From Oscillospiraceae bacterium (GTDB taxonomy: Bacteria > Bacillota > Clostridia > Oscillospirales > Ruminococcaceae): 64,000 nt of DNA. The notes beneath the pieces were generated by a model, which had not been told where the DNA came from, ran no database searches, and saw nothing but the letters and a program-made list of their open reading frames with translations. The position numbers and the translations under genes are program-made. Where the stretch lies: NCBI GenBank assembly GCA_017432285.1, contig JAFRJM010000042.1:1-64000 (forward strand), read 5' to 3'. This document shows positions 1 through 64,000 of this stretch, one piece after another; within the stretch, counting starts at the first letter, position 1, and each line of letters starts with the position of its first letter.

Positions 1-162
1 TACTACGTAGCAAACACGCAAAGGAGTTGCTTCCGGTTCAGTATTGCCAGATGGCTGATCTCCACCCGAAGGTGCTGGTTCCGGCTGCTCGTTTCCGCCA
101 CCGCATGCTACTAAAGCAAGTGCGAGAATCAGAACGAGCAATAAGGAAATAAATTTCTTCAT
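1..162 (-). CDS. Secreted lipoprotein, probable transporter substrate-binding protein (5' part only)
   Basis: Only the first 54 codons are in the window and the gene runs off the left edge. The product starts with a lysine-rich n-region, a leucine-rich hydrophobic core and a lipobox ending in VAC, so it should be lipidated at Cys21 and anchored outside the membrane. A low-complexity Gly/Pro/Glu linker follows, typical of Clostridia ABC-transporter binding lipoproteins, and then LRVCYVV, which resembles the first beta strand of BMP-family or sugar-binding proteins. The substrate cannot be told. The ATG is preceded by GAGGTAG, and a strong promoter lies at 207-235. Lipoprotein call sure; binding-protein call is inference. 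Confidence 0.7.
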   Translation of the reverse strand, partial: MKKFISLLLVLILALALVACGGGNEQPEPAPSGGDQPSGNTEPEATPLRVCYVV

Positions 163-206
163 TGTACTACCTCACTTAAAAAAATATGGGATAAATCTCC
201 TCTATA

Positions 207-235
207 AAGATACTTCACCGTTGAAGTGTTGTCAA
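207..235 (-). promoter_or_regulatory. Sigma-A-type promoter with internal inverted repeat, for the lipoprotein gene
   Basis: On the minus strand TTGACA (230-235) and TATCTT (207-212) are separated by exactly 17 bases. The spacer holds a hyphenated palindrome, ACTTCA-N4-TGAAGT (212-227), which is a plausible repressor operator because it would block RNA polymerase directly. Confidence 0.65.
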
Positions 236-278
236 TCAATCCATCCTATTTGATACAGCATTGTCATATATTGAATGA

Positions 279-1187
279 TTACATTTCAGGCAAAGCCAAC
301 CGCAGGGCGTGTTCTATTATCTCTGCGACAAAATGGTTCTCATATATGATCTCTCCATCGTTGGAATAAGCAAATCCTTCCGGTGCGATTACTTCAACCT
401 TTTTTGCTCTTTTATAAGTTACCAGATTCTGAAACCTCTTATTATCCAGATGCTCTCCTTTTGTGTACGGTCCTATCAGGAAAGGAACACGTAATCTTGA
501 ACACGGTTTAAGAACGCATACTTCTATCCACCCATCGTCTATCACAGCTCTTGGAGCACATTTAAAAGACCCTCCTACATATTGTCCGTTACCCAGTGTG
601 CAGAACAGTCCTAATCCATCAGGATTCATAAGTTCCCCATCAGCATACACTTTAAATTCATTTCTCACGCTTGTAATAAGCGCCTTTATAATTCCTTCAG
701 TGTATGAGTTCTTGGATCCATGTCCCAGCTGCGCTCTGCGTTCCTGTACATGAATAGCTACAGTCGTATCAAATCCAAAATTCAATACATTTACGCAGTA
801 ATGGTCCCCAACTCTTATAGCATCCATATTCACGATTGGAGCTTCTACTATTCTCTTGATATCTAAAAAGCGTTCTGCACCACCAAACGTTTTAACGAAA
901 TCATTTCCGCTTCCGCATGGATAACAAGACACAATAGCATTTTTATATCCTATTGCACCATTGCACACTTCTGAAAAAGTACCATCGCCTCCGCATGCGA
1001 TAAACATCAGATCAACATCAGGAAAAGCCTCACACTGCTTCTTAACAAATTCTGTAGCGTCTTTCTCTCCCTTTGTTACATATAATTCGCAATCATCTGC
1101 AACAGACAACCCATCGATTTGTGTACGAAGCCTTGTTTCATTGCCGCCTTCCCCGGCCCTCGGATTTAAAATGAAAAAGTATTTCAT
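279..1187 (-). CDS. Diacylglycerol/lipid kinase family protein (YegS/DgkB type)
   Basis: 302 residues, the normal length for the soluble bacterial lipid kinase family. The N-terminal nucleotide-binding half has NPRAG (residues 8-12) and the signature CGGDGTFSEV (GGDGT at 66-70); CGSGNDF follows around residue 92 and the C-terminal beta-sandwich half is complete. Family members phosphorylate diacylglycerol or related lipids at the inner membrane face, recycling lipid from lipoteichoic acid synthesis. The exact lipid cannot be read from sequence. It is a single gene, with an extended -10 (TGATATAAT, -10 at 1262-1267) upstream on the same strand. Confidence 0.88.
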   Translation of the reverse strand: MKYFFILNPRAGEGGNETRLRTQIDGLSVADDCELYVTKGEKDATEFVKKQCEAFPDVDLMFIACGGDGTFSEVCNGAIGYKNAIVSCYPCGSGNDFVKTFGGAERFLDIKRIVEAPIVNMDAIRVGDHYCVNVLNFGFDTTVAIHVQERRAQLGHGSKNSYTEGIIKALITSVRNEFKVYADGELMNPDGLGLFCTLGNGQYVGGSFKCAPRAVIDDGWIEVCVLKPCSRLRVPFLIGPYTKGEHLDNKRFQNLVTYKRAKKVEVIAPEGFAYSNDGEIIYENHFVAEIIEHALRLALPEM

Positions 1188-1261
1188 TACCCTTTCCCCC
1201 TTGAAAAGTACATACCAATATTTAATTGCTAATACTTTACTGTTATGTGACTACCTATAAG

Positions 1262-1270
1262 ATTATATCA
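1262..1270 (-). promoter_or_regulatory. Possible extended -10 promoter of the lipid kinase gene
   Basis: Minus strand reads TGATATAAT, a perfect extended -10 element, about 75 bases before the lipid kinase ATG. No good -35 is visible 17 bases upstream, which an extended -10 promoter can tolerate. Confidence 0.4.
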
Positions 1271-1419
1271 TACAGTATTTATCTGCTTGTTACTCGTTCA
1301 TCGTTTATGCACTTTGCTAATTTTCCGCAATAATTTTCTTTGATTTTGTTAATTGACTTCTATATGTATTTACATCTACCCTATTTTTGTAAAACATTTT
1401 TAGAAATGAGGTGCTAAAT

Positions 1420-2130
1420 ATGTCTGAATTTAATGGAACTCCCCATAACAGCGCAAAGGTCGGTGAGATAGCAAAAACAGTTATCATGCCCGGTGATCCG
1501 CTCCGCGCAAAATTCATAGCGGAAAACTTCCTTGAAGATGTAAAAGAATTCAACCATGTCAGAGGTATGCTTGGCTTTACCGGTACATATAAAGGTGTTC
1601 CTGTATCTGTGATGGGTCATGGAATGGGTATCCCCTCAATAGGTATTTATTCTTATGAGCTTTACAATTTCTATGGTGTAGAGAATATTATCCGAGTCGG
1701 TTCATGCGGCGGTATGCTTCCGGAAATGGATCTTTATGATGTCGTTCTGGCAGATTCTGCATACAGCCCGTCATCTTTTGCAAAAGTTGCTTTCGGTTAC
1801 GACGGCGATCTCATGTATCCTTCAAAAGAACTGACTGATAAGCTTGCCGAAACAGCCGAAAAACAAGGAAGACACATCTTCCGCGGCATCGTATACAGCA
1901 GCGACTGCTTTTATTCTGATCCTTCTCTACAGAGAACTCCTCCATATGATCTTATCGCCGTAGAGATGGAGAGTTTCGGTCTGTTCGCTAATGCCAAATA
2001 TTTGGGAAAGAACGCTGCATGTCTTTTGACGATTTCTGATAAGGAAGGTGCAGAAACCACTCCTGAAGAAAGACAGACTGCATTTAAAGCTATGATGGAG
2101 ATCGCATTAGACACTGCTGTTACCCTGTAG
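1420..2130 (+). CDS. deoD: Purine-nucleoside phosphorylase, DeoD type
   Basis: 236 residues. It cleaves purine (deoxy)nucleosides with phosphate to free base and (deoxy)ribose-1-phosphate for cytoplasmic salvage. Family hallmarks are the phosphate loop MPGDPLRAK, the signature GHGMGIPSIGIYSYEL, RVGSCGG, VEMES for ribose binding, and TISD near the C terminus with the catalytic Asp. The ATG at 1420 is preferred over the in-frame GTG at 1411 because the GTG lies inside the Shine-Dalgarno GAGGTG (1408-1413), six bases before the ATG. It is a single gene, convergent with the next and separated from it by a bidirectional terminator. Confidence 0.95.
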   Translation: MSEFNGTPHNSAKVGEIAKTVIMPGDPLRAKFIAENFLEDVKEFNHVRGMLGFTGTYKGVPVSVMGHGMGIPSIGIYSYELYNFYGVENIIRVGSCGGMLPEMDLYDVVLADSAYSPSSFAKVAFGYDGDLMYPSKELTDKLAETAEKQGRHIFRGIVYSSDCFYSDPSLQRTPPYDLIAVEMESFGLFANAKYLGKNAACLLTISDKEGAETTPEERQTAFKAMMEIALDTAVTL

Positions 2131-2164
2131 AATCTCAAAAAGGCATACGAATATATAACCAAAG

Positions 2165-2207
2165 AAAAAGATGAGAGAATCTGTATGTAAGATTCCCTCA
2201 TCTTTTT
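2165..2207. terminator. Bidirectional rho-independent terminator
   Basis: AAAAGATGAGAGAATC pairs with GATTCCCTCATCTTTT across a loop of about eight bases, with one G-U-type mismatch position. A-runs flank one side and T-runs the other, so it serves both deoD (+) and the convergent gene at 2223 (-). Confidence 0.85.
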
Positions 2208-2222
2208 AATGATTAAAAAGAA

Positions 2223-4091
2223 TTAATTAAACCCTATAATTCCGTTCAAATTATCAAGCCTATCTTCCTGTCTGTAAAGCCAGGCGCTCTTGTCCTCATT
2301 ATAAGCAATTACATAGGAATTGTTGCCATTTGGATCCACAGTATCGATAACATCAACAATACCATTCTGGAAAGAACCAGTATATATGTCATCATCATCT
2401 GTATAATCCCATGTTACAGTTCCGTTATAAAGACCATTGACTACTGTGGAATTGACATACCACTCAATATTATCTGACATTGTGCGAATCGATTTATAAT
2501 GCTCTCTCGCTTGTCCGTTAGGAACGTCTCCCGACCACTCGCCTTCCATACCATATTCCGTCATATTGCCATATCCTTGTGAGATATAGGCATACCACTC
2601 GCCGTGCCCTTGACGGATATTTCCATCATATTCGCCGATATAGAATGCATACGTGCCATCCAGATCATAGAAACCTAGTTTATCATATTCGCATCCTTCC
2701 ACATCGAATATGACAGGCAGTTCACCGCCTGCCTCAATATACTTATCCATGAAGGACTTTCCCTTATTTGTAAATGCTAGTATGGTGATCTCAAGCATAT
2801 CCGTCTTAAGACTGTCAGCAATATATTGTGCGGCATCAGCACCTTCTTCCATCAGCTTGGCTGTCTCAATAATAACGTCCAAATTGCTTCGAGTGCTTGA
2901 CATATCATATCCGGCTCCGGCTGCTTTAGCATAAATCTGCTCTGCGGTTTCAATATCGCCAGCAGAAGCTGTATTCAGACACCAATCACTATAAACAGCA
3001 GTAATATAAGCATCACAAGTATCTGTTTCAGCAGGGCAATAATCTTTTGCCATTTCGTAATATCCAATACAAGTATCGTAATCATCGTTATCATAAGCTT
3101 GCATTGCTAAAGCATCATAACACTGGAAAATATCTTCTTGAGCAACCTCATCATCAGGTTTTATCTCATATGCTTTTTGGAACTCGTCCAAAGCGGTGAA
3201 ATAATCTCCACTCGCATAAGCTGTTTCTCCTGCAGTCATAGCTTTATCGAATTTAACTGAAGGCGAATTCTGGTACACAAAATATCCAATAATAGCTGCT
3301 AAAACAAGCAACACCGCAATAATTATTGGCAATTTCGATTTTTTCCTTTTTTTAACAGAAGGAGGATTCTGACCAGCTTGGACAGATAAAGGCGTGGTTG
3401 CTGCAGGCTGAGCATATTCAGGAGGAGAAACGTTTAATTGCTCCTGAACATATGCCGGCTGATCTGCTGAAGTCCTATAAGCAGCAGGTATCTGAACAGG
3501 AGGCTGCAAATCAGTCTCTTCAGATTGTTCTTGAACGTCGATCACTTCTGAATTATCAATATTTTCCAATTGCTCAATACTATCATCTGGTTCAGTATCT
3601 ACAGTGACACCTCCATAACTGACTATACCAGGAATGGTGTTCTCAAGAACAGCTACCAGTTCAGAATTATCCTGTATCTGAGCCTCAACATAATTAGTAT
3701 TGCTCTCATTTACTTCCGCTTCACATTTTTCATTTACTTCTGTTACCCCTGATTCTTTAATTGAATCGGAAAGTGATTCGGTATTATCAGGAAGCAGATT
3801 CTCAGCCTCATCTGCAATAACTTCCACGTTCTCTGTTAATTCTGTTTCCTCAATTTTTGTAGGTTCATCAAGTGATTCAGGACTCGGTTCAGTTTCATTA
3901 ATTTGTTCATAAACTTCTTCAGCAATAATTTCCGCTTGAGTAACGTCTCGATAATCCGGGACACTTATTGTACCTTCCTCTATTTCAGGAATGCTAACTA
4001 TATTGTCCGGTACTTTTACCGGTGTACCGCAGTTTGGGCAAAACTTCGCCTCAGGCATAAGTTCTTTTCCACAGTTGCTACAAAACATCAT
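2223..4091 (-). CDS. Membrane protein with zinc ribbon, TPR and MORN repeats
   Basis: 622 residues. Order: N-terminal zinc ribbon (CSNCG at 4-8, CPNCG at 18-22); a long acidic, Glu/Asp/Ser-rich linker (about 30-250); a basic stop KKRKKSK; one membrane helix (about 254-274); a TPR-like helical region with Tyr/Ala pairs (about 280-430); and a C-terminal part with MORN-like units (YIGEYDGNIRQGHGEW near 484, EGEWSGDVPNGQ near 516, YTGSFQNG near 570). Topology suggests a cytoplasmic zinc ribbon and extracytoplasmic TPR/MORN part. Function is unknown; the layout suggests a scaffold. Two in-frame ATGs (4091, 4088) share the GGAGG at 4095-4099 and the second has the better spacing. Confidence 0.75.
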   Translation of the reverse strand: MMFCSNCGKELMPEAKFCPNCGTPVKVPDNIVSIPEIEEGTISVPDYRDVTQAEIIAEEVYEQINETEPSPESLDEPTKIEETELTENVEVIADEAENLLPDNTESLSDSIKESGVTEVNEKCEAEVNESNTNYVEAQIQDNSELVAVLENTIPGIVSYGGVTVDTEPDDSIEQLENIDNSEVIDVQEQSEETDLQPPVQIPAAYRTSADQPAYVQEQLNVSPPEYAQPAATTPLSVQAGQNPPSVKKRKKSKLPIIIAVLLVLAAIIGYFVYQNSPSVKFDKAMTAGETAYASGDYFTALDEFQKAYEIKPDDEVAQEDIFQCYDALAMQAYDNDDYDTCIGYYEMAKDYCPAETDTCDAYITAVYSDWCLNTASAGDIETAEQIYAKAAGAGYDMSSTRSNLDVIIETAKLMEEGADAAQYIADSLKTDMLEITILAFTNKGKSFMDKYIEAGGELPVIFDVEGCEYDKLGFYDLDGTYAFYIGEYDGNIRQGHGEWYAYISQGYGNMTEYGMEGEWSGDVPNGQAREHYKSIRTMSDNIEWYVNSTVVNGLYNGTVTWDYTDDDDIYTGSFQNGIVDVIDTVDPNGNNSYVIAYNEDKSAWLYRQEDRLDNLNGIIGFN

Positions 4092-4122
4092 TAACCTCCA
4101 TTATTTAAGACATAACACTAAC

Positions 4123-4151
4123 CTTATATCATAATAGCGAACTGTATACAA
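4123..4151 (-). promoter_or_regulatory. Promoter of the zinc-ribbon membrane protein gene
   Basis: Minus strand: TTGTAT (4146-4151), 17-base spacer, TATAAG (4123-4128), with TGA just before the -10 (extended -10). It sits directly after the stop codon of the upstream phosphodiesterase gene. Confidence 0.6.
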
Positions 4152-4637
4152 CTAATCGTTGTTCGTATATGTAGTAAGATTCGCTATAAAAACACCGCCA
4201 TCATCCAGATCCAATACTGCATACCTAGGACCTCTGTAATCCATGATTGCGCCGGGATTCAGCACCCATATGCCGTCGATCTTATCGCAGTATGCAGAAT
4301 GAGTATGTCCATAGAGCACTGCATTGCAGTTTCTTTTTCTTGCTTCATCAAGAATATATTGGTATGTTGCTTTAATTGCGAACTTGTGACCATGAGCAAG
4401 CAGGAATCTCCATTCCCCTACAATTAGTTCCTGAACTTCCGGAAGATTCGTAAAACGGTCACAATTCCCACTGACCCCAATCATTGCCCAATCTTCATGG
4501 TGAGACTGAATATACTCATAGTCTCCTGCCCCATCACCGAGAAACACATACCTTTCTGCTTCAGGATGCATTTTACAGATATTCTCAAAAGCTTTTGTCT
4601 TACCGTGAGAGTCAGACATAACAATTATTCTTCTCAT
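4152..4637 (-). CDS. Metallophosphoesterase, YfcE/MJ0936 phosphodiesterase family
   Basis: 161 residues, family length. The two-metal motifs are all present in order: SDSHG (8-12), FLGDG, GNCD, LAHGH and YGHTHS. Such enzymes hydrolyse phosphodiesters such as bis-pNPP or cyclic nucleotides in vitro; the cell substrate is unknown. Its start overlaps the rsmI stop by four bases (ATGA), implying translational coupling, and it ends the holB-side operon. Confidence 0.88.
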   Translation of the reverse strand: MRRIIVMSDSHGKTKAFENICKMHPEAERYVFLGDGAGDYEYIQSHHEDWAMIGVSGNCDRFTNLPEVQELIVGEWRFLLAHGHKFAIKATYQYILDEARKRNCNAVLYGHTHSAYCDKIDGIWVLNPGAIMDYRGPRYAVLDLDDGGVFIANLTTYTNND

Positions 4638-5479
4638 TTTCTTTTCTCCAAAGCTGCTTTATATAGAACACTCTTTGAAAAACCAGTCGACTTAGCAACG
4701 ATTTTAGATGCTTCTGACAAGGATAGACCACTCTCACACATAGAAAGAGCATAATCCACAGCTTCTTCAAAAGAATTCTCAGAAATGTGTTGTTCTTTAG
4801 CACCTTCGACAACAAGGACAAATTCTCCTTTAGGGGGAACTTCTTTAAAATGCTCTACTGCCTCACTGATCGTTGTTCGCCATATCTCTTCGTGTATTTT
4901 TGTCATTTCACGGCAGATGGTGATTTTTCTGTCACCTAGTACTTCCAGAAAATCATCCAGAGTTCGTTGCAATTTATGTGGTGCTTCATAGAAAACCAAT
5001 GTGCGCTTTTCGTTTCGTATCTCTTCAAGCCTGTTTTTTCTTCCTCCTTTAGGTGTAGGAAGGAAGCCTTCAAAACAGAAACGTTCACAATGCAATCCGC
5101 ATACAGAAAGTGCTGAAACTATAGCAGATGGTCCTGAAATAGGTACAACGACAATGCACTCGTCCAAAGCTCTTGATACAAGCACACCACCTGGATCACT
5201 TATGACAGGCGTTCCGGCATCAGAACAAAAAGCGCAGTTCTCGCCCATCTTGATCCTGGATATTATCTGTTCGGCTCTTTCTATTTCGTTGTATTTCTGG
5301 CAACTTACCAAATGTTTTTTTATTTGGAAATGATTAAGAAGCTTACCTGTGACCCTAGTATCTTCTGCTGCGACAAAGTCAACAGACTGCAAAGTCTCGA
5401 TCGCTCTCGGAGATAGATCTCCGAGATTACCAATAGGTGTAGCCACAATATATAGCTTTCCGCTTTCGTTCATAATCAT
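4634..5479 (-). CDS. rsmI: 16S rRNA (cytidine(1402)-2'-O)-methyltransferase
   Basis: 281 residues. It methylates the ribose of C1402 in the decoding centre using SAM. The tetrapyrrole-methylase fold begins with LYIVATPIGNLGDLSPRA, and AAEDTR, CSDAGTPVISDPG and ISGPSA motifs follow, all diagnostic of RsmI. The one-base gap to the upstream trmNF and the four-base overlap with the downstream gene place it in an operon matching the yabB-rsmI order of other Firmicutes. ATG at 5479 has AAAGG four bases upstream; a second ATG at 5473 would be ten bases away and is also possible. Confidence 0.95.
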   Translation of the reverse strand: MIMNESGKLYIVATPIGNLGDLSPRAIETLQSVDFVAAEDTRVTGKLLNHFQIKKHLVSCQKYNEIERAEQIISRIKMGENCAFCSDAGTPVISDPGGVLVSRALDECIVVVPISGPSAIVSALSVCGLHCERFCFEGFLPTPKGGRKNRLEEIRNEKRTLVFYEAPHKLQRTLDDFLEVLGDRKITICREMTKIHEEIWRTTISEAVEHFKEVPPKGEFVLVVEGAKEQHISENSFEEAVDYALSMCESGLSLSEASKIVAKSTGFSKSVLYKAALEKRK

Positions 5480-5480
5480 T

Positions 5481-6176
5481 TTACCTTTCGCAAAGAGAAC
5501 TCATTTCATCCGTATAGACTCCGGATTGATCCTGTACGATAAAATCCGGCATAACAGTTAGCCCTTTTCCTCCAAGATAAACAGCATCTATCAGTACTAA
5601 AAAAGGTGCACTTGTTGACGTGTGTCTGCAGAAACGGATCCTTTTAATCTCAAACTTGTAATCGTTCAAAGTGGTTATTATTTCTATAAGTCTTGATGGC
5701 GTATGGCATAAATAAAAATGCCCCTTTTGCCTGATGGCTTTAGATACGGCTCCGCATAAAACATCAAGTGTCAAACTGCCCTCATGACGAATCGCTTTCA
5801 GATTCTCATCCTTGCTAACAGATCTTTCAGCGAAAAAGGGTGGGTTGCATAAAACTGCATCATATTTTCTTGATGAACGGAAATCCTCAACAGAAGTACA
5901 AACACATTCAATATTCTGCAATCTGTTCTGCTTTATAGTCTCCTGAGCAACTTCTAAAACATTTTGACGCCTGTCAAGAAGCGTTATCCTGCCATAAAGG
6001 CCATTGTTAACACACCAAAAAGAAGCTGCCCCATTACCTGAGCACAATTCAAGCAGAGACTTTTTACCATTCAATGCTGAAAAAGAACCTAAAAGCCATG
6101 GTACGATAGACGGTTTCTCAAGATCTTCCGCATATAAAGTCAAGCCATTTTTAAGTTTTGTGTTAATCAGTTCCAT
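5481..6176 (-). CDS. trmNF: tRNA1(Val) (adenine-N6)-methyltransferase family protein (YabB/TrmN6-like)
   Basis: 231 residues. SAM-dependent Rossmann methyltransferase: ELCSGNGAASF is motif I (about 43-53), and LCNPPFF is the N6-adenine NPPF motif. Homologues modify A37 of tRNA1(Val) in Escherichia coli; in Firmicutes the target is inferred. It lies between the ferredoxin gene and rsmI, as yabB does near rsmI in Bacillus. No clear purine-rich Shine-Dalgarno was found before the ATG. Confidence 0.82.
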   Translation of the reverse strand: MELINTKLKNGLTLYAEDLEKPSIVPWLLGSFSALNGKKSLLELCSGNGAASFWCVNNGLYGRITLLDRRQNVLEVAQETIKQNRLQNIECVCTSVEDFRSSRKYDAVLCNPPFFAERSVSKDENLKAIRHEGSLTLDVLCGAVSKAIRQKGHFYLCHTPSRLIEIITTLNDYKFEIKRIRFCRHTSTSAPFLVLIDAVYLGGKGLTVMPDFIVQDQSGVYTDEMSSLCER

Positions 6177-6189
6177 GAATTAAATTATA

Positions 6190-6222
6190 CAAAAAAATGA
6201 GGCGGGTACATAGGTACCCGCC
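6190..6222 (-). terminator. Rho-independent terminator of the ferredoxin gene
   Basis: A perfect stem, GGCGGGTAC-N4-GTACCCGCC (6201-6222), is followed on the minus strand by TCATTTTTTTG. It lies between the ferredoxin stop and the trmNF ATG, so trmNF needs readthrough or its own promoter. Confidence 0.85.
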
Positions 6223-6238
6223 AAACAATAATCTTAAA

Positions 6239-6409
6239 TTATTCTTCTGAAATTGCAGAAACAGGGCAAGTTGCTTCGCAAGCGCCACACATAACGCAAA
6301 CATCAGGATCAATGACACGCCTGTCTTCACCCTCAGAAATAGCGCCTACCGGGCATCCAGCTTCACATGCACCACAGTTGATGCAATCTTCACCTACTAC
6401 ATATGCCAT
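6239..6409 (-). CDS. 2[4Fe-4S] bacterial ferredoxin
   Basis: 56 residues, the classic clostridial length. Two cysteine motifs, CINCGACEAGCP and CVMCGACEATCP, each supply the CxxCxxCxxxCP pattern for one 4Fe-4S cluster. It is a low-potential electron carrier for enzymes such as pyruvate:ferredoxin oxidoreductase or hydrogenase. Translation starts at ATG with AGGAGGT seven bases upstream. It has its own promoter (6444-6471) and terminator (6190-6222), so it is probably monocistronic and abundant. Confidence 0.95.
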   Translation of the reverse strand: MAYVVGEDCINCGACEAGCPVGAISEGEDRRVIDPDVCVMCGACEATCPVSAISEE

Positions 6410-6443
6410 TATAAATACCTCCTAGCCAAACATTGCAGTAACT

Positions 6444-6471
6444 ATATTATCACAGAAACTGTATTTTTCAA
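6444..6471 (-). promoter_or_regulatory. Promoter of the ferredoxin gene
   Basis: Minus strand: TTGAAA (6466-6471), 16-base spacer ending in TGA, TAATAT (6444-6449). It lies between the ricT stop and the ferredoxin Shine-Dalgarno. Confidence 0.65.
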
Positions 6472-6474
6472 GTA

Positions 6475-7344
6475 CTATTCAGTTTCTTCCTGAGAATGGG
6501 CTTTTTGAGCTTCATATATACCCTTTCTAGCTCTTCCTCCGGCTATTTTAGTGACATCATCACTCTGAAACGTCTTAACAGCTTCCGTCTCATCCATTTT
6601 TACTTTTACATTGGATAAGAGAATATTGGATTCAATAACTGTACCTCTTCCATCTGGCGTAGAAACATATGAACCTACTCCCGGAGTAAACTTTGATAGC
6701 TCCTCATAAAGATCCTGCTCATATTTCAGACAACACATCAGTCTGCCGCAGGCACCTGATATTTTGGTCGGAGATAAAGATTTTCCCTGCTCCTTTGCCA
6801 TCTTGATCGTTACAGACTGGAAATCAGGTAAAAACCTCGAACAACAGAAAGGCTGACCGCAGACACCGATTCCGCCCATCATTCTGCTTTCATCTCTTAC
6901 ACCAATCTGTCTCAACTCGATCCTGATGTGGAAGATAGCAGCGAGATCTTTGACCAGTTCTCTGAAATCCACGCGATCATCTGACGTAAAATAAAATGTA
7001 ATTTTCTTGCCATCAAACGTGAACTGAGCATCAACCAAGTTCATATCCAACTGATGTTCTTCAACTTTTTCCTTACATATCTGAAGAGCTTCTTTTTCTT
7101 TAGATGCATTTTCCTCAGCAACTCTGATATCTTCTTCTGTAGCTTTGCGAAGAATCGGTTTAAGTGTATCCTTGAGCGCTTCATCGCTGACAATGGTTGG
7201 AGCGAAAGAAACATCTCCCATTTCCATGCCACGTGCAGTCTCAACGATTACTTTCTCACCTTTTTTATAATCTTCGGTTCCCGGATCGAAATAATAGCTT
7301 TTCCCTGCTCCGCGGAAACGAATACCAACTACTCTTGTTCCCAT
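6475..7344 (-). CDS. ricT: PSP1-domain protein RicT (YaaT)
   Basis: 289 residues from the ATG at 7344. An N-terminal region starting RVVGIRFRGAGKSYYFDPG leads into the PSP1 domain with the conserved CGQPFCC and CGRLMCC cysteine clusters near residues 170 and 210. In Bacillus subtilis RicT forms the RicA-RicF-RicT (Y) complex that carries Fe-S clusters and assists RNase Y mRNA maturation, sporulation and biofilm formation. Next to holB as in Bacillus. An upstream in-frame GTG at 7365 would overlap the holB end; the ATG seven bases after the holB stop is preferred. Confidence 0.92.
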   Translation of the reverse strand: MGTRVVGIRFRGAGKSYYFDPGTEDYKKGEKVIVETARGMEMGDVSFAPTIVSDEALKDTLKPILRKATEEDIRVAEENASKEKEALQICKEKVEEHQLDMNLVDAQFTFDGKKITFYFTSDDRVDFRELVKDLAAIFHIRIELRQIGVRDESRMMGGIGVCGQPFCCSRFLPDFQSVTIKMAKEQGKSLSPTKISGACGRLMCCLKYEQDLYEELSKFTPGVGSYVSTPDGRGTVIESNILLSNVKVKMDETEAVKTFQSDDVTKIAGGRARKGIYEAQKAHSQEETE

Positions 7345-7351
7345 ATATATT

Positions 7352-8242
7352 TTACCTATTACCACCTAATTTATATGCAAGTCGAGTCTCGACTAATTTA
7401 ATATTTGTATATTTTCCTGCTTCTTCAAACGCTTCACTTACTTCAGTCAGGATCTTATCTGACGAAGAGTAATCCTCTCTTAGTTTTGTCCGATTTCCTT
7501 TAAACCAAAGAATAGAAGAATTAAGCAAAATCCTCAGATCATCTCTGTTTTCTGCTTCTGATAGCCACTTCATCATACCATATCTATTGTGAAGTAAAGC
7601 TGCTTTACAGAACTCTCTCCCAGCGACAGACATTGAAGCATAATTGCCGTCAGTCAAAGCCCTTAAAGATAACCCAATATTTCCGTCATATAACTGCGCA
7701 ATCTCTATTGCTTTATCTTTTGTGCATTCTGGTATACGGCGCATCACTTCAGATACACACAATTCAATACCAGGGCTATGTATCCTGTATATAACTGAAC
7801 GTGAGATAAGTGTTGGAAGCAGATCAGAATCCTGATTCACTGTCATAATAAATATGACGCCTCTGGGCGGTTCCTCAAGCATTTTCAGCAAAGCGTTAGA
7901 AGAACTCTGGTTGAGCATTTGCGCATTCTTAATCAGAATGACTCTTCTTCCGTCAGTAGTGACCGCAGCTTTATTTGCTTCAAATAGAGCATCTCTTACT
8001 GACTGAACAGATATCTCACCCGATGATCCGCTTCCTTCAACACATATACAATCCGGGTGGATGCCTCTCATCACTAATCCGTTATCATCTTTAAGATACT
8101 CCGCAGCCAAAAGATTAGCAAAAAATCCACATCCGTTTCCGTCTTCTCCCTGCAGGACGATACCATGAGGAAGACGATCAGACTCAATGAGACTTTTCAC
8201 CTCATCCTTAAGCCGTTCATTTCCTAAATAAGACTCAAACAC
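7352..8242 (-). CDS. holB: DNA polymerase III, delta' subunit
   Basis: 296 residues from a GTG at 8242. Clamp-loader AAA+ fold: GNERLKDEVKSLIESDRLPHG opens the domain, the P-loop is degenerate (GEDGNGCGF, with Cys where ATPases have Lys) as expected for the non-hydrolysing delta' subunit, and NALLKMLEEPPRGVIFI plus a sensor-like SRS motif follow. The GTG start is chosen because AAGAGG lies nine bases upstream and homology begins there; the frame stays open 50 codons further up but that part has no family resemblance. Confidence 0.92.
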   Translation of the reverse strand: MFESYLGNERLKDEVKSLIESDRLPHGIVLQGEDGNGCGFFANLLAAEYLKDDNGLVMRGIHPDCICVEGSGSSGEISVQSVRDALFEANKAAVTTDGRRVILIKNAQMLNQSSSNALLKMLEEPPRGVIFIMTVNQDSDLLPTLISRSVIYRIHSPGIELCVSEVMRRIPECTKDKAIEIAQLYDGNIGLSLRALTDGNYASMSVAGREFCKAALLHNRYGMMKWLSEAENRDDLRILLNSSILWFKGNRTKLREDYSSSDKILTEVSEAFEEAGKYTNIKLVETRLAYKLGGNR

Positions 8243-8531
8243 GTAAGCAAACCTCTTATAAGTGCTATCTAATTGTACCAAATGGAACAGGCAATTTCTA
8301 CTGTACGATACTGTCAAGTAGATTGTACTTCTTGTATTCAAGCCTTTATAGTTTTCTATGGATTTCATTATACAAATATGCCTATTTTTCAAGACATTTT
8401 AACATTTTCAACACGGTTTTCAACACAAAAGCCCTTTTTAGGCACATTACAATTCGTATATTTTGTCCTAAAGTGTGATTTTCATCCGTAATAATGGTAT
8501 GATAGACGCGACTAAAACAAGGATGTAACAC
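8243..8531. other. Divergent intergenic region between holB and the MATE gene
   Basis: No gene is convincing here. On the minus strand TACAAT (8272-8277) with a weak TAGAAA 17 bases upstream (8295-8300) could drive the holB operon. On the plus strand TATGAT near 8500 precedes the MATE gene but lacks a good -35. Confidence 0.35.
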
Positions 8532-9893
8532 ATGTTTCAGAACACATATATTCAGGATTCAGATTTTGCCAAACGGGTATTCAGGCTTGCATTACCCAGT
8601 ACGATCCAGGCACTTTTGAATGTCAGTGTCAATGCACTCAATAATCTTCTAGCCGGCCATTATTTTGGTGAAGTCGAGATATCCGCATTATCTCAGACAG
8701 CATCTGTATTTGCCATTTATGAAGTGATCACTTATGGTTTTGCTTCATCCTGCGGAATACTAGTAGCTCAGTATTGGGGCAAAAAAGACCGAGAAAAAAT
8801 AGAAAAGATCATCTCGATTGCTATCAAACTGGAAGTTTTGCTCGGACTCATATTCTCTGCAGTAATGCTTTTGTTTTCCCACAGTGTCATGAGCATAATG
8901 ACAAAAGACAGCAATGTTCTTCTTCTAGGTGCAGAATATCTGAAAGTGAGCTCTCCTATTTATCTTTTATTCGGCGTTTGTAATGCTTTATACAGCAGTT
9001 TTTCATCCTTGGAGATGGTCAATCACGTTTTTTGTGGCAACTCCATATGCAGCCTATCTAATCTGGCATTGTCCTATATCCTGATCCCCAAATATGGGGT
9101 CATCGGGGCCGCAGTATCCGCACTAGTATCAAGAGCGATCTCATTTGCATTTGCGTTAGCTGTTCTATTCAGAAACAGGAAGATATCATACGAAGCGAAT
9201 TACCTCTTAACCAAAGATCAATTGCTGACGAATGATTTCCTAAGAGTAGCTTATCCTGTAATGGGACATGAACTGATATGGAGTGTAGGAAATAATATGC
9301 CCCAGATACTCATGGGAAGGATAAGCACTATAGCTACAAGCTCCTACAGCATTGCCATAAGCCTATGTCAGCTGCTTAGTATAGTCCAGTCCGGACTTGG
9401 AAGTGCAGCACTTACAGTTGTAGGTCAAAATATTGGAACAGGTGAAAAGAAAAGGGCAGAAAAATCCGCCAGGACCTTTGTGCTGTATACATTAATTGCC
9501 AGTATAGTCAGCACTCTATTGTTAATCATCATCCATCCTCTATATCTGAGTTTCTATGATGTCTCGCCGGCAGTTATTGAAAACGCAAAAATGATGATGA
9601 AAGTTCTTATGATACAGACTTTCTTCACAGGTTTTGACTCGGTTGTGCTCGTAAACGTTTTGCGTGCAGGCGGCATGGGAAAAGTTGGATTTTACACAGA
9701 TATTGTCGTTATGTGGATGATCGCTATCCCATTAGGGTGGCTCGGTGCTCTAAAATGGAACCTTATTCCCCCATTTGTAGCTCTCCTTGTAAAGCTGGAT
9801 ATGCCTCTTAAATCACTGGTCGGGCTGTATGTTGTTTTAAAAACAGACTGGATTCATAATCTCACGAGAGATGCAGATACCGATCCTGCATAA
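8532..9893 (+). CDS. MATE family multidrug/metabolite efflux transporter
   Basis: 453 residues, with the twelve predicted helices and two-fold repeat of the MATE family. The start region (FRLALPSTIQALLNVSVNALNNLLAGHYFG) is the typical first helix, and the middle has the usual second-half repeat beginning near residue 240. Such proteins export cationic drugs or metabolites in exchange for Na+ or H+. Substrate unknown. The ATG has AAGGATG upstream. Transcribed alone and ended by the terminator at 9912. Confidence 0.9.
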   Translation: MFQNTYIQDSDFAKRVFRLALPSTIQALLNVSVNALNNLLAGHYFGEVEISALSQTASVFAIYEVITYGFASSCGILVAQYWGKKDREKIEKIISIAIKLEVLLGLIFSAVMLLFSHSVMSIMTKDSNVLLLGAEYLKVSSPIYLLFGVCNALYSSFSSLEMVNHVFCGNSICSLSNLALSYILIPKYGVIGAAVSALVSRAISFAFALAVLFRNRKISYEANYLLTKDQLLTNDFLRVAYPVMGHELIWSVGNNMPQILMGRISTIATSSYSIAISLCQLLSIVQSGLGSAALTVVGQNIGTGEKKRAEKSARTFVLYTLIASIVSTLLLIIIHPLYLSFYDVSPAVIENAKMMMKVLMIQTFFTGFDSVVLVNVLRAGGMGKVGFYTDIVVMWMIAIPLGWLGALKWNLIPPFVALLVKLDMPLKSLVGLYVVLKTDWIHNLTRDADTDPA

Positions 9894-9911
9894 ATTTTTT
9901 ATTGCTACATG

Positions 9912-9940
9912 AAAAAGGCGCCAAACGGCGCCTTTTCTTT
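9912..9940. terminator. Bidirectional rho-independent terminator
   Basis: AAAAGGCGCC-AAAC-GGCGCCTTTT, symmetrical with A-run and T-run flanks, lies between the convergent MATE gene (+) and the DUF1846 gene (-). Confidence 0.9.
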
Positions 9941-9953
9941 ATGCAGATAGCCT

Positions 9954-11435
9954 TCAATCATTGTAGAACTTATTGGTACCATACTTCGGTTCACATGTAA
10001 CCGTCAGCCCAAGACGTCTGAGCGAGTTCAGATCTACCGATGAAAGCATTACAGAAGAATGCATATCGCTTCCCTTAAGATTCGGAAGTTGTTCCAAAGC
10101 AGCGGCAGCATTTGAATCCTGAATTGCACAAACAGATAACGCTATCAGGATTTCATCAATATGAAGTAAAGGATTGCTTCCGTAATATCTTGTCTTAAGA
10201 TCCTGAATCGGTTCAATCATATATCTGCTGATAAGCTTTATGGAATCTGGTATACCAGCACTCTCTTTCAAAGCATTTATCAGAGCGGCTGATGCTGCGC
10301 CTAGGAGAGAAGTTGTTTTTCCGGTAACGATTCGTCCATCAGGAAGTTCTATAGCCGCAGCAGGACCATCTGTCTCCTCTTCCTTTTCACGGGCTGCAAG
10401 AACTATGGGTCTTTCGTCGAGAGAAATACCTGCCTGACGCATGATGAGCTCTATCTTATTCAGTTCTTTTCCGTCTGATTCTCCTTTTCTGACCTTTCCT
10501 AACGCATTGAAATATCTTCTGATTATCTCGATCCTTGAGGCTTTGACTGCTGCATCGTCATCAACGATGCAGAAACCGACCATATTTACACCCATGTCAG
10601 TAGGCGACTTATACGGGCAGTATCCCAGTATGTGAGTAAATGTCTCCTGAAGCACCGGGAATATCTCTACATCTCTGTTGTAGTTGACCGTGGTGACTCC
10701 GTATGCTTCGAGGTGGAACGGGTCTATCATATTGACATCTTCAAGATCTGCTGTAGCAGCCTCATATGCAAGGTTAACGGGATGTTTTAGTGGAAGATTC
10801 CAGATCGGAAATGTTTCAAACTTGGCATATCCGGATTTAAAGCCGCGCTTACTGTCGTGATAAAGCTGAGACAGACAGGTAGCCATCTTACCGCTTCCAG
10901 GTCCTGGAGCTGTTATAACAACCAGCTTCCTTGTCGTTTCAATGTAGTCGTTCTTTCCAAATCCCTCGTCGCTGACGATAGACAGAACGTTAGATGGATA
11001 TCCTTCAATAGAATAGTGACGGAAAACCCTCAGTCCAAGGGCTTCAAGCTTTTTCTGAAAAGCGACTGCTGCAGGCTGATTGGCAAATCTTGAGATGACG
11101 ACGCTTCCGACATACAGATTTCTGCTGTGAAAAGCATCGATCAGCCTAAGAACATCGGCATCATAAGTTATGCCATAATCATCCCTTTTTTTATTTTTCT
11201 CAATATCATTTGCATTGATCACTATCACGATCTCTGCTTCATCACTCAAATTTGACAGCATCCTGACTTTACTGTCAGGTTCAAATCCTGGTAAGACCCT
11301 AGCGGCGTGGTGATCGTCGAAAAGCTTTCCTCCAAACTCCAGATACAACTTATCTTCAAATTGAGCTACCCTCTCCATGATCCTTTCGGACTGAAGTTTC
11401 AAATATAAGTCGTTGTCAAAAGCTTTTACACTCAT
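9954..11435 (-). CDS. UPF0371/DUF1846 family protein
   Basis: 493 residues, full length for the DUF1846 family (about 490-500). Recognised by its start (DNDLYLKLQSERIMERV), the loop TAPGPGSGKMATCLSQLYHD near residue 175-195 that resembles a nucleotide-binding P-loop, and the conserved DPFHLEAYGV and SPTDMGVNMVG segments. The biochemical role of the family is not established to my knowledge. Its ATG directly abuts the stop of the esterase gene (TAAATG), so the two are co-translated. Confidence 0.88.
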   Translation of the reverse strand: MSVKAFDNDLYLKLQSERIMERVAQFEDKLYLEFGGKLFDDHHAARVLPGFEPDSKVRMLSNLSDEAEIVIVINANDIEKNKKRDDYGITYDADVLRLIDAFHSRNLYVGSVVISRFANQPAAVAFQKKLEALGLRVFRHYSIEGYPSNVLSIVSDEGFGKNDYIETTRKLVVITAPGPGSGKMATCLSQLYHDSKRGFKSGYAKFETFPIWNLPLKHPVNLAYEAATADLEDVNMIDPFHLEAYGVTTVNYNRDVEIFPVLQETFTHILGYCPYKSPTDMGVNMVGFCIVDDDAAVKASRIEIIRRYFNALGKVRKGESDGKELNKIELIMRQAGISLDERPIVLAAREKEEETDGPAAAIELPDGRIVTGKTTSLLGAASAALINALKESAGIPDSIKLISRYMIEPIQDLKTRYYGSNPLLHIDEILIALSVCAIQDSNAAAALEQLPNLKGSDMHSSVMLSSVDLNSLRRLGLTVTCEPKYGTNKFYND

Positions 11436-12173
11436 TTATATCACCACCTTATCAATAAACTTTTTGATGCTCTTGTCCCAGAAAAGCCATTCGTGAGTTC
11501 CATTCCATGACTCATTCGTGATATCCCAGTTTAACCTAGATGTTCTCTTTACCCACGCTTTATAACTGTTGACAAGAAAATCCTGTTTCCCGCAACTAAC
11601 ATAAAACCTTGTTGCCACCTTTTTGTTTGACAGTTTTTCTACTAAACAAAAAACATCCTGATCATCATCGATGGTAACATTATCTCCCAGAATACCTATC
11701 CACTCATCCGGTATCTCTTCCGTAGCAGAAACTAATGCTTTAAGATCTATCGCACCAGAAAAGCAGCCACAACCTGCATAACGTCTGGGATCAAGAAGGC
11801 ATGTCCTTAAAGCTCCGTATCCTCCCATAGAAAGCCCCGCAATATATCTGTCCTGTGCTTTCTTGGAAATGTTGAACATCTTCTCACATATTGAAACCAG
11901 TTCATTCCTGATATAGTCACTGTATTTTTGTCCGAACTTCATATTCAGGTAAAAACTATGTGCGACTTCCGGACAGATAACTGCTATATTCTTCTCCTGA
12001 GCATATTGCTCTATGCGCGTTTTCCTTTGCCATGACGTACAGTCATCGCTGTACCCATGTAATAAATACAAAGACTTAAGTGGTTTCCCATCCGTTTTTT
12101 CCGGCAGAATCACGACAAGATGGGTATCCATATTCAGCATCTCAGAATATACACTTCCAGAAAATACAGCCAT
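11436..12173 (-). CDS. Alpha/beta-hydrolase esterase (tributyrin-esterase/esterase D-like)
   Basis: 245 residues without a signal peptide. The fold shows LYLLHGYSDDCTSW (oxyanion-hole HG) and the nucleophile elbow GLSMGGYGALR with Ser around residue 115; a catalytic Asp region (GKQDFLV) and terminal His (GTHEWLFWD) complete the triad. Family members hydrolyse short-chain or acetyl esters. It is the first gene of a two-gene unit with the DUF1846 gene. Start ATG has AGAGGCGGAG just upstream. A terminator hairpin lies only about 25 bases before that site. Confidence 0.87.
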   Translation of the reverse strand: MAVFSGSVYSEMLNMDTHLVVILPEKTDGKPLKSLYLLHGYSDDCTSWQRKTRIEQYAQEKNIAVICPEVAHSFYLNMKFGQKYSDYIRNELVSICEKMFNISKKAQDRYIAGLSMGGYGALRTCLLDPRRYAGCGCFSGAIDLKALVSATEEIPDEWIGILGDNVTIDDDQDVFCLVEKLSNKKVATRFYVSCGKQDFLVNSYKAWVKRTSRLNWDITNESWNGTHEWLFWDKSIKKFIDKVVI

Positions 12174-12194
12174 CTCCGCCTCTCAAAATCTCAA

Positions 12195-12239
12195 TAAAAG
12201 ACAAAACAGAAAGCAAGTTTTCTGCTACTTGCTTTCTGT
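12195..12239 (-). terminator. Rho-independent terminator/possible attenuator before the esterase gene
   Basis: Minus strand: ACAGAAAGCAAGT, eight-base loop, ACTTGCTTTCTGT, then TTTGTCTTTT. The 13-pair stem starts five bases after the stop of a 37-codon ORF and ends about 25 bases before the esterase Shine-Dalgarno. It is either the end of that small gene or an attenuator in the esterase leader. Confidence 0.75.
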
Positions 12240-12244
12240 ATTCT

Positions 12245-12358
12245 CTACTTCTGTGAGTCATCCTTACCGCTCGTAAAGACATCAGCCTTACAAGCGAAAA
12301 CATTCATTAAACAATTCAGCTGTCGGTCAGTAAATCTTCCTTTGTTAGCCTCACCCAT
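12245..12358 (-). CDS. Putative small ORF (37 aa), leader peptide or small protein
   Basis: ATG to TAG gives 37 codons: it begins MGEANKGRFTDRQLN and continues with two Cys in a short LNCLMNVFACKA stretch before a polar tail. I do not recognise it. In favour: the stop lies five bases before a strong terminator stem and it is the only ORF in the gap between the MFS and esterase genes. Against: only a weak AGAGA upstream and very short length. The remaining gap (12359-12572) is AT-rich and holds nothing I can support. Confidence 0.35.
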   Translation of the reverse strand: MGEANKGRFTDRQLNCLMNVFACKADVFTSGKDDSQK

Positions 12359-12572
12359 GTAAAATGTATCTCTGTTTTCTTAAGGATTATTTGTTCAAAA
12401 CCGGAACAATAACATACAAATTATTCCAGTTAATACTGAATAATTATCACATTCACAAAAATGAAAGTCAATCTGTCGGCAATGTCAATTTTACTGCAAT
12501 AATCGATTTCTACTATGTAACCAAAAATACCTTTTATTATTTGTGGAAAGAAACTATATCGATCCAGATCGA

Positions 12573-13811
12573 TCATTCAGAAACAACTATATGATGCGGA
12601 CGATACATAAATCTGAACACAAAATATGTGGCAAACCCAAAACCGATCGGAATGAGCATCGCTGCAGTAAATGATACCGTGTCGGCAATATAGCTCATGA
12701 CAGGAGTAGCGACAAGAGATGCTATTCCCTGAGCCAGGCCTGTTGCAGCACATGCAGCAGATGCATAATCCGGGTATTCTTCACATGTCAGTACAGTCCT
12801 TGCTGTGAAACTTGATCCGGACAATAATCCTGATAAAAACATTGTAACTATCCAAACATACGGGTTATCTACAAAAAAGGATACAGCGCTGAGGATCGTG
12901 CACATTATTGCCTGGAATCTCAGATACCATGCAGTGTCTATCTTTCTGGAAAAAGGCACATAAAGTATTCTTGATGCCAGCCTTCCTATTGAACCGGCAG
13001 TAGCTATAAAACCGCGCATAGCCGTATTGTATACATCGGCATTCGTCATATAAAAATATGTTGGAAGGATCTGTGAAAAGAAATTGTAAAAGGACATCGT
13101 GATATTCGAAGCAAACAGCGCCTGCATATTTCTGTTTCTAAGCATCTCTTTGATACTCAGCTTCGCTTTATCTTTCTGTCTGTATCTGTCCGTATACAAT
13201 GTTTTTGGACGCGTAAACAGAAACAGAAACGATATTAGGAAAAGGATGCCCACCACTATGAGATAATATCCTATTCCTCTATAACTCATATACCACTCCA
13301 TGCCCATGGTATCTACCACAAGCGTGTTATATGATGGCATGAGAGCTGCCGCCAATGAAAACAGCATAAACAACGATCCGACCGAAGTGCCCCTTTTCTC
13401 AGCATGGAGATCGCTCGTATATGCCGTGCACACATTATCCATAAACGGTGAAATCATACCCTGCATGAATTTCAAGAACACAAACACAGTCATTGTCGGA
13501 GCAGAACCAATTCCAAGCATTACGGCACCAAGAAGCAAAACAAGCATTCCCAATGCATTAACTTTATCAAAGCGGTCTGCTAACCTCATTATCACAACAT
13601 TTATCAGCAGATGGCCGATGCTCTCTGCAGTTGTAAAAAGAGATGACTTGGTCAACGAAGTACCAAAATAATCAATAATAAAAGGCTGAAGAGTATTGTA
13701 AACCGAAGTATCCATTCCTCTTCCTGCCATGATCATGAAGCAAAATACAGTAGCGATCATGATCGCTTTTTCATTGGATATCTTAAAAATCCTGTTTCTT
13801 TCCTTTGCCAT
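12573..13811 (-). CDS. MFS transporter, paralogue of the one at 56170
   Basis: 412 residues with about twelve hydrophobic helices. Major facilitator features include RLADRFDKVNALG (motif A-like, between helices 2 and 3) near residue 77. It shares a distinctive set of segments with the transporter at 56170-57384: YNTL-PFI-DY/HYGTSLT-SS-FT-AE-IG at the start, RGFIATAGS in the middle, and SFTARTxLxCEEYP in helix 10-11. The substrate is unknown. Its own promoter lies at 13889-13917. Confidence 0.87.
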   Translation of the reverse strand: MAKERNRIFKISNEKAIMIATVFCFMIMAGRGMDTSVYNTLQPFIIDYFGTSLTKSSLFTTAESIGHLLINVVIMRLADRFDKVNALGMLVLLLGAVMLGIGSAPTMTVFVFLKFMQGMISPFMDNVCTAYTSDLHAEKRGTSVGSLFMLFSLAAALMPSYNTLVVDTMGMEWYMSYRGIGYYLIVVGILFLISFLFLFTRPKTLYTDRYRQKDKAKLSIKEMLRNRNMQALFASNITMSFYNFFSQILPTYFYMTNADVYNTAMRGFIATAGSIGRLASRILYVPFSRKIDTAWYLRFQAIMCTILSAVSFFVDNPYVWIVTMFLSGLLSGSSFTARTVLTCEEYPDYASAACAATGLAQGIASLVATPVMSYIADTVSFTAAMLIPIGFGFATYFVFRFMYRPHHIVVSE

Positions 13812-13888
13812 AAATATTTACCACCGTTATCTATCTGCTTCCAATACAAAAAAAGAAAGTACAAATCATAAATTGTTTGTCTTAATTT

Positions 13889-13917
13889 ATTATAAATAAA
13901 CCGATTTGAACGGTCAA
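13889..13917 (-). promoter_or_regulatory. Promoter of the MFS gene
   Basis: Minus strand: TTGACC (13912-13917), 17-base spacer, perfect TATAAT (13889-13894), about 75 bases before the ATG. Confidence 0.75.
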
Positions 13918-13961
13918 TTTATAAGAATCTATCCTATGTTTTCTTTAGAAGAATTTGGATA

Positions 13962-13967
13962 TATAAT
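13962..13967 (+). promoter_or_regulatory. Candidate -10 element for murC
   Basis: A perfect TATAAT lies about 30 bases before the murC GTG. The hexamer 17 bases upstream (TTTTCT) is a poor -35, so the promoter is tentative. Confidence 0.4.
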
Positions 13968-13996
13968 GTTCCTAGAAAAAACAAGGAGGCATTTCC

Positions 13997-15361
13997 GTGC
14001 AATACGATATTTCCGAACTTCTGAAGAAAGGCGGCCGTATACATTTTGTAGGGATCGGAGGTTCCGGTATGTTCCCTATAGTCCAGATACTTCATTCTCT
14101 TGGTCATGAGATATCCGGAAGCGATGTCAATGAAGGCAGCATAATTGATATGGAACGTCAGATGGGTATTCCTGTCTATATGCAGCATGATCCTAAAAAT
14201 GTTGACGGAGCATCCATGTTGGTCGTCACTGCAGCTCTCTTCGCAGATAACCCAGAAGTCCTCCGTGCTAATGAATTGAATATCCCGGTAATACCAAGAG
14301 CTGACATGTTTGGATACATCACGACTCTTTACTGCAATTCCCTATGTGTCAGCGGAACCCACGGCAAGACCACAACAACATGCATGCTGACGTCTATAAT
14401 GATAAAGGCAGGAAAAGATCCATCCGCTTTGATCGGAGGAAAACTTCCCCTGATTAAAGGCTATGGCAGAGTCGGCAGTTCAGATGTGTTCGTATGTGAG
14501 GCATGCGAATTCAAGGATACCTTCCTTCATTTGTCTCCGTCATACTCAATTATCCTTAATATCGATGATGATCATCTTGATTATTTCGGAACAATAGAAA
14601 ACGCCATGCGCTCATTCCTCCAGTTTGCTAATAACGCAAGCACTGCAGTAATAGCAAATATAGATGACGCTAATACCGTCAAAGCTCTTTCATCCTGCGA
14701 TAAACGCATCATCTACTACGGTGCAGATGATAAAGCAGACTATAGGATCGTAAACGTTGAGAAGTATGAAAGAGCATTCCATCAGTTTGAACTTGTTCAC
14801 AATGATGAAGTGATCGGACCTTTTAAGCTTAAAGTACCCGGAAAACATAATGTTTGGAATGCAGCAGCAGCTATATCATGTGCTCTTGACTGCGGATGCG
14901 ACATCGCTTCGATACATGAAGGACTGGAAAGCTTCTCCGGCGCTGGAAGAAGATTTGAGATACTTGGCACTTTCAATGGAGTAACAGTTGCAGACGACTA
15001 TGCTCATCATCCTACAGAAATTGCAGCTACTTTGCAGGCAGCTCAGTCAATGGGCTATAACCGTGTCATCGCTGTCTTCCAGCCGTTTACATATTCAAGA
15101 ACCTATCTTCTTCTGGACGACTTTGTCAAAGCTCTCTCTTTCGCCGATATCGTAGTCATGACAGAGATAATGGGATCCCGAGAAAAGAACACCTACAATA
15201 TCTACACTTCTGATCTTGCGGATAAGATACCCGGCTCCGTATGGTTCAATACTTTTGAAGAAGTCGTCGATCATGTCAAAACGATCGCTCAGGATGGAGA
15301 CCTTGTTCTTACACTTGGATGCGGTGATATATACAAAGCAGCTCATATGATGCTCGAATAG
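13997..15361 (+). CDS. murC: UDP-N-acetylmuramate--L-alanine ligase
   Basis: 454 residues. It adds L-Ala to UDP-MurNAc with ATP, the first step of the peptidoglycan stem peptide in the cytoplasm. Visible are HFVGIGGSGM (UDP-binding loop, 16-25), the ATP loop GTHGKTTTT (120-128), CEACEFKDTF, NIDDDHLDYF, and the C-terminal ADDYAHHPTE Mur-ligase motif, which identifies MurC specifically. The start is GTG with AAGGAGG seven bases upstream. Transcribed alone, outside any dcw-like cluster in this window. Confidence 0.96.
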   Translation: MQYDISELLKKGGRIHFVGIGGSGMFPIVQILHSLGHEISGSDVNEGSIIDMERQMGIPVYMQHDPKNVDGASMLVVTAALFADNPEVLRANELNIPVIPRADMFGYITTLYCNSLCVSGTHGKTTTTCMLTSIMIKAGKDPSALIGGKLPLIKGYGRVGSSDVFVCEACEFKDTFLHLSPSYSIILNIDDDHLDYFGTIENAMRSFLQFANNASTAVIANIDDANTVKALSSCDKRIIYYGADDKADYRIVNVEKYERAFHQFELVHNDEVIGPFKLKVPGKHNVWNAAAAISCALDCGCDIASIHEGLESFSGAGRRFEILGTFNGVTVADDYAHHPTEIAATLQAAQSMGYNRVIAVFQPFTYSRTYLLLDDFVKALSFADIVVMTEIMGSREKNTYNIYTSDLADKIPGSVWFNTFEEVVDHVKTIAQDGDLVLTLGCGDIYKAAHMMLE

Positions 15362-15402
15362 CAACTTTTATTTATTCGCCAATAATGTTTTATAAACAGA
15401 TC

Positions 15403-15430
15403 AAGCCGGCCAATATTGCCGGCTTTTTTT
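15403..15430. terminator. Rho-independent terminator after murC
   Basis: AAGCCGGC-N7-GCCGGCTT followed by a T-run on the plus strand; the A-rich other side also lets it serve the convergent acpS on the minus strand. Confidence 0.88.
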
Positions 15431-15446
15431 GTATTCTGATGATCTT

Positions 15447-15806
15447 TTAGATGATTTCCAAAACAGTAAATACCACGACTGTATCTTCTTCATCAGTAAC
15501 AGATGCAAACGATTTGAGATTGTTAGCTGTAACAATCTCCTTAGCCTTTCCAGAAAAGCTGTAATAAGGCTTTCCTATCTCATCTCTGAACAACTCTACT
15601 TCTTTCATCTCAAACCCACGGACTCCCGTACCCAAAGCTTTAGAAAAAGACTCTTTTGCAGCAAAATTTGCTGCAAGTTTAGATGTATTATCCCTGTAAA
15701 GTTCAATTTCTTTACAGCTAAAAACATGCTTTAAGAACGCTTCTTTTTTACATGCTTTTTCTATCCTGGATATGGAAACCATGTCAACTCCGATTCCGTA
15801 GATCAT
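15447..15806 (-). CDS. acpS: Holo-[acyl-carrier-protein] synthase
   Basis: 119 residues, the AcpS length. It transfers 4'-phosphopantetheine from CoA to the serine of acyl carrier protein. Both Mg-binding motifs are present: GIGVDMVSISRIE (Asp8) and FAAKESFSKALGTG (Glu52). It is a single gene, divergent from the pheS leader. GGAG lies about ten bases before the ATG. Confidence 0.95.
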   Translation of the reverse strand: MIYGIGVDMVSISRIEKACKKEAFLKHVFSCKEIELYRDNTSKLAANFAAKESFSKALGTGVRGFEMKEVELFRDEIGKPYYSFSGKAKEIVTANNLKSFASVTDEEDTVVVFTVLEII

Positions 15807-15887
15807 AATATATAACTCCAGATAAGATGATGTGGTTTTATTATAGCAAATTTATCGATTTATATAGTATAAAAGCTCTTTCCTCGC

Positions 15888-15916
15888 TTGCATGCTTAAA
15901 AGTGTCGTGTTAATAT
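15888..15916 (+). promoter_or_regulatory. Promoter of the T-box/pheST transcript
   Basis: TTGCAT (15888-15893), 17-base spacer, TAATAT (15911-15916), placing the start of RNA just before T-box stem I. Confidence 0.8.
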
Positions 15917-15919
15917 TAT

Positions 15920-16153
15920 CTAAACGCATTGATGGGACATAAGTAAGCATTGAACCACCTGCACAGAGAGATTCTTTAAAGCTGAAAGAGAATCAAAAAA
16001 TCAACGCTGAATTTCATCCCGGAGCGGCTGTTTTGAAATTTTAGTAGGAGCAGACGGACGCATCCGTTACAGTGCAAAAGAGTGTCGGCTCTTTAGTCGA
16101 AATACGGGTGGTACCGCGGAGAAATCTTCGTCCCGATTTGGGGCGATTTTTTT
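15920..16153 (+). ncRNA. T-box riboswitch, phenylalanine-specific
   Basis: Stem I begins around ACGCATTGATGGGAC and has the distal CAGAGAG...GCTGAAAGAG element; the specifier loop reads GAATTTCATCCC, with the Phe codon TTC at 16013-16015. The T-box sequence GGGTGGTACCGCGG (16106-16119) contains the UGGN bulge as UGGU, where U pairs with the A discriminator base of tRNA-Phe. A terminator follows (TCGTCCC/GGGGCGA plus T-run, 16128-16153). Uncharged tRNA-Phe would stabilise the antiterminator and turn on pheST. Confidence 0.95.
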
Positions 16154-16178
16154 ATATTTATTTATTGAGGCGAACAAT

Positions 16179-17198
16179 ATGAAAGAAGCACTTAACAGGA
16201 TCCGTGAAGAAGCGATACAAGCTATCGCAGCAGCGGATTCGGAAAACACAATCGAAGAACTCAGAGTACGCTATTTAGGAAAGAAAGGTGAACTTACCGC
16301 TATCCTCAAGCAAATGGGTTCTCTCTCCCCCGAAGAGAGACCTGTTCTTGGTCAGCTTGCAAATGATGTTCGAAAGGAACTGGATGCCAAAATAACAGAA
16401 AAAACTGCTGTTATCAAGCAAATGGCTCAGGATCTCCGTTTCAAAGCTGAAGCTATAGATGTTACTCTTCCCGGTAACAGGCCTAAGATAGGCGCAAGAC
16501 ATCCCCTGGAGAAGGTACTTGATGATGTAAAAGAGATCTTCCTCGGTATGGGATTCGATGTTGCTGAAGGTCCGGAAGTAGAGTATGACCATTATTGCTT
16601 TGAGATGCTGAATATGCCAAAGCATCACCCTGCAAGAGATACACAGGATACATTTTATATTAATGAAAACGTCCTCTTGCGTACTCAGACATCCTCTGTT
16701 CAGATACGCACTATGCTCAATCAGAAGCCACCTATCCGGATCATCTCACCCGGACGTGTATACAGGGTCGATACAGTTGATGCTACACACAGCCCTATAT
16801 TCCATCAGATAGAAGGACTTGTCGTGGACAAAGGCATCACAATGGCAGATCTTAAGGGAACTCTTGAAGAGTTTATCCATAAACTATACGGAAAAGAAAT
16901 CGGAGTACGATTCCGTCCTCACCATTTCCCCTACACAGAGCCATCCGCTGAAATGGATATGGAATGCTTCAAGTGCCATGGAAAAGGATGCTCTCTGTGC
17001 AAAAATGAAGGCTACATAGAACTCCTGGGATGCGGAATGGTAAGACCTGAAGTTCTGGAAGGATGCGGGATAGATTCTTCCGTATATTCCGGGTTTGCGT
17101 TCGGTGTTGGTGCTGACCGTATCACAATGATGCGTTATGGTATCAACGACCTGCGTGTATTGTTCGAAAATGATATGCGCTTCCTAGAACAACTGTAA
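16179..17198 (+). CDS. pheS: Phenylalanine--tRNA ligase, alpha subunit
   Basis: 339 residues. Catalytic subunit of the alpha2-beta2 enzyme charging tRNA-Phe. After an N-terminal coiled coil (about 1-90) come class II motif 2 and 3 regions: RPHHFPYTEPSAEMD, the cysteine-containing ECFKCHGKGCSLCKNEGY, and GFAFGVGADRITMMRYGI. It is the first gene after the T-box and 14 bases before pheT. GAGGCG lies eight bases before the ATG. Confidence 0.97.
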   Translation: MKEALNRIREEAIQAIAAADSENTIEELRVRYLGKKGELTAILKQMGSLSPEERPVLGQLANDVRKELDAKITEKTAVIKQMAQDLRFKAEAIDVTLPGNRPKIGARHPLEKVLDDVKEIFLGMGFDVAEGPEVEYDHYCFEMLNMPKHHPARDTQDTFYINENVLLRTQTSSVQIRTMLNQKPPIRIISPGRVYRVDTVDATHSPIFHQIEGLVVDKGITMADLKGTLEEFIHKLYGKEIGVRFRPHHFPYTEPSAEMDMECFKCHGKGCSLCKNEGYIELLGCGMVRPEVLEGCGIDSSVYSGFAFGVGADRITMMRYGINDLRVLFENDMRFLEQL

Positions 17199-17212
17199 GG
17201 AGGAAAAGTGAA

Positions 17213-19594
17213 ATGAATGCACCTTTTTCCTGGATAAAAGAATATACAGATATTGATGATATCAGTGTCAAAGAACTTTGCGATGCACTTACTCTGTCCG
17301 GAAGCAAAGTCGAACGTACGACTTGCGAAGCTGACAGTATCAGCAATGTAGTTACGGGCAAAGTTCTTGAGATGCACAGACATCCGAACAGTGACCATCT
17401 ATGGGTATGTTCTGTTGATGTCGGAACCGATTCGCATATTCAGATAGTTACCGGAGCCCAGAATGTAAATGAAGGAGATGTGGTTCCTGTTGCTCTGGAC
17501 GGAAGCTCACTTCCTAATGGCACCGTGATCAAAAGCGGTAAACTGCGCGGCGAATTAAGTGAAGGCATGATGTGCTCTCTCGGTGAACTTGGACTGACCA
17601 CTCATGATTTTCCTGAATGCATAGAGGACGGAATAGCGATCCTCAAAAAAGAAACACCTATCGGAGAAGATATATGTAAAGTTCTCGGATTGGATGATGT
17701 GAGCATCGAGTTTGAGATCACTTCGAACCGTCCGGACTGCATGTGTGTATCCGGCCTAGGGAGAGAAACAGCTGCTACATTCCGCAGACCTTTCCGTTTC
17801 CCTGCTCCAGAAGTTAAAAAATCTACTGGCGATGTGACTGAATATCTGCGCGTCATTAACGATACACCTGAAAACTGTCTTAGATACTGCGGAGCTATCG
17901 TAAAGAACGTTCGTGTTAAACCTTCACCCGAATGGATGCGACACAGACTTCGTCTTTGCGGAGTCCGTCCTATTAACAATATTGTCGATATAACTAACTA
18001 TGTAATGCTCGAGTATAATCAGCCAATGCATGCTTTCGATTACAGGAACGTCAAAGACGGCACCATAATCGTAAGACAGGCTAATGAAGGCGAACACATT
18101 GTCACTCTTGACGATATAGACCGCACTCTGACACCGGATATGATGATAATAGCCGATTCGGAGAAGCCTATCGCAGTAGCTGGAATCATGGGCGGAGAAT
18201 ACAGCGGAACATACGATGACACTAATACAGTAATATTCGAGTCTGCATGCTTCAACGGAATAAATGTACGTCTCACTGAAAGCTCTCTTGGAATGCGCAC
18301 TGAATCTTCAATCCGTTTTGAGAAGGAGCTTGATCCCGAGAATACTCTTCCTGCTATTACACGTGCTCTTCAGCTGGTAGAGGAACTTGATGCAGGAGAC
18401 GTTGTTTCCGGTATCATCGATGTCCGCGGAAACATCCCGGAAAGAAAACATCTGCCTCTCGAGCCTGATAAGATCAACAAGTTCTTAGGTATCGATCTGA
18501 CAACTGATGAGATGGTTCGAATCCTTACCTCTCTTGAGTTTGAGGTATCCGATGATCTTATCGTCACACCTCCGACATTCCGCGGTGATATCCTTCTTAT
18601 GAACGATATCGCGGAAGAGATAGCAAGGATATACGGATATGACAATATCCCGAATACCATAATGAAAGGTACTGCTACTGCAAAGCCAACTGACCGTCAG
18701 TCATTTGATAAAGCTCTTGCCCTGAGACTGGTCAGTGCCGGTCTGTACGAAACAAAAACGTACTCATTTATGGGTACCAGGACTCTTGACATGATTGGCG
18801 AGCCAGAGGACAGCTCGTTAAGGAATGTGGTAAAGATAAGTAACCCGTTCGGAGATGACACTGCTTATATGCGTTCAACGATGCTTCCTTCTATGCTTGA
18901 AGTCGTGGCCAAAAACGCCAATGCACGCGTTCCTTCTGCCTCACTGTTTGAGATCGGTGTTGTTTTCAGAGCTAAAGATGATGTAAACGTTCTTCCTGAT
19001 GAGCCCAAAGAGCTAGTTATAGCCAGCTACAATGATCTTGACTTCTTTGGGATTAAAGGAATTGTTGAAGATCTGTGTGAATACTTCAACACAGACGAAC
19101 TCCGCTGTGAACCTCTGACAGATGGCTTGCAGTATCACCCCGGAAAAGCTGCAACACTGTACGTTGGCGATACTAAGATAGGTACACTTGGTGAATTGCT
19201 TCCTAAGATCGCATCCAACTTCAACATAAAGGAAAAAGTCACTGTCGCTCAGATATCTGTTGAAGACCTTTACGCCGTCAAGGGCGAAACAAAAAGATTT
19301 ACTCCTCTTCCCAAATATCCTGCACTGACAAGAGACCTAGCACTTGTTGTGGATCTTGAGACACCTAGTTCTTCACTTGAAAAACTGATACGCAAAGCCT
19401 GCGGAGACATTCTTGAATCTATTAGTGTCTTTGACGTATATACAGGAGAAAAGGTTGAAAAAGGAAAGAAGAGCATTGCTTATAGCCTCAAACTGCGTCA
19501 TACTGATAGGACTCTTAAAGACGACGAAGCAGATGAGGCTATTAAGAACGCTCTAAGTGAACTTGAAACGATAGGAGCTGTAATACGCTCGTAA
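17213..19594 (+). CDS. pheT: Phenylalanine--tRNA ligase, beta subunit
   Basis: 793 residues, full bacterial length. Domains in order: N-terminal core, EMAP-type tRNA-binding domain (about 40-150, HPNSDHLWVCSVDVG), B3/B4 editing domain (about 205-390), B5 domain (about 400-470), catalytic-like core, and the C-terminal FDX-ACB anticodon-binding domain (KYPALTRDLALVVD to the end). Co-transcribed with pheS and so controlled by the same T-box. Shine-Dalgarno AAGGAGG is clear. Confidence 0.97.
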   Translation: MNAPFSWIKEYTDIDDISVKELCDALTLSGSKVERTTCEADSISNVVTGKVLEMHRHPNSDHLWVCSVDVGTDSHIQIVTGAQNVNEGDVVPVALDGSSLPNGTVIKSGKLRGELSEGMMCSLGELGLTTHDFPECIEDGIAILKKETPIGEDICKVLGLDDVSIEFEITSNRPDCMCVSGLGRETAATFRRPFRFPAPEVKKSTGDVTEYLRVINDTPENCLRYCGAIVKNVRVKPSPEWMRHRLRLCGVRPINNIVDITNYVMLEYNQPMHAFDYRNVKDGTIIVRQANEGEHIVTLDDIDRTLTPDMMIIADSEKPIAVAGIMGGEYSGTYDDTNTVIFESACFNGINVRLTESSLGMRTESSIRFEKELDPENTLPAITRALQLVEELDAGDVVSGIIDVRGNIPERKHLPLEPDKINKFLGIDLTTDEMVRILTSLEFEVSDDLIVTPPTFRGDILLMNDIAEEIARIYGYDNIPNTIMKGTATAKPTDRQSFDKALALRLVSAGLYETKTYSFMGTRTLDMIGEPEDSSLRNVVKISNPFGDDTAYMRSTMLPSMLEVVAKNANARVPSASLFEIGVVFRAKDDVNVLPDEPKELVIASYNDLDFFGIKGIVEDLCEYFNTDELRCEPLTDGLQYHPGKAATLYVGDTKIGTLGELLPKIASNFNIKEKVTVAQISVEDLYAVKGETKRFTPLPKYPALTRDLALVVDLETPSSSLEKLIRKACGDILESISVFDVYTGEKVEKGKKSIAYSLKLRHTDRTLKDDEADEAIKNALSELETIGAVIRS

Positions 19595-19595
19595 C

Positions 19596-19624
19596 TTGCG
19601 CCGTATTGGGAATTAGTGTATTCT
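19596..19624 (+). promoter_or_regulatory. Possible promoter of ireB
   Basis: TTGCGC (19596-19601), 17-base spacer, TATTCT (19619-19624), located right after the pheT stop. Moderate match only; ireB may instead be read through from pheT since no terminator separates them. Confidence 0.4.
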
Positions 19625-19650
19625 TATTTTTGCAAAGGAGATGATAGACA

Positions 19651-19893
19651 ATGCAAGACAAAACAATGATCTTCACATTGGAAGATGAACAGGATCGCAT
19701 CATCCGCGAAAAACTTACGATTGTTTATAATGCCTTGAAAGAAAAAGGATACAACCCTGTTAACCAGATCGTTGGATACCTTCTTACTGAGGACCCGACA
19801 TATATCACCACATACAACAGTGCTCGCTCTGTCATGCACTCCATGGATCGTGATGATATTCTTGTTGCTATGGTCAAAAACTTCATTGTCTAA
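19651..19893 (+). CDS. ireB: IreB family regulatory phosphoprotein (UPF0297)
   Basis: 80 residues, matching the UPF0297 family throughout (YNALKEKGYNPVNQIVGYLL; DPTYITTYNSAR). In Enterococcus faecalis IreB is phosphorylated by the PASTA kinase IreK on N-terminal threonines and tunes cephalosporin resistance; a Thr is present early here (residue 5). In most Firmicutes it lies before ruvX; here the ruvX gene is replaced by a small unknown gene. AAAGGAG precedes the ATG. Confidence 0.92.
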   Translation: MQDKTMIFTLEDEQDRIIREKLTIVYNALKEKGYNPVNQIVGYLLTEDPTYITTYNSARSVMHSMDRDDILVAMVKNFIV

Positions 19894-19903
19894 CGGAGGA
19901 AAT

Positions 19904-20185
19904 ATGGCAGAACAAAGCTTGATGTATAAAGGTAAGCCTTTGGCAAGAAAAGGCAATGATATCTATTATGGTGACCCGGATGCACCGTATGTCATTTATC
20001 TTCAGGTCTTAACATCTGAAAAACAAAACGATGTTGATGTTGCTACTCGCGTTCAGGTCATGCTTTTATCTACAGATGTTTCACTTAGCTTAAAAGACAG
20101 GATAGTTCGTGTTAGCGAAAAGAACAGTCTTTATAGTGCATTGGATATCGGTTTTGTATGGCTCGAGCGTGCTTTGAAAGGATAA
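19904..20185 (+). CDS. Hypothetical protein downstream of ireB
   Basis: 93 residues from an ATG with CGGAGG six to seven bases upstream, ten bases after the ireB stop. The protein is soluble, mixed alpha/beta in appearance, with no Cys or recognisable motif; it starts MAEQSLMYKGKPLARKGN and has a segment VQVMLLSTDVSLSLKDRIV. I do not recognise a named family. Tight spacing after ireB and a shared terminator suggest one transcript. Confidence 0.75.
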   Translation: MAEQSLMYKGKPLARKGNDIYYGDPDAPYVIYLQVLTSEKQNDVDVATRVQVMLLSTDVSLSLKDRIVRVSEKNSLYSALDIGFVWLERALKG

Positions 20186-20201
20186 CATCGATAACACAAA
20201 T

Positions 20202-20236
20202 TCAAAGGAGGGATGATCATCATCCCTCCTTTTTAT
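20202..20236. terminator. Bidirectional rho-independent terminator
   Basis: AAAGGAGGGATGAT pairs with ATCATCCCTCCTTT around a minimal centre and has a T-run on the plus side and A-run on the other. It separates the convergent ireB unit (+) and SGNH gene (-). Confidence 0.9.
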
Positions 20237-20246
20237 GCTCAATTTT

Positions 20247-22577
20247 TCATCCGGTTCCTTCGCCTTCAGAAGTAGTTGGATCTGGTTCTAAAGCTGGAAT
20301 ATCTTCTTCTTGATGTGCATCACATTGAGTACAATCACGATGCCTATGGCCTGGAACTCCTACTTGAGGTTCTGCATCAACAACCCAATCTCCCCATGGG
20401 TGCTCAAGTGCAGGAGTGTCTCGTAGCACAGGATCCGGTTCACCACAACCACTGCATTTATATTGTGCTTTTCCACCATGCGTACAAGTGGCTTCTTCTA
20501 CTGTCTTATCAAAAACAGAATAATCATGGGCTAACTTGTCTATATCTCGAAGCACAGGATCCAGCTCACCACATCTACTGCATTTGTATTGTGCCTTTCC
20601 ACCATGTGTACAAGTGGCTTCTTCTACAGCCTTATCAAAAACAGAATAATCATGTCCTAATTCAGAAATAGATTCCTCGTATGTCTCATCGCATCTACTG
20701 CATTTAGACTTTTTAAACCCCTTTTCCTTACAAGTCGGGTCTTTACTTTCTATAATAACAGAAAAATCATGCCCTAGTTTCTCAATAGTTGTAGTCTGTT
20801 CAAAACCACAAATCTTACACTTTGCTGATTTCTTTCCTTCTTTCTCACATGTTGGCTCTTCAATAACAGTGCTTTCACCCCATTCATGATCAGAATCACC
20901 ATGCTTTACATCGTACTCCTTACCACATAGAGTACATTTAACTTTCATAGTGCCATTCGTTTTATCATAATCATGGGCCGTAGACATGTCATATTCATGA
21001 TCAAGCTTATCAACAGTAGTAACTGTCTTTTTACCACACACCTTACATACCATCGTCTTTGAACCTGGCTGTGTACAAGTCGGGGCTACTTCATCCTGAA
21101 CCTGGAAATCATGTTTACAAACTTCTTTAACTGTAACAGTGAATACATAACCGCCGTCATCGGTTGCTTTATATGAAATAGCAACTTGGGCTTTTTCCTT
21201 ATTTTTAACCTGGCTATAAACAGAACTAAAGAGGGATTTTCCTGTGCTCTCCTCAGAATCTTTTACTGCATCAGCTTTAGAGATAGTGAATCTGTAGGAT
21301 TCAGGTTCCTTGTAATTTTCTTCTTTCTCCCCTTCTTTAGTCTTTTTATAATCAATAAATCCTGCTTCATAGAAAGATTCCATAGCAGAAGTAACAACAA
21401 TGTCACATTGATACTGATATACATCTACCGGAGCCGGGGCCTGTTTACGTGTTAGCTTTGCTGTGATCTCAGGTCTTGTGTCTTCTGTGAGCAATGCATG
21501 TGTACGAACATATTCCAGAAGCTTTTCATATGCCTTTTGCTCAAGATGAATTCCGTCAGATGTAATATATTCACTCTTGCAGTGTCCGTCCTGATCGCGC
21601 CATACATCTTCAGTAACATTGAGATAATGCAGCCCACGATCCTCACACATCTTAATTAGTGCATTGTTAAACGTATAAACCTTTTTATAGTCCACCATCC
21701 TATACCCGGATGGCAGATCTTTTCCTATCGGAGGAATAGATTGAATGATGATGTCTGCATACGGATATGCTTCCTGAATAGCGTCTATAGCTTCCTCGTA
21801 GTTTTCTATAAAACTATCAACTGTACCGGCAACCAGGTTGTTAGTACCGAAGTTCATTATAATCGTTTTTGGCTGCATGATCTTGACAGCAGCAGGAATA
21901 GTGATCGGGCTGGATTTTTCTACAAAGTACACAACGTTTCCGCCACGAACGCTTTGAACGCCCATGCCATCTACACCGATAACATGATCAAGATCAAGCA
22001 AATGGAGCATATACATACGGTTATAGTTACTATCACCTATGAAGAGCAGATCTTCCATGTATTCATCGCCGGCTTCTTCTGTCAGCTGAAGAACAGTAGC
22101 ATTTTGTTCTGTAACAGTATTTTCGACAGGGGTATCAGAAGGTTTAGGATTAACATTAGAAGAACCATTCCCATTGTTTGATGGTGCAGGTGTTTTATCT
22201 CCAATAGAGGAAAAATAGGAATAGCCCAACACACCAGCAATTCCCAAAATAATAAGTAAACCCAAAACAAACGCTATTTTACCTGCAGTGGAAAACTGAC
22301 TCATAAAACCTTTTGACGACTTTTTCCCTTTATTCTCTGCTTCGTCTGATTCTTCTACTAATTCCACTGAATCAGCGTCTATTTCAATAAAATCCTCTGA
22401 TGCATCATCAACCTGCAAAGTCTCATCTTTCTCGATAATATCTTCAGCGTCATAGACCACAGTATCTACATCTTCCTCAACAGAATCAAAAAATGAGCTC
22501 AGTTTTTCTTCATTAGCAGGAATACTGGGAGTCATATTCTCCTCATCACGTACTCTGAAAATCTTTTTCTCTTCCAT
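20247..22577 (-). CDS. Membrane-anchored extracellular SGNH/GDSL hydrolase with C-terminal CxxC repeats
   Basis: 776 residues. An acidic cytoplasmic N terminus (1-98) is followed by one membrane helix (about 100-122), an Asn/Pro/Ser linker, and an SGNH-type esterase domain (about 165-365) with FIGDSN (catalytic Ser near 183), NFGTNN (near 242-247) and SDGIHL (catalytic Asp/His near 341-344). The C-terminal 290 residues consist of repeated modules with paired CxxC motifs and GHDY/GHDF ends, including two 42-residue copies almost identical at DNA level. Probably acts on acylated wall or surface glycans; inference only. Start ATG has GGAG upstream. Confidence 0.85.
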   Translation of the reverse strand: MEEKKIFRVRDEENMTPSIPANEEKLSSFFDSVEEDVDTVVYDAEDIIEKDETLQVDDASEDFIEIDADSVELVEESDEAENKGKKSSKGFMSQFSTAGKIAFVLGLLIILGIAGVLGYSYFSSIGDKTPAPSNNGNGSSNVNPKPSDTPVENTVTEQNATVLQLTEEAGDEYMEDLLFIGDSNYNRMYMLHLLDLDHVIGVDGMGVQSVRGGNVVYFVEKSSPITIPAAVKIMQPKTIIMNFGTNNLVAGTVDSFIENYEEAIDAIQEAYPYADIIIQSIPPIGKDLPSGYRMVDYKKVYTFNNALIKMCEDRGLHYLNVTEDVWRDQDGHCKSEYITSDGIHLEQKAYEKLLEYVRTHALLTEDTRPEITAKLTRKQAPAPVDVYQYQCDIVVTSAMESFYEAGFIDYKKTKEGEKEENYKEPESYRFTISKADAVKDSEESTGKSLFSSVYSQVKNKEKAQVAISYKATDDGGYVFTVTVKEVCKHDFQVQDEVAPTCTQPGSKTMVCKVCGKKTVTTVDKLDHEYDMSTAHDYDKTNGTMKVKCTLCGKEYDVKHGDSDHEWGESTVIEEPTCEKEGKKSAKCKICGFEQTTTIEKLGHDFSVIIESKDPTCKEKGFKKSKCSRCDETYEESISELGHDYSVFDKAVEEATCTHGGKAQYKCSRCGELDPVLRDIDKLAHDYSVFDKTVEEATCTHGGKAQYKCSGCGEPDPVLRDTPALEHPWGDWVVDAEPQVGVPGHRHRDCTQCDAHQEEDIPALEPDPTTSEGEGTG
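20403..20654 (-). repeat. Two tandem 126-bp coding repeats
   Basis: Copy 1 at 20529-20654 and copy 2 at 20403-20528 each encode a 42-residue unit starting HDYSVFDK and containing TCTHGGKAQYKC and CGE-DPVLRD. They differ at a few bases only, indicating recent in-frame duplication. Confidence 0.9.
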
Positions 22578-22609
22578 AATCGCTCCAGTTATGTTTAATT
22601 CTGAATATA

Positions 22610-22642
22610 AGAAAACAACGCCTTCATTTGTACGAAGGCGTT
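22610..22642 (-). terminator. Rho-independent terminator of the efp operon
   Basis: Minus strand: AACGCCTTC-N8-GAAGGCGTT followed by GTTTTCTT. It lies between the CD1247-like gene and the SGNH gene. Confidence 0.8.
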
Positions 22643-22653
22643 ATCTCATTCAA

Positions 22654-23085
22654 TCAGTCTTCGTCAGAATAATCATCTTCATCGAAGAGTTCAAATTTAA
22701 TTTCATGACCGCAGAAAGGGCATTTGAGATTATTACCATTCAGAAGTGTATCTTCGTCTATAGAGAAAGATCTGCCGCATTCAGGGCAATCGACCTCATA
22801 CAACGGGTCATCATCTTCGTCATAATCGTCTTCATCATCGAAGTCATAATCTTCATCATCAAAAAGGACATCGAGGTCATCTTCGATATCAGCAACCTCA
22901 TCCTCAAGTTCATCGACCTGATCATAAAGAGCTGTCAGATCATCATCACATTCTGAAAGGACCTGAGCCATATCGTCAACAACTTCAATCAAAGCTTTAA
23001 AGATCTTTTCCTCTTTTTCCCCGAGTTTAAGATCGCTGCCTTCGATCAAACCTTTAAGATATGCAACCTTTTCTGTAATATTCAT
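22654..23085 (-). CDS. CD1247 N-terminal-domain protein with acidic linker and zinc ribbon
   Basis: 143 residues. An N-terminal helical domain (MNITEKVAYLKGLIEG...) matches the small clostridial CD1247-type family. A very acidic Asp/Glu stretch (about 65-95) follows, then a zinc ribbon made of CPECG and CPFCG (about 99-125), then an acidic tail. Function unknown. It starts three bases after the efp stop, an arrangement I associate with Clostridia, so a translation-related role is possible but unproven. Confidence 0.8.
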   Translation of the reverse strand: MNITEKVAYLKGLIEGSDLKLGEKEEKIFKALIEVVDDMAQVLSECDDDLTALYDQVDELEDEVADIEDDLDVLFDDEDYDFDDEDDYDEDDDPLYEVDCPECGRSFSIDEDTLLNGNNLKCPFCGHEIKFELFDEDDYSDED

Positions 23086-23088
23086 GTC

Positions 23089-23646
23089 TTATGCTCTCCC
23101 CATGTATTCTCCGGTACGAGTATCCACCTGGATAACATCGCCCTCATTGATGAACAAAGGAACACGAACCTCAGCACCTGTTTCAACAGTTGCAGGTTTG
23201 AGAGTGTTTGTAGCTGTATTTCCCTTTACTCCCGGTTCGGTAGCTGTAACCGTAACATTGACGAAGTTCGGAGGCTCAATGCCAAACACCTTGCCTTTGT
23301 AGGACAAGAGCTTGCAAACATCATTTTCTTTGACATACTTGAATGAATCAGGAAGGTCTGCAGCTGCAACCGGTTCCATTTCATATGTCTCAGAATCCAT
23401 AAAGTAGTACATGTCACCATCATTGTAACTGTACTGCATATCTCTTCTTTCAATAAAAGCCTGCTCAAACTTGTCAGTAGGGCTGTATGTTCTCTCTAAA
23501 ATACCGCCGGTAATGACATTTCTGATTTTGGTGCGGACGAATGCGGCACCTTTACCAGGCTTAACATGCTGGAACTCAACAACCTGATATACGTTGCCGT
23601 CTTCCTCAAAACTTAAACCATTTCTAAAATCGCCTGCAGAAATCAT
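23089..23646 (-). CDS. efp: Elongation factor P
   Basis: 185 residues, three-domain EF-P. It binds between the P and E sites and promotes peptide bonds at polyproline stretches. The domain I tip loop is KPGKGAAF with Lys32, the position modified in other bacteria, and the domain III signature ([21 protein letters not shown]) is intact at the end. Lies between a proline peptidase gene and the CD1247-like gene, a common Firmicutes arrangement. GAGGTGATAAT precedes the ATG. Confidence 0.97.
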
Positions 23647-23723
23647 ATTATCACCTCATAAATAAATAGGTACAAAAACCACTAAAATATTATACATCAG
23701 TGTTATGTCGTAAGCAATACTGT

Positions 23724-24788
23724 TTAAAGCGTGATAAGCTTACGCTCACTTCCTGTCAGATTCTTATAACCTTTCTCTGTAATAAAGATCATATTCTCTA
23801 TTCTGACTCCGTATTTGCCTTCTATATAAATTCCGGGTTCGATTGTCATAATCGTGCCTGCCGGAAGAAGATCATGCCTGGCATAAGATGACATCGGTTT
23901 CTCATGAATATCCAGTCCAAGGGAATGTCCCAAAGAATGTCCAAAACATCCTTCATAACCCGCTTCATAAATGATATCGCGGGCTATTTTGTCCAGATAA
24001 TCTCCATATACTCCGGCTTTGGCTGCAGCCATCGAAGAAAGATGTGCATTGAGAACAGTATCATATATCCTTTTCTGCTCTTCTCCTACTTCTCCAACCG
24101 CAACAGTTCTTGTCATATCTGAACAGTAACCGCACAGTTTTGCACCGTAGTCCATAGTTACAAACTCACCGTTCTGAATAAGCTTATCACTTGGGACTGC
24201 ATGGGGCATCGAACCGTTCGTACCGGAAGCCACAATAGTCTCGAATGCAAGACCATCCGCACCCAGTTTTCTCATTGTATACTCTAACTCTGCTGCGACC
24301 TGTTTCTCAGAAACACCTGGTTTTATGAAGTTGAGTATCTCAAGAAAAGCAGCATCAGTAATTGCCTGTGCATCGCATATCATTTTTAACTCTTTGGGTT
24401 CTTTTATGGCCCTCTCCTGCTGGATAGCAGAAGATAATGTATCATCAGCAATGAAATGGACGGATCCCACATTTGCTTTTAATGCGTTGTATTCTGCCAA
24501 AGATATCTCTTCCTCGCACAGCACCTCATCTATTCCATGTCTGGAACACAATTCGCTGATCTGTTCATATAGTTTACCCTGGAGGATGACTTCCGCTCCA
24601 ACGACATTCTTCTTCGCTACTTCAATATATCTCGAATCGATTATAAAATATGCTGTATCGGGAAAAATGAGAAGGGTCCCTGCAGATGATAATAATTTCG
24701 ATAAGTACTCCCTATTCGTATCTGAGATCACTATCGCCCCTTTTGTATTAGCAGGAAGTTTGTTCCTCAGTTTTTCTATCCTGTTCAT
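23724..24788 (-). CDS. M24 family Xaa-Pro aminopeptidase
   Basis: 354 residues. It removes N-terminal residues ahead of proline from peptides in the cytoplasm. An N-terminal creatinase-like domain (1-125) is followed by the pita-bread catalytic domain with the metal ligands in FVTMDYGAKLCGYCSDMTRT, GHSLGHSLGLDIHE, TIEPGIY and GVRIENM. Its start overlaps the upstream TIM-barrel gene by four bases, and it lies 77 bases before efp, matching the yqhT-efp order of Bacillus. Confidence 0.93.
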   Translation of the reverse strand: MNRIEKLRNKLPANTKGAIVISDTNREYLSKLLSSAGTLLIFPDTAYFIIDSRYIEVAKKNVVGAEVILQGKLYEQISELCSRHGIDEVLCEEEISLAEYNALKANVGSVHFIADDTLSSAIQQERAIKEPKELKMICDAQAITDAAFLEILNFIKPGVSEKQVAAELEYTMRKLGADGLAFETIVASGTNGSMPHAVPSDKLIQNGEFVTMDYGAKLCGYCSDMTRTVAVGEVGEEQKRIYDTVLNAHLSSMAAAKAGVYGDYLDKIARDIIYEAGYEGCFGHSLGHSLGLDIHEKPMSSYARHDLLPAGTIMTIEPGIYIEGKYGVRIENMIFITEKGYKNLTGSERKLITL

Positions 24789-25645
24789 AGTAGATTCAAC
24801 TCCTCCTCATATATCATTTTCATCATTTTCGCGTCTTCAGCCTGGGTGCCGTCTGACTCACAGATGAATGTCGGCGCCCACCCTCGGGCTGCGATCTGTC
24901 TCATCAAAGGTCTTGGATCTGGTCCGTACATATTATCTTCAAAAGTCAAATGTCGTTTTTCTCCTTTTTCCGTATATTCTATTTTGGAAAAATGAGAGTG
25001 AAAATGACTTGCTCTTTCATATCCAAGACGATTCAGCATAGTGTCCAGAATGATCGAATAATCTTCTTCTGTTTTTATTCCGCCTAATGTTCTTGCGTTA
25101 AGATGTCCGAAATCAATACATGGAATAATCCTCTCATCAATAGAGCACAATTCCATTACTTCTTCCAGAGTCCCCAATTGCCCTATCTTTCCCATTGTTT
25201 CCGGACAGACAACAACATCAGTGAAACCTGCAGAATCCAATTCGTGAAGGCAATATTGCAATGTTTCTAAAGCTAAAGATAGCGCCTGCACTCTCGTCTG
25301 TTTGCCACAGGACCCAGAATGCACTACAAATCTTGCACCGCCAAGCCTTCTTATTGCATCAGCACTTTCCAAAAAGTATCTTGCACTCCCTTTTCGCTTT
25401 TCTTCTTCAACGCTGGACAGAGAGATATAATACGGTGCATGCAAACTCATAGCAACGCCATATTCTACAGATGCCGATCTGATCTTCTCAGCGACATCAT
25501 TACTGATACGCACTCCTCTGCCACATTGATACTCATACGCGTCCAATCCAAATTCACTGCAGTACTTAGGAGCATCGACTGTTGAAGTATATCCTTTTTC
25601 TGTAAAACTGTCCGAATTGCCTGCCGGCCCAAACTTAGGTTTCAT
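24785..25645 (-). CDS. Endonuclease IV-like TIM-barrel protein
   Basis: 286 residues of the AP-endonuclease-2/xylose-isomerase-like barrel. Residues matching the endonuclease IV tri-zinc site are visible: H69 (SLHAPY), H109 (VVHSG), E149 (CPETMGK), D178 and H181 (IDFGHLNA), H216 (HFHSHFSK), H232 and E263 (FICESDG). The Asp normally two residues before H232 is Lys230 here, so one ligand seems lost. Could be a DNA-repair nuclease, or a divergent member with another substrate. Own promoter at 25665-25694; AGGAGG-like GGAGG before the ATG. Confidence 0.8.
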   Translation of the reverse strand: MKPKFGPAGNSDSFTEKGYTSTVDAPKYCSEFGLDAYEYQCGRGVRISNDVAEKIRSASVEYGVAMSLHAPYYISLSSVEEEKRKGSARYFLESADAIRRLGGARFVVHSGSCGKQTRVQALSLALETLQYCLHELDSAGFTDVVVCPETMGKIGQLGTLEEVMELCSIDERIIPCIDFGHLNARTLGGIKTEEDYSIILDTMLNRLGYERASHFHSHFSKIEYTEKGEKRHLTFEDNMYGPDPRPLMRQIAARGWAPTFICESDGTQAEDAKMMKMIYEEELNLL

Positions 25646-25664
25646 TTCTTACCTCCATTTGTAG

Positions 25665-25694
25665 AGTATATCACGCGATGAATATACCTAACAA
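25665..25694 (-). promoter_or_regulatory. Promoter of the TIM-barrel/peptidase/efp unit
   Basis: Minus strand: TTGTTA (25689-25694), 18-base spacer ending TGA, TATACT (25665-25670). It lies immediately after the rpsU terminator. Confidence 0.6.
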
Positions 25695-25699
25695 CAGAC

Positions 25700-25729
25700 A
25701 CAAAAAGACCTCCGATAATCGGAGGTCTT
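25700..25729 (-). terminator. Rho-independent terminator of rpsU
   Basis: Minus strand: AAGACCTCCGA-TTA-TCGGAGGTCTT followed by TTTGTG. Confidence 0.88.
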
Positions 25730-25741
25730 AATTCAAATCAA

Positions 25742-25918
25742 TTATTTGAATTTGCGCTTGCGAGCAGCTTCTGCCTTCTTCTTACGACGGACAGAAGGTT
25801 TCTCATAATGTTCACGCTTGCGAACTTCGGCAAGGATTCCGGAGCGGGCGCATTGACGTTTAAAACGACGCAGAGCGCTGTCCAGGCTTTCGTTTTCCTT
25901 GACTCTGACTTCCGACAC
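25742..25918 (-). CDS. rpsU: 30S ribosomal protein S21
   Basis: 58 residues, the usual S21 length. It contains the conserved [18 protein letters not shown] segment, [14 protein letters not shown] and a basic tail. It sits near the 3' end of 16S rRNA and aids initiation. The start is GTG with GGGAGGG six bases upstream. It is transcribed alone from a near-consensus promoter (25958-25985). Confidence 0.97.
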
Positions 25919-25957
25919 TTTTATCCCTCCCTTGCCAGTAAATTTTGCACGTTCCTT

Positions 25958-25985
25958 ATTATACCATCTAGCCGATTGGTGTCAA
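25958..25985 (-). promoter_or_regulatory. Strong promoter of rpsU
   Basis: Minus strand: perfect TTGACA (25980-25985), 16-base spacer, perfect TATAAT (25958-25963). It begins ten bases after the leuS stop. Confidence 0.88.
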
Positions 25986-25995
25986 GGCGATTTTC

Positions 25996-28530
25996 TTATT
26001 TTACGACCAAATTGACGAGCTTGTTCTTGACAACGATCTCTTTGACTATTGTCTTGCCCTCGATTGCAGCAGCTACCTTTTCATCCGCATGGGCAGCAGC
26101 AAGAACTGTATCATTATCTGAATCCGTAGGAACGGTTATTCTGCTGCGAAGTTTTCCATTGATCTGTACCGGCATTTCAACAGCAGAATCAATGCATTTG
26201 GCCTCATCATATTCCGGCCATGCCTGCTGTGACAGCTCTCCGGACAGACCGCAGATCTGGTTCAGCTCCTCTGTGATATGAGGAACGAAAGGATTAAGAA
26301 GCATCAGCAATGTATGATACTCCTTTTTGTTGGTAGCCCCTGTCTTAACGATGTCGTTCACCAGTGCCATCAGCGTTGCGATAGCTGTGTTGGCCTTAAG
26401 ACTGTCTATATCCGATGTTACTTTCTTAATCGCCCTGTGGAAAGCAGCCTCAAGCTCAGGACGGTACTCGTCCCCATCTATCAGGATATCCTGCAGCTGC
26501 CAGATTCTGTCCAGAAAACGCTTGCACCCTTTGATGCTGCTCGTAGACCAAGGGGCAGCCTGCTCAAAGTCACCTATGAACATCTCATATAACCTGAGAG
26601 TATCTGCACCGTAATCTCTTATGATGTCGTCAGGGTTGACTACATTCTTCAGTGACTTAGACATCTTAACGATAGGATGTTCAGCCATCTCTCCGTATTT
26701 TTCCACAAGTGCCTTCTTGGCAGCCTCTTCACTTCCGTATTCAGCTACCAATGCATCCTGATCCTTCTTGCTCATGTTTACGAAAGCACGGGGATTCATT
26801 CCAAGGATCATACCATGGCTTGTTCTCTTTTTATATGGCTCTTTGTATGGAACAACACCAATGTCATAAAGGAACTTGTGCCAGAACCTGCTGTAAAGCA
26901 AGTGCAGTGTAGTATGTTCCATACCGCCGTTATACCAATCTACAGGACCCCAATATGCAAGGGCTTCCGGGCTCGCAAGAGCTTGATCATTGTGAGGGTC
27001 CATATATCTAAGGAAATACCAGCTGGAGCCAGCCCACTGAGGCATTGTATCTGTCTCTCTCTTGGCAGGACCGCCGCAACAAGGACAAACTGTATTGACC
27101 CATTCTGTGTGTCTGGCAAGCGGGCTTTCCCCACCTTCACCGGGTTCAAAATCCTTGATCTCAGGAAGCAGCAATGGAAGCTCATCCTCGCTTATAGGCT
27201 GCCATCCGCATTTATCACAGTAGGTCATCGGGATAGGCTCACCCCAGTATCTCTGGCGGCTGAAAACCCAGTCACGGAGCTTGAAATTGACCTGTCTGTG
27301 ACCAATTCCGTTTTCTTCAAGCCAAGCGAACATGGCCTTTTTTGCCTCTTCTACAGAAAGGCCATTCAAAAAGCCGGAATTAACCAGTATTCCCGTCTCA
27401 CAGTCTGTAAACGCAGCTTCATCGACATTTCCGCCGGCAACGACTTCGATTATCGGAAGATCGAACTTTTTGGCGAACTCCCAGTCTCTCGTATCATGAC
27501 CTGGAACAGCCATGATAGCTCCTGTACCGTATGTGGAAAGGACATAGTCAGAAATGTAAATCGGAATCTCCTGTTCAGTAACCGGGTTGACCGCAGCTAC
27601 TCCCTTTAAACAAACGCCAGTCTTATCTTTGGCAAGTTCAGTACGTTCAAAATCGGATTTCTTAGCTGCTTCTTCCTGATACGCTTTTACTTCATCCGCA
27701 TTTTTGATAATGCCGTTTTCAAGCCAGGCACGTACCAATGCATGTTCAGGGCTCAGCACCATATACGTCGCCCCAAACAGTGTATCGCACCGTGTTGTGA
27801 AAACAGTGATCTTATCACCTTCCGTAGAAGTAAAGTTTACTTCAGCGCCGTAAGACCTGCCAATCCAGTTCTTCTGCTGGGTTTTGACTCTTTCTATGAA
27901 GTCAAGATCATCAAGATCATCGATGAGTCTGTTAGCATATTCAGTGATCTTAAGCATCCACTGGCTCTTTGTCTTATGAACAACAGGGCTTCCGCATCTC
28001 TCACAGAAACCGTTGACCACCTCTTCATTTGCGAGAACGACTTTGCATCCTGTGCAGTAGTTGACATTCATCTCCTTCTTGTATGCAAGACCATGTTTGA
28101 AAAGCTGAATGAATATCCACTGTGTCCATTTATAGTATGAAGGATCTGTCGTGTTAACTTCTCTGGTCCAGTCAAATGAAAGGCCAATACTCTGAAGCTG
28201 ACTTTTGAATCTGCTGACGTTCTTTTCCGTGACGATCTCAGGATGGATGTGATGCTGCATTGCGAAGTTTTCCGTTGGAAGGCCGAATGCATCCCATCCC
28301 ATTGGATAAAGAACATTGTATCCCTGCAGTCTCTTTTTTCTTGCAACAGCGTCCAATGCAACATAGCTTCTTGGATGCCCTACATGTAAACCGTCTCCCG
28401 AAGGATAAGGAAACTCCACCAAAGCATAATACTTTGGCAGAGTGAAGTCCTGCTTAGCAGCAAATGTATTCTCTTTTACCCATTTATCTTGCCACTTTTT
28501 CTCAACAGAAGTGTAATCATATACTCCCAT
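25996..28530 (-). CDS. leuS: Leucine--tRNA ligase
   Basis: 844 residues from the ATG at 28530, where homology ([13 protein letters not shown]) begins. Class I synthetase: HVGHPRSY (HIGH-like), CP1 editing domain with the Thr-rich [12 protein letters not shown] region, KMSKS near residue 620, and a C-terminal anticodon-binding region. GAGGAATAATTTT precedes this ATG; an earlier start at 28554 would overlap rsfS. Last gene of the long operon. Confidence 0.97.
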
Positions 28531-28534
28531 AAAA

Positions 28535-28888
28535 TTATTCCTCGACTTCTTCAACGGAGACTATTGGCGCATCGCCCCAAAGTTTCTCCAATTGATAATA
28601 CTCTCTAGATTCTTTTGTAAATACATGTACTACCACAGATCCTACATCCAGTAAGATCCAGGAGTCTCCGCCCCGCCCTTCACGGCGAGGCAAACCTAGT
28701 CCGAGTTTTTCAACTGTTTCCTCTACTTCGTCTGCAAGTGCACGCACCTGTGTGGTGCTGTTGCCTGATGCAAGAACAAAGTAATCAGCCAAAGTCGTGA
28801 GGTTCTCCACATACAGTACTTCTATACTGTCACCTTTTTTATCATCTAATGCTTTTGCGATAGTTTTTGCCAGTTCTAAAGATTCCAC
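28535..28888 (-). CDS. rsfS: Ribosomal silencing factor RsfS
   Basis: 117 residues of the Iojap/RsfS family, with [21 protein letters not shown] and [16 protein letters not shown]. It binds L14 of the 50S subunit and blocks subunit joining in starvation. Its place after yqeK and before leuS is the usual Firmicutes order, here with an LCP gene inserted. Confidence 0.96.
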
Positions 28889-28905
28889 TGTGATCTCCCT
28901 TGATT

Positions 28906-29922
28906 TTATGTGTAGTCGTCCATATTGGACACTTCATCGTCCAATATATCGGTTGTGTGCTGAAGTTCAATAACTCCCAAATCTTCCGGCAGAACATCAT
29001 CTGTATATGGTCTCATATACTCATTAAGTATGTTCGCCAATTTTTCTTTATGTAATGTCCAGACGTCCAGACCATAGATTCCGTATCTTGATACAGGCTC
29101 TCCAGGAACGCGTACCACCTGGAAATCTGAAGCAGAAAACTTCTGTGCTGTCAGAGCCAGCTGCAGAATTTCCTGTACAGTAAAATCTGTATCGATGTAA
29201 TCATAGCAAGCAGTTATCAGGCTAAGAAGTTCCATCTTGGGAGTATTGAACAGTTTGTTCAGAAGTCCTCCGAAGAAATATCTCTGCATCTTAAGTCTAG
29301 TGATATCTGCAAGTGCATAATCCCTGTTTCGTACAAAATTCTCTGATGTCGCCCCGTCAAGAAGATGTGTTCCGGCTTCCAGGACAGTACCTTCATTAAG
29401 TGTTATATCTTCATCAAGAGTCACTTCAACGCCGCCAAGCATATCTACAAGAGTCGGGAAAACATCCATGTCTATGCATGCGTAGTTGTCTATCGTTAAC
29501 TTGAACTGATCATAAATGACATCAGCCAACACTGAGATACCTGTTGTTCCGTCTCCGTCCTTGATTCCCCAGTTATAAAGGCCATTGATCTTTCCATATT
29601 TAACCAGCGTCTCACCAACATAAGTATCGCGCGGGATCTGAAGAGCATTCATTTTCCCTTTCTGAAGGTCTATGTTGACAACCATAATAACGTCAGTATT
29701 CGCAACTGTTCTTCCCTCTTCGTAGTCGATACCGGCTACAAGAACAGTCATCGTCTGATCCCTGAGGTATTTGGGAGTCTGGATCCTCTCATCTATCTCT
29801 TCACCGCTTGACGCAGGTTTTGTTTGAAGGAGCACTTTAACTCCAATACCGATCAAAGCAAAAACTGCAAGAACAACAAGTAGACGTATAAATGTATTCT
29901 TTTTTGTCTTTTCTTTTGCCAT
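28906..29922 (-). CDS. LytR-CpsA-Psr (LCP) family cell-wall glycopolymer ligase
   Basis: 338 residues from the ATG at 29922, which has AAGGA six bases upstream; a TTG two codons earlier is less likely. A short basic N terminus and one membrane helix (about 10-30) precede the LCP domain with TNTDVIM-like NTDVIMVVNID, RDTYV, and the DYALADITRLKMQRYF Arg-rich site. LCP enzymes attach teichoic acid or capsule chains to peptidoglycan outside the membrane. It starts two bases after the yqeK stop. Confidence 0.92.
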   Translation of the reverse strand: MAKEKTKKNTFIRLLVVLAVFALIGIGVKVLLQTKPASSGEEIDERIQTPKYLRDQTMTVLVAGIDYEEGRTVANTDVIMVVNIDLQKGKMNALQIPRDTYVGETLVKYGKINGLYNWGIKDGDGTTGISVLADVIYDQFKLTIDNYACIDMDVFPTLVDMLGGVEVTLDEDITLNEGTVLEAGTHLLDGATSENFVRNRDYALADITRLKMQRYFFGGLLNKLFNTPKMELLSLITACYDYIDTDFTVQEILQLALTAQKFSASDFQVVRVPGEPVSRYGIYGLDVWTLHKEKLANILNEYMRPYTDDVLPEDLGVIELQHTTDILDDEVSNMDDYT

Positions 29923-29924
29923 TT

Positions 29925-30500
29925 TCAATCCTTATTCATACTAGCTAAGCTAGCGTAATAATTATAAGCTTCAAGAGATAACGGCATTACCACTCTGCCC
30001 TGCTCAACGAGATGTAAGATCATATTTTTCAGAGCAGTAAATATTGCTAGTTTGATATCCGATTTAGCAATTTCTCTCACTTCGGATGATCCGGGGAATG
30101 TTCTGTCATCGGATATATAATCTGCCAGAAATATACATTCCTCAAGCGGAGTCATATCAGCGTGCCCGCAGGTGTGATAATAGATAGCATCACACAAATC
30201 ATCTGTCAAGTGAAATGCTTTACAGGCATAAACAGCTCCGGCAAACGAATGCCAGATAGGCTTGCAGCCTCCAAAACAATTATCTTGCATTATAGCAGAG
30301 CCCTCTAGTGTTTTCAATAAAACATCATCCGGCTCTTCCTTCATTATGTCATGCAGAAGACCGGCTATTTCAGCCTTTTCCGGATCAGCACCGTTTCTGT
30401 TTGCGAGCTCAACAGCACATTTTGCCACGCAATCGGAATGATACATCCTCTTTTCAGATAAGTGTGCTGCGGCAATAGTCCTAGCTTCCTGAGAAGTCAT
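29925..30500 (-). CDS. yqeK: YqeK-type bis(5'-nucleosyl)-tetraphosphatase (symmetrical), HD domain
   Basis: 191 residues. HD-domain metal motifs: RMYHSDCVAKCAVELA, GLLHDIMKE (HD), WHSFAGAVYA, YYHTCG and FLADYISDDR. YqeK enzymes split Ap4A symmetrically to two ADP using a di-iron centre. It overlaps the nadD stop by four bases and the two are neighbours across Firmicutes. Confidence 0.95.
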   Translation of the reverse strand: MTSQEARTIAAAHLSEKRMYHSDCVAKCAVELANRNGADPEKAEIAGLLHDIMKEEPDDVLLKTLEGSAIMQDNCFGGCKPIWHSFAGAVYACKAFHLTDDLCDAIYYHTCGHADMTPLEECIFLADYISDDRTFPGSSEVREIAKSDIKLAIFTALKNMILHLVEQGRVVMPLSLEAYNYYASLASMNKD

Positions 30501-31102
30501 CTATACAATCCTTTCTTATGGATCTGCTCTCTTACACTCTCAGTTAGGTACTCAGAAGTATCTTTATCTTCTTTGATCATCATTCTGAGTTCTGTAGACG
30601 AGATATCCAACGGCTCGAACTGCATCAGGATCACTTTTCCGCCTTCTTTAATAAGTTTGTCTGCATCTTTCTTCAGCTGATCAGTAATATCTGCTTCTCT
30701 GGCTCCAGCAATAACTGTACACCTGGAAAGGATCCTTTTATACAAATGCCATGTCGGGAACGATGCCAGCATATCTGAACCAATTAGTAGATACAGCTCC
30801 GCTCCCGGATACTGTTTATGTAGTTTTTTTATCGTCTGAATCGTATAATTCCTTCTTTCTTTTGACTCAAGAGAAGAGATACGGACAGTATCAGACAGTG
30901 ATAAAAACGTCCTCTTTGCAAGATCGTAACGGATCCAGTACGGAGTACCGCTGCGTCGTTTATGCGGGGATACGCCTGTCGGAATTACTAGTGTCAGATC
31001 AGGTGAAACCGTTTCGATCGCTTTTTCCAGCAATCTTGAATGTCCAAGATGCGGAGGATCAAACGCGCCGCCATAGATCAGTATCTTTTTACTTGATTCC
31101 AT
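30497..31102 (-). CDS. nadD: Nicotinate-nucleotide adenylyltransferase
   Basis: 201 residues from the ATG at 31102, just before the nucleotidyltransferase start ILIYGGAFDPPHLGH. It adenylates nicotinic acid mononucleotide in NAD synthesis. GGAFDPPHLGH (HxGH) and the C-terminal ISSTELR motif are intact. The chosen start lies inside the last codons of yhbY (14-base overlap); the frame is open 16 codons further upstream without homology. Confidence 0.95.
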   Translation of the reverse strand: MESSKKILIYGGAFDPPHLGHSRLLEKAIETVSPDLTLVIPTGVSPHKRRSGTPYWIRYDLAKRTFLSLSDTVRISSLESKERRNYTIQTIKKLHKQYPGAELYLLIGSDMLASFPTWHLYKRILSRCTVIAGAREADITDQLKKDADKLIKEGGKVILMQFEPLDISSTELRMMIKEDKDTSEYLTESVREQIHKKGLYR

Positions 31103-31376
31103 ATTGATCGACTTTCTTGTTTCTTTTATAGATAACGAATTTTCTTCCAATTACCTGCACAGGCTCAGCACCCAGCAGATCCGCAACCTCTTCACAAGCT
31201 TCTTTTGCTGTATATGGGGAGTTTTCCTGAACAGAAACCTTTATAAGCTCTCTTGCTGTTAGCGCATCTCTGATCCCATTCAGAACGGTATCAGTCAGTC
31301 CGTCTTTGCCGATATAGCAGCATGTATTAAGCGTATTTGCAAAACCACGAAGCGTAGCTCTGTCTTTTGTAGTCAT
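31089..31376 (-). CDS. yhbY: YhbY/YqeI-type RNA-binding protein (CRM domain)
   Basis: 95 residues, a single CRM domain with LRGFANTLNTCCYIGKDGLTD and the VIGRKFVIYK end strand. Homologues associate with pre-50S particles. Its start overlaps the rdgB stop by four bases and its 3' end overlaps nadD. Confidence 0.94.
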   Translation of the reverse strand: MTTKDRATLRGFANTLNTCCYIGKDGLTDTVLNGIRDALTARELIKVSVQENSPYTAKEACEEVADLLGAEPVQVIGRKFVIYKRNKKVDQYGIK

Positions 31377-31978
31377 AGACTCCTCCTGATCTTCTTTATA
31401 TCTCTTAAATAAAATGCCAGTTTATGTGCAGCTCTGGCACGGTGGCTCCTTCTGTCTTTTGCTTCTCTGCCTATTTCAGCCAGTGTAAAACCGTTATTTA
31501 TGCAGAACACAGGTTCATATCCGAACCCCTCACCCATACGTTCAAAAGCTATCCATCCCTCACATACACCGTGAACTATTCGTTCGTTACCGTTCTCATC
31601 TATATAACAGATAGCAGTAATGAATCTTGCAGTTCTCTTTTCTTTAGGCAGATCCCCAAGTTTTCCCAGTAATTTATCAATGTTGCGGTCGCTGTCCTGC
31701 GGATCTCCGGCATATCTGGCAGCATGTACACCAGGTTCACCATCCAGAGCATCGACAAACAGTCCCGTATCATCTGCAAGCACAGGCTTATGGCAAAGGT
31801 CCCACACGGCACGTGCCTTTATTCTGGCGTTCTCTTCTATCGTGGTACCGTTTTCTTCCGGATCAGCAGCCACACCGGCTTCTTTCATTGAAATGACATG
31901 GATCTGATTTGACCTGAAAATATCCTGAAATTCAGCCAGCTTATTCTTATTGTTAGTAGCTACGATAATCTGTTTCAT
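31373..31978 (-). CDS. rdgB: Non-canonical purine NTP pyrophosphatase (RdgB/HAM1)
   Basis: 201 residues. It hydrolyses XTP and dITP to monophosphates, cleaning the nucleotide pool. Signature segments: ATNNKNKLAEFQDIF, DDTGLFVDALDGEPGVHAARYAG, and the C-terminal DRRSHRARA. Its ATG overlaps the ftsY TGA by one base (TGATG-type coupling). Confidence 0.95.
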   Translation of the reverse strand: MKQIIVATNNKNKLAEFQDIFRSNQIHVISMKEAGVAADPEENGTTIEENARIKARAVWDLCHKPVLADDTGLFVDALDGEPGVHAARYAGDPQDSDRNIDKLLGKLGDLPKEKRTARFITAICYIDENGNERIVHGVCEGWIAFERMGEGFGYEPVFCINNGFTLAEIGREAKDRRSHRARAAHKLAFYLRDIKKIRRSL

Positions 31979-32865
31979 CAGTCGAACAGAGCCTCACAAA
32001 AATCATCAGGATCGAATACCAAAAGGTCATCTATCCCCTCTCCGACACCAACAAAACGAACAGGTATCCCCAACTTCTCCTTGACGGCAAAAATTGAACC
32101 GCCTTTTGCTGTGCCGTCCAACTTAGTGACGATGATACCAGAAACATCTGCAGCTTCAGAGAATATCCTTGCCTGCTCTATTGCATTCTGCCCTGTCATA
32201 CCATCTATAACCAGCAGTGTTTCAACAGATGCATCGGGAGCAGCTTTCTTAACGCTGCGAACGATCTTGGACAACTCATCCATAAGGTTCTTCTTTGTCT
32301 GAAGTCTTCCGGCAGTGTCACAAATTACTATATCCGCTTTGCCTGATGCAGCAGATGCAACAGCATCAAATACTACAGCTGACGGATCTTTCTGACCTGT
32401 AAAAAACTGAGCGCCGCTTCTCTGTGCCCAGACTTCGAGCTGTTCCACTGCTGCTGCTCGGAATGTATCCGCTGCGGCGATCATGACTTTTTTGCCCTGG
32501 CCCAGATAGTATGATGCCAGCTTTCCTGAAGCAGTGGTTTTGCCTGCACCGTTGACACCAATCAGCAATATGACTGCAGGCTTCCCTGACAGATCCAATT
32601 CACGGTCAGCACGAAGCCGATCTGCACAGATCTTTTTTAATAATGCTTTTGCTTCTTCATCTCCGTGTGCGTTTTCATCCATAACGGCATTACGAAGCTG
32701 CTCCGTAATTGCTGCAGCAACTTCATATCCGGCATCAGCAAGTATCAACGCTTCTTCGATGCTGTCAAAGTATTCATCAGTATACTGATCATCAAATCTC
32801 AGCGCATACGCAAATGTGTTCTTTGTTTTTCTCAGACCGTCTTTTAATTTTTCAAAAAAGCCCAT
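31978..32865 (-). CDS. ftsY: Signal recognition particle receptor FtsY
   Basis: 295 residues: a short N domain and the SRP GTPase G domain without the long acidic A domain of Escherichia coli, normal for Firmicutes. GTPase motifs: GVNGAGKTTASGKLA (P loop), DTFRAAAVEQL, DTAGRLQTKKNLMDEL, TKLDGTAKGG. It docks SRP-ribosome complexes at the membrane. Thirteen bases after smc, an smc-ftsY pairing conserved in Firmicutes. Confidence 0.97.
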   Translation of the reverse strand: MGFFEKLKDGLRKTKNTFAYALRFDDQYTDEYFDSIEEALILADAGYEVAAAITEQLRNAVMDENAHGDEEAKALLKKICADRLRADRELDLSGKPAVILLIGVNGAGKTTASGKLASYYLGQGKKVMIAAADTFRAAAVEQLEVWAQRSGAQFFTGQKDPSAVVFDAVASAASGKADIVICDTAGRLQTKKNLMDELSKIVRSVKKAAPDASVETLLVIDGMTGQNAIEQARIFSEAADVSGIIVTKLDGTAKGGSIFAVKEKLGIPVRFVGVGEGIDDLLVFDPDDFCEALFD

Positions 32866-32878
32866 TATTTATCTCCAG

Positions 32879-35800
32879 TTATCTGCTTCGCTCGCCTTCT
32901 ATAACAAGCTGAGCCTCTTCTATTCCGAGTTTTAAGACCTTAGACACTCCGTCTTCCTGCATAGTAACACCGTACAGCACCTCTGCCGCTTCCATAGTTC
33001 CGCGGCGGTGAGTGATAGCTATGATCTGTGTGTCTTTTACTATCCTCTTGAGGTACTGCGCAAAACGCAATACGTTGGATTCATCAAGCGCTGAATCGAT
33101 CTCATCCAGAATGCAGAATGGTGACGGATTCACCTCCAGTATCGCCATGTAGATCGCGATGGCAACAAGAGCTTTCTCACCGCCTGAAAGGGCACTCAGA
33201 TTCTTGATAACTTTTCCAGGTGGCTGAACATCAAGTTCAATTCCGCTTCCAAGAATATCCGTCTCATCTGACAGATACAAGTCTGCCGATCCTCCCCCGA
33301 ACAACTCCTGGAAAGTCCTGTGGAAACGAGTGTTTATCTCGTTGAAACTGACAGTGAATATCTGTTTCATCTCAGTTTCTAGATCTTCAATCAGTCTCAA
33401 CAGACTCTTCCTGCTCTCATCAACGTCTCTGATCTGATCAGAGAGGAAATTGTATCTGCTGAGGACTTCCTCATATTCTTCGATAGCAGCAACGTTCACA
33501 TTGCCAAGAGCACGAACTTTATTTCTTATTGAAGTTACCTGCTGTCTCAGATCAGTTATGCTGGTAAACTCAATGCAAAGCGGAAGAGCTTCTGCTACAG
33601 TGAGCTCATATTCTTCCCACAGTCTGTTCAGATAGTTGTTGTAATCGTTGCTAAGTGCTGTCTTCCGCTCCTCCAGCCTTGAGATCTCAGAAGCGATCTT
33701 TTCTCTTTCTAAAGTGAGCTCGTTCTGGACATTCCTGATACGGATGACTTCTTTTTCATTTTCATCCCTTGAGGTGTTGGCATTAGTGATCTTTTCTCTG
33801 AATCCTGATATCTCGCTGCGAAGCCTTTCAACCTGAGCAACACGGTTATTTATATCATCTTTCTTTGAAATGATCTCGTTAGTGATCCTTTCTATTCCTG
33901 TATCGAGATTGGCTAGTCTGTCCAGCGTTTCGGATCCGCGTTTTCTCAAATCCTCTGCATAATCCTGCAGACGCTCTGCATCCTTGCTGAGTTCAGTCCT
34001 GTCCAGTTTTCTCTCTGAAATAACGCGAAGCAGTTCCTCACGATGATTCATGAATCCATCTGCAGTGTCTGCATTCGATAAGCTATGTTCAAGTCTGTCA
34101 GCATCGTCCTGCAGAAGTTTTATCTCGTTCTCTGCCGTACCAATCTCGTGATTCTTAGCTTCCCTGGATTCAGCTATCTGTTGAAGCTCCTGAGAAGCGA
34201 CCTCCTGATTATGCTCCAGTGCTTCCACTAAAACATTGACTCGGCTGATCTCTGCTTCTGTACGGATCCTGTCCTCTCTCAAAGTGGACAACTCATTAAG
34301 GATACTGTCGTTCTGAGAAGCCAGTTCCTCTATCTCTTTATCTAGGCTTTCTTTCTGGGCTCTGTCATCTTTTGTCTCGTTCAGGATCTGTTCTATCTGC
34401 TTTTCAAGATCTTCGATCTCGCCACGGCGTGAGAACACACCAACTGACTTTCCTGAATATCCGCCTGTAAATGAACCTCCGGCATTTATCACCTGTCCGT
34501 CTTTTGTAACGATTCTGACCCTATAGTTTGACTTGCGTGCAACCATAGACGCATAATCCAAGTCTTCAGTGACAATTATCCTGCCTAGAAGGAAATCTAC
34601 AACTTTATTGTATTGCGGATCATACTCCACCAATTCAGATGCGAGGCCGACTACGCCGCGCTCACTAAGCAGTTCTCTGTGATCGAAACCTGTCGGAGTA
34701 ACAGTATCCATAGGCAGGAATGTCGCTCTTCCTGATCTTGACTCCTTGAGGAACGAGATCGCTTCTTTAGCAGTCTTCTCGTTGCTTACGACTATGTTCT
34801 GGACAGCAGCTCCTAATGCAGTTTCTATAGCCAGTTCCAGTCCCGATCTTACAGTCAGCAGCGAACCAACGGTACCGACAATTCCATCTATCTCTTTCTG
34901 CTCTTTAGCAGTCAATACTTTCCTTACCGGAGGCGTAAAACCTTCATTGCTTCTTTCAAGGTCATTGAGAAGTTCGATACGCTGGCGCATTCTGGAAATC
35001 TTTTCGTCTTTTTCGGTCAGTTTATCCGATATCTCGGAATACTTGCCGGATCTTGACTGCATCTTCATCAGAAGGCCATTTGAGCTATTCTGTTTGCTCT
35101 GAATGGCATCATCAAGCTGCTCAAGATATTCGTTCAGTCTTCCCAGTTCTTCTTTTTCTTCTTCAAGTCTTTCCAGTTCCTGTGGAACCGCTGACTGAAT
35201 CATTTCTTCACGCTCTGCCAAAGTAGAAAGGACCGACTGAGCCGCCACGATATCGACACGCATATCAGTTATCTTCTGCTGAACATCTGTCAGTGTTTTC
35301 ACAAGCTCTGCTCGGTCTGCATCCGTTTTTGCACTGGCTTCTATAAACTGTGCCAGTTCCTTTTCGAGTTCTTCGATATTGTGGTCCAGAGCCTCGACCT
35401 CGATCAGTTTGTCTGAAGCCTCTTTCTGCAGAGCTTCGATCTGTGATCTCATATCATTGTCGCCAGTCGAAAGTGCACCTTTATCATCCTCCAGTGAACG
35501 GATATCACGCTCTCCGTGCATGATGTCGTTTTTAAGGACAGCTATCTGGGATTCAAGAGCGCTAATACGCTCTACACGCTCGTCTATTTCAGTATTGCTT
35601 TCCTCAATAACAACGTTTGATGTTCTGTTCTTCTCATACAGCTCTTCTATAAGGTCGTCCTGCTGACTGATCTTGCCTTCAACCGTTTTATAATCGAGTC
35701 TGGCTATTTCGATCTTCTCATCCTGAGCAAGAAGATTGTCATGGCTTCTGCGTACAGTATCACAGTAGAGAGTGATCTCAAGATTCCTTCTCTGTTCTGA

Positions 35801-36454
35801 CAGTTCCAAAAACTTTTTTGCTTTTTCACTCTGCTCTTTGAGCGGTCCTATCCTACTCTCCAGCTCTCCGGCGATATCACGCAGACGGGAAAGATTGTCT
35901 TCAGCCTGAGCAAGTTTTCTTTCCGCTTCGTTTTTACGGAAACGGTATTTCGCAATACCTGATGCTTCTTCAAATATTTCTCTTCGGTCAGTATTCTTGC
36001 TTTCTACGACCTCAGCGATCCTTCCCTGACCGATTATTGAATAACCGTCTCTGCCAAGACCGGTGTCCATAAACATCTCTCTTAACTCGCGCAGACGAAC
36101 AGGAGAACCGTTTACGGCATATTCGCTGTCTCCGGAACGGTAATACCTTCTGGTGACGATGATCTCATCACCTACATCAGCAATCCTTCCGTCCTTGTTA
36201 TCAAGGCAGAGCGAAACCTGCGCATACCCCATTGGGTTGCGCGTTTTTGTTCCGCCAAAGATGACGTCTTCCATCTTTCCTCCGCGGAGGGATTTGGAAG
36301 ACTGCTCTCCGAGCACCCACCTCACGGCATCACTGATGTTACTTTTGCCGCTTCCGTTAGGTCCAACGATCCCCGTAAGTACCCTGTCGAACCCCAGTTT
36401 TGTTTTGTCCGGGAATGACTTGAAGCCCTGAATCTCAACATACTTTAAAAACAA
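32879..36454 (-). CDS. smc: Chromosome segregation protein SMC
   Basis: 1191 residues, full length. N-terminal ATPase half with GPNGSGKSN (Walker A, 31-39), long coiled coil, hinge (about 510-670), second coiled coil, and C-terminal half with LSGGEKALVAIAIYMAI (signature) and FCILDEIDSALDESN (Walker B). It compacts and segregates the chromosome with ScpA/ScpB, which are not in the window. Translation should start at TTG (36454): AAGGAGA lies seven bases upstream and the protein then starts MFLKYVEIQGFKSF as the family does. Confidence 0.97.
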   Translation of the reverse strand: MFLKYVEIQGFKSFPDKTKLGFDRVLTGIVGPNGSGKSNISDAVRWVLGEQSSKSLRGGKMEDVIFGGTKTRNPMGYAQVSLCLDNKDGRIADVGDEIIVTRRYYRSGDSEYAVNGSPVRLRELREMFMDTGLGRDGYSIIGQGRIAEVVESKNTDRREIFEEASGIAKYRFRKNEAERKLAQAEDNLSRLRDIAGELESRIGPLKEQSEKAKKFLELSEQRRNLEITLYCDTVRRSHDNLLAQDEKIEIARLDYKTVEGKISQQDDLIEELYEKNRTSNVVIEESNTEIDERVERISALESQIAVLKNDIMHGERDIRSLEDDKGALSTGDNDMRSQIEALQKEASDKLIEVEALDHNIEELEKELAQFIEASAKTDADRAELVKTLTDVQQKITDMRVDIVAAQSVLSTLAEREEMIQSAVPQELERLEEEKEELGRLNEYLEQLDDAIQSKQNSSNGLLMKMQSRSGKYSEISDKLTEKDEKISRMRQRIELLNDLERSNEGFTPPVRKVLTAKEQKEIDGIVGTVGSLLTVRSGLELAIETALGAAVQNIVVSNEKTAKEAISFLKESRSGRATFLPMDTVTPTGFDHRELLSERGVVGLASELVEYDPQYNKVVDFLLGRIIVTEDLDYASMVARKSNYRVRIVTKDGQVINAGGSFTGGYSGKSVGVFSRRGEIEDLEKQIEQILNETKDDRAQKESLDKEIEELASQNDSILNELSTLREDRIRTEAEISRVNVLVEALEHNQEVASQELQQIAESREAKNHEIGTAENEIKLLQDDADRLEHSLSNADTADGFMNHREELLRVISERKLDRTELSKDAERLQDYAEDLRKRGSETLDRLANLDTGIERITNEIISKKDDINNRVAQVERLRSEISGFREKITNANTSRDENEKEVIRIRNVQNELTLEREKIASEISRLEERKTALSNDYNNYLNRLWEEYELTVAEALPLCIEFTSITDLRQQVTSIRNKVRALGNVNVAAIEEYEEVLSRYNFLSDQIRDVDESRKSLLRLIEDLETEMKQIFTVSFNEINTRFHRTFQELFGGGSADLYLSDETDILGSGIELDVQPPGKVIKNLSALSGGEKALVAIAIYMAILEVNPSPFCILDEIDSALDESNVLRFAQYLKRIVKDTQIIAITHRRGTMEAAEVLYGVTMQEDGVSKVLKLGIEEAQLVIEGERSR

Positions 36455-36472
36455 TTCCGTATCTCCTTACGG

Positions 36473-37456
36473 TTATTCTATTTCAAAACGATCTATTGCA
36501 GTGTCTTGAACGATACTGACGTTCACACCCTTCTCTGACAGATATGATATATTGCTCTTTTTCTGGCCGATCACCTGACTCACCAGTTTAGGATTGCACC
36601 GGATAATTATATCTTTCCTGTCTCCTATGGCATTATCGATCTGCTCCCGGATTATCCTAGATTCACACATCTCACCGAAAGCCGGATGAAATGGTCCTGC
36701 AAGTGTTTGTTTCTGAAGGCTTTCTTCAGAATGCAGTCCTACACGTATTACATTTATCCCGGCTTCTCTAAACTTAGTGATCAGTTTTGCTGATATCCGG
36801 ACAGCATCCTCAACATCCAGAGGAATATATCTTCCGCTTCTCCATAGCGAAGCCAGAACAGTATCATTTACGACTATCGTCGGATATATCCGCACCGTAT
36901 CCGGGGACAATTTCATAAATTCTTTGGCAGTGTACAACGCATCCTTTTCCGGATCTTCTGCGCCGTACATTCCTACCATCATCTGAAGGCCAAGGGAAAA
37001 ACCATATTCACGAATCAGTTCTGATGCTTTTTTGACATCATCAGATGTATGTCCTCTTCCGTTGACCTTAAGAACATGATCATCCATACTCTGTGCCCCA
37101 AGTTCTATGGAGGTTACATCGTATCTCTTGAGGACTGAAAGCACTTCATCGTCTATACAGTCCGGTCTAGTGGATAATCTTATTCCTTCTGCACGGCCAT
37201 CTCTGACAAAAGGATATGCTGCTTCCAGAAAATATACCATCTGCTCTCTTGGAATAGCAGTGAATGATCCTCCGAAAAAAGCGATCTCAGTGCCTTTTCC
37301 GTCTGCCGGGAGAAACTCATCGCAGGTCTTTCTGACTTCATCAGGCTTGATGATATCATCTTCACCGGAAATGTTGTTCTGATCACAGAAAATACAGCGG
37401 TATGGGCATCCCAGATGAGGGATGAAAAAAGCCAAGTTTGAATGTTTATTTAACAT
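36473..37456 (-). CDS. Radical SAM protein, Elp3/coproporphyrinogen-oxidase-like
   Basis: 327 residues. The 4Fe-4S cysteines are C17, C21 and C24 in HLGCPYRCIFCDQ, and GGSFTAIP and STRPDCIDDE match the Elp3/MiaB-like radical SAM class. In Firmicutes such a gene sits between rnc and smc; the substrate is not established, and a RNA or cofactor modification is possible. It overlaps the rnc stop by seven bases. Confidence 0.88.
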   Translation of the reverse strand: MLNKHSNLAFFIPHLGCPYRCIFCDQNNISGEDDIIKPDEVRKTCDEFLPADGKGTEIAFFGGSFTAIPREQMVYFLEAAYPFVRDGRAEGIRLSTRPDCIDDEVLSVLKRYDVTSIELGAQSMDDHVLKVNGRGHTSDDVKKASELIREYGFSLGLQMMVGMYGAEDPEKDALYTAKEFMKLSPDTVRIYPTIVVNDTVLASLWRSGRYIPLDVEDAVRISAKLITKFREAGINVIRVGLHSEESLQKQTLAGPFHPAFGEMCESRIIREQIDNAIGDRKDIIIRCNPKLVSQVIGQKKSNISYLSEKGVNVSIVQDTAIDRFEIE

Positions 37457-38124
37457 AAGCCCATCAATTTCAATGCTTCACAGGCTGCATTCTGCTCAGC
37501 CTGTTTTTTGCTTCTACCTTTAGCTTTAGCGATAACATTGCTGTTCAGCCATATCTCAACCTCAAAGGTCTTGTCATGGTCCGGCCCTGATTCTCCGGTA
37601 TGAACATATCTCAGTTTTTCTTCAGGATTCTGCTGAATGACTTCCTGCAGTTCTGTTTTATAGTCTCTGGACAGTTCAATTGCTTCTGCTTCCTGCAGGA
37701 CATGTCTGCGAATAAACTTCTCTGCAGCGTTGAACCCACCGTCAAGATATATAGCAGCAATAACTGCCTCAAAACAGTCAGAAAGAATACTGTCTCTTTC
37801 ATTTCCATGGCTCTTGTATTCGCCTTTTCCAAGAAGCATAAAATCACCAAGATGTATATCCCTTGCAAATTCGGCAAGAGCTCCTTCACACACAAGTGAT
37901 GACCTGACTTTCGTCAGTACTCCCTCTTCGACGTTTGGATTCTTTCTGAACAATTCCTCCGCTACTACTACAGAGAGCACTGCATCGCCGAGAAACTCGA
38001 GTCTCTCGTTGCAATCCACACGTGACAAGCCGTGCTCATTGACGTAACTGGAGTGTGTCAGTGCTTCTCTGAGTAGCTCAGTGTTTTCAAATAAATAACC
38101 TATTCTTTCTTCTAATTCTCTCAT
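37450..38124 (-). CDS. rnc: Ribonuclease III
   Basis: 224 residues. The catalytic domain has the signature ERLEFLGDAVLSVVVAEELF (about 41-60) and DCFEAVIAAIYLD with the second catalytic Glu; a C-terminal double-stranded RNA-binding domain follows (about 155-222). Processes rRNA precursors and structured mRNA. It overlaps trmFO by ATGA and is upstream of smc as in other Firmicutes. Confidence 0.96.
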   Translation of the reverse strand: MRELEERIGYLFENTELLREALTHSSYVNEHGLSRVDCNERLEFLGDAVLSVVVAEELFRKNPNVEEGVLTKVRSSLVCEGALAEFARDIHLGDFMLLGKGEYKSHGNERDSILSDCFEAVIAAIYLDGGFNAAEKFIRRHVLQEAEAIELSRDYKTELQEVIQQNPEEKLRYVHTGESGPDHDKTFEVEIWLNSNVIAKAKGRSKKQAEQNAACEALKLMGLC

Positions 38125-39428
38125 TTATTTTCCTCATCAAGGTATTTCCTCATCACTTCAAGACCGCGGCGAGCATAATATGAATACCTTTCTGTTTTAT
38201 CCATTTTGCCTGATATCTGCGGGAGTATGCCCATGTTGGCCCCCATAGGCTGGAAATCCTTATTCTCTGTAGCTAGATAATTCATCATGCTTCCCAGCAT
38301 AGTCTCCTTAGGCAAAGCAACAGGTTCTCTTCCTGACAATCTCTCTGAGAGAAAACGTGCAGCTAGTATCCCGCCGGCAGCGCTTTCCATGTATCCTTCC
38401 ACTCCGGAAAGCTGACCAGCAACATAGATCTGCTTTGTCCCCTTGATCCTTAAGAACCCGTCTAGAACTTTTGGCGCATTCAGAAAACTGTTTCTGTGCA
38501 TGACGCCGTATCTGACGAATTCGGCATTCTCCAGTCCGGGGATCATGGAAAAGACGCGTTTCTGCTCTCCGAATTTCAGGTTAGTCTGGAATCCGACCAG
38601 ATTGAACATAGTGCCTTCCGCATCTTCTTTTCTGAGCTGCACCGCTGCCCATGGTCTATGTCCTGTCATTGGGTTGTGCAAACCTACAGGCTTCATGGGG
38701 CCATATCTTGCTGCATCCAGTCCGCGCTTTGCAAGTTTCTCTATAGGCATACATCCTTCATAAACAGGCTGGTCTTTCTCAAAACTGTGCAGTTCTGCGC
38801 ACTCTGCATTGACCAGTTCGTTCCAGAAAGCCTCATAACCTGCTTTATCAAAAGGAGCATTCCAGTAATCGTCTCCGCCTCTGTCGTACCTGCTCTGACA
38901 GAACAGTTTCGAATAGTCAAGGCTGTCCGCAGTAACGATCGGAGCAGCAGCATCAAAGAAATAAAGTGAATCCGTTCCAGTAAGTTCTTTAAGCTTTTCA
39001 GCAAGCACTCCCTCTGTAAGAGGACCCGTTGCTATTATTGTAGGCTCATCGTCTGAAAGATCTGTGAACTCTTCCTGAACGATCCTGATATTTGGATCAC
39101 TTTTTATACGTTCAGTTACTCCTTCACTGAACCTGTTCCTGTCAACTGCAAGTGCCCCTCCTGCAGGAACTTTGCACTGATCTGCAACTTCCAGACACAG
39201 TGAACCAAGCATCCTCATCTCTTCCTTCATCATACCTGCAGCGCTTTCCAGCCTGCTGGCCTTAAAGGAATTTGAGCATACCAGTTCTGCAAATAAATCC
39301 GACTTATGCGCCGGGGAAAACTTGACCGGTTTCTGCTCATACAGATCGACAGCATATCCTGCTTTTGACAGAGTATTAGCAGCCTCACATCCAGCCAGAC
39401 CGGCGCCTATTACTCTAATGCTTCTCAC
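38121..39428 (-). CDS. trmFO: Methylenetetrahydrofolate--tRNA-(uracil-5-)-methyltransferase
   Basis: 435 residues from GTG at 39428, the usual TrmFO length. It makes ribothymidine-54 in tRNA with methylene-THF and FAD. The FAD loop VIGAGLAGCEAA opens the protein; CSNSFKA and the VAGQLSGVEGYMESAAGG C-terminal FAD site are diagnostic. The GTG overlaps the topA TGA (GTGA), with GAGG ten bases upstream; the 33 codons further up lie inside topA and lack homology. TopA-TrmFO adjacency is conserved in Firmicutes. Confidence 0.95.
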   Translation of the reverse strand: MRSIRVIGAGLAGCEAANTLSKAGYAVDLYEQKPVKFSPAHKSDLFAELVCSNSFKASRLESAAGMMKEEMRMLGSLCLEVADQCKVPAGGALAVDRNRFSEGVTERIKSDPNIRIVQEEFTDLSDDEPTIIATGPLTEGVLAEKLKELTGTDSLYFFDAAAPIVTADSLDYSKLFCQSRYDRGGDDYWNAPFDKAGYEAFWNELVNAECAELHSFEKDQPVYEGCMPIEKLAKRGLDAARYGPMKPVGLHNPMTGHRPWAAVQLRKEDAEGTMFNLVGFQTNLKFGEQKRVFSMIPGLENAEFVRYGVMHRNSFLNAPKVLDGFLRIKGTKQIYVAGQLSGVEGYMESAAGGILAARFLSERLSGREPVALPKETMLGSMMNYLATENKDFQPMGANMGILPQISGKMDKTERYSYYARRGLEVMRKYLDEENK

Positions 39429-41527
39429 TTGGTGATCGCCTCGCTGTAACCGCATCCTTCTTTCTCGCAGATAAGAGCAGGAGATTTGCCTTTTCTTCTG
39501 AACAGAGTGCTCCCGCATGTGGGGCACTTCTTATCTGTAGGCTCATACCAGCTCATAAATCCGCATGCCTTTCCTTTTTCACAGGCATAATATACTCTGC
39601 CCTTCTGGCTCTTCTTCTGAACCATCTTGGCTCCGCATTTCGGACAGGTACCCTTGGTCTCTACGACTATCCTCTTTGTATTCTTGCATTCCGGGAAGCC
39701 GGGGCATGCGAGGAATTTGCCGAATTTTCCGGATTTGATGACCATCTTTCTTCCGCACTTTTCACAGATGACGTCCGTTTCTTCCGCAGGGACTTCGATC
39801 CTTTTGCCGTCCATCTCCTGCTCAGCGCGTTTGAGGTTTTCCTTAAAATCTCCGTAGAAATCGTCGATCATATCGGTCCATACGACCTTCCCTGCTTCTA
39901 CAAGGTCCAGATTCTTTTCCATCTCCGCAGAAAACTTTGCATCAACTATTTCCGGGAATTCATCTATCATAAGATCCGTCACAACCATACCGAGCTGTGT
40001 CGGTTTGAGGGTACGGCTGGATTTTGCATCACGCTCTACATAGCCTCTGTCAATGATTGTACTTATTGTTGGCGCATAAGTAGACGGCCTTCCTATGCCG
40101 TTCTCCTCCAGAGTTCTGATAAGCGAGGCTTCAGTATATCTCATCGGAGGCTGAGTAAATTTCTGGGCATGCTTGAGTTCTACCAGACTCAGTTCCATGT
40201 CTTTTTCTATATTGGGCAGTTCCGTAGGCTGGTCTTTTTTCTCGTCAGTTGAGGCTTCATATAATCTGGCAAATCCGTCAAATGTAACGCTGTATCCGCT
40301 GGAACGGAAACTGTATTCACCGGCGCTGATGTCCACCGTCACTGTCTTCTGTATCTGATCAGCCATCCTGGATGCGAGGAAACGCTCCCATATCAGTTTG
40401 TACAGTTTATACTGATCATCATTTAAAGATGAGCGAACTTTTTCAGGACTGAGTTCTATATTTGTCGGCCTGATAGCTTCATGGGCATCCTGCACCGATT
40501 CATTCTGTTTTCTTTTATAAGTTCTCTTGCCGTTATAAACATACTGGCTTCCGTAGTGAGAAAGCAGATATGCTTTTGCGCTCTCTATTGCTTCATCGGA
40601 AATACGAAGAGAGTCTGTACGCATATATGTGATAAGACCAGTCTGACCGTATCCGGCAACATCTACACCTTCGTAAAGCGTTTGCGCCGTACTCATTGTC
40701 CTTCTGGAAGTGAAGCCGAGCTTTCTGGATGCCTCCTGCTGAAGAGTAGACGTTATAAATGGAGGTTCAGGCTGTCTTTTTCTTGTGCCCTTTTTCAGAT
40801 CCGCGATCTCAAACGGTTTTCCTTCAATCTCGCTGAGTATCTGTTCACATTGCTCTTTATTTTCTATTGTAAAGTCTTCTGCCTTTATACCATTTTTCGT
40901 GCGCAGTTTTGCTGAAAACACCTCGTTTTCAGGCGTTTTCAGGTCAGCTTCCACAGTCCAGAACTCTTTCGGCACAAAAGCTTCGATCTCTCTTTCTCTG
41001 TCTACCAGTAGTCTGACAGTAACAGACTGAACTCTTCCTGCAGACAATCCGCGTCTGATCTTTCGCCAAAGGAAAGGCGAGATCTCATATCCTACGAAGC
41101 GGTCCAGCACTCTCCTTGCCTGCTGAGCATCAAAAAGATCCATATTTATAGTACGAAGGTTCTTCATTCCTTCCTCTATACCTTTTTTTGTGATCTCTCC
41201 GAACGTAACTCTGTCCTCAGCATCCATAGGAAGCTTAAGCAATGTGGCAAGATGCCATGCTATCGCCTCTCCCTCTCTATCCGGGTCTGTAGCAAGAATT
41301 ACCTTATCGCATTTATCTGCTGCTGCTTTCAGGTCCTTGATCAGTTTTCCTTTAGACATGATCTGGATATACTGAGGTCTGTAATTCCTGTTCACATCTA
41401 TACCGAGAGAGCTCTGAGGCAGATCACGCACATGACCCATAGAAGCCATTACTTCATAATCTTTCCCCAGATATTTTTTGATAGTCTTTACTTTTGCAGG
41501 TGACTCAACAATTACTAATGTCGACAT
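39425..41527 (-). CDS. topA: DNA topoisomerase I
   Basis: 700 residues. It relaxes negative supercoils. TOPRIM domain at the start (LVIVESPAKVKTIKKYLG), the active-site Tyr in GLITYMRTDS, and three C-terminal zinc ribbons: CEKCGRKM...CPGFPEC, CPKCGAKM...C, and CPTCGSTL...CEKEGCG (about 585-700). 16 bases after the trmH-type gene and coupled to trmFO. Confidence 0.97.
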   Translation of the reverse strand: MSTLVIVESPAKVKTIKKYLGKDYEVMASMGHVRDLPQSSLGIDVNRNYRPQYIQIMSKGKLIKDLKAAADKCDKVILATDPDREGEAIAWHLATLLKLPMDAEDRVTFGEITKKGIEEGMKNLRTINMDLFDAQQARRVLDRFVGYEISPFLWRKIRRGLSAGRVQSVTVRLLVDREREIEAFVPKEFWTVEADLKTPENEVFSAKLRTKNGIKAEDFTIENKEQCEQILSEIEGKPFEIADLKKGTRKRQPEPPFITSTLQQEASRKLGFTSRRTMSTAQTLYEGVDVAGYGQTGLITYMRTDSLRISDEAIESAKAYLLSHYGSQYVYNGKRTYKRKQNESVQDAHEAIRPTNIELSPEKVRSSLNDDQYKLYKLIWERFLASRMADQIQKTVTVDISAGEYSFRSSGYSVTFDGFARLYEASTDEKKDQPTELPNIEKDMELSLVELKHAQKFTQPPMRYTEASLIRTLEENGIGRPSTYAPTISTIIDRGYVERDAKSSRTLKPTQLGMVVTDLMIDEFPEIVDAKFSAEMEKNLDLVEAGKVVWTDMIDDFYGDFKENLKRAEQEMDGKRIEVPAEETDVICEKCGRKMVIKSGKFGKFLACPGFPECKNTKRIVVETKGTCPKCGAKMVQKKSQKGRVYYACEKGKACGFMSWYEPTDKKCPTCGSTLFRRKGKSPALICEKEGCGYSEAITK

Positions 41528-41543
41528 ATATATTTCCTTACTG

Positions 41544-42326
41544 TTATTTAAATTCCCATATCATTATGGCCGCTGCAGCATTTGCATTTAAGCTCTCAAC
41601 ATTGTTATACATTGGGAGATAGATCGATCTGCTGCATTCTTCGATTACCTCTTCAGGCAAACCGTGGCCTTCATTTCCTATAATAAGCATGATCTTGCCG
41701 TCTTTTGGCGCTGATTCGACCGACTCTGCGTTTTCTTTCAATGCAGCAGCGTAAGTCTCAAAACCCATATCATTAAACTGTTTCACAGTATAAGCAAAAT
41801 CAGATGTTTTTGAAACTGCAATGTTCATTTGAGACAATGCTCCAGCTCTGATCGCACGCGGTGACCATATATCCGAGCAGTCTTCAGAAAGTATTGCTCC
41901 ATCGAAACCGAGGGCAGCAGCAGTGCGTATCATTGCTCCAGCGTTTTCTGGATTCTGAACACCGCATATTCCAAGTACCCTGCGAAAACCGCGGAAACTC
42001 TCTGTTTCGGACCATCCCGGACACTCAAAAATACCCCAGATCCCCTGAGGCGATTTCAGCTGAGATATTCTTTCTGCAGCAAAATCTTTGACAATGAACG
42101 TTTCTTTTGCAGACGAAGATAGAAAAGAAAATTCATCGTTATATTTTTCTGCTGCAGTTTCTGTGATCCACAATTCCAGCAAAGAATGACCGGTGTTAAC
42201 AGCGTCCATGCACAGTTTTCCACCGTCAATCAATACAAGTCCTTTAGAATCCCTTGCCTTCTTGGAGCCGGTAAGTTCCATAAGCGATTTCAGTTTTTCA
42301 TTGCTTTTAGAGCTGATCTCAATCAT
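41544..42326 (-). CDS. TrmH/SpoU family RNA 2'-O-methyltransferase
   Basis: 260 residues from the ATG at 42326. N-terminal SpoU substrate-binding domain (about 1-100), then the knotted SPOUT domain with NPENAGAMIRTAAALGFDGAI, IGNEGHGLP and the C-terminal LPMYNNVESLNANAAAAI. It methylates a ribose in rRNA or tRNA; target unknown. An ATG at 42344 is also in frame but has no Shine-Dalgarno; the later one has GGTG eight bases upstream. First gene of the long minus-strand run. Confidence 0.9.
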   Translation of the reverse strand: MIEISSKSNEKLKSLMELTGSKKARDSKGLVLIDGGKLCMDAVNTGHSLLELWITETAAEKYNDEFSFLSSSAKETFIVKDFAAERISQLKSPQGIWGIFECPGWSETESFRGFRRVLGICGVQNPENAGAMIRTAAALGFDGAILSEDCSDIWSPRAIRAGALSQMNIAVSKTSDFAYTVKQFNDMGFETYAAALKENAESVESAPKDGKIMLIIGNEGHGLPEEVIEECSRSIYLPMYNNVESLNANAAAAIMIWEFK

Positions 42327-42399
42327 ATATTCAACACCATGCACAATGTAGTATTTATATTATTACATATTATGCAGAATAATTTTTCCTTATTCAAGA

Positions 42400-42438
42400 C
42401 AAAAAAATACCCGCGTTCGAAATAGAACGAGGGTATTT
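42400..42438 (-). terminator. Rho-independent terminator of infC-rpmI-rplT
   Basis: Minus strand: AAATACCCTCGTTC pairs with GAACGCGGGTATTT (one mismatch) and is followed by a T-run. Confidence 0.85.
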
Positions 42439-42442
42439 GTAT

Positions 42443-42793
42443 TTATGCCTTAACAGCTTTCTCTACCAGATCAGCGAATGCTGCAGGATCGTTGATGTAA
42501 AGCTCAGAGAGCATCTTGCGGTTCAGCTCAACTCCGAGTTTCTTCAATCCGTTCATGAATGTGCTGTAGTTTGTACCATTAGCACGGCAACCTGCATTGA
42601 TCCTGGTGATCCACAGCTGACGGTATTCACGCTTCTTCTGCTTGCGTCCTTCAAAAGCATAGTTTCCGCTCTTGAATACCTGCTGCTTTGCCATTTTGAA
42701 GTGTGTACTCTTCGCACCGAAATAGCCTTTTGCAAGCTTAATGACTTTCTTCCTTCTTTTGCGCGTCATCATAGCGCCTTTTACTCTAGCCAT
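42443..42793 (-). CDS. rplT: 50S ribosomal protein L20
   Basis: 116 residues, family length, starting [19 protein letters not shown] and containing [18 protein letters not shown]. An early assembly protein of the 50S subunit; in Bacillus it also represses its own operon through a leader RNA. AGGAGGAG precedes the ATG. Third gene of the IF3 operon. Confidence 0.97.
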
Positions 42794-42809
42794 AATTCAT
42801 CTCCTCCTA

Positions 42810-43016
42810 TTATTTCACACCGTATGGCAGCAGCTGCTTCAGGTTCTCAGCATTGGTCTTGTCTGCATAGACAGGTCCACGGAGATGTCTCATACGCTTT
42901 GTGGGTTTCTTGTTTAAAATGTGGCTACGGAAAGCACGGGCACGTTTGATCTTGCCATGCTTTGTGATCTTAAGAACACGCTTTTTCGTAGCAGAGTGTG
43001 TCTTCAACTTAGGCAT
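42810..43016 (-). CDS. rpmI: 50S ribosomal protein L35
   Basis: 68 residues, slightly longer than the usual 64-66. [25 protein letters not shown] matches the family from the first residue (quoted segment limited: [13 protein letters not shown]). AGGAGG upstream. Middle gene of infC-rpmI-rplT. Confidence 0.97.
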
Positions 43017-43046
43017 AATCTTTTACTCCTCCTAGGGATAATAATC

Positions 43047-43571
43047 TTATTTTGATTTTGGTTTTTGCGGGCTCATAAACATTTGGATCGATCTTCCTTC
43101 GAGCTTCGCAGGCTTATCTACGACAGCAACCTCATTCAATGCTTCGGCAAAACGTTCCATCACTTCATATCCGCGAGATGCGTGAGCCATCTCTCTTCCG
43201 CGAAGTCTGATGCTGGCTTTGATCCTGTTGCCTTCAGCGATAAACTTCTTGGCGTGTCCTAACTTAGTGTCAAAGTCATGTGTATCGATATTCAGGGAAA
43301 GACGAATCTCTTTGACTTCCACGACTTTTTGCTTCTTGCTCGCTTCTTTTTCTCTCTTTTGCTGTTCGAAGCGATACTTGCCGTAATCCATAATCTTGCA
43401 TACAGGCGGCTTAGCCTGCGGCGCAATCATAACGAGGTCCAGATCCTGCTCTTCTGCAAGTTCCAGAGCTCTTTCGGAACTGACGATCCCAAGTTGGCTG
43501 CCATCTGAATTGATCAGACGTACTTCAGCCTCATTGATGTCTGAGTTAACAGCGTGGGTTTGCGCAGCTAT
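43047..43571 (-). CDS. infC: Translation initiation factor IF-3 with an ATA start codon
   Basis: 174 residues if started at ATA (43569-43571). GGAGGT lies eight bases upstream of it, and the IF-3 N-domain (HAVNSDINEAEVRLI) starts soon after. IF-3 checks initiation codons on the 30S subunit; rare AUU/AUA/AUC starts on infC allow autoregulation, well known for AUU in Escherichia coli. The PVCKIMDYGKYRFEQQK linker and C-domain RLRGREMAH are intact. An in-frame TTG at 43613 lacks a Shine-Dalgarno and would place GGAGG inside the coding region. Confidence 0.93.
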   Translation of the reverse strand: MAAQTHAVNSDINEAEVRLINSDGSQLGIVSSERALELAEEQDLDLVMIAPQAKPPVCKIMDYGKYRFEQQKREKEASKKQKVVEVKEIRLSLNIDTHDFDTKLGHAKKFIAEGNRIKASIRLRGREMAHASRGYEVMERFAEALNEVAVVDKPAKLEGRSIQMFMSPQKPKSK

Positions 43572-43616
43572 GTTTGTGTACCTCCAAAAATAACCAAATG
43601 TGTTTGACTGCAAGCA

Positions 43617-43724
43617 ATAAAAAACGCGTATAAATACGCGCTCAAAGAAACGGAACCTGTCCGAAACTTATTGACCTTCACACCTTCGATGTGGGGTGAG
43701 CGCATAGCACTTCTTTATTGTCGA
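43617..43724 (-). ncRNA. infC-rpmI-rplT leader, probable L20-type attenuator
   Basis: The leader of about 110 bases ends in a terminator-like hairpin, CGCGTA-N4-TACGCG (43625-43640) followed by TTTTTT, 45 bases before infC. Upstream is a hairpin CGGACAGGTTCCG (43651-43663) and a G-rich stretch ACCCCACATCGAAGGTGTGAAGG. This matches the known arrangement in which L20 binding drives attenuation of this operon in Firmicutes. The fold itself was not computed. Confidence 0.65.
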
Positions 43725-43729
43725 CGATT

Positions 43730-43758
43730 ATAATAGCAAACTACTAATATAAAGTCAA
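43730..43758 (-). promoter_or_regulatory. Promoter of the infC operon
   Basis: Minus strand: TTGACT (43753-43758), 17-base spacer, TATTAT (43730-43735), overlapping a TATAAT three bases further on. Confidence 0.8.
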
Positions 43759-43782
43759 GGATTTTTCATTGAAAATATGCCA

Positions 43783-43815
43783 GAGCTGCGGGATGAATAA
43801 TATTATCCCGCGGCT
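43783..43815. terminator. Hairpin after the TudS-like gene, possible terminator
   Basis: GAGCTGCGGGAT-N9-ATCCCGCGGCTC forms a 12-pair stem with one mismatch. No strong T-run follows on the minus strand, so termination efficiency is uncertain. Confidence 0.5.
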
Positions 43816-43828
43816 CCTTTAATATCTT

Positions 43829-44392
43829 TTAATCCTCAAGGAATGACATGATCTTTTCAGGCTCAGCAGCAAACAATCCTTTGATCGGTAATTCGAGCCC
43901 TCTCTCTTCAAGCATATCTCTAAGGACAGAGATCATAACTCCGTTTCTGCTGACCAGTTCACCTGTTGCATAAACTGACATAGGATCCGGATGTCCTCCC
44001 AGTGACCCATAATACTCTCTGCTGGATCCAGTATAATCAACACCGCAGCTAGGACTTCCATCAATACCGGCAAAACCCAGAACCTCATATCTCTCAGGTG
44101 TAGCCAAATATTCCTCGCACTGGTCAAGTATAGGTTCAAGCAGTTTACGGCAATGATTTCTGAAAAACACATTGTCAAACTGATCACTTACATGACCCCA
44201 GCGACGCGGTCCGTATAATGTGAATTCAGGACACGGCAACTGAACCAGCTGAATTCCCTGAGGTATTGCTTTCATAAGGAACTTCTGTCTCAGAGCTTCT
44301 TCTGCAGCCATGTCGTCATAATCCCACATCACGACTTTCGATGAAATGTTCAAAATGCAGTGCGCTACAAACAGTATCTTTTGTTTTCCCAT
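43829..44392 (-). CDS. TudS/DUF523-related putative desulfidase (CD3072-like)
   Basis: 187 residues. Three conserved cysteines, C12 in AHCILN, C54 in LPCPEFTLYG and C116 in GSPSCGVDYTG, match the pattern that binds a 4Fe-4S cluster in the thiouracil desulfidase family. The substrate here is unknown; thio-bases or other thiolated compounds are plausible. Single gene, divergent from the GTPase-nuclease fusion. Confidence 0.78.
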   Translation of the reverse strand: MGKQKILFVAHCILNISSKVVMWDYDDMAAEEALRQKFLMKAIPQGIQLVQLPCPEFTLYGPRRWGHVSDQFDNVFFRNHCRKLLEPILDQCEEYLATPERYEVLGFAGIDGSPSCGVDYTGSSREYYGSLGGHPDPMSVYATGELVSRNGVMISVLRDMLEERGLELPIKGLFAAEPEKIMSFLED

Positions 44393-44458
44393 AACTGCTA
44401 CCTCAACACAAAAAGATTCTTGACTCCATTTTACGGTATCCGAGCGCTAAAAACAATC

Positions 44459-44486
44459 TGAGCAGAGCCATTGCTCTTCTTTTTTA
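44459..44486 (+). terminator. Terminator-like hairpin upstream of the GTPase-nuclease gene
   Basis: TGAGCA-N7-TGCTC followed by TTCTTTTTT lies about 50 bases before the GTG start. No plus-strand gene is upstream for it to end, so it may be an attenuator; TTGACT near 44419 could start the leader. Alternatively TATAAT at 44501-44506 starts transcription after it. Confidence 0.5.
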
Positions 44487-44533
44487 GAGCTTGAATAATA
44501 TATAATTCTCTTATATTCAAAGGAGTTACGCTC

Positions 44534-47131
44534 GTGAGTCAGACAGCTATTGGTATATTTGCACATGTAGATGCCGGAAAAACTACTTTATGCGAAGCCA
44601 TCCTGTACGTATCCGGAGTGATCAGGAAACTGGGAAGAGTAGATCATAAGGACAGTTGGTTTGATACGTTTTCTCTTGAGAGAAAGCGCGGTATTACTAT
44701 TTTCTCCAAGCAGGCCACATTCACCTATGAAGGTTCTGACTTTACTATCATTGATACCCCAGGACACGTTGATTTCGTAGCAGAAGCTGAGCGCACCATC
44801 CCGATCCTTGATATGGCTGTACTTGTAATAAGCGGCACGGACAGCGTTCAACCCCACACGGAAACACTGTGGAATCTTCTGTCTCGATATCAGATACCGA
44901 CTCTAATTTTCGTAACGAAAATGGATATGTCCCTTAATGATCAGGACTCACTGTTCTCTGATATAAGGAAACGTCTCTCTTCGTCGTGTGTTCTAGTTAA
45001 AGACAGTATCGATTCTGAAGATGTACAGGAAGAGATTGCTTCTCAGGAGCCTCTTCTTATGCAGTATTATCTGGACAATAACTGTTTGGATAGAACCGAT
45101 GTCGTGTCTGCGTTCTACAACCGCTCTTTCTTCCCCGTTATATTCGGTTCCGGACTTCAGGTTGAAGGAATAACAGAATTATTGTCGCTTCTCCATTACT
45201 TCAAAAAGACTTCGCATGAAAATGAACTGTTTGGCGCAAGAGTATACAAAATAACTCATGATATCAAAGGCAACCGTCTGACCCATATCCGTGTTCTAGG
45301 CGGGAGTGTAAAGACAAGAGACACAATTACATATCATTCTGCCGTTGGAAAAGAGATATCTGAGAAGATCACCGGTATCAGATTATACAACAGTGATAAA
45401 TTCACCAGTCTAAACGAAGCCAAAACTTCTGAAGTAGTTACTCTTACCGGTCTTTCTGAAACATATGCCGGTCAAGGCTTGGGAAGCATAGACGATACGC
45501 AATCATATCTTGAACCTGTTCTTCGATACGAGCTTAAACCGCCTGGGGACTTAGACCCTCGCTCTGTTTACCAGACGCTCCTAGAGCTTCAGGAAGAAGA
45601 ACCACAACTGCGGCTAAGCTGGGATTCAGCCAATAATGCTATTTATGTACACCTCATGGGAAATATACAGATCGAGGTAATTAAAAGTCTTATATGGGAT
45701 AAATACCGGATCGATGTTGAAATAGCGGACAGTCAGGTTCTGTATAAAGAAACAATAGCTAGTATCGCTGAAGGAATAGGTCACTTTGAACCGCTTAGAC
45801 ATTATGCCGAAGTTCATCTTCTGCTTGAACCAGGTGAACCGGGTTCAGGTTTGACATTCGGTTCAGTCCTGCCAACAGACCGATTGGGATCCACATGGCA
45901 GAATATGATCCTTTATCATCTTCAGGAGAAGAAACATAAAGGCGTACTTGGAGGTTTTCCGCTTACCGATGTAAAGATCACACTTGTCGCAGGAAGGATA
46001 AGTCTCAAGCATACTGAAGGCGGAGATATACGTGAAGCAGCATTGCGAGCGGTACGGCAAGGACTTATGACCGCCAAAAATGTGCTTCTGGAACCGTTTT
46101 ATAGATATTCCTTAACTGTCCCTACAACTAATGTCGGGCGCGCTGTAAACGATATTCAACTTATGTCCGGTGATTTTGAAATAAATGCCCTTGATAATGG
46201 TACGAGCTTAATCACAGGATTTGCTCCTGTGAGTGAGATGCAATACTACCAGTCTGAAGTTGCTGCGTATACCGGAGGATACGGAAAACTCACATGCGTA
46301 TCCGGCGGTTACAGACCTTGCCACAATCAGGAAGAAATACTTGAATCGATCACTTATGATCCATTAGCTGATACTGCGAATACTCCCAACTCTGTTTTCT
46401 GTAAACAGGGAGCCGGTTTTACTGTTAAATGGAATGAAGTGACCGATTACATGCACATTGAAGCATTCCTGAAACCCAGGACTGAGCAGGTCAAAGAAAA
46501 GCACCGCACTATAGATCTCGATGAGAAGGCTCTTGAAGAACTTATGCTCAGGGAATTCGGTCCGATCCGCAGAAAACAGTACGGAACTCCGTCTGTGATA
46601 CATAATGCAGATAAGGACCCTGATATAGATGAATCATCCAAGAAAAGCCATATCATAATTGATGGTTATAATCTTATGTTCCTTATGACAGAAAGAGGTA
46701 TTATCCCCTCAGGAAGCCTCGATCTGTCCAGATCCGCAATGATAACCCTCCTGTCAAATTACAGCAGTTTTACCGGAATACATATCCTAATAGTATTTGA
46801 TGCATATCAAACTACTCAGACAGAAAATAAAAAGTATTCAGAGAGCAATGTAGATGTTATTTTCACTGAATACGGCGAAACAGCAGACGCGTATATAGAA
46901 AGAACAGCAAATAATCTGGGAAAGAATGATCACGTCCGTGTAGTTTCTTCCGATAATCTTGTTAGATTAGGAGTTTTCCGAAGCGGGATACAGAGAACAT
47001 CCTCTCAATATTTTGTTGAAGAGCTAGTCTCATCCCAGACCGAGATATCGGGTTTGATCGAAAAGCATAACAGTAAAAGCGGACAGAGTTTATCGGAATT
47101 CGTTGACAAGGAGTTATTGGAAAAGTGGTAA
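44534..47131 (+). CDS. Tet(M)/EF-G-like translational GTPase fused to C-terminal NYN (YacP/Rae1-like) nuclease domain
   Basis: 865 residues; Tet(M)-type proteins have about 640. GTPase motifs: AHVDAGKTT (10-18), RGIT (52-55), DTPGH (74-78), and TKMD (128-131) where the usual G4 is NKxD. EF-G-like domains II to V follow (about 230-650) with RAVNDIQ and FAPVSEMQYYQSE as in ribosomal protection proteins. After a charged linker, residues 703-835 form a NYN/PIN-like domain: HIIIDGYNLMF (D710), LIVFDAYQT (D756), ETADAYIER (D785), VVSSDNLVR (D807). The YacP/Rae1 family cuts mRNA in the ribosomal A site in Bacillus. Starts at GTG after AAGGAG. Probably acts on stalled ribosomes rather than giving tetracycline resistance; inference. 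Confidence 0.88.
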   Translation: MSQTAIGIFAHVDAGKTTLCEAILYVSGVIRKLGRVDHKDSWFDTFSLERKRGITIFSKQATFTYEGSDFTIIDTPGHVDFVAEAERTIPILDMAVLVISGTDSVQPHTETLWNLLSRYQIPTLIFVTKMDMSLNDQDSLFSDIRKRLSSSCVLVKDSIDSEDVQEEIASQEPLLMQYYLDNNCLDRTDVVSAFYNRSFFPVIFGSGLQVEGITELLSLLHYFKKTSHENELFGARVYKITHDIKGNRLTHIRVLGGSVKTRDTITYHSAVGKEISEKITGIRLYNSDKFTSLNEAKTSEVVTLTGLSETYAGQGLGSIDDTQSYLEPVLRYELKPPGDLDPRSVYQTLLELQEEEPQLRLSWDSANNAIYVHLMGNIQIEVIKSLIWDKYRIDVEIADSQVLYKETIASIAEGIGHFEPLRHYAEVHLLLEPGEPGSGLTFGSVLPTDRLGSTWQNMILYHLQEKKHKGVLGGFPLTDVKITLVAGRISLKHTEGGDIREAALRAVRQGLMTAKNVLLEPFYRYSLTVPTTNVGRAVNDIQLMSGDFEINALDNGTSLITGFAPVSEMQYYQSEVAAYTGGYGKLTCVSGGYRPCHNQEEILESITYDPLADTANTPNSVFCKQGAGFTVKWNEVTDYMHIEAFLKPRTEQVKEKHRTIDLDEKALEELMLREFGPIRRKQYGTPSVIHNADKDPDIDESSKKSHIIIDGYNLMFLMTERGIIPSGSLDLSRSAMITLLSNYSSFTGIHILIVFDAYQTTQTENKKYSESNVDVIFTEYGETADAYIERTANNLGKNDHVRVVSSDNLVRLGVFRSGIQRTSSQYFVEELVSSQTEISGLIEKHNSKSGQSLSEFVDKELLEKW

Positions 47132-47874
47132 AAGAATCAGAATTGATCAGAAGGATGCGTGATCTGAACGAACGTTCTGAAAGGTCCGCCTCTGTAACTC
47201 ACAGTACATTCCTTACTCCTGCAGAACAATATGAAGCAGAGCAATGGATCAAGCCCCAAAATATCAATGCAGTTTTTATAGGTGGCTCTTCGGATTCTGA
47301 ACGTAAGATCGCTGTATTCTATCCGGTATATATGGATAAAGCGGATATACAGGATAGTGATTTTCTTTCTGCAGTGAAGATCACAGCTGGATTCGGCACA
47401 CCTGGACACCGCGATTATTTGGGCTCAATATTGGGTCTAGGGATAAAACGAGAATGGATCGGGGATATCATAATTGTAGATAACATTGCATATGTGATTT
47501 GTCTCCCGCCATCAAACCTCACTATACTAAGCGATCTGACACATGTAAGCAGATATGGTGTCAGATGCGAAAGCGTGTCAGTTCAGGAAGTTCCTATGCC
47601 GAAAATGAACGTAAAGCATATATCCTTTACAGTTCAGAGCAGGCGATTAGATGCAGTTATAGGGTGTGTTTTCGGGATATCGCGTTCCCGCGCTGCAAAA
47701 CTAATATCTTCCGGCGCCGTCACACTTAACTATCAGGAATGTATGAAGAACGATGCCTATGTTGATGACGGGGATGTTATCTCTGCTCGAGGCTTCGGTA
47801 AAGCCATTCTAATTGGACAGACAGGACAAAGCAGAAAAGGAAGGATATTCCTATCTGCAGACCGATATATTTAG
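47125..47874 (+). CDS. ylmH: YlmH-like S4-domain RNA-binding protein
   Basis: 249 residues. The YlmH core HRDYLGSILGLGIKREWIGDI (95-115) is followed by an S4 domain (about 173-225: RRLDAVIGCVFGISRSRAAKL, then VTLNY). YlmH of Bacillus subtilis binds 50S-peptidyl-tRNA complexes and takes part in ribosome-associated quality control. It normally lies in the divIVA-side ylm cluster; here its GTG start overlaps the GTPase-nuclease gene by seven bases, so the two are translationally coupled. AAGGAG is 11 bases upstream inside the preceding gene. Confidence 0.9.
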   Translation: MVKESELIRRMRDLNERSERSASVTHSTFLTPAEQYEAEQWIKPQNINAVFIGGSSDSERKIAVFYPVYMDKADIQDSDFLSAVKITAGFGTPGHRDYLGSILGLGIKREWIGDIIIVDNIAYVICLPPSNLTILSDLTHVSRYGVRCESVSVQEVPMPKMNVKHISFTVQSRRLDAVIGCVFGISRSRAAKLISSGAVTLNYQECMKNDAYVDDGDVISARGFGKAILIGQTGQSRKGRIFLSADRYI

Positions 47875-47891
47875 TTATTTTTTTACATATT

Positions 47892-47923
47892 AAAGCCCCT
47901 ATACGCACTAGTATAGGGGCTTT
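47892..47923. terminator. Hairpin between ylmH and the 80-aa gene, probable bidirectional terminator
   Basis: AAAGCCCCTATAC-N6-GTATAGGGGCTTT, a perfect 13-pair stem between convergent genes. The T-run on each side is only three bases, so efficiency is uncertain. Confidence 0.7.
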
Positions 47924-47940
47924 GCCTATAGTAAAGATAT

Positions 47941-48183
47941 TTAACCTATTAGCATGAATCTAAAAACGAGAACAACAATGATGAGCATAATAAGAATGAT
48001 AGGAAAGAATACCAACAACGCTGAGATGATAATTGCAGGAAGATCTCCTTTCTCAAAAGTGCCTTCCGGGTATACTTCATCTTCTCTTTTATCCATATCC
48101 TGCGACACAGAATCCAGATACTGCTTGTTTCTTTCATTCATTACTTCAAAAGCTTGTTTTTCACGTTTATTAAAAAGACTCAT
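47941..48183 (-). CDS. Small single-pass membrane protein downstream of opp
   Basis: 80 residues. A charged, helical N-terminal half rich in Lys, Glu and Asp (1-45) precedes one long hydrophobic helix (about 50-78) reaching the C terminus, so the N terminus is likely cytoplasmic or the protein is tail-anchored. No family recognised. AAGGAG is well placed before the ATG. It follows oppF by about 55 bases, separated by a hairpin (48204-48233). Confidence 0.75.
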   Translation of the reverse strand: MSLFNKREKQAFEVMNERNKQYLDSVSQDMDKREDEVYPEGTFEKGDLPAIIISALLVFFPIILIMLIIVVLVFRFMLIG

Positions 48184-48203
48184 TTAATCTCCTTTTTTAT
48201 GTT

Positions 48204-48233
48204 ACTGAGGGACGATATTCATCGCCCCTCAGT
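48204..48233. other. Strong hairpin between oppF and the small membrane protein gene
   Basis: ACTGAGGGACGAT-ATTC-ATCGCCCCTCAGT, 13 pairs with one mismatch. No T-run on either strand, so it is more likely an mRNA stabiliser or weak terminator than a standard terminator. Confidence 0.5.
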
Positions 48234-48238
48234 AAAAC

Positions 48239-49762
48239 TCACAGATTCTGTTCCAATATATGATGACAGGCAACAAAATGGTTTTCTCTGACTTCCTGCC
48301 ATTCAGGAGCAACTTTCGTGCAGATATCAGTGCAGTATTTGCATCTTGTATGGAATTTGCAGCCGCTGGGTGGATTTACAGGGCTTGGAATATCTCCCTC
48401 AAGCACCTGCAGTTCCCTGCTCTGATCAACATCGGTTGTTGGAATAGCCCCCAGCAAAGCCTCAGTATACGGATGCAAAGGATGATCAAAGATCTCCTGT
48501 GATTCTGCCAGCTCTACCATGTTACCTAGATACATAACACCAATACGGTCTGAGATGTATTTAACGACAGACAGATCGTGGGTTATAAACAGATAGGTAA
48601 GGTGCTGCTGATCTTTAAGATCACTTAAGAGGTTAATGATCTGAGACTGAATAGAAACGTCCAAAGCGGAAACCGCCTCATCACATACAACAAACTTCGG
48701 GTTCGTTGCAAGGCTTCTTGCAATACCTATACGCTGTCTCTGTCCGCCTGAGAACTGGTGAGGATAACGGTGTACGAAATATGGTGCGAGTCCGCAGTCA
48801 TCCATAACTTTAAGAATCCTGTCCTGCATTCTTGGGCTGTTTTTCTTAAAGAAGTTATGTGCCAACAGTCCTTCTCCAATGATCTGACCAACAGACATAC
48901 GAGGATTCAATGAACTGTATGGATCCTGGAAGATCAACTGCAGATCCTTACGCAGCTGACGCATCTCTTCATTTTTAAGACGGGCAAGGTCTATTCCGTC
49001 ATCTTTCCATTGCTCGTATTTGTCAAATCTTGGATCCGACCTTAAAGGCTCACGCATTTTTTCAAGGACTGCGTGCTGTTCTTTAAGCTGCTCCCTCACC
49101 TTTTCCATCTCAGATTCTATATCTGAAACGGCCTTTTTTGCACTTTCGATCTTAGCTTCGCCTTTAGCGGGATCATCTTTATATGTATACTCGATATCTG
49201 CAAGAATAACATTCTTGTCATCACGCTGCAGACTCAGACTATGAAGCTTTCTGGACAGATCGTTGATCTTTAGATACTGTTCAGTTACAGGTTTAAGGTC
49301 ATCAGCAACGATAAATCCTCCAACGACACTCGTGATGTCATATAGAGCATCATAAGCTTCTTTCTTGACCAAACGCAGTTCTTCTGTCTTCTCTATCTTC
49401 TGCTCATCAGAAAGTTTCTCATATTCTTCGATAAACTTATCCCTTTTTTCTTCAAGCTTAAGAAGCTCTTTGCGCATAGGTTCAAGGTTCTTAATTGTAT
49501 GCCTGACATATTCCGGCGCAAGTTCATCGATAGATTGTCCGTAGTACATGGTACGGCCATCTGTCTGTTTGTAAACCTGAAGGATAGTACGTCCGAGAGT
49601 AGATTTTCCGCAACCGGACTCGCCGACCAAACCGAATGTCTCTCCTTCATAGATGTCAATGGAGATACCGTCATTGGCTTTGTTATATATACCTTTTCCA
49701 AGAGGGAACCACTGCTTAAGATCTCTTATCGAGAGAAGGACTTTTTTCTCATTTGATTGCAT
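48239..49762 (-). CDS. oppF: Oligopeptide ABC transporter ATP-binding protein OppF with large helical insertion
   Basis: 507 residues from ATG 49762 (GGAGGAG upstream); a normal OppF has about 310-330. Walker A GESGCGKST (47-55), Q-loop LIFQDPYSSLNPRM (about 276-289), signature FSGGQRQRIGIARSL, Walker B FVVCDEAVSALD, and the C-terminal oligopeptide Cys motif (CKFHTRC...C...C, often Fe-S) are intact. Between Walker A and the Q-loop lie about 190 extra residues (80-268), highly charged and mostly helical (KLEEKRDKFIEEYEKL; KKAVSDIESEMEKVREQL). It overlaps oppD by 14 bases. Confidence 0.92.
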   Translation of the reverse strand: MQSNEKKVLLSIRDLKQWFPLGKGIYNKANDGISIDIYEGETFGLVGESGCGKSTLGRTILQVYKQTDGRTMYYGQSIDELAPEYVRHTIKNLEPMRKELLKLEEKRDKFIEEYEKLSDEQKIEKTEELRLVKKEAYDALYDITSVVGGFIVADDLKPVTEQYLKINDLSRKLHSLSLQRDDKNVILADIEYTYKDDPAKGEAKIESAKKAVSDIESEMEKVREQLKEQHAVLEKMREPLRSDPRFDKYEQWKDDGIDLARLKNEEMRQLRKDLQLIFQDPYSSLNPRMSVGQIIGEGLLAHNFFKKNSPRMQDRILKVMDDCGLAPYFVHRYPHQFSGGQRQRIGIARSLATNPKFVVCDEAVSALDVSIQSQIINLLSDLKDQQHLTYLFITHDLSVVKYISDRIGVMYLGNMVELAESQEIFDHPLHPYTEALLGAIPTTDVDQSRELQVLEGDIPSPVNPPSGCKFHTRCKYCTDICTKVAPEWQEVRENHFVACHHILEQNL

Positions 49763-50753
49763 TGTGTCTCTCCTCCTTGTTTGGATAATAGCAGCGTATC
49801 TCCTGGACATCAGATATCTTAGTCATCGGAGGTTCTGCTTCAAAACATTTTTCAGTTGCATATTTGCATCGAGGAGCAAACTTGCATCCTTTAGGAAGGT
49901 CTAGAGGATGCGGAACCGCACCAGGAATAGCTTCAAGCCTGGTATGAGCCGGTGTATCCAGTCTAGGAATAGAAACCATCAACCCTTCTGTATATGGATG
50001 GCTGTACTCAGAATCAGGGTTAAACAACACCTTTGACGGAACCTGCTCAACGACCTGACCGCAGTACATAACTGCGACATAGTCTGCCATCTGATTTATT
50101 ACACCAAGGTCGTGTGTAATAAATATAATCGCAGTACCTTTTTCTTTTTTTAGATCATTCATCAGGCGAAGGATCTGTGCCTGAATGGTTACATCCAATG
50201 CAGTTGTAGGCTCGTCAGCAATAAGAAGTTTCGGTTTGCAAGCCAATGCCATTGCAATCATAACACGCTGTCTCATACCGCCGGAAAGCTGGTGAGGATA
50301 CTGTTTAGCAACGATCTCAGGATTAGGAATCTTTACATCGTTGAGCATCTCAATAGCATGCTCAGCAGCCTCTTTTTTGCTCATGTTCTGATGAACCATG
50401 AAGCATTCAGACAGCTGTCTTTCAACAGTAAAAACAGGATTCAAGCTTGTCATAGGTTCCTGGAATATGACAGAGATCTCATTACCTCTGATATGATACA
50501 TTTCCTTATCAGATATCTTCGTGAGGTCCTTACCATCAAATTCGATCTCACCGCTGTCGATATATCCGTTTCCGTCAAGAAGGCGAAGAATGCTCATAGC
50601 AGATACACTCTTCCCTGAACCGGATTCTCCAACTACTCCCAGAGTTTCCCCTTCATTAACAGAATAACTAACGTCGTTAACAGCTTTTACAACTCCACGC
50701 TTTGTCGTGAAATAAGTGTGGAGGTGCTCAAGTTTTAATAATCTTTCAGCCAT
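49749..50753 (-). CDS. oppD: Oligopeptide ABC transporter ATP-binding protein OppD
   Basis: 334 residues, normal OppD length. Walker [11 protein letters not shown]-loop [14 protein letters not shown], signature [15 protein letters not shown], Walker [13 protein letters not shown], and C-terminal CKFAPRC...C cysteine motif. Partner of the extended OppF; together they power peptide import. GGAGGAAAAC precedes the ATG. No insertion here, unlike OppF and OppC. Confidence 0.95.
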
Positions 50754-50767
50754 GTTTTCCTCCTCCC

Positions 50768-52621
50768 TTATCTACCGCTTGATTTCGGGTCAAGTGCATC
50801 ACGCAGGCCGTCGCCGATCAGGTTGATGCAAATGCATGACAATCCGAATATCGCACCGACAAAGACCCAGTTCCACCAGTAGTTCTGGATAGTAACACTA
50901 TTATTGGCTCCGTTCAACATATTTCCCCAAGTAGGTGTTGGAAGCGGAACACCAAATCCAAGGTAAGACAATGTAGACTCAGTCAACATTGAAGTACCAA
51001 ATGCCAATGTAATAGAAACCAAACATACTGACATAACGTTCGGAATAATATGTTTGAAGATGATCTGTCTCTCCTTAACGCCCATCGTTTTCGCAGCAAC
51101 TACATATTCCATCTCACGCTGAGAGAGCATCTGAGCACGTACAAGCCGGCAAAGGCCAGGCCAGGAGAGAATACCAAGGATAACCATGATAATATACATT
51201 CTCTGGCCAACAGAAACGCGCGTTCCCATAACCGCCGAAAGGATCATTGCAAACGGAATAAAGGGCATACTGGAAATGACCTCAGCCACACGCATTATGA
51301 CCATATCGACCCATCCGCCGAAGTATCCCGCAATACCGCCAAGAATAACACCGATGATCATCTCAATGACAACAGAGAGAGCTCCAATAGTCATTGTCAT
51401 CTTACCGCCATTAACAAGACGAGCAAATACATCACGGCCAAGGTTATCAGTTCCCATGATGAACCCTTTAAGGCCCCATGAGTATACTTTGCCTTTATCA
51501 TCAACAGCATAGTTCTGGAAAGAACCGGAGTTGAGTGAAACTATATGCGCATTCTTTACTTCTTCAGGAACATCACACTGACCATATCTGTCACTGCCCC
51601 AACAAATGACGTTTCCGTCAGTTAAGTGTGCAGCAAAGTGATATCTTCCGCCTTCAATATAATCAACAGGAGCATCAAAATGAGGAGGCTTATTCTCGCC
51701 TTTTGTTGCTGCTCCCCAAACAATGACAGACCCGTCTTTTTTGATCGCAGCAACAGTATTGGTTGACGCAACAATATTCAAAACATCAGAAGTAGCTTCT
51801 TCCGGTATTTTAGTAATAGTACTAGAAGAGACAAAACCGGGGTTTACAACACTGCCATCGTCCAAAAGTACAACAAAAGCTGTATTGGTCAATGCCATGT
51901 CCACAATGTGCCCTTGAAGTTCTTTACGAACATCAAGGTCTACAAAGTTGGTATTACCCCAAACAAACAGTTTCTTATCGTCTGTCAAAGCGGCACTGAA
52001 CTGGTTCGAAGCCTGAAGGTCAATAATATTAGAAGTGTGCTGTACGTTATTAGCTAGAAGATCCTGCGGGAGCCTTGTTTGCCCTAATCTGGCATTTCCC
52101 CATGCATACACAACACCTTTATCATCCAAAGCAACGACATGGTCTGCTCCGGCAGCAACTTTTACGATAACAGCTCTTTTTACCTCTTCAGGTACATTGG
52201 CGACATCCACAACCTTGGATATCTTCGTCTTACCCCATGTATATACTTTTCCCTGGAGATCTACTCCTACTGAATAGTTATTACCTACACCTATATCCTT
52301 GACACCGTTATTCTCCAATTCTGAAGGAAGATTCATCATGTCATAACCGGGAGCAATATTGACAAGTGTGCTGTCCTGCTCGCCAAGATCAAGAGTGACA
52401 TAATTAGGAGCAATAAACACGAACAGCATAATCGCAATCAAAAGGAAAAGGCAGATAACTGAAAGAGGCTTTGAGAAGAAGTTGCGCACAACCATTCTCA
52501 GAGGGCTTTGCAGCTGCTCTTCTGCATAGATATCTAATTCCTTATTGGGGAAAAGCACTCTCCTGATCCAACGGAACAGGAAAAATTCTTTTCGGGAAGA
52601 ATTTGCATTTTCATTACTCAT
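50768..52621 (-). CDS. oppC: Oligopeptide ABC transporter permease OppC with inserted RCC1-type repeat domain
   Basis: 617 residues from ATG 52621 (GGAGG eight bases upstream); normal OppC has about 300. Residues 1-75 are the usual cytoplasmic start and first helix. Residues about 106-386 form at least six RCC1-like repeats of 40-50 residues, with recurring A-G-xHxxAL-xDGxVxxWG motifs (SVGVDLQGKVYTWG; HVVALDDKGVVYAWG; FSAALTDDKKLFVWG; HFAAHLTDGNVICWG). The permease core then resumes at GTDNLGRDVFARL with five helices and the EAA loop (YVVAAKTMGVKERQIIFKHIIPN). The repeats replace the short extracytoplasmic loop, so they should face outward, near the binding protein. Confidence 0.93.
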   Translation of the reverse strand: MSNENANSSRKEFFLFRWIRRVLFPNKELDIYAEEQLQSPLRMVVRNFFSKPLSVICLFLLIAIMLFVFIAPNYVTLDLGEQDSTLVNIAPGYDMMNLPSELENNGVKDIGVGNNYSVGVDLQGKVYTWGKTKISKVVDVANVPEEVKRAVIVKVAAGADHVVALDDKGVVYAWGNARLGQTRLPQDLLANNVQHTSNIIDLQASNQFSAALTDDKKLFVWGNTNFVDLDVRKELQGHIVDMALTNTAFVVLLDDGSVVNPGFVSSSTITKIPEEATSDVLNIVASTNTVAAIKKDGSVIVWGAATKGENKPPHFDAPVDYIEGGRYHFAAHLTDGNVICWGSDRYGQCDVPEEVKNAHIVSLNSGSFQNYAVDDKGKVYSWGLKGFIMGTDNLGRDVFARLVNGGKMTMTIGALSVVIEMIIGVILGGIAGYFGGWVDMVIMRVAEVISSMPFIPFAMILSAVMGTRVSVGQRMYIIMVILGILSWPGLCRLVRAQMLSQREMEYVVAAKTMGVKERQIIFKHIIPNVMSVCLVSITLAFGTSMLTESTLSYLGFGVPLPTPTWGNMLNGANNSVTIQNYWWNWVFVGAIFGLSCICINLIGDGLRDALDPKSSGR

Positions 52622-52636
52622 ATCCAATTCCTCCCA

Positions 52637-53656
52637 TTACTTATCTAGTCTGACACGTGGGTCAACGATAGTGTAAATGACATCAGTCAAAAGAACACCA
52701 ATCAAACTTACCAATGTATAAAACATCTGCATAGCAAGAACAAGCTCATAGTCTGTAGTCGAAAGACCAGACCAATACAACTTACCCGTTCCGTTCAGTG
52801 AGAATGTATTCTCAATAACAAGTGCTCCGCCGGTAAATACTCCTATAATCCAACCCATAATAGAAGTAGAAACCGGAAGAAGGGCGTTGCGCCAGGCATG
52901 GCTATAAATAACTACTTTCTCTTTCAAGCCTTTAGCGCGTGCTGTTCTAATATAATCCTGTGATAAAGTGTCTATCATTGCAGCACGAACAGTACGTGTC
53001 ATACCAGCAAGTCCGGTAAATACCAAGACGATAAGAGGTAAACACATATAGTATAAACGGTCCAGCAGTTCTCTCATTCCCGTATATGTTGCTCCGGGTG
53101 TTTTTGCTCCTCCAACCGGGAACCAGCGAAGAAGAACTGCAAAAATATAAATGAATAGAATTCCTATCAAGTATGTAGGCAAACTATAGCCGATAACAGT
53201 AGTAGCCTGAATTATACTATCAGAAGTTTTACGTGCATGAACTGCACAATAAATGCCAAGAGGAATAGTAATAGCTAATGTAAGTATGGTCGATACCAAA
53301 TTCAGGATAATCGTATTAGCCATTGGGACTTTTATAATATCAACAACATTTCTCTTGTAACTGATGGAATAGCCGAAATCGCCCTGCAGCATTCCGCTGA
53401 ACTTTCCATCCATATCTTTAATCAACCCCATCCATCTGGCATAACGGACAATAAGCGGATCATTCAATCCTAATTTCTGACGCAATTCCTGATATTGCCG
53501 GTTAAACTCTTCCGGCTTTAGTGTCTTACGAAGCGGCTCCATCTGAACCAGAGCCGGGTCACTAGGAATCAAGTTGTAGACAAAGTACATCATCAGTGAT
53601 ACAACGAAAAAGACTATCACTAGATATACCAGTCTTTTGATCATATACTTGACCAC
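52637..53656 (-). CDS. oppB: Oligopeptide ABC transporter permease OppB
   Basis: 339 residues with six helices. N-terminal IKRLVYLVIVFFVVSLMMYF and EAA loop DYIRTARAKGLKEKVVIYSHAWRNALLP identify the DppB/OppB class. Start GTG has GGAGG nine bases upstream. Slightly longer than average owing to an external stretch after helix 1 (about 30-90), still within family range. First gene after the oppA terminator. Confidence 0.94.
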   Translation of the reverse strand: MVKYMIKRLVYLVIVFFVVSLMMYFVYNLIPSDPALVQMEPLRKTLKPEEFNRQYQELRQKLGLNDPLIVRYARWMGLIKDMDGKFSGMLQGDFGYSISYKRNVVDIIKVPMANTIILNLVSTILTLAITIPLGIYCAVHARKTSDSIIQATTVIGYSLPTYLIGILFIYIFAVLLRWFPVGGAKTPGATYTGMRELLDRLYYMCLPLIVLVFTGLAGMTRTVRAAMIDTLSQDYIRTARAKGLKEKVVIYSHAWRNALLPVSTSIMGWIIGVFTGGALVIENTFSLNGTGKLYWSGLSTTDYELVLAMQMFYTLVSLIGVLLTDVIYTIVDPRVRLDK

Positions 53657-53764
53657 AGTAATAAGCCTCCATGTTTTCTAATAATTGCCTTTTACGATTT
53701 AATGCTATAAATGAAAAAAGGCAATAGGTGCGATATATATTAGCACAAAGAGGAGCAGAAAGCA

Positions 53765-53803
53765 ATAAAAAAGTCCCCTCTTCTGAAACAGAAGAGAGGA
53801 CAT
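53765..53803 (-). terminator. Rho-independent terminator between oppA and oppB
   Basis: Minus strand: GTCCTCTCTTCTG-TTT-CAGAAGAGGGGAC followed by TTTTTTATT. Because no promoter is evident before oppB, it is probably leaky and lowers oppBCDF relative to the abundant binding protein. Confidence 0.82.
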
Positions 53804-53836
53804 TTTTTAAATAAGACTTATACTGCCTGTTCTATA

Positions 53837-55852
53837 TTAGCCAACGAAGTCAGCATAGAGGATTGCACGATCGAATCCCCAGAACGGACCCTCAACATAG
53901 TTGGAAATTGTGTTCGGGTAAACAGATACGTAGATGTTTGCATAAAGCGGTACTCTCGGGAGCATCTCGTTATAGCGAACAACGAATTTCTGCCACATGT
54001 CAAGATATGTATCATAGTCACCAGGCTCAACACCGTAGACCATATCCATAGAAAGCTTATCAAGATCAGCATCATAAAGGTGAGTTGTGTTGTAACCTTC
54101 TTCAAGAAGTGCAGGTTTTGTTGTGAACTCGTTGGAGAAGTCATAAGCACCGGAGCTGAATCCTGTAGCAAGGTTGAACATGTTATATGTCGGTACGGAG
54201 TAATCACCGCCAAGGCCATAAGCGTCCTGACGATACATATAGTTGAGCAATTCAGGGAATGTCATGATGCTCTGCTTAATCTCAATACCAGCCTCTTTTG
54301 TTGCTGCGCCGTTTGCAAGCATTGTTGCAAGAAGGTCAGAAACAGAGTTGCCTTCAGAAGATGCCCAGTTAAGTGTAGCAGACATGAGAGTCTTGCCATT
54401 AACTTCGACACAGAAATCACCATAGTTCTCTGCCTGTTCAGCAGTGACTTCCTTGTAACGGACGAGTCCGGAACCATCGACATAATCGGTTCCATCAGCG
54501 TTCAGTACGAAGCCAGCCTCTTTCAGAAGCTCAACAGCCTTTTCAGGGTTAAAGTCATAAGTGTTCAGGTTCTGAGCCAAGAACTCTTTGCTATCATTGT
54601 ACATGCTGAAAGCTGTGCAGTACGGTCCATGGACAACGCCGCCCCAGCCCTGGCAGAACGTGTTAGCAAACTCGTTACGGTCAAGGAGGTAAGCAACTGC
54701 CTGACGGAACTCAGTAAACTGAGCTGGGCCAAGGTCGCATGCGAACTGGAAGTAGCCGAATCCAGCACGATCATAAGATGTGTAACTACCATCAAACTCG
54801 CCTGCATCGATCAGGTCAAGTGCTGCGTTAACGAGCTCACCATCAGCAATGCTGGAATAAAGCTCAACACCACCTGTTGCAAGGTTGTCGATAATGGTCT
54901 CATCCTCAGCCTTTACGATGATAACTTTCTGGATGTTAGGTTTACGTCCAGAGAAGTCACCGCAATAGTTGGGGTTGATCTCAAGAGTAATCTCGTTGGC
55001 GGACTTGTCGAAGCTGACAAGGTTGTACGGGCCAGCGGTTACACGATCGGATGTTGCATACTGAGCTGCAGCAACACTGTCAAGAACTGTAGTAAGATCT
55101 TTTCCGTCTGCATTCTCAAGATATGCGCCTTCGCCATCATCCTTTACGGACCAGCCAGGGCCGAACCAGTAATCGAGGTTGACTGCCTGTGCGCCTGCAT
55201 ATGCGAGCTCATAGTAATATGGCAGATAAACCTGATGTTCACCGTTTTCATCTGCAGTTGCACCTTCAGCCATAATGGTCTGTGAGAACTCATAATCTCC
55301 GAGGAGGCGGAGGCCGGGCAGAACATTAGTTGTTCCTTCACGATAAGCCACACCACCGGGGATATAGTCCCAAGAAGAGCTTGTAGTACCAGCATCCTTA
55401 CCAACTTTGCTCAGTGTAAAGAGCGGCCAAGCAAGGAAGTTCTGGGCTGTAACCGGATCACCATTGTTGAATACAAGGCCCTGTTTGATCTTGAAGGTGT
55501 AGGTAACGCTACCATCTTCATTCTCGGTACGCTCATAGGAATCAACAATAGAATCATTGATAACATAGTCACCGCTGAAGTTTGAAGTAACAGTGCTCAT
55601 GTCATCTGTAAGTGTGAGGACATCCTGGTCAGTAGCGTTGATTGAGCTTGTGAATGCACCATAAGCCCAGTCGCCGTTTGCCTCTGTGTCAGTTCCGATA
55701 ATGACCTGATTCGGCTTTGCCGGTGCAGGTGCTGGAGCTGGCTCATCATTGCCGCCGTCATCAGCTGGCTGTGTTTCACCGCAGCTGGTAAGGGTTGCAA
55801 AGCAGAGAACTACGAGAAGAATGACACTCAGAAGTTTTGTGATCTTCTTCAT
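53837..55852 (-). CDS. oppA: Oligopeptide-binding lipoprotein OppA (SBP family 5)
   Basis: 671 residues, longer than the usual 540-600. Lipoprotein signal with lipobox TSC (Cys24), an Asp/Pro/Ala-rich linker, then the family 5 binding fold: YTFKIKQGLVFNNGDPVTAQNF near residue 120, and FRQAVAYLLDRNEFANTF near 385. It captures peptides outside the membrane for OppBCDF. The gene is very evenly used codon-wise, leaving long open frames on the opposite strand. AAGGAAATG precedes the ATG; promoter at 55947-55975. Confidence 0.95.
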   Translation of the reverse strand: MKKITKLLSVILLVVLCFATLTSCGETQPADDGGNDEPAPAPAPAKPNQVIIGTDTEANGDWAYGAFTSSINATDQDVLTLTDDMSTVTSNFSGDYVINDSIVDSYERTENEDGSVTYTFKIKQGLVFNNGDPVTAQNFLAWPLFTLSKVGKDAGTTSSSWDYIPGGVAYREGTTNVLPGLRLLGDYEFSQTIMAEGATADENGEHQVYLPYYYELAYAGAQAVNLDYWFGPGWSVKDDGEGAYLENADGKDLTTVLDSVAAAQYATSDRVTAGPYNLVSFDKSANEITLEINPNYCGDFSGRKPNIQKVIIVKAEDETIIDNLATGGVELYSSIADGELVNAALDLIDAGEFDGSYTSYDRAGFGYFQFACDLGPAQFTEFRQAVAYLLDRNEFANTFCQGWGGVVHGPYCTAFSMYNDSKEFLAQNLNTYDFNPEKAVELLKEAGFVLNADGTDYVDGSGLVRYKEVTAEQAENYGDFCVEVNGKTLMSATLNWASSEGNSVSDLLATMLANGAATKEAGIEIKQSIMTFPELLNYMYRQDAYGLGGDYSVPTYNMFNLATGFSSGAYDFSNEFTTKPALLEEGYNTTHLYDADLDKLSMDMVYGVEPGDYDTYLDMWQKFVVRYNEMLPRVPLYANIYVSVYPNTISNYVEGPFWGFDRAILYADFVG

Positions 55853-55946
55853 TTTGCATTTCCTTTCATTTTTTCAAATATTACGTATTCGCAATATTCC
55901 TAAAATAGATGTCTTTAGAGTATTCCCCTTATGACATTTCCAAAAC

Positions 55947-55975
55947 AATTTACTTCATTTGATACAAATTGTCAA
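55947..55975 (-). promoter_or_regulatory. Promoter of oppA
   Basis: Minus strand: perfect TTGACA (55970-55975), 17-base spacer, TAAATT (55947-55952), with a leader of about 90 bases to the ATG. The rest of the divergent gap (55853-56169) is very AT-rich; no ORF is supported. Confidence 0.75.
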
Positions 55976-56079
55976 TTAAAAACGACATTCTTTGGTTATT
56001 TTCACCAATTTGTAACCTTTATTTGAATACTTGCACAATTTCGCCTATTTATTTATCGCAGTTCTTTTATCTTTTGCTG

Positions 56080-56109
56080 TTGATTATGTACATATTTAAT
56101 TAGTAATAT
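56080..56109 (+). promoter_or_regulatory. Promoter of the second MFS gene
   Basis: TTGATT (56080-56085), 18-base spacer, TAATAT (56104-56109). Confidence 0.65.
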
Positions 56110-56128
56110 AAACTTAATTAGATACATT

Positions 56129-56158
56129 GAAAGACGCTTTTAAGAAAGACGCTTTTAA
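56129..56158 (+). repeat. 15-bp perfect tandem repeat in the MFS leader
   Basis: GAAAGACGCTTTTAA occurs twice in direct succession (56129-56143, 56144-56158), just before the Shine-Dalgarno AGAGG. A partial third copy, AAAAGACGCTTGTTA, lies at the start of the coding region near 56187. Confidence 0.9.
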
Positions 56159-56169
56159 AGAGGAAATTA

Positions 56170-57384
56170 ATGAATATTAATTCAGAAAAAAGACGCTTGT
56201 TACTTGCAACTGCTTTTTGTTATTACATGTATTTTGCACAGTCTGTTGCACGAAACATTTATAATACATTGACCCCCTTCATAGTAGATCACTATGGAAC
56301 CTCGCTCACAGAGAGCTCAGTGTTCACCATCGCCGAGAACATCGGGTATGTTCTTATAATGTATATTGTAACTGTCGTGGCAGACAGGATCGATAAAGCG
56401 TGGTTATTATTTGGTCTCAGTGCAGTTTACAGCTTAATGCTCTTATATATGGGAAAGGGACCTTCTTTTCTCTTCTTTCTCCTTTCCCTTTTTATTACCG
56501 GGATGCTTGGCAGATACATGGATACTACATGTACAGCGTACATAAGTGATCTTTATGGAGAAAACAGAAACAGATATATGAGCATCCTTTTAATTCTGTT
56601 CTATATCGGCAGCACATTAGCTCCAAACCTCAATACATATTTAATAGAAGCTCTCAACAGAAAATGGCATATATCTTATGCTGTTGCCGGTTTTATTATG
56701 GCAGTCGGTAGCATACTGTATCTTTTATTCCTGATATTTGTTAAGAAGCCTGAATTAGCTGTCAAGCGTGCCAGGTCAAACATTGAGAAAAAGATCAGCG
56801 CGATAACGCTTTTGAAAAACAGAAACATCGCTTCATTATGCGGAAACTATATATTCAATTCATTTGCTTTGTATTTCTCTACCCAACTTATCCTATATTT
56901 ATCGATGACAGACCCTGATCTCTATACTACTTCAGTACGAGGTTTTATAGCTACAGCAGGATCAGTTGGTCTGGTAGTTGGAAGCGCACTTTATGTGTGG
57001 ATATCAAAAAAGACTAGTGCTGATGTTTATCTGAGAGTCGAAACTATTATTACTTTTGTGTTCAGTTTAGTTGCTCTTCTTATAAATCGTCCTGTTTTCT
57101 GGATGATATCCAAATTCCTTTCCAGCGCTATCGGAGGCGGAAGTTTTACTGCCAGAACGTTGCTATGCTGTGAAGAATATCCCGAATACTCCTCATCTGC
57201 AATAGCAGTTGTATCCCTTACCGCAGGTATCGCTTCTATTATTGCCACTCCGCTGCTGAACATGCTTGCTGATGCGACTTCTTTCAAGTTCGCAATGTAT
57301 TTCTCTTTGTTCCTCAGTATCGGTGCATGGGCAATACTTCGATTCGGATATGTACCACGAGGAGCCAAAGCATTAGATATGTGA
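56170..57384 (+). CDS. MFS transporter, paralogue of the one at 12573
   Basis: 404 residues, about twelve helices. VVADRIDKAWLLFG is the motif A-like loop. It shares specific segments with 12573-13811 (YNTLTPFIVDHYGTSLTESS; DTTCTAYISDLYGENR; RGFIATAGS; SFTARTLLCCEEYPEY), well beyond general MFS similarity, so they are paralogues. Substrate unknown. Its own promoter and terminator make it a single unit between oppA and pepF. Confidence 0.87.
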   Translation: MNINSEKRRLLLATAFCYYMYFAQSVARNIYNTLTPFIVDHYGTSLTESSVFTIAENIGYVLIMYIVTVVADRIDKAWLLFGLSAVYSLMLLYMGKGPSFLFFLLSLFITGMLGRYMDTTCTAYISDLYGENRNRYMSILLILFYIGSTLAPNLNTYLIEALNRKWHISYAVAGFIMAVGSILYLLFLIFVKKPELAVKRARSNIEKKISAITLLKNRNIASLCGNYIFNSFALYFSTQLILYLSMTDPDLYTTSVRGFIATAGSVGLVVGSALYVWISKKTSADVYLRVETIITFVFSLVALLINRPVFWMISKFLSSAIGGGSFTARTLLCCEEYPEYSSSAIAVVSLTAGIASIIATPLLNMLADATSFKFAMYFSLFLSIGAWAILRFGYVPRGAKALDM

Positions 57385-57401
57385 AACATTTCACAAGAAA
57401 T

Positions 57402-57430
57402 AAAACAGGGGCACACAGCCCCTGTTTTTT
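57402..57430 (+). terminator. Rho-independent terminator after the MFS gene
   Basis: AAACAGGGGC-ACACA-GCCCCTGTTT followed by a T-run; also flanked by A-residues so may serve convergent pepF. Confidence 0.88.
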
Positions 57431-57465
57431 CTATGTTATATACATTTTGGAACTATAACTTGTTA

Positions 57466-59268
57466 TCATTCTGCGAGGTTTTCCAATTCATCAACCAGTT
57501 CGCCAAATAATGAAAGTGCGGAGTTGATAGGATCAGGTGTACTCATATCTACACCTGCCAGCTTAAGCAGAGAGATCGGATCCATACTGCTTCCGCTTGA
57601 AAGGAACCTCTTATAATCCTTTACTGCAGTCTCCCCTTCTTCAAGGATCCTGTTAGCAATAGCCACCGCTGCAGAAAAACCGGTCGCATACTGGAACACA
57701 TAATAGTTATAGAAGAAATGCGGTATCCGTGCCCATTCATATGCGATCCAGTCATCCGAGATCATATCAGGACCAAAGTACAGTTTATTCAGTTCATAAT
57801 ATTTCTCGTTTAATGCATCTGCGGTAAGAGCTTCTCCGTTTTCAGCCATTTGACCAAGCATAAGTTCAAATTCAGCAAACATAGTCTGACGATAAACTGT
57901 TCCCTTGAAAGAATCAAGGAAATGATTTATCAGATAGGCTCTCTGCTTCTTGTCTTCTGTATTCTTCAGCAGATATTTCATCAAGAGTATCTCATTACAT
58001 GTCGATGCCACTTCAGCAACAAATATCACATAATCCGATGTGCAGACAGGCTGATTTTTTGTACTGTGATAGCTGTGAAGCGCATGTCCCATCTCATGAG
58101 CTAATGTAAACATGCTGTCAAGATTGTCTTTCTGGTTCAGCAGGACATACGGATGAGGTCTTCCCGAACCAGTAGAATATGCTCCGCCCGTCTTTCCCTC
58201 ATTTGGATAGACATCTATCCAGCGATTCTCAAATCCTTCTTTAAGCAGATCAGTATAATCCTCGCCAAGTACGGCAAGCGCTTTCAAAACTGTGTCTTTT
58301 GCCTTGTCAAAAGGAACTTCGACTGCTACATCCTTCACTATCGGAGCATATACATCATACATGTGAAGCTCCTCAAGTCCCATCATCTTCTTGCGGAGGC
58401 GTACATAATGATACATTTTGTCCAGGTTGTCATGAACAGCGCTGATAAGGTTATGATAAACTTCCGTCGGGACTTCATTATCATCTAATGAAGCTTCCAA
58501 TGTGCTGCTGTAGTTCCTGGCTCGGGCGTTAAATACTAATCCTTTGAATTGACCGTCCAGAATAGCCGCAAGAGTATTTTTTAACTCAGAGAACTTTTCA
58601 TAATACAGATCGAAAGCCTGTTTCCTGAAATTCACATCACTATTCTCAAGCAGGAACGGCAGATTGTCCTCCGTCATCTGATGAGCAATACCTTCAGCAT
58701 CAATTACATCTGGGAATTTCATCTCTGCACTTCTGAGCACGCTTCCGACACTTTCCGGAACTGCAGCAAGTTCTCCTGATAATGCAAGAACCCGTTCCGC
58801 TTCCGGACTGAGTACATGAGCTTTCCTTCTGCGGATATCGTCTATAACACGTCTGTATTCTTTCAGTTCCGGTTTTTCTTCAAAATACTTATCAATCGCT
58901 GCGTCATCGATTGCCATAATCTCCGGAACCGCAAATGACCTGGCACTGTCTATAGCCACATATGTTCCCATAGCCTTACCTACCAGATCCTGATAGTGGT
59001 TATTAGCTGTATCTTCATCTTTTTTACAGAACGCATATGTGAACAGCGGCTCCAGGAGCAAGGATACTTCATCCTGAAGCTTCAGATATGAAAACAGCAC
59101 TTCAGCAGATTCACCAATTCTGCCCTGAAACTCAGTTATACGCGAAGGAACATCTTTTAACTTTTCGAACCTCTCAAGCCACTGCTCCTCTGTCTCAAAC
59201 AGATCTTCAAGTTTCCATGTATACTCTGCCGGTACTTCGCTTCTTTTTGGAATTCTCTTTTCTGCCAT
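57466..59268 (-). CDS. pepF: Oligoendopeptidase F
   Basis: 600 residues from ATG 59268 (AAAGGG upstream), the standard PepF length; 13 codons more are open upstream without homology. M3 zinc metallopeptidase: LAHEMGHALHSYHS gives the HExxH motif (391-395) and VAEVASTCNEILL the third ligand Glu. It cleaves imported peptides of about 7-17 residues in the cytoplasm, so fits beside the opp operon. Its promoter lies at 59307-59335. Confidence 0.96.
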   Translation of the reverse strand: MAEKRIPKRSEVPAEYTWKLEDLFETEEQWLERFEKLKDVPSRITEFQGRIGESAEVLFSYLKLQDEVSLLLEPLFTYAFCKKDEDTANNHYQDLVGKAMGTYVAIDSARSFAVPEIMAIDDAAIDKYFEEKPELKEYRRVIDDIRRRKAHVLSPEAERVLALSGELAAVPESVGSVLRSAEMKFPDVIDAEGIAHQMTEDNLPFLLENSDVNFRKQAFDLYYEKFSELKNTLAAILDGQFKGLVFNARARNYSSTLEASLDDNEVPTEVYHNLISAVHDNLDKMYHYVRLRKKMMGLEELHMYDVYAPIVKDVAVEVPFDKAKDTVLKALAVLGEDYTDLLKEGFENRWIDVYPNEGKTGGAYSTGSGRPHPYVLLNQKDNLDSMFTLAHEMGHALHSYHSTKNQPVCTSDYVIFVAEVASTCNEILLMKYLLKNTEDKKQRAYLINHFLDSFKGTVYRQTMFAEFELMLGQMAENGEALTADALNEKYYELNKLYFGPDMISDDWIAYEWARIPHFFYNYYVFQYATGFSAAVAIANRILEEGETAVKDYKRFLSSGSSMDPISLLKLAGVDMSTPDPINSALSLFGELVDELENLAE

Positions 59269-59306
59269 ATTTATATCCCTTTCTCTGTGATCATTCACTG
59301 TACACA

Positions 59307-59335
59307 ATAATAGTTTTTTGTTTGGGCCACTGCAA
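59307..59335 (-). promoter_or_regulatory. Promoter of pepF
   Basis: Minus strand: TTGCAG (59330-59335), 17-base spacer, TATTAT (59307-59312). Confidence 0.65.
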
Positions 59336-59398
59336 ATAGTTCTTGATAATATCCGCGTCTTTCTTTAAACTTTTAAGCAATATATTCTGGAGATAGTT

Positions 59399-60115
59399 AT
59401 GGAAAAGCTTACATTCAAAACAGGGTTAAAAGACGGAGTACCTATTGCATTAGGCTACCTATTCGTATCCATAGGGTTCGGGATTACTGCGATCAATTCC
59501 GGCCTTAATCCCCTGATGGCCATAATTATCTCAGCAACAAATGTGACCTCGGCAGGTCAGGTTGCAGGAGTTAGGGTATTATCCGAATCCGTTGTGTTTT
59601 TATCTTCTGCTTTAGAAATGTTCCTGACTCAGTTCGTCATCAACCTTCGCTATTCATTAATGGGTATTTCTTTATCGCAGAAGACTGATTCCTCATTTGA
59701 TACCAAGAACAGGATGATATGTGCTTACTCTATTACTGATGAGATATATGCCGTAGCATCGACACGCAAAAGCCCAATCAACGTATCTTATTTTCTTGGT
59801 TTAAGCTTTCTGCCGGTAATCGGTTGGACTGTCGGCACCGCCATAGGCGCATTTGTCGGTTCAAGCATAGACCCACAAGTATCCGCAATTTTCGGTCTGG
59901 CAATATATGGCATGTTTCTTTCCATATTCATACCGCCCGCCAAAAAGAGCAAAGGCATTCTTGTAAGTGTGTTCCTTGGAGCCATAATAAGCTGCTTGAT
60001 TTACTATATTCCATCTCTAAGTTTTATTTCATCCGGATTTTCTGTCATTATTTCATCACTAGTCGGTGCCTCAGTTGCAGCGCTCCTTCTTCCGCATAAG
60101 GAGGATGAAGAATGA
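59399..60115 (+). CDS. azlC: AzlC family branched-chain amino acid exporter, large subunit
   Basis: 238 residues. KDGVPIALGYLFVSIGFGI opens the family, NLRYSLMGISLS and TDEIYAVAS are conserved AzlC segments, with about seven or eight helices. Together with AzlD it exports leucine, isoleucine, valine or analogues. CTGGAG precedes the ATG. Overlaps azlD by four bases. Confidence 0.93.
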   Translation: MEKLTFKTGLKDGVPIALGYLFVSIGFGITAINSGLNPLMAIIISATNVTSAGQVAGVRVLSESVVFLSSALEMFLTQFVINLRYSLMGISLSQKTDSSFDTKNRMICAYSITDEIYAVASTRKSPINVSYFLGLSFLPVIGWTVGTAIGAFVGSSIDPQVSAIFGLAIYGMFLSIFIPPAKKSKGILVSVFLGAIISCLIYYIPSLSFISSGFSVIISSLVGASVAALLLPHKEDEE

Positions 60116-60414
60116 ACAGAGTATGTCTAATGATCATTATGGCTGTAACTACATACCTTGTACGTATGATCCCGTTCACAGCATTCAGAAAAAAGATCAC
60201 AAATCCATTCTTTAAAAGCCTTATCTACTATCTGCCTTATGCTATTTTGAGTGCGATGACATTCCCGTTTATCATTTATTCAGCAGATTGTATACCAGCT
60301 GCTGTAGCAGGTTTAGTCATTGGTTCTTTTCTGGGATTATTTGAACGCTCGCTTGTTGAGATATCCCTGGCGACAAGTGCAGTGGCATTTATAGTTTGGT
60401 TCTTCCTGAAATGA
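60112..60414 (+). CDS. azlD: AzlD family branched-chain amino acid exporter, small subunit
   Basis: 100 residues with three or four helices. TYLVRMIPFTAFRKKI and LPYAILSAMTFP are AzlD hallmarks. It starts inside the last codons of azlC (ATGA), the usual coupling for this two-part exporter. Confidence 0.93.
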   Translation: MNRVCLMIIMAVTTYLVRMIPFTAFRKKITNPFFKSLIYYLPYAILSAMTFPFIIYSADCIPAAVAGLVIGSFLGLFERSLVEISLATSAVAFIVWFFLK

Positions 60415-60421
60415 GGCAATA

Positions 60422-60910
60422 ATGAAAATTAGAAACGCAAATATACAGGATCTCAGTGCAATTCACGGTGTTTATTCTGTTGCAAAACGGTTTATGCGTG
60501 AACATGGAAATCCAACCCAATGGGATTCCAATTACCCAAGCGATGAATTGCTTTTATCTGACATAGATCGAAACAGTCTGTTTGTTATTGAATCTGATGA
60601 TGCGATCCATGCTGTTTTTGCTTTGTTGCCCGGACCAGACCCGACATACAGCTATATTGAAGGAAAATGGCTGAGCGAATCCGATTATTATGTTATTCAC
60701 AGAGTGGCAAGCGATAATACTTTACATGGCGTTTTGCCTTTAGTTTTATCATTTGCATTCAATTTTACGAATTCGATAAGAATCGATACCCATTCAGACA
60801 ATACTGTAATGCAACATCTCCTCATAAAAAACGGTTTTACTTACTGCGGAACGATATATCTGCTCGACGGTAATCCAAGGATGGCATACCAGAAAGATAT
60901 TTTCATATAA
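60422..60910 (+). CDS. GNAT family N-acetyltransferase
   Basis: 162 residues. The start MKIRNANIQDLSAIHGVYSVAK and the motif A/B region near the end (RIDTHSDNTVMQHLLIKNGFTYCGTIYL) are typical GNAT. The Q/RxxGxG/A CoA loop is not obvious, which is common in this subgroup. Substrate unknown. GAGGCAATA is just upstream; seven bases after azlD, so likely in the same transcript. Confidence 0.85.
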   Translation: MKIRNANIQDLSAIHGVYSVAKRFMREHGNPTQWDSNYPSDELLLSDIDRNSLFVIESDDAIHAVFALLPGPDPTYSYIEGKWLSESDYYVIHRVASDNTLHGVLPLVLSFAFNFTNSIRIDTHSDNTVMQHLLIKNGFTYCGTIYLLDGNPRMAYQKDIFI

Positions 60911-60942
60911 AAAGACGAGACACATAGTCTCGTCTCTTTTTT
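60910..60942. terminator. Rho-independent terminator of azlCD-GNAT
   Basis: AGACGAGAC-N5-GTCTCGTCT followed by CTTTTTT; A-run on the other side suits the convergent kbl too. Confidence 0.9.
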
Positions 60943-60951
60943 ATGCAAGTT

Positions 60952-62145
60952 TTATAGGCCCATTTCTTCTCTGACTTTAACAAAGCAATCTACAGCAAAT
61001 TCTATATCCTCTTTTGTATGATTCGCGCAGATCTGAGTGCGTATTCTAGCTTTTCCTTTTGGCACAACAGGATATGAGAACGCAACAACATACACTCCTT
61101 TTTCAACCATTCGCTTTGCAAATTCAGCTGTTGTCTTTTCGTCATAGAGCATAACAGGAACGATAGGATGCACACCAGGAATGACATCGAATCCATTCTC
61201 TACCATTTTATTGCGGTAATACAGTGTTACTTCTTCAAGGTGATCTCTTAACGATGTGCTCTGGGCAAGCATGTCAAACAATTCCAGGCTTGCACCGGCA
61301 ATGGCAGGAGCCAGTGTATTAGAGAACAGATACGGTCTGCTGCGCTGGCGAAGCAGGTCAACTATCTCTTTCCTTCCGGAAGTATAACCGCCGGAAGCTC
61401 CTCCTAATGCTTTGCCTAAAGTTCCGGTGATAATATCGACCTTCCCCTGCACGCCGCAGTATTCTGCAGTACCTCTGCCTGTTTTCCCGACAAAGCCAAC
61501 AGCATGAGAATCATCTACCATGACCAATGCTTCGTATTTCTCTGCCAGATCAGTAATGCCTTGCAGATTGCAGATAATGCCATCCATAGAGAATACACCG
61601 TCAGTGGCTATAAGCTTTATTCTGGCTCCGGCTTCCTCTGCTTCTTTGAGCTTGCTTTCGAGATCTGCCATATCATTATTCTTGTACCTGTATCTCTTTG
61701 CCTTGCACAAACGCACACCATCAATGATAGAAGCATGGTTCAGTTCATCACTGATTACAGCATCTTCGGCTGTGAGAAGGGTTTCAAAAAGACCTCCATT
61801 TGCGTCAAAACAGGACGAATACAGAATCGTATCATCTGTTCCCAGAAATGCAGATATCTTTTGTTCGAGCTGCTTATGGATATCCTGTGTACCGCAGATA
61901 AAACGTACTGAAGCCATACCATAGCCGCGCTCATCATAAGTACGTTTTGCAGCTTCTATAAGCCTAGGATCATTTCCAAGTCCAAGATAGTTATTTGCAC
62001 ACATGCAGAGCAGTTCCCTTCCGTCCTGCAGTTTTACTCTTGAACCCTGAGGTGATACAAAAGGTGCTTCGCTTTTTAACAGCCCGGCTTCTTCAATACC
62101 TTTGACTTCGTCCTTATAAAACTGTAACGCTTCTTTTCTGTTCAT
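60952..62145 (-). CDS. kbl: Glycine C-acetyltransferase (2-amino-3-ketobutyrate CoA ligase)
   Basis: 397 residues, PLP-dependent alpha-oxoamine synthase. It cleaves 2-amino-3-oxobutyrate with CoA to glycine and acetyl-CoA. The PLP lysine lies in [31 protein letters not shown] and YLFSNTLAP are conserved. Three bases after tdh, giving the two-step threonine pathway. Confidence 0.95.
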
Positions 62146-62148
62146 TCT

Positions 62149-63222
62149 TTATTCTCCTCTCAAAGCAATGATGTTTTTCCAGTCAAGAATAACTTTTCCT
62201 GATTGGCCGGACAGCATAGCTTCAAATCCTTTTTCATAATCTTCAACGTCAAAATGATGTGTGATGATTGGAGTTATATCCAGACCAGCCTGGATCATAG
62301 TGGTCATCTTGTACCATGTATCCCACACTTTTCTTCCATAGATACCCTTCAGATTCAATCCGTTGAAGATAACCGTTTCCATATCCACAACAGTATCTGA
62401 TTCCAGAAGGCCCAGAAGAGCTATATTCCCACCATGTTTCATGTTATGGATCATGGAATCCAGCGCCTTGGGAGAACCCGACATCTCAAGCCCTACATCA
62501 AAGCCTTCCGTCATGCCTATCTCTTTCATGACATCTTCAAGCGCTTCATCTTTCAGATTCACAGTACGTGTAGCACCGAGTTTCTTTGCAAGGTCCAGTC
62601 TGTACTGATTAAAATCTGTCACGACAACATGTCTTGCGCCAGAAAACCTTACAATTGCCGCAGCCATGCAACCTATAGGCCCTGCACCGGCAATAAGAAC
62701 ATCTTCACCGAGGACATCATATGAAAGCGCAGTATGAGTAGCATTCCCAAACGGATCAAATATCGAATACAGTTCCGTTGGAATGTTTGGATTGCATGGC
62801 CAGACATTCGATGCAGGTATCACAAGATACTCTGCAAACGCGCCGTTGCGGTTTACTCCAACTCCTTTTGCATCCTTGCAGTTCTCTTTATGACCTTCAA
62901 GGCAGTTCCTGCATTTCCCGCATGTTATATGTCCTTCACCTGAAACCAGATCGCCCGGCTTAAGTCCGAGAACGCCTGGTCCCACTTCTTCTATCCTTCC
63001 TACATATTCATGTCCTATCGTCAGTCCGGTCGGAATAGTATTCTGTGCCCAACGGTTCCAGTCATATATATGTACATCAGTACCGCAGATAGCAGTTTTA
63101 AGGATACGGATCTTTACATCATTTGGTCCTACTTCGGGAATAGGTACCTGTTTCATCCAAAGCCCCTTTTCCCTTTTCTCTTTAACAAGAGCCCACATCA
63201 TTCCGGAAACAGCCTTTTCCAT
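62149..63222 (-). CDS. tdh: L-threonine 3-dehydrogenase
   Basis: 357 residues from ATG 63222 with AGGGGGA upstream. Zinc alcohol-dehydrogenase family: [16 protein letters not shown] and GHEYVG for the catalytic zinc, [15 protein letters not shown] for the structural zinc, and [10 protein letters not shown] for [12 protein letters not shown] is specific for Tdh. It oxidises threonine to 2-amino-3-oxobutyrate, the substrate of Kbl. Confidence 0.95.
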
Positions 63223-63274
63223 GTATCCCCCTAAGCAATAGCATGCCACTCGCAATTTATATTAATCATCAGGA

Positions 63275-64000
63275 TCAGTCTTCGATATCTCCGCGTTCTT
63301 TAAGATCAGAGATGATCTGAGAATAAAACTCTTCGTTTATGCGGAACTTCTTAAGATAGATCCAGAATCCAAGTACGATGCAGATAACCGGAATAAGAAG
63401 CATAGCGACCTTGATAGTCACGACACCGCTGGAAGAGATCGTCTCTGCTGCAACGTTGCTGTCAGCAGTTTTGATACCCGCAAGTATTACGGACACACTG
63501 ATCACTGCTGTAGAAAGTGCACCACCGATCTTGTTGATCAGAGGCTGGATTGAGAAAGTAACAGACTCATGTCTGCGGCCCATCTTCCACTGTCCGTATT
63601 CGATCGTATCCGCCAGGAACATGAGCATAAGAAGCTGAATGAACGCTTCAGCAACAAAGATCAGTACTGCGGCAACCCCGATCAAGATCAACGATGATTC
63701 AGCAAATGAAAACAGCAAGTATCCCGCAACGATCAGAATAGTTGAGAATGTGTATAACTGTTTTCTATTGTATTTCTTGGAAAACAGCGGAAAAACCATA
63801 AGAGCTACAAGCTGTGCTATTCCGCATACGCCGGCAAGAACAGGATACATATTAATATCGCCATAAACATACTGCATGTAATATGTAGCAAATCCTGTTG
63901 TGATACAGTATCCAACCATAAACAGTGCCATGGCAAGCGCTGTCCACATAAGCTGATCATTCTTTACGATAGCGTTCCACATATCTTTCAGAGTGGTCTC
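63275..64000 (-). CDS. GPH-family (MelB-like) sugar:cation symporter, C-terminal part
   Basis: The reading frame is open to the right edge (upstream codons give ETTLKDMWNAIVKND), so at least half of the gene is missing. Six helices of the second half are visible. FLADTIEYGQWKMGRRHESVTFS is the hallmark of the glycoside-pentoside-hexuronide symporters. Substrate cannot be told. About 50 bases separate its stop from tdh; they may share a transcript. Confidence 0.88.
   Translation of the reverse strand, partial: ETTLKDMWNAIVKNDQLMWTALAMALFMVGYCITTGFATYYMQYVYGDINMYPVLAGVCGIAQLVALMVFPLFSKKYNRKQLYTFSTILIVAGYLLFSFAESSLILIGVAAVLIFVAEAFIQLLMLMFLADTIEYGQWKMGRRHESVTFSIQPLINKIGGALSTAVISVSVILAGIKTADSNVAAETISSSGVVTIKVAMLLIPVICIVLGFWIYLKKFRINEEFYSQIISDLKERGDIED

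Follow-up and report, generated by a model that had tools for sequence, protein, structure and literature searches.

A Tet-like GTPase fused to a Rae1/YacP-type nuclease domain in many Clostridia and its possible displacement of standalone rae1

In many Clostridia, a ribosome-type GTPase is joined to a predicted RNA-cutting domain, and the distribution of this fusion among genomes suggests that it displaced the separate Rae1/YacP enzyme in many of them. The protein studied here is encoded in a window of 64,000 nucleotides, the whole stretch of Oscillospiraceae DNA analyzed (contig JAFRJM010000042.1). An earlier note on this window had proposed a GTPase that carries an A-site-type NYN nuclease to stalled ribosomes, and the domain assignments behind that proposal held up. 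The combination itself is not new, having been in print since 2015: for ten clostridial species, Atkinson 2015 described an EF-G-like GTPase joined to a YacP-like NYN domain and put forward RNase-based resistance (PMC4342817). This was the only report of the fusion that we found in the literature on the fusion or Rae1, and it may be mentioned elsewhere. What we add is the apparent displacement of rae1 and a linkage to ylmH.

Domain organization of the fusion protein

The features of the locus are collected in Table 1. The EF-G/Tet-like GTPase body occupies residues 1-645. Pfam searches recognized GTP_EFTU (residues 5-221, 4.1e-47), EFG_IV (401-515), and EFG_C (517-599), while EF-G_D2 (235-313, 21 vs 27) and EFG_III (327-398, 26.6 vs 27) fell under their cut-offs; the EF-G-like domain order is thus present with domains II and III below the Pfam thresholds. 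The C-terminal part matched NYN_YacP over residues 707-865 (4.9e-36; 124.7 bits, with the cut-off at 24.6), and its closest solved structures were those of Bacillus subtilis YacP (5mq8/5mq9; 2.1e-16 with the single sequence, 1.2e-39 with a profile). The distance from H641 to D710 across the linker varied from 65 to 104 residues among fusions, and the window protein ends in LLEKW. The gene lies between a divergent TudS-like gene and ylmH. A promoter scan returned 7 sites against a shuffle mean of 9.5, fewer than in shuffled sequence, and was not used.

Table 1. Features of the GTPase-NYN fusion gene and of ylmH in the window
Feature	Position	Strand	Remarks
Shine-Dalgarno-like AAGGAG, 8 nt ahead of the fusion's GTG	44520..44525	+	read from sequence
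GTPase-NYN fusion ORF, 865 aa	44534-47131	+	GTG start, TAA stop, open throughout
G domain, residues 1-221	44534..45196	+	G1 AHVDAGKTT, G3 DTPGH, G4 TKMD
EF-G domain IV, residues 401-516	45734..46081	+	most conserved domain among fusions
Domain IV tip, residues 489-500	45998..46033	+	ISLKHTEGGDIR; Tet counterpart is the YSPVSTPADFR motif
C-terminal extension of GTPase body	46322..46459	+	SVFCxxGAGFxVxW signature
Linker, residues 643-705	46460..46648	+	variable; short conserved motif at 659-680
NYN_YacP nuclease domain, residues 706-865	46649..47128	+	D710, D756, D785, D807
Shine-Dalgarno-like AAGGAG for ylmH, within the fusion gene's end	47108..47113	+	read from sequence
ylmH, 249 aa, 7-nt overlap with fusion gene	47125..47874	+	YlmH_RBD above cut-off; S4 22.3 vs 22.8
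Perfect 13-bp inverted repeat	47892..47923	.	AAAGCCCCTATAC-N6-GTATAGGGGCTTT; read from sequence; not in scan output

Distribution of the fusion

The reading frame is neither a chance ORF nor an assembly artefact, because 56 of the 59 NYN loci in the same order were full-length fusions (the remaining three were interrupted by contig ends) and 73 of 80 named fusion loci were near full length. Nearly every nuclease-bearing genome of the order therefore has the GTPase-borne form. Together with the window protein and 11 further proteins, these loci gave 141 fused rows (1 + 56 + 73 + 11), which comprise 139 distinct fusions after two duplicates are set aside. Alignment A1 contained the window protein and 15 of the 59 same-order loci, and alignment A2 the window protein and 17; trees were built on those alignment columns in which over 60% of the rows were filled. 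In the phylum sample, the fusion was present in 18 of 299 genomes (GTPase body at E <= 1e-150). No NYN match whatsoever was found in 137 of 197 same-order genomes, so the function is dispensable in many genomes.

Possible replacement of standalone rae1 by the fusion

Coexistence of the fusion with a standalone rae1/yacP almost never occurs. In the class sample, NYN_YacP was found in 250 of 393 genomes, with more than one match in five of them and an intact second copy in only one of the five (G467). In the phylum sample, all 18 fusion genomes had exactly one NYN match, where a simple proportion that ignores phylogeny would predict a second in 9.3 (18 x 145/281). In both samples the split between fused and standalone forms is known among the matches listed.

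We also inspected the chromosomal slot of rae1. In the 13 fusion genomes with rlmB beside sigH, the slot contained an intact yacP once, remnants five times (E 5e-13 to 3e-4), and no clear trace, meaning no match below 1e-3, seven times; the best of 260 controls shuffled in 2-base blocks reached 0.33. Two of the slots without a clear trace gave matches under the best shuffle (G481, 0.054; G331, 0.23) and may hold further remnants. In the other 17 of the 30 fusion genomes probed, the window's own among them, rlmB was not seen near sigH, which makes them uninformative for the slot. Alternatively, standalone rae1 might have decayed in these genomes independently of the fusion. The gene is indeed often lost, as many genomes have no NYN domain of either form (136 of 299 in the phylum sample, besides the same-order genomes above). 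Nevertheless, we give this explanation little credence: both intact forms met in one of the 250 NYN-positive genomes of the class sample, a second NYN match occurred in none of the 18 fusion genomes of the phylum sample, and the fused domain kept all of its catalytic residues.

The nuclease domain and unfused relatives

The four acidic residues that the earlier note had picked out (D710, D756, D785, and D807) stand at those positions and were invariant in all 139 distinct fusions and all 28 standalone YacP proteins. In the tree, the 141 fused NYN rows were split from the 28 standalone ones with a support of 0.90, the pattern that a single fusion event would give. The two groups also differed at the C-terminus. 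A strict basic tail motif was found in 21 of 28 standalone proteins against 9 of 141 fused rows, a looser form in 26 of 28 against 46 of 141, and a tail shorter than 25 amino acids in none of the standalone proteins against 88 fused rows. In Rae1, the substitution R166P was found among suppressors interpreted as loss of function (PMC6613710).

Does the nuclease depend on the GTPase to which it is attached? The two parts might instead do separate jobs in one chain, the GTPase rescuing or resetting ribosomes alone and the NYN domain acting as an ordinary Rae1, with fusion serving co-expression only. Such independence is suggested by GTPase bodies without a nuclease. All 12 unfused bodies (36-46% identity) kept the domain IV and C-terminal signatures. 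In the phylum sample, all three genomes with an unfused body encoded a standalone NYN protein, and 10 same-order genomes (four of them at least 90% complete) had an unfused body and zero NYN matches, so that the GTPase probably has a nuclease-independent role. The long and variable linker also fits two separate jobs. On the other hand, the linker contains a short conserved motif, and the fused NYN rows form one clade that mostly lacks the tail motif of standalone Rae1, a loss expected if the body took over docking. We therefore consider co-expression alone unlikely as the reason for the fusion. One unfused body, from Ligilactobacillus (L171), branched inside the clade of fused proteins, where inner branches were weakly supported; its position means that a single fusion event requires a later loss or a misplacement in the tree.

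The GTPase body is distinct from tetracycline resistance proteins

The nearest solved structures to the GTPase body were TetM (residues 6-588) and TetO (6-596), and the NCBI annotation names at least one fusion, that of Agathobacter rectalis, a tetracycline resistance protein. The fusion might accordingly be a Tet protein with an added RNase mode, after Atkinson 2015. The body nevertheless shared just 24-29% identity with five Tet comparators, and the window fusion scored 401.8 bits in the NCBIfam tet_protect model, far under its cut-off of 775. In the tree, fused and unfused bodies grouped together (0.983), and the fusion fell outside the clade of the five Tet comparators (0.996). At the tip of domain IV the fusion has HT.GGD where Tet proteins have SPVSTPAD; the Tet motif was present in 5/5 comparators but in none of the 141 fused and 12 unfused bodies (0/153). 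Within this loop of Tet proteins, Pro509 acts at the tetracycline site (PMC8161019). Conversely, the SVFCxxGAGFxVxW signature, common to the unfused relatives, was not seen in the five Tet comparators; its strict form occurred in 52 of 56 same-order loci and a looser form in all 141 fused rows. Furthermore, nearly all NYN-positive genomes had a single NYN match, and only two of 1221 plasmid records covered 80% of the fusion, both of them large replicons that were typed as non-mobilizable. Taken together, the score, the tree, the domain IV loop, and the distribution over plasmids led us to reject tetracycline resistance, a reading that we find hardly credible, in agreement with what the earlier note had said of this function. 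By these sequence comparisons the GTPase is a separate Tet-like subfamily. For resistome surveys, the annotated A. rectalis fusion calls for caution; the window protein, by contrast, fails the curated Tet cut-offs.

The G4 motif of the window fusion is TKMD, where most of its relatives have NKxD, and we considered whether the GTPase is dead. SRP GTPases use TKxD. Because the Thr recurs (35 of 139 distinct fusions), K129 and D131 are invariant (141 of 141 rows), and SRP enzymes share this motif, we dropped the idea.

Linkage to ylmH

In the genus of the window, the fusion gene lay immediately upstream of ylmH, head-to-tail, in 7/7 genomes in which both genes were found. Also in the genus, one genome (G856) lacked a ylmH match and had its NYN match close to the end of a contig, and another (G858) gave neither match. 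In the window, ylmH is probably on the same transcript as the fusion, and the inverted repeat downstream is a likely terminator that separates ylmH from the following, convergent gene. Among the 80 named loci, ylmH was directly 3' of the fusion in 16, a set that may share members with the same-genus genomes above. A neighbor search over 130 of 139 loci (nine were lost in simple gene calling) found ylmH at nine loci, eight of them at +1, the only family to keep one position beyond a few loci; two larger families, with 11 and 10 loci, were scattered in position. A general link did not hold. Blastp with the window YlmH (E <= 1e-3) detected no ylmH beside the fusion in the 59 same-order loci, and adjacency was not seen in 22 outside-genus genomes with both genes, of which four had them on the same contig but distant and 18 on different contigs, where adjacency across a break is possible. 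We thus narrowed the linkage to a few clades, in which the fusion is encoded alongside a known quality-control factor. RqcP need not be missing from the window genome, in which two small S4 frames (96 and 74 aa) exist.

YlmH is a ribosome quality-control factor that binds 50S complexes (PMC11317155). This binding, and the part in maturing rRNA and tRNA that has been proposed for NYN domains (cited in PMC4342817), would fit a nuclease that targets rRNA or tRNA, in maturation or on defective ribosomes, rather than mRNA. However, the domain appears to replace Rae1, an A-site nuclease (PMC6613710) that destabilizes mRNAs in a translation-dependent manner (PMC10100781, PMC6613710), and we regard an rRNA or tRNA target as quite improbable. 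Because the fusion seems to replace standalone Rae1/YacP and adjoins ylmH in the genus, the ribosome-linked nuclease role put forward in the earlier note is supported indirectly.

Proposed mechanism

On balance, we lean towards the view that the fusion is a GTPase-carried Rae1, with a predicted activity of cutting mRNA on stalled ribosomes. The Tet-like GTPase would enter the A site of ribosomes paused with this site empty, and its modified domain IV tip would probe the decoding center. The tethered Rae1 nuclease would then cleave the mRNA at the A site or close to it, and the factor would be released through GTP hydrolysis. Since domain IV in the A site would exclude the NYN domain at that moment, the two would have to act sequentially, or the nuclease would act beside the A site. 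The cut mRNA would leave a ribosome in need of rescue; in the genus, the quality-control factor YlmH is encoded next door. More tentatively, the fusion may represent GTP-controlled delivery of an mRNA endonuclease that feeds YlmH and RqcH, a dedicated cutter of stalled ribosomes that replaced Rae1 in many Clostridia. The model bears on how Rae1 chooses stalled ribosomes: the GTPase might do the choosing for the nuclease carried on it, and the replacement of rae1 makes this question testable by swapping the fusion and rae1.

Comparison with known systems

B. subtilis Rae1/YacP (5mq8, 5mq9) shares the nuclease domain and all four Asp residues with the fusion, and we propose that its ribosome-linked role may extend to the latter. 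Rae1 is, however, a separate protein of about 170 amino acids with a basic C-terminal tail, whereas the fused domain forms the end of a GTPase chain and, in the window protein, stops ahead of the basic doublet of Rae1. In addition, rae1 is co-transcribed with rlmB (yacO) in B. subtilis, and the window fusion is not beside rlmB. Tet(M)/Tet(O)/Tet(Q)/Tet(S)/Otr(A)-like proteins have an EF-G-like body, similar G motifs, and a similar length in common with the GTPase part, which makes a similar mode of ribosome binding likely by analogy; the fusion differs from them in its added C-terminal signature and nuclease domain, its domain IV tip, and its separate clade. The unfused bodies of Clostridia, other Bacillota, and Ligilactobacillus stop near residue 645 without an NYN domain. 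The clostridial Tet-NYN proteins of Atkinson 2015 have the same domain make-up, and the window protein is one of them; while that study placed the fusions in the Tet subfamily with a suggested role in resistance (PMC4342817), the body forms a clade of its own in our trees.

Domain architecture of the fusion protein

The first 600 residues of the window protein match the EF-G/Tet family in Pfam, with domains G, IV and V over the cut-offs and II and III slightly under, and the last 160 residues match NYN_YacP, the nuclease domain of Bacillus subtilis Rae1/YacP. A solved YacP chain, 5mq8, could be aligned over almost the full length of this C-terminal domain. These results confirmed the observation in the earlier note that a translational GTPase and a NYN domain share one open reading frame, while its interpretation as a factor that docks on stalled ribosomes and delivers a nuclease there was supported in part. 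The four acidic residues (D710, D756, D785, and D807) were found where the note had placed them, and all were constant in 139/139 distinct fusions and 28/28 standalone YacP proteins.

Features of the fusion gene and of other genes noticed in the window
Feature	Position	Strand	Remarks
TudS-related CD3072 family desulfidase match	43829-44392	-	divergent; upstream of the fusion gene; 149.2 bits vs cut-off 130
GTPase-NYN fusion gene	44534-47131	+	single 865-aa protein
G4 motif TKMD	44915-44926		in the window fusion gene
Peptide ABC ATPase	48239-49810	-	apparent long charged coiled-coil-like insertion after the Walker A region, read from sequence
OppC-type peptide permease	50768-52627	-	long RCC1-like repeat run between the OppC_N segment and the permease domain; uncommon domain mix

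The linker from H641 to D710 spans 65-104 residues (n = 141) and is largely variable, apart from a brief conserved segment at residues 659-680. Domain IV is the most conserved domain among the fusions (mean top-residue frequency 0.80; G domain, 0.66; NYN core, 0.64), so the protein probably depends in its work on touching the decoding centre. The G1 and G3 motifs are as in EF-G, and the first position of G4 is T in 35, N in 100, and S in 4 of the distinct fusions; T occurs in 15 of the 17 that are linked to ylmH.

Distribution of the fusion and its parts

NYN_YacP was found in 60 of 197 genomes of the same order, where 56 of the 59 loci besides the window's own encode full-length fusions and 3 are interrupted by contig ends. 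In the phylum sample, NYN was present in 163/299 genomes (161 over the cut-off) and the fusion in 18/299. The GTPase body alone occurs in 10/197 same-order genomes, including 4 with a completeness of 90% or more, and no NYN match was found in these 10; in the phylum sample it occurs in 3/299, each with a standalone NYN. Therefore, the body can occur with no nuclease attached, and the free nuclease is often found where there is no body. One unfused GTPase, on a Ligilactobacillus salivarius megaplasmid (L171:4968-6902), adjoins a divergent gene for 30S protein S14 (rpsN).

Status of standalone rae1 in fusion genomes

Seven genomes lacking the fusion were chosen as controls, and six of them have the gene order rlmB-yacP-sigH; we take the flanking genes to be rlmB and sigH from the B. 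subtilis operon. Co-transcription of yacO/rlmB with rae1 is described in a published report (PMC6613710). Thirty fusion genomes were probed with the SigH protein, and rlmB lay beside sigH in the fetched stretch in 13; the remaining 17, including the window's own, where rlmB was not seen beside sigH, are uninformative on the yacP slot. Among the 13, the slot held an intact yacP in one (G467) and decayed pieces in five (G547, G218, G291, G270, and G309; E = 5e-13 to 3e-4), and seven gave no match below 1e-3, two of these having matches at 0.054 and 0.23 (best of 260 shuffled controls, 0.33). More than one NYN match was present in 5/250 NYN-positive genomes of the class sample; inspection of these revealed one intact second gene, one set of remnants, and three weak partial matches below the cut-off. 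In the NYN tree, all fused rows were separate from the standalone proteins (support 0.90), as one fusion event would give. The fusion thus seems to have taken the place of Rae1. A missing or decayed rae1 gene is the trace expected of displacement and implies that the fusion covers the former work of Rae1 or renders it unnecessary.

The C-terminal tail, counted from after window residue 835, also differs between the two forms. Standalone Rae1 carries a tail of 35-40 aa, usually with a hydrophobic-basic-basic motif (21/28 by a strict pattern, 26/28 by a loose one), whereas the motif is found in 9/141 (strict) or 46/141 (loose) fused rows, and the tail is shorter than 25 aa in 88/141. Some fusions outside the order retain a longer tail without the motif. 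A change of Rae1 R166 among B. subtilis suppressors was read as loss of function in the same report (PMC6613710). In the alignment with 5mq8, the C-terminal end of the window fusion, LLEKW, pairs with FEKW, and R166 would lie two residues beyond this FEKW, provided that the chain index equals native numbering. Taken together, the fused nuclease appears to have lost an element required by free Rae1, perhaps because docking is now done by the GTPase.

Linkage to ylmH and proposed mechanism

The fusion gene overlaps the downstream ylmH by 7 nt and contains near its end a putative ribosome-binding sequence for ylmH; a perfect 13-bp inverted repeat lies after ylmH. This order was observed in 7/7 genomes of the genus where both genes were found and in none of the 22 genomes outside the genus with both genes in the same genome list. 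Among named loci, 16 of 80 are linked, and with the window these are spread over three groups on the tree, with body identity down to 47%. One arrangement differs from the other 16 linked loci: at L122:4406-5155, ylmH is encoded on the opposite strand, upstream of the fusion gene. YlmH participates in B. subtilis ribosome-associated quality control, as stated in a published paper (PMC11317155), and RqcH (NFACT_N) was found in the window's genome.

By sequence, a GTPase with EF-G-like G1 and G3 motifs is joined in one chain to a Rae1-type nuclease bearing the acidic residues, in genomes where rae1 is absent or decayed. We slightly favor the view that the protein is a Rae1 carried by a GTPase. 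A complete scheme of delivery under GTP control is a more tentative proposal. In the proposed mechanism, the GTPase body would enter the A site of paused ribosomes in the manner of EF-G-like factors, and the tethered nuclease would cut mRNA at or near the A site. Because the nuclease and domain IV cannot fill the A site together, the cut would either precede the entry of domain IV or follow its departure. GTP hydrolysis would then release the factor, and the remaining complex could pass to rescue or quality control.

Comparison with Tet proteins

The architecture itself was already published in 2015: Atkinson 2015 (PMC4342817) describes Tet proteins with an acquired YacP-like NYN domain in ten clostridial species and proposes a resistance mechanism involving an RNase. 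Our literature search, which covered the key Rae1 papers incompletely, found no other report of the fusion, and the role suggested here would be new as far as these searches show. One fusion, from Agathobacter rectalis (L173:5968-8769), bears the annotation of a tetracycline resistance protein; a BrnT/CopG toxin-antitoxin pair is encoded upstream of it, on the other strand.

The candidate identity of a Tet-type resistance protein was rejected, in agreement with the earlier note. The window fusion scored 401.8 bits against a tet_protect cut-off of 775. In a tree of 159 sequences, five Tet-type comparators formed one clade (support 0.996). A second clade (support 0.983) united the 141 fused bodies with the 12 unfused ones; within it, the L. 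salivarius body was placed among fused bodies with weak inner support. Some match was present in 1221 plasmid records, and two of these, both from large replicons with a non-mobilizable typing, covered 80% of the fusion protein. Signatures in domain IV and the C-terminus were present in 153/153 fused and unfused bodies and absent from all five Tet comparators and the one EF-G. The domain IV tip of Tet(M), Tet(O), and Tet(S) reads YSPVSTPADFR, and the proline of this motif acts at the tetracycline site according to one study (PMC8161019). At the same position, 141/141 fused rows instead have HT.GGD.R or a near form, sharing with Tet the final D and R of the tip.
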